Made by a program: the position numbers and the translations under genes
DNA from: Chlorobiaceae bacterium
Lineage (GTDB): Bacteria; Bacteroidota; Chlorobiia; Chlorobiales; Chlorobiaceae
DNA length: 34,560 nucleotides
Direction: 5' to 3'
Assembly: GCA_013334755.1 (NCBI GenBank)
Contig: JAAXWX010000021.1
Span: 1 to 34,560, forward strand
Shown here: piece after piece, positions 1 to 34,560 of the stretch
Position numbering within the stretch: position 1 is the stretch's first letter
Layout of the letters: each line of letters opens with the position of its first letter
Notes under the pieces: model-generated
Seen by the model: the letters and a program-made list of their open reading frames with translations, nothing else
The model's database searches: none
Told to the model about the DNA's origin: nothing

Positions 1-193
1 GAAGGCCCTCACTGATGGGAGCAACAAGCCTTGCGCTTGTCAGGGAATCTCCCGAGGCAAACAGAGTAACTTCATGGCCCTTCTCCACGAGCCCTTCGGT
101 TAAATGGTAGACAACCCGTTCTGTTCCTCCATATTTTAGCGGCGGTACTCGCTCCACTAAAGGAGCTATCTGGGCAATTCGAAGCTTTTTCAT
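1..193 (-). CDS. Glycosyltransferase family 4 protein, N-terminal fragment
   Basis: The gene runs off the left edge; only about 64 N-terminal codons are visible. The start reads MKKLRIAQIAPLVERVPP, followed by KYGGTERVVYHLTEGL and KGHEVTLFASGDS. That is the usual opening of a GT4 (GT-B fold) glycosyltransferase: a first beta strand, the glycine-rich YGGTERV loop, and the GHEVTLFASGDS strand. Such enzymes transfer sugars from nucleotide donors to glycans or lipids at the inner face of the membrane; the acceptor cannot be told here. The ATG overlaps the TGA of the upstream sigma-like gene in an ATGA, so translation is probably coupled to it. The catalytic C-terminal half lies outside the window. 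Confidence 0.82.
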   Translation of the reverse strand, partial: MKKLRIAQIAPLVERVPPLKYGGTERVVYHLTEGLVEKGHEVTLFASGDSLTSARLVAPISEGL

Positions 194-651
194 AGGGCAC
201 CGTCCTGCTTGATGGAAACACCATGCAAAAAACAGGCGTCAAAAGCGAGAATTCCCTCTGCAAGCGATTTTCGTCCTGTTGATAACCATACTCTGATAGT
301 GTCAAGGGGTTTGCCGATTATTTTCGATATCGCCCGGTGTTTCAGTCCGGAAATCGCTGAAAGCAAGACCGATAATTTGATATCAGCGTTCCGCCTAAGT
401 AAAGCCACCCCAACACGGTCAATAGGTTTAGATGACGATTTTGGAATACAGAATTCTTCGTCATGAGTGAATACATCTAAATAACACGCACGGAATGTCT
501 TGAATACCTCTCTTTCTGGCGTATCCATGTCAAGATTCAGATAAGTTCTGTTGACAAGCTCATTGGCAGCAGTTTCAGATCCGGTCATCCAATACGCAAG
601 GCTGTATATATCATCCATCAAATCTATCGCTGTTCTTTTTTCCATGATCAT
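190..651 (-). CDS. Sigma-70/ECF-like protein, divergent
   Basis: This 153-residue protein has the size and layout of a small sigma-70-family factor. Near the N-terminus, DDIYSLAYWMTGSETAANELVNRTYLNLD resembles sigma region 2 (helix, then DAEDLVQETFLR-like). Near residues 95-135, LSAISGLKHRAISKIIGKPLDTIRVWLSTGRKSL resembles a sigma region 4 helix-turn-helix (the usual form is G-Y-EIA-LG-GTVRSRL-RAR). Both regions are divergent, so DNA binding or core binding is inferred only. No anti-sigma factor is adjacent. Two ATG codons are possible (651 and 645); GGAGG at 656-660 lies 4 bases before the first and 10 before the second. Its stop overlaps the glycosyltransferase start by four bases, an odd pairing that suggests co-regulation with surface polysaccharide synthesis. 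Confidence 0.66.
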   Translation of the reverse strand: MIMEKRTAIDLMDDIYSLAYWMTGSETAANELVNRTYLNLDMDTPEREVFKTFRACYLDVFTHDEEFCIPKSSSKPIDRVGVALLRRNADIKLSVLLSAISGLKHRAISKIIGKPLDTIRVWLSTGRKSLAEGILAFDACFLHGVSIKQDGAL

Positions 652-715
652 GGCCCCTCCTTATATCGGGTCAAAAATGTCTTTAGCCGTTTTTGCAGTG
701 CAAAATTTTAAGTAA

Positions 716-762
716 GCTCAAACGGAGCACCAAATACTGCAACGACAGTGATCCGTTTGAGC
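716..762 (-). terminator. Inverted repeat, probable terminator
   Basis: A perfect 11-base inverted repeat (GCTCAAACGGA and TCCGTTTGAGC) is separated by 25 bases. It lies just past the stop of the coiled-coil stress gene on the minus strand and is followed there by a T-rich but interrupted tract. The loop is long for an intrinsic terminator, so a protein-binding or transcript-stability role is possible. Confidence 0.45.
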
Positions 763-779
763 ACAATGTCAGGCCCCTG

Positions 780-1070
780 TCAATCTTTTATCTTGTCTGC
801 AATATCCCGAAGCGCAGCACTTGATGACCGCAATGCACTTTCCACCCCATCCTTGAGCTTCTCCCACGCATCTTCTCCAGCCTCGCCCAGCTCCTTCAGT
901 TTTGCCTTCGTGGTATCAATTCCATGCTCAAAATCATCAAGCTGTTTAGCATACTTAAGATTTGCTTCGGCAGTAAAATTCTTTGCTTTAGCCCTGAATT
1001 CAGCCAGTCTGGCCTGCGCCAGCTCCAGCTCTGTCTCGGCTTTCTTTTTATAGGCTTCTTTCAGACTCAT
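780..1070 (-). CDS. sll1863-family coiled-coil stress response protein
   Basis: The 96-residue product is almost all charged helix. It begins MSLKEAYKKKAETELELAQ and continues with heptads in AKAKNFTAEANLKYAKQLDDF. It ends with LKELGEAGEDAWEKLKDGVESAL, which matches the C-terminal signature (LKEAG-DAWE-LK-GVE-A) of small sll1863-type stress proteins found in cyanobacteria and many environmental bacteria. No signal peptide or membrane segment is visible, so it is probably cytoplasmic or membrane-peripheral. The start at 1070 is preferred over an in-frame ATG at 1097 because GGAGAG lies a few bases upstream and homologues begin at this point. The biochemical role is not established for the family. 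Confidence 0.72.
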   Translation of the reverse strand: MSLKEAYKKKAETELELAQARLAEFRAKAKNFTAEANLKYAKQLDDFEHGIDTTKAKLKELGEAGEDAWEKLKDGVESALRSSSAALRDIADKIKD

Positions 1071-1188
1071 AGTATCTCTCCGTTGTTTACATGACATTCA
1101 AAAAATTTTCAGACCATCCTGATCTGATGGGATCCAGGATGTTTATTTAACTCCGCAAAACACAAGAAATGATTCTCTTGAGGATAAA

Positions 1189-1216
1189 AGAGAGCTGACA
1201 GTATCTCCAGCTCTCT
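1189..1216 (-). terminator. Rho-independent terminator
   Basis: A perfect 9-bp stem (AGAGAGCTG with CAGCTCTCT) encloses a 10-base loop. On the minus strand it is followed by TTTT and sits about 65 bases past the stop of the repeat-containing secreted protein, as expected for its terminator. Confidence 0.7.
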
Positions 1217-1282
1217 CATACCGATATCAATCAAATCACTCAACTTTTTTTATAGCGGTATATGGCAGTCGCCGTTTCGTTA

Positions 1283-1852
1283 TCATCTGCGATTTTGATC
1301 GTTTCTCTGCTGTTCCAGCGTTCTCCGGTTGTTTTCATCACTGCGCTGCTGTTCCAGCACTCTCCGGTTGTTTTCGTCGCTGCGCTGCTGCTCCAAGGTT
1401 CTCCGGTTGTTTTCGTCACTGCGCTGCTGTTCAAGGACTCTCCGGTTGTTTTCGTCACGGCGCTGCTGTTCAAGATTATTCCTCTGGTCGTGCCTGCGGT
1501 ACTCGGTATCACGGAAACTCCTTATCTCATCCAGACGATGTCTTCTGATTCTGGACGGAAGATGCTTTGCCTTGATAAAAGTCCAGGGCCCGCGGTAATT
1601 CGAAGAACGATACCAGGATCCGTTCTGGTTTAAATAATAGCGGTTATCATAGAAGACGATATCATAAGGGCTCCCTACTGCTACTGAAAACCCTTTTTCG
1701 GGCAGCATGATAAAGCTTGGACGCGACTCAAGTACAAAAGAGTGCCCATCCCGTGCGTTGATTAGAACACTTACTGCCCCTTTAGCCTCGGTAGCGGGAT
1801 TACCGAGAAGCATTCCTGCGACACCTGCAGCAAGCCAGATGGATTTTTTCAT
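1283..1852 (-). CDS. Secreted basic protein with 13-residue tandem repeats
   Basis: The 189-residue product starts MKKSIWLAAGVAGMLLG with an N-terminal signal peptide ending near NPATEAKG. A globular part (about residues 25-115) has an aromatic stretch, YDIVFYDNRYYLNQNGSWYRSS followed by YRGPWTFI, which resembles YXXGXW/GPW motifs of small periplasmic proteins; I do not recognise a named family. The C-terminal third is Arg/Asn/Gln/Glu-rich and built from about 4.8 copies of EQQRxDENNRRxL. The start at 1852 is chosen because AGGAG lies upstream and a signal peptide follows directly; an upstream ATG at 1927 would bury the signal. Export is inferred and the function is unknown. Confidence 0.7.
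   Translation of the reverse strand: MKKSIWLAAGVAGMLLGNPATEAKGAVSVLINARDGHSFVLESRPSFIMLPEKGFSVAVGSPYDIVFYDNRYYLNQNGSWYRSSNYRGPWTFIKAKHLPSRIRRHRLDEIRSFRDTEYRRHDQRNNLEQQRRDENNRRVLEQQRSDENNRRTLEQQRSDENNRRVLEQQRSDENNRRTLEQQRNDQNRR
1286..1471 (-). repeat. 39-bp in-frame tandem repeat, ~4.8 copies
   Basis: Four full 39-base units and a 30-base partial unit encode EQQR[RS]DENNRR[VT]L. The variable pair alternates V, T, V, T, which suggests two-unit (78-base) expansion steps. Because 39 is divisible by three, the tract also keeps other frames open; those ORFs are by-products of the repeat. Confidence 0.9.
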
Positions 1853-2065
1853 CGTTATTCTCCTGGTTAACATGTTGTTCAGAGTGATGAGAATACCGGT
1901 CTGCTGCCAACGTCCGACAACATGCAAGTACTACACCGTTTGTTCCGGTTTATCCGGGTTTATAAAAAAGCTGACATTCCTCTGTTTTTATTTCCAGCTC
2001 CTGAATTCCCTCTTGAGCTGCATAAAAACAGATCTATCTGTCCGACATCGGATGGCGGTTGTCAT

Positions 2066-2212
2066 TTATATGCGACGACCTTGAATGACACGAATCAGAA
2101 TGACCACGATAGCTATGACCAGAAGGGCATGAATAAGTCCTCCCATCGTATATGAAGTGACAAGGCCAAGAAGCCAGAGGACAACAAGTATGATTGCGAT
2201 GGTTTCGAGCAT
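2066..2212 (-). CDS. DUF5670 / lmo0937-family small membrane protein
   Basis: A 48-residue protein with two hydrophobic helices: LETIAIILVVLWLLGLV, a short turn SYTMGG, then LIHALLVIAIVVILIRVIQ, ending GRR. The WLLGLVTSYTMGG core and the IRVIQGRR tail are the signature of the lmo0937/DUF5670 family, common near stress genes in many phyla. The start at 2212 is chosen because GGAGAAG lies upstream and homologues begin MLxTIA; an earlier ATG at 2257 adds a basic tail not seen in the family. Its position near a coiled-coil stress protein fits a general stress role, which is inference. Confidence 0.83.
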   Translation of the reverse strand: MLETIAIILVVLWLLGLVTSYTMGGLIHALLVIAIVVILIRVIQGRRI

Positions 2213-2296
2213 GCTGCTTCTCCGTTTGATTAAAAAAATCTTTTTTTGCTGCTGCAAACATCTATTCCCTTACACTCGAGATACTTTCTTATGAAC

Positions 2297-2333
2297 ACTT
2301 TAATAAACAAAGCCTATAAACAAAAAGTTCATT
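2297..2333 (+). repeat. Dispersed intergenic repeat, block 1, copy A
   Basis: The block ACTTTAATAAACAAAGCCTA and following bases to GTTCAT matches 9621-9656 with a few substitutions and one indel. See block 2 and the second copy; spacing between blocks is conserved. Confidence 0.55.
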
Positions 2334-2436
2334 GCTCAAGAGCAGTTTTAAATAATAGATCGCTCCTGACATTGCCTGCTTCAAACTGAATTCTTCAATG
2401 AGAAGATCACGCAAAACCGGTTGACCATTTTTTATA

Positions 2437-2470
2437 TCTTTATAAAGTAAAGCTATAAAAGCGCATTAAA
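2437..2470 (+). repeat. Dispersed intergenic repeat, block 2, copy A
   Basis: TCTTTATAAAGTAAAGC then, after an extra few bases, CATTAAA; matches 9757-9784. It starts 140 bases after block 1 here and 136 bases after it in copy B. Confidence 0.45.
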
Positions 2471-2733
2471 AATAATGATGCGGCATAATGGCTTCTTGAA
2501 TCATATGGCCAAGCTTCAGTGACTTCAAGCTACCTAAGGTGGTATATTGAAGATTGACAAGACTGAAACAAATGAGTGACGGGAAAACAGGGAAGAGTAA
2601 CTTCGGATGCGAAACGGCTCTCCTTTAGCCGGATCAAGACATGGCCAGGCACCAGAATACAAAAGTGAAGGGCAGGGTTCACATGATGCAATTCTGGAAT
2701 CAATGAGTTCAGGCAGGTAGCCGTGAAACTGGA

Positions 2734-3714
2734 TTAGATTCCAAGAAAAGAGGCGAGAGATTTCTTGTACTCCAGAAACGCTTCATGACCTTCCGGCGTT
2801 ATCCTGTAAATGGTTTGCGGCTTGCGGGACTGAATATCCTTGTCGCAACTGATATATTCTGCTGACTCAAGAATCTGCATGTGAACGCTTAAATTTCCGT
2901 CTGTTGTCCTGATCTGCTGCTTGATTTCCACAAAGCAGGCCTGACCAACTGAATCAAGATAGGAAAGGGCTGCAAACCGTATTCTTGAATGAATAACTTT
3001 ATCAAGCAACTGATGGTTAAAACCGGGATGCGCTCCACTGGCGGCAGGACGACCAATTGATTTTTTCCTTCTGGCCTGAATCAAACTGGCCTTAAGCGCT
3101 TTATGCTCTCGCTCAACCTGCTTTTGCATACTGATGTCCGACAACACGGCACGGCACTCCTGCCCATCATTACTGAGGGTAGCATCAATGCGAACCGTAC
3201 AGGGATGCAACACTTCGGCATTGCGGGATAAGAAAGGATCTGCAGAAGAAAAAGTTTCATCTATCAAAATTATAACCTCGCAGGAACTGTGATCGCTGGT
3301 ACTGAATACCCGCTCAAGCATCGCATTAAAAACCGGAAGGTCATCAGCAGCAATAAACCGTCCTAAACGATCGCCCATCAAGTGGGATCGATCGACACCA
3401 AGCAGCTTTGATGCGCTCAGATTTACCTTGCGTATGGTCCCCTCCCTGTCGAACGTCAGATAGCCAAGGGGCGCAAAGTCATAAAGCTCGGTGTAGCAAT
3501 CCAGACTCTCCTCCAGCTCTGTCCTTGCCTGAAGCAGTTCATCCTGCTGCATTTCAAGCTCAATCCGGTAAACTGCCAGTTCATGGATAACCTTCTGCAT
3601 TTCATCAGGAGAAGGGGAAAAATCTTTATATCGCTCTTTTTTTGCATTGAGTTGTGCTTCAGCCTGTCTGCGTAATACCTCTAAATCCGCCAAAGGTGCT
3701 CTTTTCCTTGTCAT
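2734..3714 (-). CDS. PAS sensor fused to a winged-helix DNA-binding domain
   Basis: The 326-residue protein has three parts. Residues 1-75 are a coiled coil (VIHELAVYRIELEMQQDELLQ). Residues about 72-200 are a PAS domain (YDFAPLGYLTFDREGTIRKVN). Residues 236-326 are a MarR/HTH_27-type winged helix: LLDKVIHSRIRFAALSYL, then TDGNLSVHMQILE as recognition helix and RKPQTIYRITPEGHEAF as wing. The first ~220 residues are collinear with the hybrid kinase encoded at 7376-9163. Between PAS and winged helix there is a degenerate H-box (SIGRPAASGAHPGFNHQLL), but no ATPase domain. It therefore probably acts as a one-component PAS-regulated transcription factor. The start at 3714 overlaps the CheB-CheR gene stop (ATGA), indicating coupling; an upstream start at 3822 would overlap it by over 100 bases. 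Confidence 0.8.
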   Translation of the reverse strand: MTRKRAPLADLEVLRRQAEAQLNAKKERYKDFSPSPDEMQKVIHELAVYRIELEMQQDELLQARTELEESLDCYTELYDFAPLGYLTFDREGTIRKVNLSASKLLGVDRSHLMGDRLGRFIAADDLPVFNAMLERVFSTSDHSSCEVIILIDETFSSADPFLSRNAEVLHPCTVRIDATLSNDGQECRAVLSDISMQKQVEREHKALKASLIQARRKKSIGRPAASGAHPGFNHQLLDKVIHSRIRFAALSYLDSVGQACFVEIKQQIRTTDGNLSVHMQILESAEYISCDKDIQSRKPQTIYRITPEGHEAFLEYKKSLASFLGI

Positions 3715-6700
3715 GAAGGGTCTTCCTGCTTTATGCAAGTGTCCGGACGGGACCGGAAAGATTTTATATCGACAAATGTCATGTAAACCTGATAAGGCGC
3801 GGCCATTCCTGACCGGAACCATGGCAGCGCGTTTATCCTGATCCAGCGGCAGTGATTGTGTCCGGGCTGAAAAACGCCGATGACAACCCCTCTTACGGGT
3901 TGGGCTGTACGCAACACAATAAACGCAGGATGCTCTTCGAACGGAAAATCGGAACCATCCTCCCGAACAAGTTTCCAGCGAAGTTCGGCAGATGTTTTGC
4001 CCTGCATCTCATCTCGGGAAAACTCTAAAATACGTTCTGCCTCCCGATTTGCCATAAGAATTCTTCCTGCAGAATCCAGGAGCAGGGCGCCATCGGGTAT
4101 TGCTTCAAACAAAAAACGAAAACGATCTTCACTCTCTTTCTGAGCCGCCTCAGCCTCTTTACGGGCGGTGTTATCTCTGGCAACAGTGATAACACCGATC
4201 ATTTCACCGCTCACACTTCTCAAAGGCTTTGCTATAAGGTCATAAAACCGGGAACTGCCATTTGGCCGTGTAATCATCAAATTGCTGTGTACGCTCTCCC
4301 CAGTTGTAAAGACTTTTCGTTTGACGTCCATCAGTTCCGCTGCGTTCTGCATCCCAGGCAGTTCATCATCCCGCCTTCCGATTGAAGCTGAAGCATGGAA
4401 CTCATGATGAGGATCGTAGAACCAGAGATAACGGAACGCCTTGTCAACAGCAGCAACAATGATACCCGAACTTTCAATTGCAGCCTGAAGACGCTCTTCG
4501 CTCTCCCGGAGGTTCTCTTCAAGCTTTTTTGCAACACTGATATCACTGAAGGTTATCACCAGACCGACTATCCGGTTTTCCTGGGTTCGGTATGGCATGA
4601 TCTTCACGCTGAACCAGCGCCCATTACTGGCTGAAACCTGTTTTTCACTGAACACAAGAGTATGAAGAACCTCCCTCGCATCATCAGCCAAAGCAGGATA
4701 ATGCAAATCGGTCACAATATCGGTTATGGGGCGCCCTACATCACTGGCAATCAGTTTGATAATAGAGGCCGTCCGTGTAGTAAAACGGCGGATGTTGAGC
4801 GCGTCATCAAGAAACAGTGTTGCAATATCCGTGCTGTTCAGCAGGTTTTTCATGTCATTGTTTGCCTGTGACAGGTCACTCACCTTCGACTGCAGTTCGT
4901 GATTAACCGTCTGCAGCTCTTCGTTCATGGACTGCATCTCCTCCTTGGAAGTGGTCAGTTCCTCATTGGTGCTCTGTAATTCTTCGTTAGCCGACTGCAT
5001 CTCTTCATTGGTTGATTTAAGCTCTTCCTGTGAAGTCTGCATCTCCTCACGGATACTCAGGATCTCATCCCGTGCCTGACTCAGCTCCTGCTCAAGCAGT
5101 ACCAGCCGGTTTCCCCCTGTATCAGCAGAGAGTGCCGGATCCAGTACTGTTCCTCCATCAACCCTTTCAAAATCGGCAAACACAATCAAAACCAGACCCC
5201 GTAATGCATCAGGCTTTTCAAGCAACCTGACAGTCAGATTGACGACCTGGGTCTCTCCATTCAACGTGACACTCAATCCTTTTTTTGTGACAGCTCCTTT
5301 TTGACGGAGTGCATTCCCGAACATGAGATTCAGTTCATATCGAAGCCCTTCGCGAGCCATGGCAAAAATATTCCAGTTGGCCTTTCCTGCCGCAGGCTCA
5401 AGATACTTGCCTGTATGACCGCTGATATAGATGATATCCCCTTTGTCAGTGGTCAGCACTGCGGAAGGTGTATAATGCTCAAGGAGAAGCTGATCAGTCA
5501 TGGACTGCAGGTTGATTGCAGAGGTTTTTGATTGCGGCTGATCGGCCGGAACATCCTGAAGCACAGGCAAAGAATGGGTAAATGAAAAGGGTAAGGCAAG
5601 GGGCTCCGGACGAACTCCGTGGTGGAGTTTGCTGAAAAGCCGTGTTTTACCATCAAGCGACTTGAAAAGATGGGTAAATGAGCCCAGACTCTCGGCACTC
5701 CCCAGAAAAAGAATGCCTCCGGGATTAAGACTGTAATGGAAAAGCGGAATAAGCTTTTTCTGCAGTTCAGGCTCCATATAAATAAGCAGGTTCCGGCAAA
5801 TCAGTATGTCAAGCTTGGTAAAGGGAGGATCCATGATCACATTCTGGGGCGCAAAGACTACCATTTCACGGATCTCCCGCGATATCCTGTAGCCATTATC
5901 GTCACGCTCAAAGAACCGCCGCAGCCTTTCCTGTGAGACTTCTGTTGCAATATTGAAGGGGAAGCATCCTGCACGGGCTTTGTCGATGGCATCTTTATCC
6001 AGGTCGGTTGCAAATATCTGCAATCTGAAATTCCCGGTAGGCTTAACCGATTCGATTGTCTCCTTGAATATGATTGCAAGTGAGTAGGCCTCCTCACCAG
6101 AGGAACAGCCAACCACCCAGGCCCTCATGACACCTCCGACAGACCTGGCTGCAAGCAGGGATGGAATTGCCTTCAGTTTCAAAGCTTCCCACACAGCCGG
6201 ATCGCGGAAAAAACTTGTTACTCCTATCAGAAGTTCTTTGAAAAGCAGATTGGTCTCATGGGGGTTTTCCTGCAGAAAGCGGACATAGTCAGCTATTTTT
6301 TCAATCTGATGAATACCCATACGTCGCTCAATCCGGCGGTAGATCGTGCTTTTTTTATAGAGCGAAAAATCCTGGCCGGTATGGGTACGCAACAGTATCA
6401 CCACTTTTTCCAGACCGCTTAACGCTCTCTCTTCCAGCGGAAGATCCTGTTTGACTGCTGAAGAAAAATGTTTGAGATAAGAAAGGATTTTGGCGGGAAG
6501 TTCTTCGACTGGAGCGATAATGTCTGCCTGACAGGCATCTATCGCACTGCGCGGCATACCATCAAACTTGGCTGATGAGGGATCCTGTACAAATATTCCG
6601 CCGCCTTTTTCTTTGATGGCGCGCAAACCAAGACTCCCGTCGGAACCCATGCCTGAAAGAATAACACCGATGCTTTGCTGCTGCAGATCGTCGGCAAGCG

Positions 6701-7133
6701 AGTGAAAAAAATAATCAATGGGGAGACGCAGCCCCCGGGGCTCTACAGGATCCAGTAAATGCAGTATTCCATGCAGCAGAGACATATCCTTGTTCGGAGG
6801 AATGACATAGACATGATCCGGCTCAATTCGGAGGCGATCACTGACCTGAACAACAGGTATGGCGGTAACCCGCTGCAACAACTCCACCATAATCCCCTTA
6901 TGGGTCGGATCAAGATGCTGCACAATCACAAAAGCGATACCACACTCTGCCGGAACATTTTTCAGGAAAATTTCCAGTGCTTCCAATCCTCCGGCTGATG
7001 CACCAATACCGACGACAGGGAAATACGTTTCCCCTGTTTCAAGAGATGAAGTGCCTTCAATCTTTTTTGTTTTATGGCTGCTGGGTAACTCTTTCTTCAT
7101 CATGGCACTCTGTTTTTTGCTGGTATTGGACAT
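3711..7133 (-). CDS. CheB-CheR-PAS fusion signalling protein
   Basis: This 1140-residue multidomain protein starts with a CheB methylesterase domain (residues 37-220). Its expected catalytic residues are visible: Ser46 in GASAGG, His73 in QHLDP and Asp165 in GMGSDGS. A CheR methyltransferase follows (about 240-500; RRIERRMG, SFFRDP, VGCSSGEEAYS, FATDLDKDAI, ICRNLLIYM). Then come a PAS-like region, a long E/Q/S/N-rich coiled coil (EEMQSANEELQSTNEEL), and three more PAS domains. Many relatives end in a histidine kinase; this one ends after the last PAS domain, so output must go through partners. The next gene, overlapping by four bases, is the PAS-winged-helix regulator, a likely partner. Neither start candidate (7133, or MMKK at 7103) has a clear Shine-Dalgarno sequence. 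No chemoreceptor or CheA is nearby, so a non-chemotaxis role is inferred. Confidence 0.92.
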   Translation of the reverse strand: MSNTSKKQSAMMKKELPSSHKTKKIEGTSSLETGETYFPVVGIGASAGGLEALEIFLKNVPAECGIAFVIVQHLDPTHKGIMVELLQRVTAIPVVQVSDRLRIEPDHVYVIPPNKDMSLLHGILHLLDPVEPRGLRLPIDYFFHSLADDLQQQSIGVILSGMGSDGSLGLRAIKEKGGGIFVQDPSSAKFDGMPRSAIDACQADIIAPVEELPAKILSYLKHFSSAVKQDLPLEERALSGLEKVVILLRTHTGQDFSLYKKSTIYRRIERRMGIHQIEKIADYVRFLQENPHETNLLFKELLIGVTSFFRDPAVWEALKLKAIPSLLAARSVGGVMRAWVVGCSSGEEAYSLAIIFKETIESVKPTGNFRLQIFATDLDKDAIDKARAGCFPFNIATEVSQERLRRFFERDDNGYRISREIREMVVFAPQNVIMDPPFTKLDILICRNLLIYMEPELQKKLIPLFHYSLNPGGILFLGSAESLGSFTHLFKSLDGKTRLFSKLHHGVRPEPLALPFSFTHSLPVLQDVPADQPQSKTSAINLQSMTDQLLLEHYTPSAVLTTDKGDIIYISGHTGKYLEPAAGKANWNIFAMAREGLRYELNLMFGNALRQKGAVTKKGLSVTLNGETQVVNLTVRLLEKPDALRGLVLIVFADFERVDGGTVLDPALSADTGGNRLVLLEQELSQARDEILSIREEMQTSQEELKSTNEEMQSANEELQSTNEELTTSKEEMQSMNEELQTVNHELQSKVSDLSQANNDMKNLLNSTDIATLFLDDALNIRRFTTRTASIIKLIASDVGRPITDIVTDLHYPALADDAREVLHTLVFSEKQVSASNGRWFSVKIMPYRTQENRIVGLVITFSDISVAKKLEENLRESEERLQAAIESSGIIVAAVDKAFRYLWFYDPHHEFHASASIGRRDDELPGMQNAAELMDVKRKVFTTGESVHSNLMITRPNGSSRFYDLIAKPLRSVSGEMIGVITVARDNTARKEAEAAQKESEDRFRFLFEAIPDGALLLDSAGRILMANREAERILEFSRDEMQGKTSAELRWKLVREDGSDFPFEEHPAFIVLRTAQPVRGVVIGVFQPGHNHCRWIRINALPWFRSGMAAPYQVYMTFVDIKSFRSRPDTCIKQEDPS

Positions 7134-7375
7134 GTATACAGTTTATGCTCTTTATTATGTTGTCAATCGCATCGGAATCAAGCCTGAAAACCCTGTCCTC
7201 TCATCATCCGGCAACATCGTTTTACCATGAGTACGCATGAAAAATAAGCAACATTAATCCATATTGTGCCTGGTTCCCGACGCTTGGCATATGACAGAAT
7301 ACACTCAAACACAAACACTTCAAGATATAAACTATCCAGACAAAAGAACTGGTTAAATTAGTCTCCGTTATAGCA

Positions 7376-9163
7376 TCAAGCTCCAGGAAAGGCCTCCGTG
7401 TCAAGCAGGTCACGCACCTTGCAGGCAAGCTCAATCCGGCGGAAGGGTTTTCCAAGAAAATTGACACTTTGAACCAGTACTTCATGTTGCGCAAAAGCGT
7501 CAGCCGAATATCCGGATATGAATAAAAGTTTCAGTCCCGGATGCCTCTTTATGATTTCCAGAGAAAGATCCCATCCGTTCATACCGGGCATGATCATATC
7601 GGTAACGAGCATATGAATGATATCGGAATACTCGGCGGCGAGTACAATTGCAGCTGAAGATGATGATGCCGCCAGAACCTTGTAGCCGAAACTTTCAAGA
7701 AATTTCCCGGTAATTTCCCTTACAGAATCATCATCTTCCACGAGAAGGATGGTTTCATCACCACGGGGAGCCTCAAGCGGCTCTGTTTCTGAACCCCTTC
7801 TAACGGCCTCATCTTTGCTGCGGGGCAAATAGATTTCAAATGTCGTCTCTTCCCCTTCCTGGCTGAACACTTCAATAAATCCCTTATTCTGACTGACTAT
7901 ACCGTATACCGTCGCAAGACCGATTCCATTGCTCTCTACCTTGGGCTTGGTTGAAAAGAAAGGCTCGAATATAGAGCCGATTGTCTGTTTGTCAATACCC
8001 CGACCGTTATCGTGAACCACCAACTGTACATAATCGCCGGGAAGAGATTCGGGGTGGCTCCGGCTATATGATGCATCCACAACGACATTGCGGGTTTCAA
8101 TGGACAGTACACCGGCACCCTGAATAGCATCCCGGGAGTTTACTGCAAGGTTGGCTATGATCTGGTCAACTTGTGAAGGATCTATCTTCACCGGCCAGAG
8201 ATCCGTACCGGGTGTAAATACAAGTTCAATATCCTCGCCGATCAGATGCCTGAGCATGTTCAGCATTTCTGCGACCGCCACATTGCAATCGAGCACTCTG
8301 GGCTCAACGGTCTGCTGCCGTGCAAAGACGAGCAACTGATAAGGCAGTCCTGCGGCTTTAAGTACTGACATCCGAAGAGTGGCAAGTTTTTCCCTTATGC
8401 CGCTGTTCACTCCTTCAGCTTCGATCAAAAGGTCAATCTCACCAAGCATTATTTGCAGCATATTGTTAAAGTCGTGGGCCACTCCGCCAGCCAGCCTGCC
8501 GATTGATTCCATCTTCTGAACCTGAATTAAACGTAACTGAAGCTCTGCATTTTCTCGCTCGACCTGCTTCTCGCGGCTTATATCCGAAACGACAGTCCGG
8601 CATTCCTGGCCGTCACTGCTGGCGACAGCATCAATACGAACAATACGATCAGGTACAGCAACTTCTTTCAGCGACAAAGAAAGATCAGGCTGAAGTTGAG
8701 GATTTTCATCGTTGCGGAGCATAACTTCGCAGGATCTGTTACCACTGCTGCTGAAGACACTCTCAAGTAATGCATTAAAAACCGGAAGCTCATCAGCCGC
8801 AACATATCTCCCGAAACGATCACCGATTAATTCGGAACGATCCACTCCGATCAGCTTCGTCCCCGTAAGGTTGACCTGGAGTATCGTACCGTCCCGCGCC
8901 AACGTCAAATATCCAAGTGGAGCAAAGTCATAAAGCTCGGTAAATCGTTCCAGACCCTCCTCAAGCTCCTCCCTCGACTGAAGCAGCTCCTCCTGCTGCA
9001 TTTCAAGTTCGATCTGGTGAACCGCCAGTTCATGGATAATTCGCTGCATTTCATTTTGTGAAACGGATATATCAGGAATTTTTTTCTCTCTTGTTTTGAG
9101 GCGTGCTTCGGCCTTTGGACGCAAATCCGTAAAATCCGTAAAAAGGTTTCTGTTTTTTTTCAT
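7376..9163 (-). CDS. PAS hybrid histidine kinase with C-terminal receiver
   Basis: The 595-residue protein has an N-terminal coiled coil, a PAS domain (about 72-200), and a HisKA-type H-box with phospho-accepting His230 in GGVAHDFNN. The ATPase domain shows an N-box (NLAVNSRDA, ~338-346), G1 (DNGRGI), F-box (FEPFFSTK) and G2 (NGIGLATVYG). A receiver domain (471-590) has acidic EDDD, phospho-acceptor Asp522 in TDMIMPG, Ser550 and Lys572 in GKPF. No membrane segment is seen, so sensing is cytoplasmic. The AGGVAHDFNN box and receiver tail are typical of soluble hybrid kinases. The N-terminal half is a close paralogue of the PAS-winged-helix protein. Its ATG overlaps the stop codon of a decayed CheB-CheR-PAS 3' end, mirroring the arrangement at 3711-3714. 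Confidence 0.93.
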   Translation of the reverse strand: MKKNRNLFTDFTDLRPKAEARLKTREKKIPDISVSQNEMQRIIHELAVHQIELEMQQEELLQSREELEEGLERFTELYDFAPLGYLTLARDGTILQVNLTGTKLIGVDRSELIGDRFGRYVAADELPVFNALLESVFSSSGNRSCEVMLRNDENPQLQPDLSLSLKEVAVPDRIVRIDAVASSDGQECRTVVSDISREKQVERENAELQLRLIQVQKMESIGRLAGGVAHDFNNMLQIMLGEIDLLIEAEGVNSGIREKLATLRMSVLKAAGLPYQLLVFARQQTVEPRVLDCNVAVAEMLNMLRHLIGEDIELVFTPGTDLWPVKIDPSQVDQIIANLAVNSRDAIQGAGVLSIETRNVVVDASYSRSHPESLPGDYVQLVVHDNGRGIDKQTIGSIFEPFFSTKPKVESNGIGLATVYGIVSQNKGFIEVFSQEGEETTFEIYLPRSKDEAVRRGSETEPLEAPRGDETILLVEDDDSVREITGKFLESFGYKVLAASSSSAAIVLAAEYSDIIHMLVTDMIMPGMNGWDLSLEIIKRHPGLKLLFISGYSADAFAQHEVLVQSVNFLGKPFRRIELACKVRDLLDTEAFPGA

Positions 9164-9321
9164 GAAGGGCGGTCCTGATTATATACAACTTCACGGCCGG
9201 GCCGGAAAGTAATGATTTCGATAAATGTTGAATAAGCCTGATGTGGTGCAAACAGATCAATCAATCTGATTTTTCCACAATCAGTGTGTTGCAATTCCGG
9301 CAGCCAGTCTGATGGTTTTCT
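9160..9321 (-). pseudogene. Remnant 3' end of a CheB-CheR-PAS paralogue
   Basis: Upstream of the kinase, an open minus-strand frame without a start codon reads CGKIRLIDLF, APHQAYSTFIEIITFRPG, and ends NQDRPS-stop. The intact CheB-CheR-PAS protein ends CRWIRINALPWF, APYQVYMTFVDIKSFRSR, KQEDPS-stop. The last 30 codons, stop included, align without a gap; by hand count about 58 of 90 bases match, many differences being at third codon positions. Both copies end in the same ATGA overlap with the following PAS gene. The frame is closed by a TGA at 9322-9324, and the remaining ~1090 residues of such a protein are absent upstream. I read it as the scar of a duplicated operon. Confidence 0.72.
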
Positions 9322-9620
9322 TCATTTTTCTGCTCCGGATGATCCGGCTTAATAAAAAATCTATCATAAACGAAGCCCTTCAGCCAAATACTTCGCTGTA
9401 CAGTCACTTCCTGGCGCATAAATCCGACAGTCCTGAACAAATACAATACTTGAAATACTACTATCAAAATAACCTGGATACTGTATATAAATTCATCAGT
9501 TGCGCAGAAAGCAACGAAAACATTAAAAGGCAGAAGAGATGCAATGATTTTGATCCTGTTGGTTACGACGAATTCTTTTTTATTGCAATAAACTTTTCTT
9601 TCATTGCTCATGTTACAGGA

Positions 9621-9656
9621 ACTTTAACAAACAAAGCTATAAGTCAAATAGTTCAT
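9621..9656 (+). repeat. Dispersed intergenic repeat, block 1, copy B
   Basis: ACTTTAACAAACAAAGCTATA and following bases to GTTCAT match 2297-2333 in the same orientation. Confidence 0.55.
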
Positions 9657-9756
9657 CTTTAATGCATTTTTCAGGTCACAGATGGCGAATCACCTTCATC
9701 ATCAACATACGACGTGATATTTTACTGAATAACAGAAATAATCTAAATAAATTATT

Positions 9757-9784
9757 TCTTTATAAAATAAAGCGTATCATTAAA
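9757..9784 (+). repeat. Dispersed intergenic repeat, block 2, copy B
   Basis: TCTTTATAAAATAAAGC followed by CATTAAA matches 2437-2470, less six bases. It lies 59 bases before the outer-membrane protein start, so part of the match may be shared promoter-like composition. Confidence 0.45.
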
Positions 9785-9842
9785 TGAAAAGGGATTATGT
9801 CTTTTTTACTACAATCAACAAATTTTAACTATGGAGAACACA

Positions 9843-10592
9843 ATGAAAAGAATGCTTTCACTACTTGCTCTTTTAACTGTTGCAGCTTTTGCAAGCGCAC
9901 CAGTTCATGCAGCAAGTCACTACGTGAGTGGTATGGGTGGTGTTTCGAGGATGAACAATATGACCCCCGAAGACGCCTATCAGGGTGTCGGCGGCAACAA
10001 CAGCTCAAATCTTGACCTTGGCTCAGGTGTTAATGTCCTTGGTGCAGTCGGCTGTGACTATGGAAACTACAGGCTGGAAGCTGAGGTCGGTTATCAGCAG
10101 AATAAACTGAAATCAGGTGTTGATTACATGGACGGTGTCGTCCAGTATCATCCTCTTGAGGGTTCCCGCTATGACATGAGGGGAGATGTTTCCGCGCTGT
10201 CGCTCATGGGTAACGGTTACTACGACTTCAACCTTGGCGGAGGCATCGACCTCTATGCAACCGCAGGTGTCGGCGTGGCGCAGGTGTCGTTTCACGATGT
10301 AAATTTCTCAAATAATTACGACGCAACGAATAATGTCTTGTTTAACAACCCTAATCCGGGATATAACGATCACGAAACCACGATTGCCTATCAGGTTGGT
10401 GCGGGCCTTGCTTTTCCTGTTACCGATAGAATCAAGCTTGATCTCCGCTACCGGTACTTCGCTACAACGGACTTTACCTATTCCAACAACTCGTTTGACG
10501 CTTCAAGCAGCAGCAGCACGCCGGCAGCTTCCGGGATAAACAACAATATTGTCAGTCACAGTGCTCTGCTTGGTCTGAGGGTAGAATTCTAA
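9843..10592 (+). CDS. Outer-membrane beta-barrel protein
   Basis: The 249-residue product has a clear signal peptide (MKRMLSLLALLTVAAFASAPVHAA) with predicted cleavage after HAA. The mature part alternates hydrophobic and polar residues in short strands typical of an 8-stranded OmpA/OmpW-like barrel: YRLEAEVGYQQNKL, LSLMGNGYYDF, DLYATAGVGVAQVSF, IAYQVGAGLAF, RIKLDLRYRYF. It ends with the barrel signature LLGLRVEF, whose last residue is phenylalanine. The start at 9843 is preferred to an in-frame ATG at 9831 because GGAGA lies five bases upstream. The extracellular loops are Asn/Ser-rich. Pal follows on the same strand, consistent with an envelope-integrity pair. No specific ligand is indicated. 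Confidence 0.87.
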   Translation: MKRMLSLLALLTVAAFASAPVHAASHYVSGMGGVSRMNNMTPEDAYQGVGGNNSSNLDLGSGVNVLGAVGCDYGNYRLEAEVGYQQNKLKSGVDYMDGVVQYHPLEGSRYDMRGDVSALSLMGNGYYDFNLGGGIDLYATAGVGVAQVSFHDVNFSNNYDATNNVLFNNPNPGYNDHETTIAYQVGAGLAFPVTDRIKLDLRYRYFATTDFTYSNNSFDASSSSSTPAASGINNNIVSHSALLGLRVEF

Positions 10593-10606
10593 ACAACATG
10601 TTAATC

Positions 10607-10640
10607 AGGTAATAAGGAGGATCTGCTCCACTTGTTACCT
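10607..10640 (+). other. Imperfect stem-loop between omp and pal
   Basis: AGGTAATAAGGAG can pair with CTCCACTTGTTACCT (one G-U, one 2-base bulge). No U-tract follows directly, so it may be an RNA-processing or stability element, or a weak terminator, between the two envelope genes. Confidence 0.4.
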
Positions 10641-10682
10641 GCTCTTATCTTTATGAAAAAACAATAAACAAAGGGAGGGAAA

Positions 10683-11144
10683 ATGAAAACCATTACACCG
10701 TTAATGAAAAGTCTGTTTATTCCGACCATGCTTATTCTTGGAGCCTGTTGCTGTGGAGAAGAAGCTGTCGTAGCACCCGCACCTCCACCACCGCCTCCGG
10801 TTCAGATTGTTGTGCCTGGTCTCGGTGATGTTTTCTATGACTTTGATAAATCAGATCTCCGTTCGGATGCTGTTGAGCAACTGAAGACAAATGCCAACTG
10901 GATACAGACAAATTCAGCAAACAATGTAATCATCGAAGGCCACTGCGATGAAAGGGGTACAAGCGAGTATAATCTTGCTCTTGGTGAGCGTCGTGCCAAC
11001 AGCGCAAAAGATTACATCGTCAATCTTGGTGTTGCTCCCGTCCGTATGAAAACAGTCAGCTATGGCGAGGAAAAGCCATTTGCTGCCGGCAGTACTGAAG
11101 AGGCCTGGGCTCAGAACAGAAGGGCTCACTTTGTCGCTGAATAA
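10683..11144 (+). CDS. pal: Peptidoglycan-associated lipoprotein Pal
   Basis: The 153-residue lipoprotein has a type II signal with lipobox LGAC (Cys22), followed by two further cysteines. A proline-rich linker (PAPPPPPPV) leads into an OmpA-like domain from about residue 48. The domain begins VFYDFDKSDLR and contains the peptidoglycan-binding core IEGHCDERGTSEYNLALGERRA, with the NRRAHF ending usual for Pal. Pal tethers the outer membrane to peptidoglycan and works with TolB. The ribosome binding site AGGGAGG is strong. TolA/TolB are not in this window; the upstream neighbour is an outer-membrane barrel, and a good terminator follows. Confidence 0.95.
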   Translation: MKTITPLMKSLFIPTMLILGACCCGEEAVVAPAPPPPPPVQIVVPGLGDVFYDFDKSDLRSDAVEQLKTNANWIQTNSANNVIIEGHCDERGTSEYNLALGERRANSAKDYIVNLGVAPVRMKTVSYGEEKPFAAGSTEEAWAQNRRAHFVAE

Positions 11145-11170
11145 ACAATGGTTTATTGCAAATAAAAAAA

Positions 11171-11201
11171 GGGGTCGGCCATATAAGCCAACCCTTTTTT
11201 T
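11171..11201 (+). terminator. Rho-independent terminator after pal
   Basis: GGGTCGGC pairs with GCCAACCC (one G-U) around a short ATATAA loop and runs into seven T residues. A-tracts on the left make it potentially bidirectional. Confidence 0.85.
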
Positions 11202-11313
11202 ATTTCTGCAATTAAGCGGTTTATCAGGGTAGCTCCAAGCGCTGCAAGTACTATTGCATACCTGAAAAAATATGGCTTGATGATCTTGAAGAGCAATGAT
11301 GATCCGGAACTGT

Positions 11314-11333
11314 CTGGAGAGAATTCTCTCCAG
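11314..11333. repeat. Perfect 20-bp palindrome
   Basis: CTGGAGAGAATTCTCTCCAG is fully self-complementary. It sits 30 bases past the stop of the BatD-like gene (minus) and after the pal terminator (plus). There is no T-tract, so it is a weak terminator or a protein-binding site. Confidence 0.6.
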
Positions 11334-11362
11334 GTGGATCTCCTTGGAGCAAGTTTTGATAC

Positions 11363-12331
11363 TTACCTTTCAACCTTTGAAGCACGGGTGAAGCGGATCA
11401 CTTCTGAGGCTTTGTTGAGTGACTGTCTGGACTCCTCGACATCTGGCCGACTGTCGGCGAATTTGACGAGGTCAGCCTGTTTGAGGAGGTTCATAATGCT
11501 TTCAAAACCTGCAACACCAAGCTTCTTAAGGTCACGCTCTATCTCTTGTGTTACGGCCTCAAGTGCGCTGATACGGTAGTGGTTTTCAAGAAAGGTGCGC
11601 ATGATATTGCTGAGCTCTTCGTAACATTCGTGCGGTGGCATTCCTGCTGAAAGACTTGAACCAAGTTTACGGAGCTTTCGCTGGGCAACATGACCGGAAT
11701 CGACATCTTCAGCGCTGTTGCGCACAGTGCGTTTGAGCAGAAAAAGCAGCAGGAGAACCAATCCGGCAGCACCTGACACTCCAAAAATAACAATCAACAT
11801 CAAAAGAAAAGGAATAGAAGCTTTCAGAGGAGGTTTTATAGGCCTCAGATCGCGCATGGAGGAATCGGTTAGCGCCTGGACAAAAACAGAGGCGGATGGC
11901 GTATAGGCTACCTTTTTTGTTATCCTTCCTTCGACATCGCGAAGCACCAGCATAAATGGTGGAAGGAGTTGCCGTCCGTTGCCAAACACGGCATATTCAA
12001 GCTCGAACACCTCATTACCGGGGCCGGAGGGCAATAGTGAAGAGGAGTGTTTTCGGCTTATAAGCTCAAAAGAATGTTCCGAAAGAGTATCGCTCCTGTT
12101 GAGCCCCTCAATTGCAGCAACCTCTCTTTCCAAATGATATACAGTAACCATACAGCGAATACGGTCACCGACAAGAACGCTGTCAGGTTGAACGTTCACT
12201 GTTATTTCAGGATGCTCACCTTCCTCTTTCGCAGAAAGTGAGGGAGACGCGACCATCGGGAAGACAAGAAGCAGCAGAGCGAGAAACTGCTTGAGGAACC
12301 CGGATCTGTACCATTCAGACCTTGCGTTCAC
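11363..12331 (-). CDS. BatD-like membrane protein of the MoxR/DUF58 operon
   Basis: The 322-residue product has an N-terminal signal/anchor (FLKQFLALLLLVFPMVASPSLSA), an extracytoplasmic beta-rich part (ITVNVQPDSVLVGDRIRCMVTVYH) and a central membrane helix near residues 170-197 (FLLMLIVIFGVSGAAGLVLLLLFLL). The cytoplasmic tail contains PHECYEELSNIMRTFLENHYRISALEAVTQEI, reminiscent of DUF4381/BatD C-terminal helices. It is the third gene after moxR and the DUF58 gene, where Bat operons carry a BatD-like protein before the von Willebrand genes. The start is GTG (12331) and overlaps the DUF58 gene by 17 bases. Exact function is unknown; the family is linked to envelope stress and aerotolerance. 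Confidence 0.7.
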   Translation of the reverse strand: MNARSEWYRSGFLKQFLALLLLVFPMVASPSLSAKEEGEHPEITVNVQPDSVLVGDRIRCMVTVYHLEREVAAIEGLNRSDTLSEHSFELISRKHSSSLLPSGPGNEVFELEYAVFGNGRQLLPPFMLVLRDVEGRITKKVAYTPSASVFVQALTDSSMRDLRPIKPPLKASIPFLLMLIVIFGVSGAAGLVLLLLFLLKRTVRNSAEDVDSGHVAQRKLRKLGSSLSAGMPPHECYEELSNIMRTFLENHYRISALEAVTQEIERDLKKLGVAGFESIMNLLKQADLVKFADSRPDVEESRQSLNKASEVIRFTRASKVER

Positions 12332-13223
12332 GATACCGGAAAAAAGAGTTCAATTCACCAATAAATGAGCGATCAGTATCAAGAAATACCGAATCAATAC
12401 GCATACGCCGAAGCCTCTGACGAAGCTCCTCATGTTGTTTCGACTGTTCTTTCCGATATCGCTCGATGTCGCGATGGCTATATGCATCAACAGTAAGCTG
12501 CAGGCCGGTTTCAGGGTCTTCGAGGTCAAGCAGGCTGCTTAATGGCAGTGCTTTGTCGAGCGGATCACTGATATGCACAAGTATAAAATCGTGACGGGTA
12601 TTAAGCAGCTTCATCCCTTTTTCATAGTCGCTGTCTACCAGATCCGTCAAAAGAAAAATGATTTCCTGCCGCTTTCGTGTATAACGGATAAAAGAGAGTG
12701 CGGCGTTGATATTGGTGGTGCGACTCTGGGGTTTCAGACGAAAGAGTTCCTCAAGAATCACCAGTATATGATGGCGGCCTTTTCGGGGTGGAATATAGGT
12801 TTCAATACGATCAGTAAAAACCAGAAGTCCGACCTTGTCGTTATTCTGCAGGGCACTGAAGGCAAGCACTGCACTAACTTCAAGTGCAAGATCTTTTTTG
12901 CTGCGCTCCCGGCTGCCGAACAGCATTGATGCTGATGCGTCAACAACAAGCAGCAGACTGCGTTCCCGCTCTTCGGTAAAGAGTTTGACATACAAGTCGT
13001 GCTTTCGGGCTGAAGTATTCCATTCAATAGATCGCACATCATCCCCGTACTGGTATTCCCGGACATTACTGAACTCGATGCCTTTCCCCTTGAATGATGA
13101 GTGGTATTCGCCACTGAACAGCTCGCTGGCCATGCGCTTCGAACGTATTTCAACCCGTCTTATGACGTTCTGGAGCTCCTTTAGATACTCTTCACTTTTT
13201 TCCACTGTTCTTGCCTCTCTCAT
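12315..13223 (-). CDS. DUF58 domain protein (von Willebrand-like)
   Basis: The 302-residue protein carries the DUF58 signature GKGIEFSNVREYQYGDDVRSIEWNTSARKHDLYVK, preceded by the typical SGEYHSSFKG segment. A von Willebrand A-like fold follows, with the MIDAS-type DASAS motif (LLLVVDASASM). No transmembrane segment is visible. DUF58 proteins are encoded next to MoxR ATPases, which are thought to act as chaperones for VWA-type partners. The start at 13223 is preferred to a longer in-frame ATG at 13313, which would overlap moxR by over 70 bases; AGGGGA lies upstream of 13223. The gap to moxR is 16 bases. Confidence 0.92.
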   Translation of the reverse strand: MREARTVEKSEEYLKELQNVIRRVEIRSKRMASELFSGEYHSSFKGKGIEFSNVREYQYGDDVRSIEWNTSARKHDLYVKLFTEERERSLLLVVDASASMLFGSRERSKKDLALEVSAVLAFSALQNNDKVGLLVFTDRIETYIPPRKGRHHILVILEELFRLKPQSRTTNINAALSFIRYTRKRQEIIFLLTDLVDSDYEKGMKLLNTRHDFILVHISDPLDKALPLSSLLDLEDPETGLQLTVDAYSHRDIERYRKEQSKQHEELRQRLRRMRIDSVFLDTDRSFIGELNSFFRYRERKV

Positions 13224-13239
13224 GTCCTGTCCCCTATGG

Positions 13240-14238
13240 TTATGGAACCTGCACATGCTGCAGAATCTGGCGGATAATGTCGTCCGGCTTGATGTTGTCT
13301 GCCTCGGCTTCATACCCCGGCCTTATACGATGGCGCAAGGTATCATAAGCGATAGCTTTGACATCCTCCGGGGTTATATATGCCCGATGTTGCAGGAAAG
13401 CATGGGCTTTAGCTGCAAGAAGAAGAAATATAGAGGCCCTGGGAGATGCACCATACTCGATCATTGCTTCCAGCTCCACCATACCATACTGTGCCGGGTT
13501 CCTTGAAGCAACAACAAGATCAACAATATAACGTTGAACTCTTGGATCAACATAAATACGCTCTATCAGAGCCCTTGCCTTTGAAATTTCATCCCACTCC
13601 ACAACCGGCATGACCGGTAATTCACTGCAGGTGGTAGCTGATTGCAGCATGATATCCAGCTCTTCTTCATATGAGGGATAATCGACGATAACCTTCATCA
13701 TAAACCGGTCTACCTGGGCTTCGGGCAGAATGTATGTACCTTCATGTTCGATGGGATTCTGCGTAGCAAGTACCATAAAGGGCTCTTGCAGAGGAAATGT
13801 CTGGCTGCCGATCGTTACCTGACGTTCCTGCATGGCCTCAAGAAGCGCAGATTGTACCTTTGCAGGTGAACGGTTGATTTCGTCAGCAAGAATAACATTT
13901 GCAAAAACCGGTCCCTTGCGGGGATAGAACTCCATATCTTTTGGATTATAGATCATGGTGCCTACGAGATCAGCCGGCAACATATCAGGAGTAAACTGGA
14001 TACGCTGAAATTTCAGGTTCAGTGCGGCGGCAAACGTTTTGATAATGAGGGTCTTGGCAAGTCCTGGAACACCCTCAAGCAGAATATGGCCGTTAACCAG
14101 CATGGCAATAAAGATTCTCCCGATCACTTCATGCTGGCCTATAATACGTTGTGAAAGCTGTTCCCTCGCTTTTTCGATAAAGCGGGAGGCCTCCGTTATC
14201 TGCACTCCAAGCTCTTCAAGTTCTACTGCATGCTGCAT
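13240..14238 (-). CDS. MoxR-family AAA+ ATPase
   Basis: The 332-residue ATPase has the MoxR-variant Walker A GVPGLAKT (residues 56-63), Walker B ILADEINRSPAKVQSALLEAMQE, sensor-1 region VLATQNPIEHEGTY, and the arginine-finger helix LPEAQVDRF. The C-terminal lid contains DPRVQRYIVDLVVASRNP and GASPRASIFLLLAAKAHAFL. MoxR proteins act as AAA+ chaperones/activators on VWA-domain partners, here presumably the DUF58 protein encoded next. GGGAG lies upstream of the ATG at 14238. No membrane helix is present, so it is cytoplasmic. Confidence 0.95.
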   Translation of the reverse strand: MQHAVELEELGVQITEASRFIEKAREQLSQRIIGQHEVIGRIFIAMLVNGHILLEGVPGLAKTLIIKTFAAALNLKFQRIQFTPDMLPADLVGTMIYNPKDMEFYPRKGPVFANVILADEINRSPAKVQSALLEAMQERQVTIGSQTFPLQEPFMVLATQNPIEHEGTYILPEAQVDRFMMKVIVDYPSYEEELDIMLQSATTCSELPVMPVVEWDEISKARALIERIYVDPRVQRYIVDLVVASRNPAQYGMVELEAMIEYGASPRASIFLLLAAKAHAFLQHRAYITPEDVKAIAYDTLRHRIRPGYEAEADNIKPDDIIRQILQHVQVP

Positions 14239-14359
14239 GGTGCTCCCGCTCTTAAACTTTTTTTCCCGGAAATTTTCTTGTACGTTTCCTGCGCATATTG
14301 TAAAGCATCAGAAAAAATACTTTGCTCAGCATTAACCGAAGCTGTGCCCCCTGCGTTCC

Positions 14360-14587
14360 TTAAGAATTTTTGTAGACTCCTTTTAAACCAAGGATGAGCA
14401 ATATACCCCCGGCAATCAACGCTGGCCATGAATACAAATCAGGGATGTATTGAATGCTGTTAAGAATCCCGTATTCGGGTGCAAGAAGCAGAATCAAGTC
14501 AGCGCCGGTCAGCACTAAAAGCAGATGAAGTATGCTTACTTTGACGCGTGGTTTGCTCTTGTTGCCGGGATTGTTAGCTTTGCCCAT
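14360..14587 (-). CDS. Small two-helix membrane protein
   Basis: A 75-residue protein with a basic N-terminus (GKANNPGNKSKPRVK), a first hydrophobic segment VSILHLLLVLTGADLILLLA, and a second SWPALIAGGILLILGLKGVY. I recognise no family. It lies 121 bases upstream of moxR on the same strand, so it may head that operon. Its start is only 23 bases from the divergent tsaD start, meaning the two promoters must overlap or lie inside the opposite coding region. Evidence is the open frame, hydrophobic pattern and context only. Confidence 0.6.
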   Translation of the reverse strand: MGKANNPGNKSKPRVKVSILHLLLVLTGADLILLLAPEYGILNSIQYIPDLYSWPALIAGGILLILGLKGVYKNS

Positions 14588-14610
14588 AGATCTTCTGAAA
14601 AATTTTTACC

Positions 14611-15663
14611 ATGAATATATTAGGCATAGAAACCAGTTGCGACGAAACATCAGGAGCCGTGCTTTGCAGCGGACGGGTATGCTCCAATGTTGTCAGCTCG
14701 CAACGATGTCACGCCTCTTTTGGCGGCGTTGTGCCGGAATTGGCTTCGCGTGAACACGAACGGCTTATCGTTTCAATTGTGGATGCTGCCGTAACTGAAG
14801 CCAATATAACAAAAAATGATCTTGATGTCATAGCCGCTACTGCCGGCCCGGGTTTGATCGGCGCCGTTATGGTCGGTCTCTGTTTTGCTCAGGGTATGGC
14901 CTATGCGCTCGGAATCCCTTTTGTACCGGTAAATCACATCGAAGCGCATATTTTCTCACCCTTTATTGATGCCGGTGGCTCACATCCTTCACCTGACGGC
15001 GCATTTGTTTCGCTGACTGTTTCCGGCGGCCATACCCTCATCTCTGTTGTTACGACTGATCTCTCCTACACGGTAATCGGCCGGACGCTTGACGATGCCG
15101 CCGGAGAGGCGTTCGACAAGACCGGCAAAATGCTTGGCCTGCCCTACCCTGCCGGCCCTGTGATTGATAAACTGTCGGAAAAAGGAGACCCGGCCTTCCA
15201 CCGGTTTCCTCGGGCACTCACATCGCACTCGCAAACAAGCAGAAACTACCATGGAAATTTTGATTTCAGCTTTTCAGGCCTGAAAACCTCTGTACTTACC
15301 TGGCTGCAGAAGCAGACTCCGGCGTTCATTGAGAACCATTTGCCGGATATTGCCGCATCAATACAGGGCGCCATCGTCAGTGTACTGGTCGAAAAAACCA
15401 TTGCAGCTGCACATAGCCGGAACATCAAGGCAGTTTCAATTGCCGGGGGGGTCAGTGCCAATTCGGCATTGAGAAAAGCCATGAAAACCGCTTGCGACAA
15501 TGAGGGCATAACCCTGTATGTTCCCAACGCCATCTACTCAACCGACAATGCTGCCATGATTGCAACACTGGCAGGGCTTAAAATCTCTCGGGGCATGAGA
15601 GCTGAACAAAGCTACAACGTCGCGCCTTACGCGAGCTTTCCCACCGGCAGAAGGAAGGCATGA
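14611..15663 (+). CDS. tsaD: tRNA N6-adenosine threonylcarbamoyltransferase TsaD
   Basis: The 350-residue protein starts [18 protein letters not shown], the classic Kae1/TsaD opening. The metal-binding motif [10 protein letters not shown] supplies two histidines (HxxxH, ~residues 110-114). [31 protein letters not shown] and GVSANSALR are further ASKHA/TsaD motifs, and the C-terminal [10 protein letters not shown] carries the conserved Asp. With TsaB and TsaE it installs threonylcarbamoyl on adenosine 37 of ANN-decoding tRNAs, using TsaC-made threonylcarbamoyl-AMP. Length is normal. The ribosome binding site is weak. It is followed 78 bases later by yajC. Confidence 0.97.
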
Positions 15664-15741
15664 TTGAAATAGTTCCATAAATACATTACATTATTGCTCA
15701 CCAAAAAGCTGTTACGTTTTTTTTAATATCACGACAATACT

Positions 15742-16098
15742 ATGCACAATACTATACAGTCACTGCTCCTCTTCGCTCCTCCAGTTGCCGGCCAGACACA
15801 GCCAAATCCGTTGATTCAAATTGTTCCGCTGATACTTATCTTTGTGGTCTTTTACTTCTTTATGATCCGCCCGCAGCAGAAAAAACAGAAGGACCGGGAA
15901 AAAGTGCTCGACAGCTTGAAAAGAGGCGACAAGGTGGTCACCATAGGTGGTGCTCATGGTACCGTTGCCGGAATTGATACGGAGAAAAAAACCGTTCTTG
16001 TCCAGGTAAGTGAGACCACAAAAATCAAGTTTGACCGCACCGCCATTGCAAATATAGAAAAACAGGAAACGAGCGATAAACTCTCGACCAAGGAATGA
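15742..16098 (+). CDS. yajC: Preprotein translocase subunit YajC
   Basis: A 118-residue protein with one N-terminal membrane helix ([18 protein letters not shown]) followed at once by the diagnostic [37 protein letters not shown], a positively charged stretch and small beta domain. YajC associates with SecDF in the Sec translocon at the inner membrane; it is usually non-essential. SecD/SecF are not adjacent. The TGA is near or overlapping the start of carA, suggesting co-transcription, although the two functions are unrelated. No clear Shine-Dalgarno sequence precedes the ATG. Confidence 0.94.
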
Positions 16099-16106
16099 GA
16101 AGTCTA

Positions 16107-17216
16107 ATGGAACCAACAGCAGCAAAATTGGTCCTGGAAAACGGATCTGTCTATAACGGGACAGCATTCGGCCATATCGGTGAAGTAACCGGAGAAGTGG
16201 TTTTCAACACCTCGCATACCGGATATCAGGAAATTCTCACTGACCCTTCATATGCCGGCCAGATGGTAATGATGACCTATCCGCTGATGGGAAACTATGG
16301 CATCAATCCTGACGATAACGAATCCGGAAAAATATGGGCATCGGCCTTCATCGTCCACGAAGTATCGCGCATCCACAGTAACTACGAAGCCTCCGAAAGT
16401 CTGGACTCTTGTCTCAAGAGATCAGGGGTCATGGGCCTTGCCGGTATCGATACCCGTAAACTTGTTCGCGAGATCCGTGAAAAAGGGGCGATGAGAGGCG
16501 TTATTTCCGCTCTTGAGACAGACGATGAAGAGCTTAGAACAAAGGCCCTTCAGAGCCCGGAAATGACTGGCCGCGACCTGGTCAAAACCGTTACCGTCAG
16601 CGAAAACTATACCATAGACAAGGTAAATGCCCGCTATCATGTTGCAGCATTCGACTACGGCATTAAAACCAACATCCTGCGTATGTTGCAGAATGCAGGA
16701 TGCCGCATAACCGTCCTTAAAGCTGGAACACCGGCTGAAGAGCTCATTGCACTCAACCCTGACGGGGTATTTCTTTCGAATGGGCCAGGCGACCCGTCGG
16801 CAGTCGATTATGCAATCGAGACCATCAAAAAACTTGTTGACTATAACCGCACAACAAGATCGTTGCCCATCTTCGGTATCTGCCTTGGCCACCAGCTTCT
16901 TTCACTGGCTTTCGGCGCAGAAACCTACAAACTGAAATTTGGTCATCACGGCAGCAATCACCCTGTTAAAAACCTTGCAAGCAAGCAGATAGAGATCACA
17001 TCACAAAACCACGGCTTTTCGGTAAACATGGAGTCACTTCCCGACGATCTTGAAATGACCCATCTCAATCTCTACGACAATACCGTTGAGGGGGTAAAGC
17101 ACAAAACGCTGCCTTGTTTTTCAGTGCAGTATCACCCAGAAGCTGCGCCGGGACCACACGACTCGCATTACCTCTTTGAAGAGTTCACCTCATTGATGGA
17201 TGATGCAAAAAACTGA
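16107..17216 (+). CDS. carA: Carbamoyl-phosphate synthase, small (glutaminase) subunit
   Basis: The 369-residue protein has the CarA N-terminal domain ([44 protein letters not shown]) and a class I glutamine amidotransferase domain. The nucleophile Cys lies in GICLGHQLL, the catalytic His in QYHPEA, and SNGPGDPS is the oxyanion-strand motif. It hydrolyses glutamine and passes ammonia to CarB, making carbamoyl phosphate for arginine and pyrimidines. carB is not in this window. Two starts are possible: 16095 overlaps the yajC stop (ATGA), while 16107 begins [13 protein letters not shown] as homologues do; I prefer the latter. Confidence 0.96.
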
Positions 17217-17259
17217 CTGCAAAGGATCTCTTTAACTATTCAAACCATTTTCTGAAGAG

Positions 17260-18399
17260 ATGAAAAAAAGATTATTCACACCAGGCCCAACCCCTGTGCC
17301 CGAAAATGTCATGCTTCGCATGGCGGCTCCGATTATCCATCACAGGAACCCTGAGTTCATGGAGATTCTGACCAGGGTTCACGAAGATCTCAAGTATCTG
17401 TTCAGAACGACCCAGCCTGTTGTTGTTCTCAGTTGCTCTGGAACCGGAGGCATGGAAGCTGCGATTTCAAGCATCTTCAAACAGGGTGACAAGGTCATCA
17501 CTGTCAATGCCGGGAAATTTGGCGAACGCTGGGGATCGCTGGTACGCATCTTCACCGGCAACTGCATTGAGGAAAAAGTGGAGTGGGGTTCGGCCATTCA
17601 ACCTGAAAGACTTGCAGAACTCCTTAAAGAACACCCTGATGCAAAAGGTGTCTGTCTGACCCATTCGGAAACATCGACAGGTACTGCTGCCGATATCGAA
17701 ACTCTCAGCAAACTTATCCGCGAACAGTCAGATGCACTTGTGCTTGTTGACGGCATTACTGCGGTCGGGGCTCACGAGTTCCATTTTGACGACTGGGGCG
17801 TCGATATCTGCATCACCGGCTCACAGAAAGGGCTTATGATGCCACCTGGCCTTGCTCTGGTAGCCATTTCAGAAAGGGCTCAGGATATCATTAACAACCA
17901 GAAGGGGGTGCCTCAGTTCTACCTCAGTCTTAAAAAAGCGCTGAAGGCCCATGACGGTGACGATACCCCTTTCACTCCGGCTGTTTCACTCGTGATCGGG
18001 CTGGACGAGGCGCTGCAGATGATAAAGGATGAAGGCATTGAGAACATATGGAAACGGCATGAAAGCCTGGCAAGTGCCTGCCGTCAGGGATGCAACGCTC
18101 TGGGCATGAAGCTGTTCAGCAACTCTCCGTCGTTTGCAGTTACTCCAGTATGGCTTCCTGAAGGCGTCGTCTGGTCAGCATTCAACAAGGCACTGAAAAA
18201 CAGCAACGGTATTACAGTTGCTGCCGGTCAGGATGACTTCAAAGGGAAAATTTTCCGCATTTCCCATCTTGGTTTCTACGATGAACTCGACATGCTGACT
18301 GTAATAGGCGGCCTGGAAAGGGCATTGAAAGAGATTAACTTCACTTTTGAAATCGGCGCTGGCGTCAGCGCTGTACAGAAAGCATTTCTCGGCAACTAA
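17260..18399 (+). CDS. Class V aminotransferase (alanine-glyoxylate/serine-pyruvate type)
   Basis: A 379-residue PLP enzyme of fold type I. The start KKRLFTPGPTPVPENVMLRM and IHHRNPEF are the hallmark of the alanine-glyoxylate/serine-pyruvate/phosphonate aminotransferase subgroup. The SCSGTGGMEAAI loop binds phosphate, VDGITAVGAHEF holds the PLP-ring aspartate, and ITGSQKGLMMPPGL contains the Schiff-base lysine (Lys190). The RISHLGFYDELD motif near the C-terminus is also standard. Substrate cannot be assigned from sequence: such genes are variously annotated as alanine-glyoxylate aminotransferase or the 42 kDa subunit of a soluble hydrogenase. It follows carA by 43 bases and precedes the TPR gene by 19, suggesting one transcript. 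Confidence 0.9.
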   Translation: MKKRLFTPGPTPVPENVMLRMAAPIIHHRNPEFMEILTRVHEDLKYLFRTTQPVVVLSCSGTGGMEAAISSIFKQGDKVITVNAGKFGERWGSLVRIFTGNCIEEKVEWGSAIQPERLAELLKEHPDAKGVCLTHSETSTGTAADIETLSKLIREQSDALVLVDGITAVGAHEFHFDDWGVDICITGSQKGLMMPPGLALVAISERAQDIINNQKGVPQFYLSLKKALKAHDGDDTPFTPAVSLVIGLDEALQMIKDEGIENIWKRHESLASACRQGCNALGMKLFSNSPSFAVTPVWLPEGVVWSAFNKALKNSNGITVAAGQDDFKGKIFRISHLGFYDELDMLTVIGGLERALKEINFTFEIGAGVSAVQKAFLGN

Positions 18400-18418
18400 A
18401 CACCGGGAGTGCTGTCGC

Positions 18419-19084
18419 ATGATTCTCCTGAACACTCTCCTGCTTGTATTTGCACTCGCACCTTCAATGCAGGAGATGCTCAGGGAGTATCGTTTACAGC
18501 TCAAAGCCGATGCTCTCTATGAACGTCGCGCATACAGCGAAGCGGAGAGTGTTTTCCGGCAACTCGAAGCCCTGCCTGAACAAAAAGAGAGAGGTGATGC
18601 AAGCTTCAATCTCGCCTGCGCCCTCTATATGCAGGGAAAATATCATGACGCAGCAACACTCTTTGCCCTCAGAACAAAAACAGAGAGCAAAAACCGTGAC
18701 ATCAGACTGAAAGCGATATTCAATGAAGGCAATGCCCTTGCCATGAAGGCAATCGGAAGCAGCGGAAAAGCTGAAAAAATAACACTCTTCCGCCAATCGC
18801 TCAATCGCTTCAAAGCATTATTGTTAACAAATCCTGATGAGGGTGATGCAAAAATCAACTATGAAATCGTCAGACGTTATCTTGATGAACTCGAAAGATC
18901 AGAACATGCCACTGCATCAGGTTCCGGAAAAAAAAGTGATACGCCACCAACATCCGGCATCAGCCGCAATACGGCAGAGCGCCTGCTTGAGAATGCACAA
19001 CAGGATGAATCAGCGCTGATGCGTCGCCTTCCCCGTACAGGAAAATCATCTGCACCGGGCAGCAAGAACAACCATGACTGGTAA
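18419..19084 (+). CDS. TPR protein, BatC-like
   Basis: The 221-residue protein has an N-terminal hydrophobic signal/anchor (MILLNTLLLVFALAPSMQEML), then TPR-like helices: ADALYERRAYSEAESVFRQLE, GDASFNLACALYMQGKYHDAATLFAL and KAIFNEGNALAMKA. A low-complexity tail ends with AERLLENAQQDESALMRRLPR, like the end of BatC proteins. In Bat systems this periplasmic TPR protein works with VWA proteins BatA/BatB. Here moxR/DUF58 are on the other strand 5 kb away and batD is 4 kb downstream. The start at 18419 has GGGAG upstream; a longer frame from 18347 would overlap the aminotransferase. Confidence 0.72.
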   Translation: MILLNTLLLVFALAPSMQEMLREYRLQLKADALYERRAYSEAESVFRQLEALPEQKERGDASFNLACALYMQGKYHDAATLFALRTKTESKNRDIRLKAIFNEGNALAMKAIGSSGKAEKITLFRQSLNRFKALLLTNPDEGDAKINYEIVRRYLDELERSEHATASGSGKKSDTPPTSGISRNTAERLLENAQQDESALMRRLPRTGKSSAPGSKNNHDW

Positions 19085-19090
19085 GGCAGG

Positions 19091-20542
19091 ATGCGCTCAA
19101 GTAAAAAAGTCCTGCTGGTCTTTCTACCATCAGAAAGCGGTGTTGATGGAGCCCGTTCACTCTACGATGAGAGGGAGATAACTCCTCTGTTCAGCTGGTT
19201 TAACCGTTCGCTCAGAACCATCATCAAGAAAAGCCAGTTTGCTATTCCTCCGCTCTCGCTTATGATCCTCACCTCTATCGATGTACCGGGAGTTGAACAG
19301 TCAATCTGCGACATGCGTTTCGAGGAGTTCCCTTTTAACGACACATGGGATCTTGTGGGCATCAGCGTCCAGACCGGAATGGCACGAAAGGCCTTTGACC
19401 TTGCTGACAAACTTCGCACTGCAGGAATTCCTGTTGTCCTTGGAGGCGCACATGTAACGCTCTTCACCGAATCCTGCAGACCCCATGCTGATGTTCTTGT
19501 CGTGGGTGAGGCAGATGATCTGTGGAAAGAACTGCTTACGGACCTTACCATTCAGACTCTTAAGCCACTCTACCAATCCAGTGCCTTTCCCGATCTCGGC
19601 ATCTCAAGACCTGTCAGTAAAAAAACACTTGTAAAAAACCGTTACTTCACCACGAACCTGATACAAACCGGAAGAGGATGCCAGTACAGTTGTGATTTCT
19701 GCAACGTGCATCTCCTTAACGGTCACACCCTTCGAAGAAGGGCTGTTGCCGACGTTGTCAGTGAAGTCAAGCGTTTTTTGCAGCATGACCAAAGAATATT
19801 CTTTTTTGTCGACGACTCCATCAACGCAGACCCGGTTTATGCCCGGGAACTTTTCAGCCAGCTTGTTCCCCTGAAGATACGCTGGTTCGGACAAGCCACA
19901 ACGACCCTCGGCCAGCAGCATGAGCTGCTTGAAACCTTTGCAAATTCCGGATGCCAGGCGCTCCTTGTTGGTATAGAAAGCATTGAAACAACAAGTAGAA
20001 ACGCACATAAAAAAAACCAGAACAAGGCTGAAGAACTTGTTCGTGCCATTAAAAACATCAGAAACGCAGGTATCAGCCTCTACGGAAGTTTCATCTATGG
20101 CCTCGATGGAGATACACTTGAAACACCGGCTGCAATCCTTGAATTCATCAGCCAGACAAAGCTTGACGTCCCCGGTATCAATATTCTGCGGCCCATTCCA
20201 GGAACGCAGGTTTTCGAGCGTCTCAGAGAGGAGGGACGATTGCTCTTCAACCCTCACGATGTCACCGCGTACCGTTACTCGTTCGGTCAGGAGATGCTGT
20301 ACAAACCAAAAAACATTCCGCTCGATTCCTTTATTGAAAGCTACTCAATCCTGACCCGGCAAGTGTTTACCATGAAAAATGCTATGACAAGAGGAGTTGC
20401 TGCTCCGAGAGCGAAAAGTGCCGTAATGCTGTTCAATCTTTTTTACACACATCTCTACAGCCTCTCCCGCCACGATTTACAGCATCAACTGGAAAAAAAC
20501 TCACTGAAAAAACCATTTTGCCTTACGCCGAATAATTTTTAA
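19091..20542 (+). CDS. B12-binding radical SAM protein
   Basis: The 483-residue enzyme has an N-terminal cobalamin-binding Rossmann-like domain (about 45-155; WDLVGISVQTGMARKAFDLADKL, VVLGGAHVTLF, ADVLVVGEADD) and a radical SAM barrel. The [4Fe-4S]-binding cysteines are Cys197, Cys201 and Cys204 in GRGCQYSCDFCNVH (CX3CX2C). FFVDDSINAD, LLVGIES and GSFIYGLDGDT are further barrel motifs. This is the BchE/BchQ/BchR/HpnP-type superfamily; in green sulfur bacteria several members modify bacteriochlorophyll, but I cannot assign the substrate. It starts six bases after the TPR gene, so it is likely co-transcribed. A methylase or oxidative cyclase is equally possible. Confidence 0.88.
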   Translation: MRSSKKVLLVFLPSESGVDGARSLYDEREITPLFSWFNRSLRTIIKKSQFAIPPLSLMILTSIDVPGVEQSICDMRFEEFPFNDTWDLVGISVQTGMARKAFDLADKLRTAGIPVVLGGAHVTLFTESCRPHADVLVVGEADDLWKELLTDLTIQTLKPLYQSSAFPDLGISRPVSKKTLVKNRYFTTNLIQTGRGCQYSCDFCNVHLLNGHTLRRRAVADVVSEVKRFLQHDQRIFFFVDDSINADPVYARELFSQLVPLKIRWFGQATTTLGQQHELLETFANSGCQALLVGIESIETTSRNAHKKNQNKAEELVRAIKNIRNAGISLYGSFIYGLDGDTLETPAAILEFISQTKLDVPGINILRPIPGTQVFERLREEGRLLFNPHDVTAYRYSFGQEMLYKPKNIPLDSFIESYSILTRQVFTMKNAMTRGVAAPRAKSAVMLFNLFYTHLYSLSRHDLQHQLEKNSLKKPFCLTPNNF

Positions 20543-20600
20543 ACTGTTTATCGAAATTTCTGAACCACACCTGGCACAACAATCTAAAACTGTATCGAAA

Positions 20601-21320
20601 ATGACCATGAAGCCATTTCTGCCTTTTTTGACCGTAGGTCTCTTTTTTCTCGGCGCATGCGGCCTTGAAAAACCACCAGCCTCACTTAAATTTCCTGATG
20701 CAAAAAGTGATGCCGCCCCAGTGGCTGCTCCTGCTGCTGCGCCCGCAACGGATGTGATTCCGGCAGACCCGAAACTGGCCGCAGGTAAAATCGTCTACGA
20801 CGCAAACTGTGGCGCATGTCACGAGGCTGGAATGATGGGTGCGCCGAAACCTGGAGACGTGGCCGCATGGGCACCACGTATCGCACAGGGATTGGACGTC
20901 ATGACGAAAAAATCAATCGATGGTTTTACTGGTAAAGCCGGTGTCATGCCTGCAAAAGGTGGTAACGCCAGTTTGACTGACATAGATGTGACAAACGCAG
21001 TTGCCTTCATGGCCGACAAATCAAAGGGTGAAACACCTAAAACTGCAGCACCGGCCGCAGACCCGAAACTGGCAGGAAAAACCCTCTATGACGCAAACTG
21101 TGCCTCATGTCACAATTCCGGTATGATGGGTGCTCCGAAACCTGGAGACAAGGCTGCATGGGCACCACGTATCGCACAAGGTAATGCTCTGCTTGTCAGT
21201 CATAGCATCAAGGGATTCAAAGGCAAGCTTGGAATGATGCCTGCAAAAGGAGGAATAGCGACACTTACTGACGAAGAGGTAACCACAATCGTCAACTACA
21301 TGGTCGATACAGTAAAGTAA
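20601..21320 (+). CDS. Diheme c-type cytochrome lipoprotein (two fused c-555-like domains)
   Basis: The 239-residue protein has a lipoprotein signal (LGAC, Cys20), an Ala/Pro linker (30-57) and two ~80-residue cytochrome domains. Heme sites are CGACH (70-74) and CASCH (167-171). Each has GMMGAPKPGD, AAWAPRIAQG and a Met-ligand loop (VMPAKGG, MMPAKGG). Both domains closely resemble the soluble cytochrome c encoded 180 bases downstream. A stretch of ~58 bases in the two domains (from 20832 and 21123) is almost identical, suggesting recent duplication or gene conversion. As a membrane-anchored periplasmic diheme protein it could pass electrons to c-555 or to the reaction-centre cytochrome; this is inference. 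Confidence 0.9.
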   Translation: MTMKPFLPFLTVGLFFLGACGLEKPPASLKFPDAKSDAAPVAAPAAAPATDVIPADPKLAAGKIVYDANCGACHEAGMMGAPKPGDVAAWAPRIAQGLDVMTKKSIDGFTGKAGVMPAKGGNASLTDIDVTNAVAFMADKSKGETPKTAAPAADPKLAGKTLYDANCASCHNSGMMGAPKPGDKAAWAPRIAQGNALLVSHSIKGFKGKLGMMPAKGGIATLTDEEVTTIVNYMVDTVK

Positions 21321-21343
21321 ACAACCTTCTTGTTTTTATGAGC

Positions 21344-21366
21344 GGGAGCTGATCAGATCAGCTCCC
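21344..21366 (+). other. Stem-loop between the two cytochrome genes
   Basis: GGGAGCTGAT and ATCAGCTCCC form a perfect 10-bp stem with a CAG loop just after the diheme gene. No T-tract follows, so it may stabilise or process the mRNA or terminate with help from Rho. Confidence 0.55.
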
Positions 21367-21501
21367 ATCGCTTATGTCCGGAAACCATAATTGTCTATAA
21401 ATAATCTGTCGGGATATAGGATTGTTTACAGTAAATTTGAATCAGTACAATTTTTTTTAAAAAACACATCATCCCAACCTTATTAAACAGGAGAATTCTC
21501 T

Positions 21502-21837
21502 ATGTCTCGTTTTCTTTCAGCAGCCCTATGCGCACTTTTTGTTTTTTCCATGAGCTCCTCCGATGCAAATGCAGCCTATAATGCCGCAGCAGGCAAAACT
21601 GTCTACGACTCCAACTGTTCAACCTGTCACAAAGCCGGTCTCATGGGAGCGCCAAAACTTGGCGACAAGGCTACATGGGCACCACGGATTGCTCAGGGTA
21701 TGCCTCTTCTGGTCAGCCGCTCTATCAAAGGCTTCACAGGCAAAAAAGGAATGATGCCTGCAAAAGGCGGCAATACAAAGCTTACTGACGCCCAGATCGG
21801 CAATAGTGTTGCTTATATGGTCGAGCAGAGCAAGTAA
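21502..21837 (+). CDS. Cytochrome c-555 (periplasmic monoheme, c5 type)
   Basis: A 111-residue precursor with signal peptide (MSRFLSAALCALFVFSMSSSDANA) and one heme site CSTCH (Cys39, Cys42, His43). The mature sequence YNAAAGKTVYDSNC, GLMGAPKLGDKATWAPRIAQG, GMMPAKGGNTKLTDAQIGNSVAYMVEQSK closely resembles the cytochrome c-555 of green sulfur bacteria as I recall it. That protein shuttles electrons in the periplasm from sulfide/thiosulfate oxidation to the reaction-centre-bound cytochrome c. The second Met of GMMPAKGG is the likely axial ligand. GGAG stands before the start and a strong terminator after the stop, so it can be expressed alone at high level. Confidence 0.93.
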   Translation: MSRFLSAALCALFVFSMSSSDANAAYNAAAGKTVYDSNCSTCHKAGLMGAPKLGDKATWAPRIAQGMPLLVSRSIKGFTGKKGMMPAKGGNTKLTDAQIGNSVAYMVEQSK

Positions 21838-21862
21838 GCTCGTTTACTTTTTTTATCGCTTG

Positions 21863-21892
21863 AAAGGCGGGACACTCTCCCGCCTTTTCTTT
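21863..21892 (+). terminator. Rho-independent terminator after cytochrome c-555
   Basis: A perfect 10-bp stem (AAAGGCGGGA with TCCCGCCTTT) with CACTC loop, followed by TCTTTTTTCT. One of the clearest terminators in the window. Confidence 0.92.
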
Positions 21893-21929
21893 TTTCTCCT
21901 GCGATTCGAGAACTTTCAACCCGATCGTA

Positions 21930-22184
21930 ATGCATGACTCCCAATACCTTGGTTATGCCGCTGGCATTATTACCACCCTGGCGTTTCTTCCCCAGGTATT
22001 CAGAATCATCAGAACCAGAAAGACCCGCGACATCAGCCTCTTATGGGCATTTGCCATGAATACCGGTATTATACTCTGGCTTTTTTATGGCATTGCAAAA
22101 AACGACCTGCCCATGATTGCTGCCAACAGCATCTCATTGGTTCTGCTTATGATAATACTTTACTGCAAGCTGCGCTTCAGATAG
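21930..22184 (+). CDS. SemiSWEET (MtN3/PQ-loop) transporter
   Basis: An 84-residue protein with three hydrophobic helices: LGYAAGIITTLAFLPQVFRII, ISLLWAFAMNTGIILWLFYGI and MIAANSISLVLLMIILYCKL. It has the PQ motif (FLPQVFR), the RTRKTRDIS loop and conserved Asn before the third helix (AANSIS), all diagnostic of bacterial SemiSWEETs. These half-transporters dimerise to move sugars across the inner membrane. Substrate cannot be predicted. It lies between the cytochrome terminator and proC and may start a new transcript. Confidence 0.9.
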   Translation: MHDSQYLGYAAGIITTLAFLPQVFRIIRTRKTRDISLLWAFAMNTGIILWLFYGIAKNDLPMIAANSISLVLLMIILYCKLRFR

Positions 22185-22273
22185 AGGGGAAACCCAGCCT
22201 GCCTGATGGAAATTCGTCTGAAAAATTGTACATATCCTGTATAGTCGATTTGTACACCAAACTCAATTTTGTA

Positions 22274-23074
22274 ATGTCCCATCTTCGTATTGGCTTTGTC
22301 GGAACCGGAAGAATTGCCCGTGCCCTTATTGCTGGTCTCAGTAAGAGAGAGCGCACTGTTATTTCCGGATTTGACAAGGAGCCGATTGCTCTTGCCGCTA
22401 TTTCTGCCGATTACCCGGTTCTGCCCTGCCTCACGATTGAAGAGGTTGCCCGGACAGCACAAGTCATTATCCTTGCCGTCAAACCTTATCAGATTGAAGA
22501 GGTACTCGGGGAACTGAATCCCTCACTCAGCAGTGATCACCTGCTTATCAGCGTTGCTGCCGGAATTTCTTCGGACTTTATCCGTAAAAACTCAAAAGAG
22601 AGTATGAGGGTTATCAGGGTCATGCCCAATACCCCGGCATTTGTCGGTGAAGGAATGACGGCCATGTGCCGGGGCAAAATGGCTTCTGATGAGGACATTC
22701 TTCTTGCATCCAACCTTTTCAGTTCCATTGGCCGGGTAGCCATTCTCGACGAAGTGCAGATGGATGCGGCAACAGCCCTGTCAGGCAGCGGCCCAGCTTA
22801 TATGTTCCATATTCTTGACTCTCTGGCCGAGGGTGGAGTGCAGTGCGGCCTTTCACGCGATGAAGCCCTGCTCCTCGGAGCGCAAACCATGATAGGAGCA
22901 GCAAGAATGGTGCTCTCCGGACAGAAGAGCCCTGAGGAACTCAAACAGGAAGTTACTACTCCAGGTGGAACAACAGAGGCAGGACTGAAGATCATGGATA
23001 AACAAAACATCCGGCAAATTCTGGTAGAAACTGTGGCTGCAGCTGCGGCACGCTCAAGAGAACTTATGAAATGA
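22274..23074 (+). CDS. proC: Pyrroline-5-carboxylate reductase
   Basis: The 266-residue enzyme starts MSHLRIGFVGTGRIARALIAGL, with the Rossmann NAD(P) motif GxGxxA. It continues with VILAVKPYQIEEVL, VIRVMPNTPAFVGEGMTAM, and the ProC signature DAATALSGSGPAYMFHILDSLAEGGVQCGLSRDEA, ending with EVTTPGGTTEAGL. It reduces pyrroline-5-carboxylate to proline, the last step of proline synthesis. A longer in-frame ORF starts within the SemiSWEET gene (22043), but homologues begin at the glycine-rich strand, so 22274 is used. No strong Shine-Dalgarno sequence is visible. Its stop overlaps the batD start by four bases. Confidence 0.96.
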   Translation: MSHLRIGFVGTGRIARALIAGLSKRERTVISGFDKEPIALAAISADYPVLPCLTIEEVARTAQVIILAVKPYQIEEVLGELNPSLSSDHLLISVAAGISSDFIRKNSKESMRVIRVMPNTPAFVGEGMTAMCRGKMASDEDILLASNLFSSIGRVAILDEVQMDAATALSGSGPAYMFHILDSLAEGGVQCGLSRDEALLLGAQTMIGAARMVLSGQKSPEELKQEVTTPGGTTEAGLKIMDKQNIRQILVETVAAAAARSRELMK

Positions 23075-24411
23075 ATGATATGGTCACAGGTTTTGCCCGT
23101 TACCTCCTCTTTTGTACACTCATCATAGCAGCCCTGTGCACTCCGGTATCTGCCGAAGCTTCAGAGATTCGGGAAAGTCGGCCATTTCTTGCTTCATCAA
23201 TAAACAATACCAATCCATTTGTTGGCCAGGAGGTACTCTTGACCTACAGGCTTTTTTTCAAAGATGCCGCACCGACAATATCCAAAGAAGTATCCCCTTC
23301 GTTTCAGGGGGTATGGGCAAAGGAAACAAAACCGGAACGCTTTATCAAAAGCATCAATACAACGGTTAAGGGCGAACAGTTCAGAAGCGCGGTTGTCAAA
23401 CAGTTCAGGCTGGTACCGATCCAGAATGGGAAAATCACTATTTCAGGATACAGCATGCTCTGCACTCGGCCAAACACTGCGGCGGACGGAAAACAGCTTT
23501 CTGAGATCCCGGCACGTATTACTGCGCCTGTCATTACCATCTCTGCTCGTGCGCTTCCCGAACCGGTGCCGGAAAATCTGTCCGGTGCTGTCGGTATCTT
23601 CTCCCTTAACCTGTTTGCTGACAAGCAAAATCTCAGAATTGGAGAACCATTAACAGTGAAACTCACCCTGAGCGGAACAGGAAGCCTGCTGACTCTTGAA
23701 CTGCCCGACATTCCCCTTCCTGAAAGCTTTCGACATGATCTCCCGGAAAAAAAAATAACACTGAATAAAGAATCAGAAACGACATCCGGCACCATTTCAG
23801 CAACAATTATTGCCTGGCCTCAATCAGAGGGTGATTTTCAGATTCCGTCAATACCTCTCGTTGTTTTCAACCCTGAAACACAACAGTTCAGTACCCTGCA
23901 TTCAAAACCGATCAGCATAACCGTCGCATCGGCAGCACAGGGAGCCAGTGAACATAGTGAAGAACCTCCCAACACCTCAACGGAAGAAAAGAGCATGATA
24001 AACCAGCTCTACTCAGCAATAGCATTACTTTTACTGATGACCGGCGCTGCAGTTGTCCTGGTCAGAAAAAAACGCCTTGACGATGCAAAAAAAATGGTTG
24101 CCAAGAACACGACAGCGCATCCTCCTGAAAGCAGAAAAGCTGCCAGAACTATGAAAGAGCAACTTTTCGTGTTACTTGAAGAGGCTGGAGTACAACGTCC
24201 CGGAGGAATGACAAGGAGAGAGTTGATCAATGCGCTGCAAGTGATCAAAATCACCGATGAAACTCGCCTGGAACTCCCTGAAGTGCTTGATACTCTGGAT
24301 GGAATCCTGTACAGCCCTGCCGGAGAAAAAGAAAATCAAATGCCTGACGGGATTTCGGAAAAAGTCAACTCTCTGCTCCATGCATTGAAAAAGGCGGCTT
24401 CTTCCCGCTGA
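23071..24411 (+). CDS. BatD family protein
   Basis: The 446-residue protein has a signal peptide (LLFCTLIIAALCTPVSAEA) and a BatD N-terminal region: SINNTNPFVGQEVLLTYRLFF, with the GQ-V-LTY strand pattern, GVWAKE, and FRLVPIQNGKITISGYSM. A second beta domain (AVGIFSLNLFADKQNLRIGEPLTVKLTLSGTG, LPDIPLPESF) follows. It then has one membrane helix (~310-330, SAIALLLLMTGAAVVLVRKKR) and a cytoplasmic helical tail. BatD proteins belong to aerotolerance operons with MoxR and VWA proteins. Here the gene is coupled (ATGA) to proC and separated from its usual partners. It converges on the phosphodiesterase gene with 30 bases between stops. Confidence 0.85.
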   Translation: MNDMVTGFARYLLFCTLIIAALCTPVSAEASEIRESRPFLASSINNTNPFVGQEVLLTYRLFFKDAAPTISKEVSPSFQGVWAKETKPERFIKSINTTVKGEQFRSAVVKQFRLVPIQNGKITISGYSMLCTRPNTAADGKQLSEIPARITAPVITISARALPEPVPENLSGAVGIFSLNLFADKQNLRIGEPLTVKLTLSGTGSLLTLELPDIPLPESFRHDLPEKKITLNKESETTSGTISATIIAWPQSEGDFQIPSIPLVVFNPETQQFSTLHSKPISITVASAAQGASEHSEEPPNTSTEEKSMINQLYSAIALLLLMTGAAVVLVRKKRLDDAKKMVAKNTTAHPPESRKAARTMKEQLFVLLEEAGVQRPGGMTRRELINALQVIKITDETRLELPEVLDTLDGILYSPAGEKENQMPDGISEKVNSLLHALKKAASSR

Positions 24412-24441
24412 ACAGGTGAAAATCTCAATCAATAAACAGAA

Positions 24442-25272
24442 CTAAACCTGCAAGCCGAAAAGAGCAATTGCACGTTCAGGGTAATCAGTAATGATTCCAT
24501 CGGCACCGATTTGCCTCATGGCAAGCATCTCTTCCGTTCGATTCACCGTCCAGGGTATCATCCTGATGCCCTGGTCATGGAGCGTATCCGTCATCTCTTG
24601 GTCAACAAGAGAGAAATGGGGGTTGACATAGCAGGGCAGAAAACCAGGATCCAGTAAAAATCGGTCTGGATTAATAGTGTGATCAATCAACAGGCCATAG
24701 CATAGCCGGGGGTTTAAACGCCATGCCTCACGAACTACACGGAAATCAAAAGACTGTATCCTGACACGCGACCATAAACCTGCTGCCTCAACAAGCTGGA
24801 GAACAAGCGCAGCATAACGATCCGGGGGGGGATGATAAAGCCCATCCTTATCAGACCATGATTTTATTTCAAGATTAAAGATCATTCTCTCCTTCATGCC
24901 CGCTGATGCCATATATGCATCTACTTCATGAAATACGCTGGAAAGAAGTGGCTTGAACGTTGGAAAATGCACCTGTCCGGGAAAAGATGGATGGGGCAGA
25001 CCGCAGTCAAAAAGAGCGATATCGGCATACATCATATCATAGAGTATATAACGCTGCCTGTCCTCACTGCTCAGCGGATGACCCTCCGGATCAGCACAAA
25101 GAGGAGCGGAAAGCCAGGGATCATGAGACACGACGATCTGTAGATCTTTCGAAACAACAAGATCAAGCTCGAGAACTCTGATACCAAGTTCGGCGGCATG
25201 ACAGAAAGCCTGAAGGGTGTTTTCGGGGAAAAGAGCTCTTGCCCCACGATGGGCTTGAATTTCAAAAGCCAT
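24442..25272 (-). CDS. Glycerophosphodiester phosphodiesterase family protein
   Basis: The 276-residue protein has the GDPD TIM-barrel signature: FEIQAHRGARALFPENTLQAFCHAAELGIRVLELDLVVSKDLQIVVSHDP. This includes catalytic His (AHRG), Glu/Asp metal ligands (LELDL) and the second His (SHDP). NLEIKSW supplies another acidic ligand, and the end contains PWTVNRTEEMLAMRQIGADGIITDYP. It hydrolyses glycerophosphodiesters to glycerol-3-phosphate and an alcohol. No signal peptide is visible, so it is probably cytoplasmic. It appears to be transcribed alone. Confidence 0.93.
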   Translation of the reverse strand: MAFEIQAHRGARALFPENTLQAFCHAAELGIRVLELDLVVSKDLQIVVSHDPWLSAPLCADPEGHPLSSEDRQRYILYDMMYADIALFDCGLPHPSFPGQVHFPTFKPLLSSVFHEVDAYMASAGMKERMIFNLEIKSWSDKDGLYHPPPDRYAALVLQLVEAAGLWSRVRIQSFDFRVVREAWRLNPRLCYGLLIDHTINPDRFLLDPGFLPCYVNPHFSLVDQEMTDTLHDQGIRMIPWTVNRTEEMLAMRQIGADGIITDYPERAIALFGLQV

Positions 25273-25452
25273 ACTGCATGTAAAAAAAGAGCGTAAAAAA
25301 TAACCCTGTTGTCATATTGCGACAAGAATAATTGAACAGCAGGAACGTGATTGAACCGTTACAAAAGTTCAAACAAAACGTACGAGTTCAACCACTCCGG
25401 TAAAGCTTCATTACTGGCTGAAGATATTGAGAACAACTCCCTGTCTTGCCTG

Positions 25453-25785
25453 CTATGGGTTTCGTTTACCGGAAGTAACGCGAGATGCCTTGGAAAAAGA
25501 CTTCTTTTTCGGTTTTCTTTTCTGCAGCTTGTTTCCATCCGCACTTTTCGAAGCGGGATGCTTGCCAGCACCGTTCACGCTGAAAAAATCGGAAGGATTT
25601 TTACTTCTGTTTTTGTTAAACCGGTTTTTGCGATACTTTTTTTCAAGGTCGGCATACGGACTGGGCGGGTCTGGAGAGGTATTGTGGTTATTAAAATTCG
25701 GCTCGTCAATTACCTCATCAACATCATCCAAAACCACGTCGGGATGAACTTTATTAAGCAAGTTTTTTCTATTTATGTTCAACAA
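25453..25785 (-). CDS. Hypothetical Lys/Asn-rich protein
   Basis: A 110-codon open frame starting with TTG. The first 40 residues are acidic (KVHPDVVLDDVDEVIDEPN); the rest is rich in Lys, Arg, Asn and Ser (ADLEKKYRKNRFNKNRSKN, KRKPKKKSFSKASR), suggesting a disordered, nucleic-acid-binding tail. I recognise no family. Support is moderate: biased but protein-like composition and a weak AAGAG upstream. The opposite strand also carries a 160-codon frame that looks like its shadow. No membrane segment is seen. Confidence 0.42.
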   Translation of the reverse strand: MLNINRKNLLNKVHPDVVLDDVDEVIDEPNFNNHNTSPDPPSPYADLEKKYRKNRFNKNRSKNPSDFFSVNGAGKHPASKSADGNKLQKRKPKKKSFSKASRVTSGKRNP

Positions 25786-25974
25786 ATCAAGAGCACTCTT
25801 TTTTACTCAGGATTATTTCTGAAGGGGTTCTAATTTACAATTTTAGAATTAAAATGCAAGAAATACCGTCGCCATTCGACATGAGCAGAGCATCCGACAG
25901 ACGTTTTTTACATTGCTTCTTGTCACATTAAGTCGTAAATTTGAAATAATTTCATAAAAAAACCGGAGCTCACA

Positions 25975-26145
25975 ATGGATATTCGCAGATGGATTCTTGC
26001 ATTTATTCTTCCCCCCGCCGCAGTTACGAACAAGGAGGCAGGAACGATTATGCTGACAGGGTTGCTGACGTTGCTTGGCTGGCTGCCCGGCGTTGCTTTT
26101 GCCGTTTTCATGATAACACAGGAAAAGCGCCAGGTAAAAGCCTGA
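25975..26145 (+). CDS. YqaE/Pmp3 family small membrane protein
   Basis: A 56-residue protein. It begins MDIRRWILAFILPPAAV and continues with TGLLTLLGWLPGVAFAVFMI. The LPP turn in the first helix and the LTLLGWLPGV-A signature in the second are diagnostic of the YqaE/Pmp3/PMP3-type membrane proteins, linked in other organisms to membrane potential and salt or cold stress. CGGAG lies six bases before the ATG. It is followed nine bases later by a universal stress protein, so the two probably form a stress-related pair. Confidence 0.85.
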   Translation: MDIRRWILAFILPPAAVTNKEAGTIMLTGLLTLLGWLPGVAFAVFMITQEKRQVKA

Positions 26146-26154
26146 CACTCCATC

Positions 26155-26616
26155 ATGAGGCTTCTGGTCGCCATTGACTTCTCTGAACTTGCCGACAGGA
26201 TCATTGGTGAGGCTGAAAAACTTGCCAGGAACCTTTCGGCAAAAATATTTCTGCTGCATGTAATTCCACCTCCTTCTCCGATCATTGAGTTGCTTCCTGA
26301 TGCAGAAACATTATTGCCTCCTGGGGAACCGCACGGAAAAGAGAGCGCTCTTCCCCTCTCCGATACTCCCGAGTCTGAAAAGCTGCTTGCCATTGCTGCA
26401 AAACTGCAGGAAAGCGGCATTGATACCACCGTCATCATTGCGCAAAACAACGAGGTTACTGCAATTATTGATGAGAGTGAAAAAAATGATGCGGATATGA
26501 TCATGCTTGGATCTCACGGGCATGGTGCACTTTTTCACCTCCTTATCGGCAGCGTTTCAGAAGGAGTAATCCGGCAGGCATCCTGCCCGGTCATTATAGT
26601 CCCCGCAAAAAAGTGA
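26155..26616 (+). CDS. Universal stress protein (UspA family)
   Basis: The 153-residue protein has the Usp fold: MRLLVAIDFSELADRIIGEAEKLARNLSAKIFLLHVI at the start, and near the end ADMIMLGSHGHGALFHLLIGSVSEGVIRQASCPVIIVP. The G-x2-G-x9-G-S pattern (GSHGHG ... IGSVSE) is the ATP-binding motif, so it is an ATP-binding Usp. The Pro-rich insert after residue 40 (PPPSPIIELLPDAETLLPPGE) is longer than in UspA. Its 3' end overlaps the convergent znuB gene by 23 bases. No independent ribosome binding site is clear, suggesting coupling to the YqaE gene. Confidence 0.94.
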   Translation: MRLLVAIDFSELADRIIGEAEKLARNLSAKIFLLHVIPPPSPIIELLPDAETLLPPGEPHGKESALPLSDTPESEKLLAIAAKLQESGIDTTVIIAQNNEVTAIIDESEKNDADMIMLGSHGHGALFHLLIGSVSEGVIRQASCPVIIVPAKK

Positions 26617-27415
26617 TGAAATGCCGCAATGCATGAGCCGACATGAAGGAAAAGCCGGCAACGAGAATAATGGTCGCTCCGGAAGCAATATCAAGCATGT
26701 AGGAGATCCAAAGCCCGCAAATGCTGAAGAGTGCTGACAGTACGACTGACTGAATCATCATTCCTGGCAGACTCCTGCTGAACATTCGAGCAATAGCTGC
26801 AGGAATGGTCAGAAGGGCAATAACCATCACAATGCCCACAACACGCATCATGACCACAACGGTCAGAGCAATCAGACAAAGCATCAGCAGGTAAAGAGCC
26901 ATCGTGTTCAGTCCCGACACTGCTGCATACTCCTCATCAAACGAGATTGCAAGAAATTCCTTGCTGAGAAGCCATACCATGGCAATAATCAGGGTATCAA
27001 GCAGCATGATCATCCAGAGATCAAATGTTGGAACCGTCAGTATATTGCCAAAGAGATAGCTGAAAAGATCAGGAGCATAGCCAGGTTTAAGGCCGATACA
27101 GATAACCCCGACCGCCATACCGACCGCCCAGAAGGTTCCGATTGCGGAATCTTCGGCAACCTTTGCTTTTTTGCTCAACAAGCCGATAGCCAGTGCTGCC
27201 GCCAGACTGAACGGTATAACACCGAACAGAGGATTAATCCCGAGGTAGTAGCCGAGCCCAATGCCGCCGAATGCCGTATGGGCAATCCCTCCACTGATAA
27301 AACCAATTTTTTTAACCACGACGTATGTACCGATAATACCACAGGCAACACTGGAAAGAAGGGCGGCAAGGAAGGCGTTGCGCATGAACTCGAAAGCAAG
27401 GATCTCCTGAATCAT
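26594..27415 (-). CDS. znuB: Zinc/manganese ABC transporter permease (ZnuB-like)
   Basis: The 273-residue integral membrane protein of the ABC-3 family begins MIQEILAFEFMRNAFLAALLSSVACGIIGTYVVVKKIGFISGGIAHTAFGGIGLGYYLG. This includes the family motif (VVxKx-x-SGG-AHTAFGG-GL). About eight hydrophobic segments follow, with MVWLLSKEFLAISFDEEYAAVSG as the coupling region near the ATPase contact. It forms the channel for Zn2+ (or Mn2+) import. It follows the ATPase gene by four bases; an upstream in-frame ATG at 27433 would overlap it. The metal is inferred from the Fur-type regulator and the substrate-binding protein. Confidence 0.9.
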   Translation of the reverse strand: MIQEILAFEFMRNAFLAALLSSVACGIIGTYVVVKKIGFISGGIAHTAFGGIGLGYYLGINPLFGVIPFSLAAALAIGLLSKKAKVAEDSAIGTFWAVGMAVGVICIGLKPGYAPDLFSYLFGNILTVPTFDLWMIMLLDTLIIAMVWLLSKEFLAISFDEEYAAVSGLNTMALYLLMLCLIALTVVVMMRVVGIVMVIALLTIPAAIARMFSRSLPGMMIQSVVLSALFSICGLWISYMLDIASGATIILVAGFSFMSAHALRHFITFLRGL

Positions 27416-27419
27416 AAGT

Positions 27420-28175
27420 TTATCGTGGTTCATGGGTTTGAGAAATCGGCTCTCCTTGAACAATCACATCAACCGGATAACGGTAGAGTTCTTCAAGTTT
27501 TTTTCTTCCCGGCGATGACCCCTCAAGCATGTCAAGTTTGCTGTTCAGACAGGCTATTCGGTTTACATGACGGCTTATAGTCCCGGTATCGTGACTGACA
27601 AGAATAATGGTGAGCTTTTCTTTCAACTGATCCAGCAGATCATAAATGGTGGTTTTCATCTGAGGATCAACACTTGCTGTAGGCTCGTCGAGCAGCAATA
27701 ATTCAGGCTCTCCGGCAAGTGCCCGGGCAATAAGTGCCCGCTGCAGCTCACCTCCTGACAATGCCCCTATCCGGCGCTCCCTCAAAGGCTCAAGACCAGC
27801 CGTACGTATCGCCGAATCAGCTTTTTCTCTGTCAGCAGAGTTATAGTGCTGAAAAAGTTTTTTTTTCGACAATCTCCCCATCAGAACCAGGTCAATCACA
27901 CTGATCGGAAAATCACGGTCAAAAAAAATCCGCTGCGGCACGTAACCGATGCGCCCCGGTGAACTGCCTGGATCCCTTCCGAAAACTGTGACTTTGCCGC
28001 CGGACGGTCTTTCCAGACCAAGCATCACCCTGAGCAGCGTGGTCTTGCCCCCGCCATTGGGACCCACTATCCCGAGAAAATCCCCTTTATAAACCGAAAA
28101 AGTCAGTTCGTCAAGCACGTTGACGCCTCCCAGGCTGACTGAAAGAGAGTCACATTCTATAACAAGTGCATTCAT
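27420..28175 (-). CDS. znuC: Zinc ABC transporter ATP-binding protein (ZnuC-like)
   Basis: The 251-residue ATPase has Walker A GPNGGGKTTL, Q-loop (YVPQR), signature LSGGELQRALIARAL, Walker B LLLLDEPTASVDP and H-loop His in VSHD. It belongs to the metal-type ABC ATPases close to ZnuC/MntA. It powers the permease encoded just downstream. Its ATG overlaps the stop of the binding-protein gene (28172-28175, ATGA). The C-terminal tail is short, without the His-rich extension seen in some ZnuC proteins. Confidence 0.9.
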   Translation of the reverse strand: MNALVIECDSLSVSLGGVNVLDELTFSVYKGDFLGIVGPNGGGKTTLLRVMLGLERPSGGKVTVFGRDPGSSPGRIGYVPQRIFFDRDFPISVIDLVLMGRLSKKKLFQHYNSADREKADSAIRTAGLEPLRERRIGALSGGELQRALIARALAGEPELLLLDEPTASVDPQMKTTIYDLLDQLKEKLTIILVSHDTGTISRHVNRIACLNSKLDMLEGSSPGRKKLEELYRYPVDVIVQGEPISQTHEPR

Positions 28176-29059
28176 TGCATGCTGCTGATAAACGTTTCCG
28201 TGGCACGACGGAGGTTCCCCTGGTAATCAGCCGAGAGAGGATCAACACTGCGGGTTACCCCCCTGATTTCTGCTGCAATGGTTTCTGCCTGTGACGTGCT
28301 GAACTGGGGGGATACAAACACAACCCTGATGCGGTTCGCCCTGGCTTTTGCGATCACAAGCTGCATCTGACGGGGAGTCAGTGTCTTACCCTCCTCCTCA
28401 ACCGCAATCTGTTCAAGCTGGAAAGCAGCGGCGTAATAACCCCATGCAGGATGAAAAACCAGAAATCTCCGATGTTTTATCCCTGCAAGGTCCTGACGAA
28501 TCTCCCTGTCAAGAGTACGCAATTCAGCCACAAGCTTCTTCCTGTTTACCTCATAGGAACTCCGGTTAGCCGGATCGGCTTCTGCAAGAGAACGTGCAAT
28601 ATTATTTGCAATCACAATACCGTTCTCAGGAGAGAGCCAGTAATGAGGATCGAGGTGGCCGTGATGATTCCCGCTCTCGTCACCCTCATGCAGCAGGGGA
28701 ATAAGAGGTACCCCAAGAGATGCATCACAGACCCTGAGCCCTGGATTGAGCGAAAGAAACCGCTGCATCCAGTCAAGTTCGAACGCCACTCCGGAACCGG
28801 CTTTTATAAAAAGTGCCGCATCACCAAGCCTTGCCATCTGCCGGGGCGATGGCTCATAACTGTGAGGATTTCCTCCGGGCGGGACCATTACCGATACAGC
28901 GGTATGCCGGCCGCCTATTCGTCCTGCGAAGTAGGAAAGTGGCTCGATGGAGGTAACAACCTGCAGTTTTCCCGTTTCGGACTGCTGAGCGCAACCGCAG
29001 AGAAAAAAAGTCAGCAACAGAACAGGAAATGCAAACCATCTTGTCTGTATATGGTTCAT
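28172..29059 (-). CDS. znuA: Zinc ABC transporter substrate-binding lipoprotein (ZnuA-like)
   Basis: The 295-residue protein has a lipoprotein signal (FPVLLLTFFLCGC, Cys23) and the cluster A-I metal-binding fold. The expected ligands are visible: His in GGNPHSYEPSP, His in DPHYWLSP, His in FHPAWGYYA, and an acidic residue in VDPLSADY. A short His-rich loop (ESGNHHGHLDPHYW) precedes the second ligand, as in zinc-type binding proteins. It captures zinc in the periplasm for the ABC permease. It overlaps its neighbours by four bases on both sides: the Fur-type regulator upstream and the ATPase downstream. Confidence 0.9.
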   Translation of the reverse strand: MNHIQTRWFAFPVLLLTFFLCGCAQQSETGKLQVVTSIEPLSYFAGRIGGRHTAVSVMVPPGGNPHSYEPSPRQMARLGDAALFIKAGSGVAFELDWMQRFLSLNPGLRVCDASLGVPLIPLLHEGDESGNHHGHLDPHYWLSPENGIVIANNIARSLAEADPANRSSYEVNRKKLVAELRTLDREIRQDLAGIKHRRFLVFHPAWGYYAAAFQLEQIAVEEEGKTLTPRQMQLVIAKARANRIRVVFVSPQFSTSQAETIAAEIRGVTRSVDPLSADYQGNLRRATETFISSMQ

Positions 29060-29493
29060 CCTGATGCCTCCGTTTCCTCTGATGCACAGGCAGCACAGAT
29101 CCCCTTTAGCTGCACCACATGGCTCACAAGCCGGAATCCGTCAATCACCATACCCTTCTGATAGCCGCACGCATCCACCTGACCAATTTTTCCGCATGAG
29201 ATACAAATAATGTGATGGTGATGATGCTCTTCCTGTTTCGACATGCAACAAAGTGCATAACTCCGTTCACGGCCAAAATTCACAACACGAAACAGTACCC
29301 CGCATTCCGCAAGTGTTTCAAGATTACGATAGACACCCGGCAGTCCGCACCGCCTGAACTGCAGCTTCAGCCTGTCCAGAACCTCCTGCGGAGAAAGAGG
29401 AGTGGATGCGGTCGAAAACAGGATAATCATCTCCCTGCGGCGGGGTGTGAGCTTCAGGCCCGCCTCCTTGATCAAGGTATAAGCTTCCTTCAT
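29056..29493 (-). CDS. Fur-family regulator, probable Zur
   Basis: The 145-residue regulator has the Fur N-terminal winged helix (GLKLTPRRREMIILF, LSPQEVLDRL, GLPGVYRNLETLAECGVL), which binds DNA, and a metal-binding C-terminal half. HHHHHIICISCGKIG is the usual Fur metal site region; Cys97/Cys100 and Cys133/Cys136 (CAAC) form the structural zinc site. It is first in a transcript with znuA, znuC and znuB, which makes it Zur rather than Fur, by inference. Its own start lies a few bases from a perfect palindrome that could be its operator, giving autoregulation of the operon. Confidence 0.88.
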   Translation of the reverse strand: MKEAYTLIKEAGLKLTPRRREMIILFSTASTPLSPQEVLDRLKLQFRRCGLPGVYRNLETLAECGVLFRVVNFGRERSYALCCMSKQEEHHHHHIICISCGKIGQVDACGYQKGMVIDGFRLVSHVVQLKGICAACASEETEASG

Positions 29494-29498
29494 ATTCC

Positions 29499-29519
29499 AA
29501 ACAGAAATAATTTCTGTTT
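29499..29519. promoter_or_regulatory. Candidate Zur operator (perfect palindrome)
   Basis: AAACAGAAAT, one A, then ATTTCTGTTT: perfect 10-base arms. It ends five bases before the start codon of the Fur-type regulator, so bound protein would block promoter clearance or ribosome binding. Placement and symmetry are typical of Fur/Zur boxes; metal specificity is inferred. Confidence 0.65.
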
Positions 29520-29559
29520 AAAGATAGAAAAAAGAAATTTATCCTTAGTGATAAAAGAG

Positions 29560-29594
29560 AAAAAGGCGGCAACGGGAAACACAACGTTACCGCC
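29560..29594 (-). terminator. Rho-independent terminator after leuA
   Basis: On the minus strand GGCGGTAACG pairs with CGTTGCCGCC (one U-G) and is followed by TTTTTC. It lies just past the leuA stop and close to the zinc operon promoter, insulating the two. Confidence 0.85.
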
Positions 29595-29606
29595 AGAAAC
29601 AGGAAA

Positions 29607-31289
29607 TCAGGAAAGCCGGTTCAACGCACTGACAATAGCTTTGATCGAAGCAAGACTGATATTCGAGTCGATACCTGCACCGCAGGAAACACCGCCGTCA
29701 GCAGAGCCTATTTTAATATAGGCTATGGCAAGAGCTCCAGCGCTATGCCCGATCGCGTGCTCGGCGTACTCATCAACGCTGAACTCAAGACCACTTTCCC
29801 TTATAAATCCCTTGACAAACGCATCAAGAGGACCATTCCCGTGTGCCTTAAAGCTGAACTCCTTATCTTTCATCTGCACAACGCAACTGATGAGAGTAGC
29901 CTCTTCATCGTTGCGTTCAGGGTCATCATCATCCCAACTGATATGACACTTCTTAAGAGCCACAGGCTCCTTGAGTTTCACATACTCGGAATAAAACAGG
30001 TCATGAATCTGCTCTGTGGAAAGCTCAATACCGGTATTGTCCGCTACCGCCTGAACCGCTTCGGCAAAATCAGGCTGCATCCATTTCGGTATCTGAATCC
30101 CGAAATCCTTCTCCAGAACGTAGGCGACGCCACCTTTACCTGACTGGCTGTTGATGCGGACAATAGCCTCATAATTGCATCCGACATCCTGAGGGTCAAT
30201 CGGCAGATAAGGAACCGCCCACAAACTGCCGGGCGACTTGGCATGAGCTTTCATTCCCTTGCTGATTGCATCCTGATGTGAACCGGAAAAAGCCGTATAG
30301 ACCAACTCACCAGCATAGGGATGACGGGGATGAATATCCATACGGGTACATCGGCGGTAAACCTCCCGTATGCGGGGAAGATCGGAAAAATCCAGTTCAG
30401 GATCGATACCCTGACTGAACAGGTTCAGAGCCATGATCACGACATCCATATTGCCGCACCGTTCGCCGTTACCGAACAAAGCCCCCTCAACCCGATCTGC
30501 ACCAGCCATGACGGCCAATTCGGCGGTAGCTACAGCTGTCCCTCGATCATTATGGGCATGAACACTGATCAAAACAGCATCCCTCGCCTTGATGTTGCGA
30601 CAGAACCACTCAATGCGGTCAGCGTAAAGATTCGGTTGTGACATTTCAACTGTTGAAGGCAGGTTCAGGATAATTTTTTCATCCGCCGAAGCCCCCCAGG
30701 TATCCATAACCGCATGACAGACATCAAGTGCATAATCAAGCTCCGTACCAGTAAAACTTTCAGGGCTGTACTCGAAACGGATCCCTGCGTTGCCAGTCTC
30801 ATCCTTCAGGCGGCGAACAAGAGCTGTGCCCTCTACAGCAATAGCCTTGATCTCCTCCCTGTTTTTGCGGAACACCACATCCCGCTGCAGGCTCGACGTT
30901 GAGTTATAGAGATGAACAATAGCATGTTTTGCGCCTTTTATGGAGTCAAAGGTTTTACGAATCAGGTGTTCCCGCGCCTGGGTCAGTACCTGTATAGTGA
31001 CATCATCCGGAATCAGCTTCTCGTCAATCAATCTGCGTACAAACGCATACTCAGTGGCAGATGCTGATGGAAAGCCCACCTCGATCTCCTTGAACCCCAC
31101 AGAGAGAAGAAGCTGGAACATGGATACCTTTTCCTCCACACTCATCGGTATCGGAAGCGCCTGGTTACCATCCCGGAGATCAACACTGCACCATATCGGC
31201 GCTTTTGTGATGCTCTTGTCAGGCCAGCTCCTTGCGGAAATTGCAACCGAAGGGTACGCTGCGTATTTGTGATACTTCATCTTTTTCAT
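29607..31289 (-). CDS. leuA: 2-isopropylmalate synthase (LeuA)
   Basis: The 560-residue enzyme has the HMGL-like catalytic barrel beginning WCSVDLRDGNQALPIPMSVEEK (DRDG-type metal/substrate motif), EVGFPSAS, and the second metal motif in SVHAHNDRGTAVATAELAVMAGADRVEGALFGNGERCGN. The length and sequence fit the LeuA2/yeast-type class. The C-terminal third (from ~430) is the LeuA allosteric domain, ending SADGGVSCGAGIDSNISLASIKAIVSAL, so leucine feedback is likely. It condenses acetyl-CoA with 2-oxoisovalerate, the first step of leucine synthesis. GGAAGAGG lies upstream of the ATG. Transcription attenuation is very likely: see the leader peptide and terminator upstream. leuB/C/D are not in this window. 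Confidence 0.95.
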   Translation of the reverse strand: MKKMKYHKYAAYPSVAISARSWPDKSITKAPIWCSVDLRDGNQALPIPMSVEEKVSMFQLLLSVGFKEIEVGFPSASATEYAFVRRLIDEKLIPDDVTIQVLTQAREHLIRKTFDSIKGAKHAIVHLYNSTSSLQRDVVFRKNREEIKAIAVEGTALVRRLKDETGNAGIRFEYSPESFTGTELDYALDVCHAVMDTWGASADEKIILNLPSTVEMSQPNLYADRIEWFCRNIKARDAVLISVHAHNDRGTAVATAELAVMAGADRVEGALFGNGERCGNMDVVIMALNLFSQGIDPELDFSDLPRIREVYRRCTRMDIHPRHPYAGELVYTAFSGSHQDAISKGMKAHAKSPGSLWAVPYLPIDPQDVGCNYEAIVRINSQSGKGGVAYVLEKDFGIQIPKWMQPDFAEAVQAVADNTGIELSTEQIHDLFYSEYVKLKEPVALKKCHISWDDDDPERNDEEATLISCVVQMKDKEFSFKAHGNGPLDAFVKGFIRESGLEFSVDEYAEHAIGHSAGALAIAYIKIGSADGGVSCGAGIDSNISLASIKAIVSALNRLS

Positions 31290-31318
31290 TGCACCTCTTC
31301 CTTTTTTATCTTTAAACG

Positions 31319-31353
31319 AAAAAAGCCACCAACCCTAAGAGGCTGGCGGCTTT
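31319..31353 (-). terminator. leuA attenuator terminator
   Basis: On the minus strand a 13-bp stem (AAAGCCGCCAGCC with GGTTGGTGGCTTT, two U-G pairs) with a 6-base loop is followed by six U residues. It lies about 30 bases before the leuA start and 30 bases past the leader-peptide stop, the standard place for an attenuator. Confidence 0.85.
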
Positions 31354-31382
31354 AACAATGTTCTCTCTGGCTGATAAACGAA

Positions 31383-31454
31383 CTAAAAGACACCTCCCCT
31401 CAGGAGCAGATTGCCCAAGGTTAGCAGAAGGTTGTTAATGTTCGTGATGCCCAT
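31383..31454 (-). CDS. Leucine leader peptide (leuL-type)
   Basis: A 23-codon ORF reads MGITNINNLLLTLGNLLL and then RGGVF-stop. Seven of 23 residues are leucine, in two runs of three plus one single. The Leu codons are CTT CTG CTA, TTG, and CTG CTC CTG. The ORF stops 29 bases before an intrinsic terminator that precedes leuA. This is the classic arrangement of ribosome-mediated attenuation: with scarce charged tRNA-Leu, the ribosome stalls on the Leu codons and terminator formation is avoided. The ribosome binding site is weak (AAGAA upstream). The function is inferred from layout. Confidence 0.82.
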   Translation of the reverse strand: MGITNINNLLLTLGNLLLRGGVF

Positions 31455-31509
31455 GCAGGTATTCTTGTATTTGAACTGACCGATTTCATTATGATTTCAA
31501 AATAAAAAA

Positions 31510-31539
31510 ATAACAGAAGCATACAATGGCGGGTATCAA
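31510..31539 (-). promoter_or_regulatory. Candidate promoter for the leuA leader transcript
   Basis: TTGATA (31534-31539) and TGTTAT (31510-31515) are separated by 18 bases on the minus strand. A start near 31502 would leave about 50 bases before the leader-peptide ATG. It is the best sigma-70-like match in this stretch, judged by eye only. Confidence 0.4.
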
Positions 31540-31650
31540 TTTTTTCTGATGCACGTGAATTTACGGGTTGAACAGAAGTGATGACAAGAGGGAAAAAACG
31601 CCTGAGTTCAACGCACCGATACCTGACTTCCGATGAATGGAATGAAACAA

Positions 31651-31685
31651 AAAAAGGAAGCACCTAATAAGTACTTCCTTTTTTG
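31651..31685 (-). terminator. Terminator after tRNA-Asn
   Basis: On the minus strand AAAGGAAGTAC pairs with GTGCTTCCTTT (one G-U), ending in a run of T residues, directly after the tRNA 3' end. Confidence 0.85.
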
Positions 31686-31688
31686 CTG

Positions 31689-31760
31689 CTCCGCGGGCAG
31701 GACTCGAACCTGCAACCCTGCGATTAACAGTCGCATGCTCTACCATTGAGCTACCACGGA
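31689..31760 (-). tRNA. tRNA-Asn (anticodon GTT)
   Basis: The minus strand reads TCCGTGGTAGCTCAATGGTA and folds as a cloverleaf: acceptor stem TCCGTGG/CCGCGGA (one T-G), D-arm AGCTC...GAGC, anticodon stem TGCGA/TCGCA with loop CTGTTAA (anticodon GTT), and T-arm CAGG TTCGAGT CCTG. The discriminator is G and CCA is not encoded. It appears to be a single-gene unit with its own promoter and terminator. Confidence 0.96.
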
Positions 31761-31801
31761 ATGCTTATCAGCAAAAGAGTTATTTTCACTGATGGGGTGA
31801 T

Positions 31802-31829
31802 AATATACACCCGTTTTTCTAAAATACAA
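31802..31829 (-). promoter_or_regulatory. Candidate promoter for tRNA-Asn
   Basis: TTGTAT (31824-31829) and TATATT (31802-31807), 16 bases apart on the minus strand, followed by TATCACC. It lies about 40 bases upstream of the mature tRNA 5' end. Confidence 0.45.
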
Positions 31830-31938
31830 ACCATCAGATACTTTTTTCAAGCATTTTGTTGAAAGTTGTACCGCCACCTCTTTTCATTTTCCATAATAAT
31901 TTTTGTACATTGGTTCTCTTTTACTGAAAAGATGGTAT

Positions 31939-32475
31939 ATGCATAAAGAAAAATCGCTGATAGAGATCGCTCTGGGTGCTCTTGTTGAAGGAACCAATCA
32001 GTTCAATTTCACCTGTAAAGCCTCTGATTTCGAGGGTCGGCACTTAGCTGAGGCCGGTTTTACAAGAGAAATTGAGGTCAATGTGACAGCTGAAAAAAGT
32101 GAAGATGAGATCACCGTCACGATCAATACATCGACTCTGGCTGATTTTGCCTGCGACATCTGTCTGGCTCCGATCGCAAAAAAACTTGCCGGATCGCTCG
32201 TACTCTCTTATCTCTTCGGTACCGCTCTTGCTACTGATGATGAGGAAAATGAAGAGTACAGCCGCATAGACAGAGGTGCCGAGTCCATTGATATAACCGG
32301 AGATGTCTGTGACACCCTGCTGCTCTCGTTACCAATGAAGGTAACCTGTACGGATAACCCTGACTGCAGGATCTATGGCAGCACAGAAAGTATGGAAAAT
32401 AATGAAGAGTCTCAGCCCGACAGCAACACGTCGTGGCAGGAGTCGCTTGATAAACTGAAAAACAAGTATCGTTAA
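31939..32475 (+). CDS. DUF177 / YceD family protein
   Basis: A 178-residue acidic protein with the DUF177 core: GTNQFNFTCKASDFE near the start, then ADFACDICLAPIAKKLAGSLVLSYLFGT with the paired cysteines, and DITGDVCDTLLLSLPMKVTCTDNPDC with the LPM-x-C-x-CxxC-like segment. DUF177 genes sit before rpmF in most bacteria, and the family is associated with 23S rRNA/50S assembly. The start at 31939 is used because homologues begin close to the first beta strand; an in-frame ATG at 31903 gives an unlikely N-terminus. The C-terminal tail (SWQESLDKLKNKYR) is typical. Confidence 0.86.
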   Translation: MHKEKSLIEIALGALVEGTNQFNFTCKASDFEGRHLAEAGFTREIEVNVTAEKSEDEITVTINTSTLADFACDICLAPIAKKLAGSLVLSYLFGTALATDDEENEEYSRIDRGAESIDITGDVCDTLLLSLPMKVTCTDNPDCRIYGSTESMENNEESQPDSNTSWQESLDKLKNKYR

Positions 32476-32497
32476 CCGAGTATAAAAGAGTACCGTC

Positions 32498-32689
32498 ATG
32501 GCAAATCCTAAAGCCAAAATGTCGAAATCCCGCAGGGATAAAAGACGAGCCCAGTTCAATGCCCGCACCAAACCGGCAACCACAGTCAACTGTCCAAACT
32601 GCGGTGAGCCGACTCTTCCCCACCGTGCATGCCGCCATTGCGGTCACTACCGGGGCAGATGTGTCGTTAATAAACTGGCAAAGAGCTGA
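32498..32689 (+). CDS. rpmF: 50S ribosomal protein L32
   Basis: The 63-residue protein begins [22 protein letters not shown], the usual L32 opening, and has a zinc ribbon with CPNC and CRHC ([22 protein letters not shown]), so it is the C+ zinc-binding form. The spacing from DUF177 is 22 bases and the DUF177-rpmF-plsX-fabH order is the common bacterial arrangement, linking ribosome and lipid synthesis. Confidence 0.97.
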
Positions 32690-32717
32690 TTAACTAAAAC
32701 AAGACAAACACCCCATC

Positions 32718-33743
32718 ATGTTGACCATTGTTGTTGACGCCATGGGCGGAGACCATGCTCCCGCCTGTGTGATCGAGGGAACTGTGCAGGCTTTGCAGGA
32801 AAGCGGAAACCGTTTTAAAATTGTGCTTATCGGCCAGTCGGACAAAGTTGAACCGCTGCTTGCCGCGCACGATATCAGTACGCTTAACCTGACCTTTCTG
32901 CATGCCCCCGAAGTGGTCACCATGGATGATATTCCAGCCATTGCCGTTAAAACCAAGCAGGAGTCATCGCTTGTCAATGGGCTGCAGCTCTGTAAGGCTA
33001 AACAGGCCGATGCCTTCGTCAGTGCGGGCAATACCGGAGCACAGATGGCCGCTTCGCTTTTTGTGCTTGGCAGGATTCCAGGGGTGCTTCGCCCGACCAT
33101 TTATGCCTATTTCCCTCGTCTTGAAGAGGGTTTGACCAATATTGTTGATGTCGGAGCAAATGTTGACTGCAAACCTGAACATCTGGTCCAGTTTGCAGAA
33201 ATGCTGACCATCTACCAGCGCTATGGCGCAGGAATAGAACAACCATTGACGGGGCTGCTTAATATCGGAGAAGAAGAGGGCAAGGGCTCGGAAATGCTCA
33301 AACAGGCTTACAGGCTTCTGAAAGAAGCTGACCAAGCAGGAAAAATAACATTTCTTGGAAACATAGAAGGACATGACATTCTGAAAGGAAAGGCAAGTAT
33401 CGTGGTTTGCGACGGACTTGTCGGTAACACCATCCTGAAGTTCGGTGAAAGTATCCCGGAATTTCTGGGGACCCTTTTCAAGCGTTCACTCGACACACTG
33501 GTGACCTCTGGCAAGATGGACAAGGAGACCGCCACACTGACGACAGGTTTGTTCAGGGGTATGTTTGAACCTTTTGATGTCGAAAAATTCGGAGGCGTAC
33601 CTTTCCTCGGCGTTGACGGCATCTCCATTGTAGGTCATGGGCGGTCATCTTCGAGAGCGATTAAAAACATGATCTACATGGCCGAGCACATGATCGAAAA
33701 ACGAGTCAATGAACATATCGCCGAAGTCCTGTTCGAAAAGTAA
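32718..33743 (+). CDS. plsX: Phosphate acyltransferase PlsX
   Basis: The 341-residue protein starts [26 protein letters not shown], with the DAMGGDxAP motif diagnostic of PlsX. It continues with [41 protein letters not shown] and [17 protein letters not shown]. PlsX converts acyl-ACP to acyl-phosphate, which PlsY uses to acylate glycerol-3-phosphate. It is normal in length and soluble, probably acting at the membrane surface. It lies between rpmF and fabH. Confidence 0.97.
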
Positions 33744-33839
33744 TACCGTTCTACCCGCACCCCTCTGCAGTAATGAGATAAAAACTGACCTGCAGGGCAA
33801 CTTTTGTATTATCCTGCATGAAAAAACTGCATACAAAGC

Positions 33840-34560
33840 ATGAAAGCTGCAATTACGGCGACAGCCAAATATTTACCTCCTGATATCCTGAGCAATCATG
33901 ACCTTGAGCTCATGCTTGACACCAACGATGAGTGGATTCGTTCGAGAACAGGCATAAGCGAACGCAGGATACTCAAGGATCCCGAAAAGCCAACATCGTA
34001 CATGTGCGGTGAGGTTGCACGGCAGCTTCTTGAAAAGAGGCAGATCAAGGCCAGTGAGATCGAGTTGATCATTGTTGCAACCATGACTCCTGACATGCTC
34101 TTCCCCTCCACGGCCTGTTTCACACAAAGCATCATCGGAGCAACCAATGCCTGGGCTTTTGACCTCAATGCCGCCTGTTCAGGCTTTCTCTACGCACTGA
34201 ATGTCGCTTCACGCTTTATTGAAAGCGGAGCCCACAAGAAAGTCATGGTCATAGGTGCAGACAAAATGTCGTCGGTTATTGACTATACCGATCGCTCCAC
34301 CGCGATCCTGTTCGGAGACGGTGCGGGTGGTGTAATCCTTGAACCTGCAAAAGAGGAGGGATATGGCATCCTCGATACGCGCCTTTACGCCGACGGTGCA
34401 AACGGCAAAGATCATCTTCTCATGACTGGCGGTGGCAGCCTGCATCCGGCAAGCCATGAGACGATAGAGAAAAAAATGCACTACATCTATCAGGACGGAC
34501 GCCAGGTTTTCAAGGCCGCCGTCATTGCCATGGCAGAGGTTGCCGGTGAAATTATGAGCC
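33840..34560 (+). CDS. fabH: 3-oxoacyl-ACP synthase III FabH, 5' part
   Basis: The gene runs off the right edge; about 240 codons are visible. It begins [19 protein letters not shown], with [17 protein letters not shown], the catalytic Cys113 in [13 protein letters not shown], and [10 protein letters not shown], all FabH hallmarks. The catalytic His and Asn lie beyond the window. FabH condenses acetyl-CoA with malonyl-ACP to start fatty acid synthesis. The start at 33840 follows plsX by 96 bases. A weak Shine-Dalgarno sequence is present. Confidence 0.95.

Follow-up and report, generated by a model that had tools for sequence, protein, structure and literature searches.

A PAS–HTH_34 fusion protein of Chlorobium, probably formed once from the PAS half of a hybrid kinase and a resident winged-helix gene

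PAS one-component regulators are common, and conversions between two-component and one-component signalling are usually inferred from domain counts. The window analysed here (the whole stretch of 34,560 nt) is an entire contig of the Chlorobium-genus genome G000. An open reading frame at 2734–3714 (minus strand), correctly delimited in an initial annotation made from the letters alone, had been interpreted there as a PAS regulator in which a winged helix took the place of a kinase core.

Composition of the fusion protein

The gene encodes 326 amino acids and was assigned from its open frame, profile matches and collinearity with a neighbouring kinase. Its ATG at 3714 overlaps by 4 bp (ATGA) the stop of a gene for a 1140-aa CheB-CheR-PAS protein (CheBR; 3711–7133, minus strand, from its ORF and profile matches), and the same −3 spacing is common to most relatives located after CheBR. 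These observations support 3714 as the predicted start; an alternative ATG upstream, at 3822, is also present in the list of open reading frames.

In Pfam searches, residues 245–323 matched PF13601 over the full domain (E = 2.9e-31; score 107.9 bits, cut-off 27; profile positions 1–79 of 80), which places them in HTH_34, the Pfam name for the family that had been called HTH_27. The PAS assignment draws on both profiles and fold: PAS_8 (residues 74–125) scored barely above its cut-off (21.9 against 21.8 bits) and TIGR00229 (PAS) reached 29.2 against 22.9. No match to HisKA, HATPase or receiver was found in the fusion protein in the Pfam profile search, and the fusion does not qualify as a histidine kinase, having no HATPase_c and no phospho-acceptor histidine conserved among fusions. 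The profile search recovered the expected pairing of PAS and winged helix in one protein, i.e. a sensor and a DNA-binding domain without phosphotransfer parts, which is the domain arrangement of a one-component regulator.

An AlphaFold2 model (19 sequences, mean pLDDT 72, pTM 0.40; the relative domain orientation is not reliable) contained a long N-terminal helix (residues 36–80; 3475–3609, minus strand, as for all parts of the gene) running into a PAS fold (about residues 70–195; 3130–3507, also covered by PAS_8 and PAS S-box matches), a helix ending at residue 218 and, as had been anticipated, a complete winged helix (237–325). Matches of the fusion in the PDB were mostly PAS sensors. The intervening low-confidence stretch (218–238) spans the kinase H-box remnant and joint (residues 219–233, SIGRPAASGAHPGFN; 3016–3060), which is probably disordered. 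The part derived from a stand-alone HTH_34 gene (HQLLDKVIH onward; 2740–3015, by profile and sequence comparison) includes a putative recognition helix (residues 275–284; 2863–2892), identified from the model and from its strong conservation across all fusions. The stand-alone HTH_34 regulators, with PH1061 as a solved relative (PDB 1ub9; sequence match E = 0.0004), have a winged helix with the same TDGNLSVH..LE recognition segment. Unlike the fusion, the HTH_34 members found here in other genera are small and lack a sensor domain.

Over ten pairs, dN/dS was about 0.17–0.30 in the PAS domain and 0–0.44 in the winged helix, and was more variable in the short linker than in both domains. The low values on both sides indicate that the PAS and winged-helix halves are both maintained by purifying selection.

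Two parent genes and the joint between them

The neighbouring gene at 7376–9163 (minus strand) encodes a hybrid histidine kinase (PAS, H-box, HATPase and receiver), identified by profiles and trees as a sister paralogue of the PAS-donor kinase. Fusion residues 1–236 align with it almost without gaps at 58% identity, and the collinearity described in the initial annotation holds over this length, with YDFAPLGYLT at 78–87 in both; the DNA is 71% identical (444/627; E = 4e-80). In a PAS tree, the fusion PAS halves are nested among kinases of this CheBR-neighbourhood family. The same kinase family lies directly downstream of CheBR in the sister genus (CheBR–kinase order), and the fusion, which usually follows the CheB-CheR-PAS gene and often has no adjacent kinase, fills the slot held by a hybrid kinase in related operons. 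CheBR proteins beside fusions form one clade (98), separate from kinase-linked CheBR. The PAS hybrid kinases of the Chlorobiaceae CheBR neighbourhood are thus homologous to the fusion from residue 1 to about 231 and occupy the same operon slot, but the fusion lacks their conserved phospho-acceptor histidine, ATPase and receiver. Collinearity, profiles and the PAS tree bear out the proposal that a winged helix replaced the kinase core and that the PAS half descends from the hybrid-kinase family. PAS-only ORFs of about 210–220 aa were also seen beside CheBR (L201:3609-4241 in G047 and L097:3160-3825 in G035), the former being a truncated kinase by its tree position.

Stand-alone HTH_34 proteins, with called lengths of 105–126 aa in most cases, are mostly 54–71% identical to the fusion winged helix. 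They were found in 12 of 65 genus genomes and in all 21 sister-genus genomes; no sister-genus genome carries the fusion. Their locus is conserved as rlmN–HTH–nrnA–pepA (flanking genes that we take to be rlmN, nrnA and pepA from our own reading of the protein sequences). Since it occurs in deep branches of the genus (in a tree of rlmN, nrnA and pepA proteins) as well as in the sister genus, the stand-alone gene is ancestral. A winged-helix tree, based on about 100 columns, recovers the fusion sequences as a single clade (98/91; 99% of bootstraps) nested in the stand-alone branch of Chlorobium. On this sequence evidence, the fusion winged helix came from the small stand-alone HTH_34 gene resident at the rlmN–nrnA locus.

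Most fusion genomes still have rlmN and nrnA adjoining without the HTH gene. Indeed, wherever both flanks were seen together in a fusion genome the HTH gene is absent from between them, except in G035, the only genome with both the fusion and the stand-alone gene; about 30 genus genomes have neither form. The rlmN–nrnA gap measures 113–446 bp in fusion genomes without the HTH gene (261 bp in G000), compared with 515–763 bp where the gene is present. As judged from this locus, the original HTH_34 gene is lost from its old position in most fusion descendants.

A partial HTH_34-like match with an internal stop, a possible pseudogene, lies away from rlmN at G072:C7:31100-31270. A palindrome, AAAAAAAGTACTTT, is a conserved feature of the rlmN–nrnA gap in two genera and is retained after loss of the HTH gene (e.g. 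L143, G000:C88:126098-126362). Lying upstream of many stand-alone HTH genes, it was considered as an autoregulatory site or dedicated operator and rejected: genomes that have neither gene retain it at rlmN–nrnA, the G003 group lacks it although the HTH gene is present there, and it is absent from fusion loci. The operator search identified no operator.

At the joint, kinases read ESIGRLAGGVAHDFNNML, an example fusion reads ESIGEAGGGAFHNFNHQLLDKVIH and an example stand-alone HTH_34 protein starts with MKETLQADFNHQLLDKHIH. The fossil H-box seen here in the initial annotation proved half right: SIGR..A..AH of the fusion is kinase-derived, whereas HQLLDKVIH corresponds to the conserved N-terminal stretch of stand-alone HTH_34 proteins. 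ESIG stands at an equal distance from the PAS end in kinases and main-clade fusions. FN is common to both parents, which places the joint at that shared motif, and we infer a crossover at short homology ([D]-F-N).

Resemblance to the H-box was scored against shuffles upstream of FN, with FN itself left out, and rose above them across much of the main clade as well as in the deep-branching fusion G066c (ungapped p = 0.0002 in G080, 0.0006 in G083, 0.001 in G082, 0.0036 in G053 and 0.011 in G066c). The window remnant gave p = 0.43 ungapped, and about 5e-5 only after removal of a one-residue insertion, a gap chosen by hand. G066c retains ESI at the H-box position. The H-box histidine is kept only in the window, where the insertion follows it, and in G080; it is absent from the other fusions.

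The distance from the PAS end to the H-box is fixed at 38 residues in every kinase measured, compared with 23–47 residues from the PAS end to DKVIH in fusions, and this variable length makes both phosphotransfer and a register-locked coil unlikely. An unconserved linker and a low-confidence model, unlike a register-locked signalling coil, would also suit a PAS half that serves only for dimerisation or for docking to CheBR, leaving the winged helix as a constitutive repressor. We regard this as unlikely, because the PAS half is under no less constraint than the HTH half and is present in all fusions, and we prefer a PAS-gated regulator.

Origin and distribution of the fusion

A single origin in the Chlorobium lineage is probable: the PAS half of a kinase was joined to the resident HTH_34, and the resulting chimera, a predicted one-component regulator, replaced the kinase. 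In the PAS tree, a single clade of all fusions was not rejected (p-AU 0.307). In the best PAS tree the main fusion clade is joined by the kinases upstream of CheBR, and four divergent fusions (G035 and three of G066) fall outside that group (92/57, weak). This leaves room for two separate events, each joining a kinase PAS half to this HTH_34 gene, one giving the main clade and one the G035/G066 group. Such a double event appears rather improbable, given the single winged-helix clade (98/91), the unrejected single PAS clade and the ESI that G066c also retains. A single clade of all kinases, in turn, was rejected (p-AU 0.008; a test chosen after seeing the tree), as would be expected if the kinases upstream of CheBR took their PAS half from the fusion gene by gene conversion or re-fusion. 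We doubt this direction of exchange, since a tandem kinase duplication before the swap explains the tree equally and the cores of that kinase clade are those of ordinary family members.

The window kinase is one of seven kinases whose cores form a well-supported clade (100/99); five of the seven were seen upstream of CheBR. The kinase PAS halves nearest to the fusions are those upstream of CheBR, including the window neighbour. The simplest reading of these sequences is that a kinase duplicated around CheBR and that its downstream copy became the fusion.

The full fusion was found in 22 of 65 Chlorobium-genus genomes, including named Chlorobiaceae and Chlorobium records from several projects, with further pieces at contig ends in G059 and G060; most of the genomes compared are metagenome bins. 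Its patchy occurrence across the species tree (rlmN, nrnA and pepA proteins) points to loss, to transfer or to a combination of the two. In a PF13601 scan of 148 phylum genomes, judged by open-frame length and three individual checks, the PAS–HTH_34 architecture was limited to this genus; the long PF13601 frames checked in three other phylum members all proved to be stand-alone genes. G066 carries four fusion genes (L106, L196, L197 and L198) and G001 two (L041 and L043), from duplication, transfer or bin contamination. Neither a description of the fusion in titles and abstracts nor a mention of PF13601 by name was found in the literature searched, which lay mostly outside subscription journals.

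This distribution bears on the earlier proposal of a local swap, in which a copy of the adjacent kinase had its core exchanged in this genome. The nearest kinase PAS halves do include that of the neighbour, but the fusion is present in 22 genomes, many without an adjacent kinase, so that the occurrence far from a paralogous kinase named as contrary evidence was in part found. In the PAS-half phylogeny, in which the fusions are nested among kinases, the window fusion groups with fusions and the window kinase with kinases. As a recent event the local swap is refuted and very improbable; the sister relation of the paralogue clades stands. An assembly or sequencing join of two genes, named earlier as a possibility near 3040–3060 and suggested by the position of the ORF near a contig edge in several bins, has a negligible probability and is refuted by the same fusion in many independent assemblies and by purifying selection acting before as well as after the joint.

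A search downstream of the fusion for repeats that might cause the contig ends found only the region of an lmo0937-family gene recurring. This gene (2066–2212, minus strand) encodes a small membrane protein (DUF5670), and a similar stretch has one further copy in G000, whereas some relatives have about three. The other small stress-type genes downstream in the window, for a sigma-70-like protein, an sll1863-family stress protein and a WXXGXW protein with C-terminal repeats, lie at 190–1927 (minus strand), and homologues recur beside fusions in other genomes. The downstream stress-type genes, several of them recurring near other fusions, are candidate targets only.

Predicted regulation and place among one-component regulators

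The fusion is most likely a cytosolic PAS-gated one-component regulator, with predicted DNA binding and signal gating. The N-terminal half (long helix, PAS, signalling helix and start of the H-box) would have come from the hybrid-kinase family beside the CheB-CheR-PAS genes and been joined at [D]-F-N to almost the entire resident HTH_34 regulator of rlmN–nrnA. The chimera would then have taken over the kinase position downstream of CheBR, and the HTH_34 gene at the old locus would have been lost in most descendants. What the genes themselves document is the composition, parents, joint, operon slot, donor loss and purifying selection. The product would be soluble and dimeric through its helices and PAS; a cytosolic cue sensed by PAS (a small molecule, redox state or protein partner) would alter DNA binding by the winged helix without phosphotransfer.

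The CheBR protein may provide an input to the fusion protein. The MCP signalling domain PF00015 was found in none of nine genomes, G000 included, compared with 7 of 14 controls. As the tested genomes have no chemoreceptor signalling domains, the CheBR gene that overlaps the fusion does not serve chemotaxis in them. It seems a doubtful proposition that the CheB-CheR-PAS methylation module, without chemoreceptors, acts directly on the one-component factor that replaced its kinase partner.

PAS-containing one-component regulators have been treated as a general class (Ulrich, Koonin and Zhulin 2005, as cited in PMC1183210). Like them, the fusion holds a sensor and a DNA-binding domain in one protein; it differs in its winged-helix family and in having traceable parent genes and a traceable joint. 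It belongs to a known class, with an architecture found in one genus and an unusually well traced origin. Here the two parents, the joint, the emptied donor locus and the operon slot are all identified, and one genome (G035) still has both genes. The finding raises the question of what role CheB/CheR enzymes have without chemoreceptors, and since parents, joint, locus and slot are all nameable, the rewiring is open to experimental test.

Follow-up and report, generated by a model that had tools for sequence, protein, structure and literature searches.

A probable ribosome-mediated leucine attenuator upstream of a second leuA gene in Chlorobiaceae

We analysed a 34,560-nucleotide stretch of a Chlorobiaceae contig (hereafter the window), in which a leuA gene on the minus strand is preceded, in 5'->3' order, by a tRNA-Asn gene, a terminator-like site, a promoter, a short leader open reading frame (ORF), a terminator and a sequence resembling a ribosome-binding site. 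The gene product is termed LeuA2 (for type-2 leuA), a label of our own. The following features were located, the helices being predicted structures:

31760-31688, minus strand: tRNA-Asn gene, ending 233 bases upstream of the leader
31684-31650, minus strand: terminator-like site of tRNA-Asn (terminator scan)
31499..31526, minus strand: promoter, with TTGTAT (31526-31521), a 16-base spacer and TATTTT (31504-31499) (promoter scan)
31383..31454, minus strand: leader peptide ORF of 23 codons, 7 of them Leu, from ATG (31454-31452) to TAG (31385-31383)
31430-31422, 31418-31416 and 31409-31401, minus strand: Leu codons of the leader (read from the sequence)
31440..31445, minus strand: protector 5' strand ACGAAC, leader codons 4-5 (covariation test)
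31378..31383, minus strand: protector 3' strand GUUCGU, the last base of the stop codon and the five next (covariation test)
31380..31402, minus strand: antiterminator 5' arm (region 2), UGAGGGG.GGUG.CUUU..GUUC (window folding and covariation)
31336..31363, minus strand: antiterminator 3' arm (region 3), GAAC......AAAG.CGCC..CCUCUUA, overlapping the terminator 5' arm and loop
31322..31353, minus strand: intrinsic terminator, a 14-pair stem with a loop of 4, then a T run (terminator scan and covariation)
31294..31301, minus strand: ggaagagg, ribosome-binding site of leuA (read from the sequence)
29607..31289, minus strand: leuA2, 2-isopropylmalate synthase of 560 aa, with its ATG at 31289 (profile matches)

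A preliminary description of the window had placed a promoter about 50 bases upstream of the leader ORF, a 13-bp terminator 29 bases past the leader stop and the leuA ribosome-binding site directly after it. The TTGTAT/TATTTT promoter was indeed found, its TATTTT box lying 44 bases from the ATG; the distance from the stop to the stem start at 31353 was reproduced, and ggaagagg is present at 31301-31294. The terminator itself also held, but the scan gave its stem 14 pairs (31353-31322) instead of 13.

LeuA2 matched NCBIfam TIGR00970 ('leuA_yeast') with 733.1 bits (cut-off 697.4) and contains the domains PF00682, PF22615 and PF08502, including the LeuA_dimer allosteric dimerisation domain. In the same genome, ilvD, ilvB, an ilvN-like ORF, ilvC, leuB, a bacterial-type leuA (leuA1; TIGR00973, 698.6 bits), a leuC-like gene, a leuD-like ORF and cimA follow each other in a row; the ilvN-like and leuD-like ORFs gave no match at E 1e-100 and were named by position and by eye. 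As this row carries a bacterial-type leuA too, the profile matches identify LeuA2 as a second isopropylmalate synthase. Downstream of leuA2 (27420-29493, minus strand) lie genes for a FUR-family regulator, a ZnuA-like protein and an ABC ATPase, likely a zinc-uptake cluster.

The leader ORF encodes the peptide MGITNINNLLLTLGNLLLRGGVF. In agreement with the preliminary description, its 23 codons include seven for Leu, of five kinds and arranged as two triplets and one single (CTT CTG CTA / TTG / CTG CTC CTG). No obvious Shine-Dalgarno site was seen at the leader start in the window sequence. When the 211-base leader was shuffled 5000 times with its dinucleotides preserved, 4.3% of the shuffles contained a short ORF with at least seven Leu codons. 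The window ORF by itself was therefore only mildly unusual compared with chance, and the case for an attenuator rests on conservation.

To this end, 80 loci with leuA relatives were gathered. Six non-Chlorobi loci (L070, L073, L077, L078, L080, L085) and a 3' fragment (L074) were set aside; by the automatic filter, five of these six lacked a Leu-rich ORF, and L073 had only one, about 400 bases upstream. Two loci at contig ends, L010 (28 bases upstream) and L063 (163 bases upstream), stayed outside the count, although L063 shows the terminator and part of the leader. According to the preliminary description, relatives that keep leuA but have lost leader and terminator would speak against attenuation. 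Among the other Chlorobi leuA loci, 71 had 347 or more bases of upstream sequence, and 67 of these kept both parts; nine leaders missed by the first automatic Leu-rich filter were recovered by reading and by a most-Leu-rich-ORF rule. The leader was absent from the remaining four: L044 retained the terminator, L029 had neither part, and in L025 and L082 a tRNA-Asn was followed directly by the terminator. These four natural losses offer ready controls. Across the alignment, an ORF with 4-12 Leu codons was present in 68 of 68 rows, the leader of each row being whichever ATG ORF close to the aligned start was richest in Leu. Leu triplets were distributed 513/177/59 over frames 0/+1/+2 of the 68 leaders, a contrast that is overstated because the leader frame was partly picked for its Leu content. 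The region-2 sequence was retained even in lineages whose frame stops earlier (L007, L015, L016, L047, L072, L054-L056), and its conservation therefore looks like a constraint at the RNA level.

In all, 98 genomes of the class were searched both for leuA2 and with a covariance model of the protector and terminator pairs, built from the 68 sequences. The model matched 80 of the 98 genomes (79 strongly), a figure to be read with the provision that the sequences used for building match by construction and that loci and genomes are largely the same assemblies, not independent. leuA2 was detected in 83 genomes, in 78 of them with the element just upstream; it lacked the element in G023, G032, G062 and G085 (leader lost) and in G081 (contig end). 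G018 gave a strong element match with leuA2 undetected in the genome, and the match in G032 (E 0.0038) was not at leuA2. All genomes with an element-bearing leuA2 belong to one family (86 genomes, two genera), and neither leuA2 nor the element was found in the 12 genomes of the order's other families. Extra genomic copies of the element were considered as well, but the weak matches inspected, in 7 loci (E 1e-4 to 4e-3), resemble ordinary terminators. Of these, L151 (G032:C104:1270-1364), downstream of a thioredoxin-reductase-like ORF (named by eye) in the genome of the leaderless L082, resembles the 3' half of the attenuator, with GTCAGAGAGAACTTTGTTGAAGCCGC plus a hairpin.

The helices were tested on an alignment of 68 rows (A1) against 500 shuffles, which ignore relatedness, with slid registers as a control. 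Covariation scores were 0.191 for the antiterminator (0.166 shuffled), 0.159 for the terminator (0.130 shuffled) and 0.201 for the protector ACGAAC:GUUCGU (0.149 shuffled), and in each case none of the 500 shuffles reached the observed value. The true register outscored the slid ones for all three helices; for the protector, 81.1% of cells were paired, compared with 76.2% in shuffles and 27-47% in slid versions. Pairs changed on both sides showed no excess over shuffles for terminator, antiterminator or protector in the 68 rows. The antiterminator buries most of the terminator 5' arm plus the loop, and as modelled the terminator, antiterminator and protector helix are mutually exclusive. A different alternative pairing had been proposed in the preliminary description, between TTAACAA and TTGTTAA. 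Both strings are present (from 31438 and from 31358, respectively), but conserved pairing was not borne out, with 58.7% of cells paired, below the shuffled mean of 60.2%. The alternatives supported instead are region 2 with the terminator 5' arm and loop, and ACGAAC with GUUCGU.

Folding with the ribosome at defined positions, assuming free RNA from 14 bases past the first base of the A-site codon, gave the outcomes of a classical attenuator for the window. Protector and terminator were predicted to form with no ribosome, the antiterminator (-21.2 kcal/mol) with a ribosome at the first Leu codon and polymerase at the loop, and the terminator only with a ribosome at the stop. Folded to its end, the stalled window RNA favours the terminator (-36.5 kcal/mol); for the antiterminator to prevail, it has to form before the terminator does, as is usual in attenuator systems. 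Over the 68 sequences, mean sequestration of the terminator 5' arm was 0.48 with no ribosome, 0.75 with a stalled one and 0.22 with one at the stop, exceeding 0.5 in 28, 68 and 0 of the 68, respectively. The 28 sequences predicted to sequester the arm with no ribosome are ambiguous in that state, unlike the classical default of termination. In the stalled state, only 20 of 68 sequences exceeded their own mean under shuffling of region 2 by more than 0.2, with a mean energy z of +0.9 and a window z of about 0.

The locus thus shows a Leu-rich ORF before the gene, an intrinsic terminator between leader and gene, and a predicted antiterminator that excludes the terminator and would be freed by stalling; for the last, composition has to be taken into account, as shuffling region 2 alone still gave a mean arm sequestration of 0.60 in the stalled state (compared with 0.75) because region 2 is G-rich. 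Conservation, covariation and folds argue for the attenuation reading first proposed from the leader and terminator before leuA, and we consider it highly likely that the element is a classical ribosome-mediated leucine attenuator, here in Chlorobiaceae. We infer that the leader is translated, that transcription terminates in vivo and that this responds to leucine; the element would very probably turn leuA down when leucine is plentiful. Judged from the promoter, transcription would start about 38 bases upstream of the leader ATG. When Leu-tRNA is short, the ribosome would stall at the Leu codons and mask ACGAAC, leaving region 2 (31402-31380) free to pair with the terminator 5' arm and loop; the terminator would then be blocked and leuA transcribed. 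With ample Leu-tRNA, the ribosome would reach the stop and cover region 2, so that the terminator could form and transcription would end upstream of leuA. If no ribosome is present, region 2 would be held by ACGAAC:GUUCGU and ACCUUC:GGAGGU and the terminator would form, a prediction that is clear for the window and not for all relatives.

Codon choice in the leaders was compared with 354 long ORFs from the same loci, which are mechanical calls and may include false genes. The rare codon CUA made up 11.4% of Leu codons in group A leaders (53 rows) and 1.5% in genes (Fisher p 2e-23, kinship ignored), and 26.6% in group B leaders (15 rows) and 0.7% in genes (Fisher p 2e-29, kinship ignored), i.e., it was about 8-fold commoner in leaders in one group and 38-fold in the other. 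Among CUN codons, its share rose from 1.8% in genes to 13.0% in leaders (group A) and from 0.8% to 30.2% (group B). CUA occurred in 31 of 53 group A and 15 of 15 group B leaders, at ten alignment columns. For the other 4-fold codons, third-position A did not rise in group A leaders (19.7% in genes, 15.5% in leaders); it also rose in group B (11.7% to 22.9%), and the group B enrichment may therefore be partly compositional. An enrichment of CUA is as expected if the leader acts as a leucine sensor.

A hairpin downstream of a tRNA gene could also be a mere terminator insulating leuA from tRNA-Asn, the ORF being incidental. The tRNA-Asn at 233 bases from the leader in the window fits this explanation, as do L025 and L082, where the tRNA directly precedes the hairpin and the leader is missing. 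However, a separate terminator-like site (31684-31650) follows the tRNA-Asn gene, 66 of 68 leaders are preceded by a promoter of their own (a TTGnnn box and a TAT box, in most cases separated by 16 bases), and a forward tRNA-Asn within 700 bases was found in only 10 of the 80 upstream stretches scanned, 5 of them cut short. With the Leu-rich frame and the covariation left unexplained as well, we regard insulation as very improbable. In L031 and L038, tRNA-Asn lies 44-46 bases upstream of the leader, in place of the promoter; together with L025 and L082, where the leader is gone, these loci look like a natural deletion series.

Slightly less probable still is control of translation rather than termination, with the peptide ORF or an RNA fold gating the leuA start. 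There is a precedent in the actinobacterial LEU element, whose run of Leu codons is proposed to pair with the Shine-Dalgarno box of leuA (PMC1262725), yet in Chlorobi the leader and leuA are separated by a conserved terminator and its T run (the window folds end upstream of the leuA ribosome-binding site). A T-box or another tRNA- or ligand-sensing riboswitch would serve the same gene function with a downstream terminator, but is scarcely credible, given that at gathering score Rfam families matched only tRNA and that a survey counted no T-box in any of 7 Bacteroidetes/Chlorobi genomes (PMC2494555). The Rfam leucine operon leader and T-box models gave no match, either at gathering score or with E values as high as 10 across 31280-31560, where all matches were far below gathering scores and the only leader family was Phe_leader (E 7.6).

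For the leucine attenuator favoured here, known systems offer partial parallels. The leader of the Escherichia and Salmonella leu operon is leuL. Like the Chlorobi element, this attenuator has a leader with Leu codons including the rare CUA and acts on leucine synthesis; Rfam scans found no sequence relation, and the Chlorobi leader differs in its leuA type, its mixed Leu codons and the position of leuA2 apart from the main leu genes. The Salmonella attenuator contains three CUA codons, and their replacement by CUG lowered sensitivity (PMC1183508). The CUA enrichment in Chlorobi makes the theory of codon choice in attenuators (PMC1183508) testable in a distant group. In Staphylococcus aureus, a non-proteobacterium as well, the ilv-leu genes have a Leu-rich attenuator peptide, a terminator 52 bases past its stop and an alternative fold, but the leader precedes ilvD, contains Ile codons too and belongs to the Firmicutes (PMC5794164). 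The actinobacterial LEU element shares a Leu-run ORF before leuA; it differs in its proposed pseudoknot and in that other attenuator elements are reported as missing and mutations as inconsistent with classical attenuation (PMC1262725). For Flavobacterium psychrophilum (Bacteroidetes), 'strong clues' for leader-peptide attenuation before amino-acid operons are mentioned in a general statement that names no leucine leader (PMC9723704).

Naville and Gautheret (2010) described leader peptides as known only in Proteobacteria and Actinobacteria and added Firmicutes (PMC2965389). A 2013 survey including 11 Chlorobiales genomes used the four Rfam models then available and suggested a perhaps gamma-proteobacterial origin of attenuators with very few transfers (PMC3766115). 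The range has since been widened by the S. aureus (PMC5794164) and Flavobacterium (PMC9723704) reports. Our literature search did not find a published account of a Chlorobi leu attenuator (Lopatovskaya et al. 2010 may include one); the element would be a textbook control circuit in a group for which that search found no description. That a family-wide Chlorobiaceae leu attenuator goes unmatched in Rfam argues that such switches are overlooked because the models are sequence-specific. Tentatively, and at somewhat less than even odds in our view, leucine attenuation may have arisen independently in green sulfur bacteria, converging on the enterobacterial rare-codon sensor CUA, and may control the stand-alone LeuA2 as a leucine-tuned valve beside an ilvD-ilvBNC-leuBACD-cimA operon with its own LeuA1 and Val/Ile leader.

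Short ORFs before hisG and trpE in the window genome, read by eye for leaders, included none that was striking. Before the ilvD-ilvB-ilvC-leuB-leuA1-leuC-cimA operon, we observed a Val/Ile-rich leader, MATHVPNSLNSWIGIAVTVTAVLVSITVL, at about 29762-29851 of G000:C73 (L158, L161). Under a rule of at least 6 Ile/Leu/Val residues making up at least 28%, with an ATG, GTG or TTG start in the 300 bases before ilvD, an Ile/Leu/Val-rich ORF was present upstream of ilvD in 21 of 30 loci; a less stringent rule gave such an ORF in 14 of another 20 loci. The Val/Ile leader is followed by the conserved CCCAAGTCC and a hairpin-like stretch, GGCTTCGGGA.
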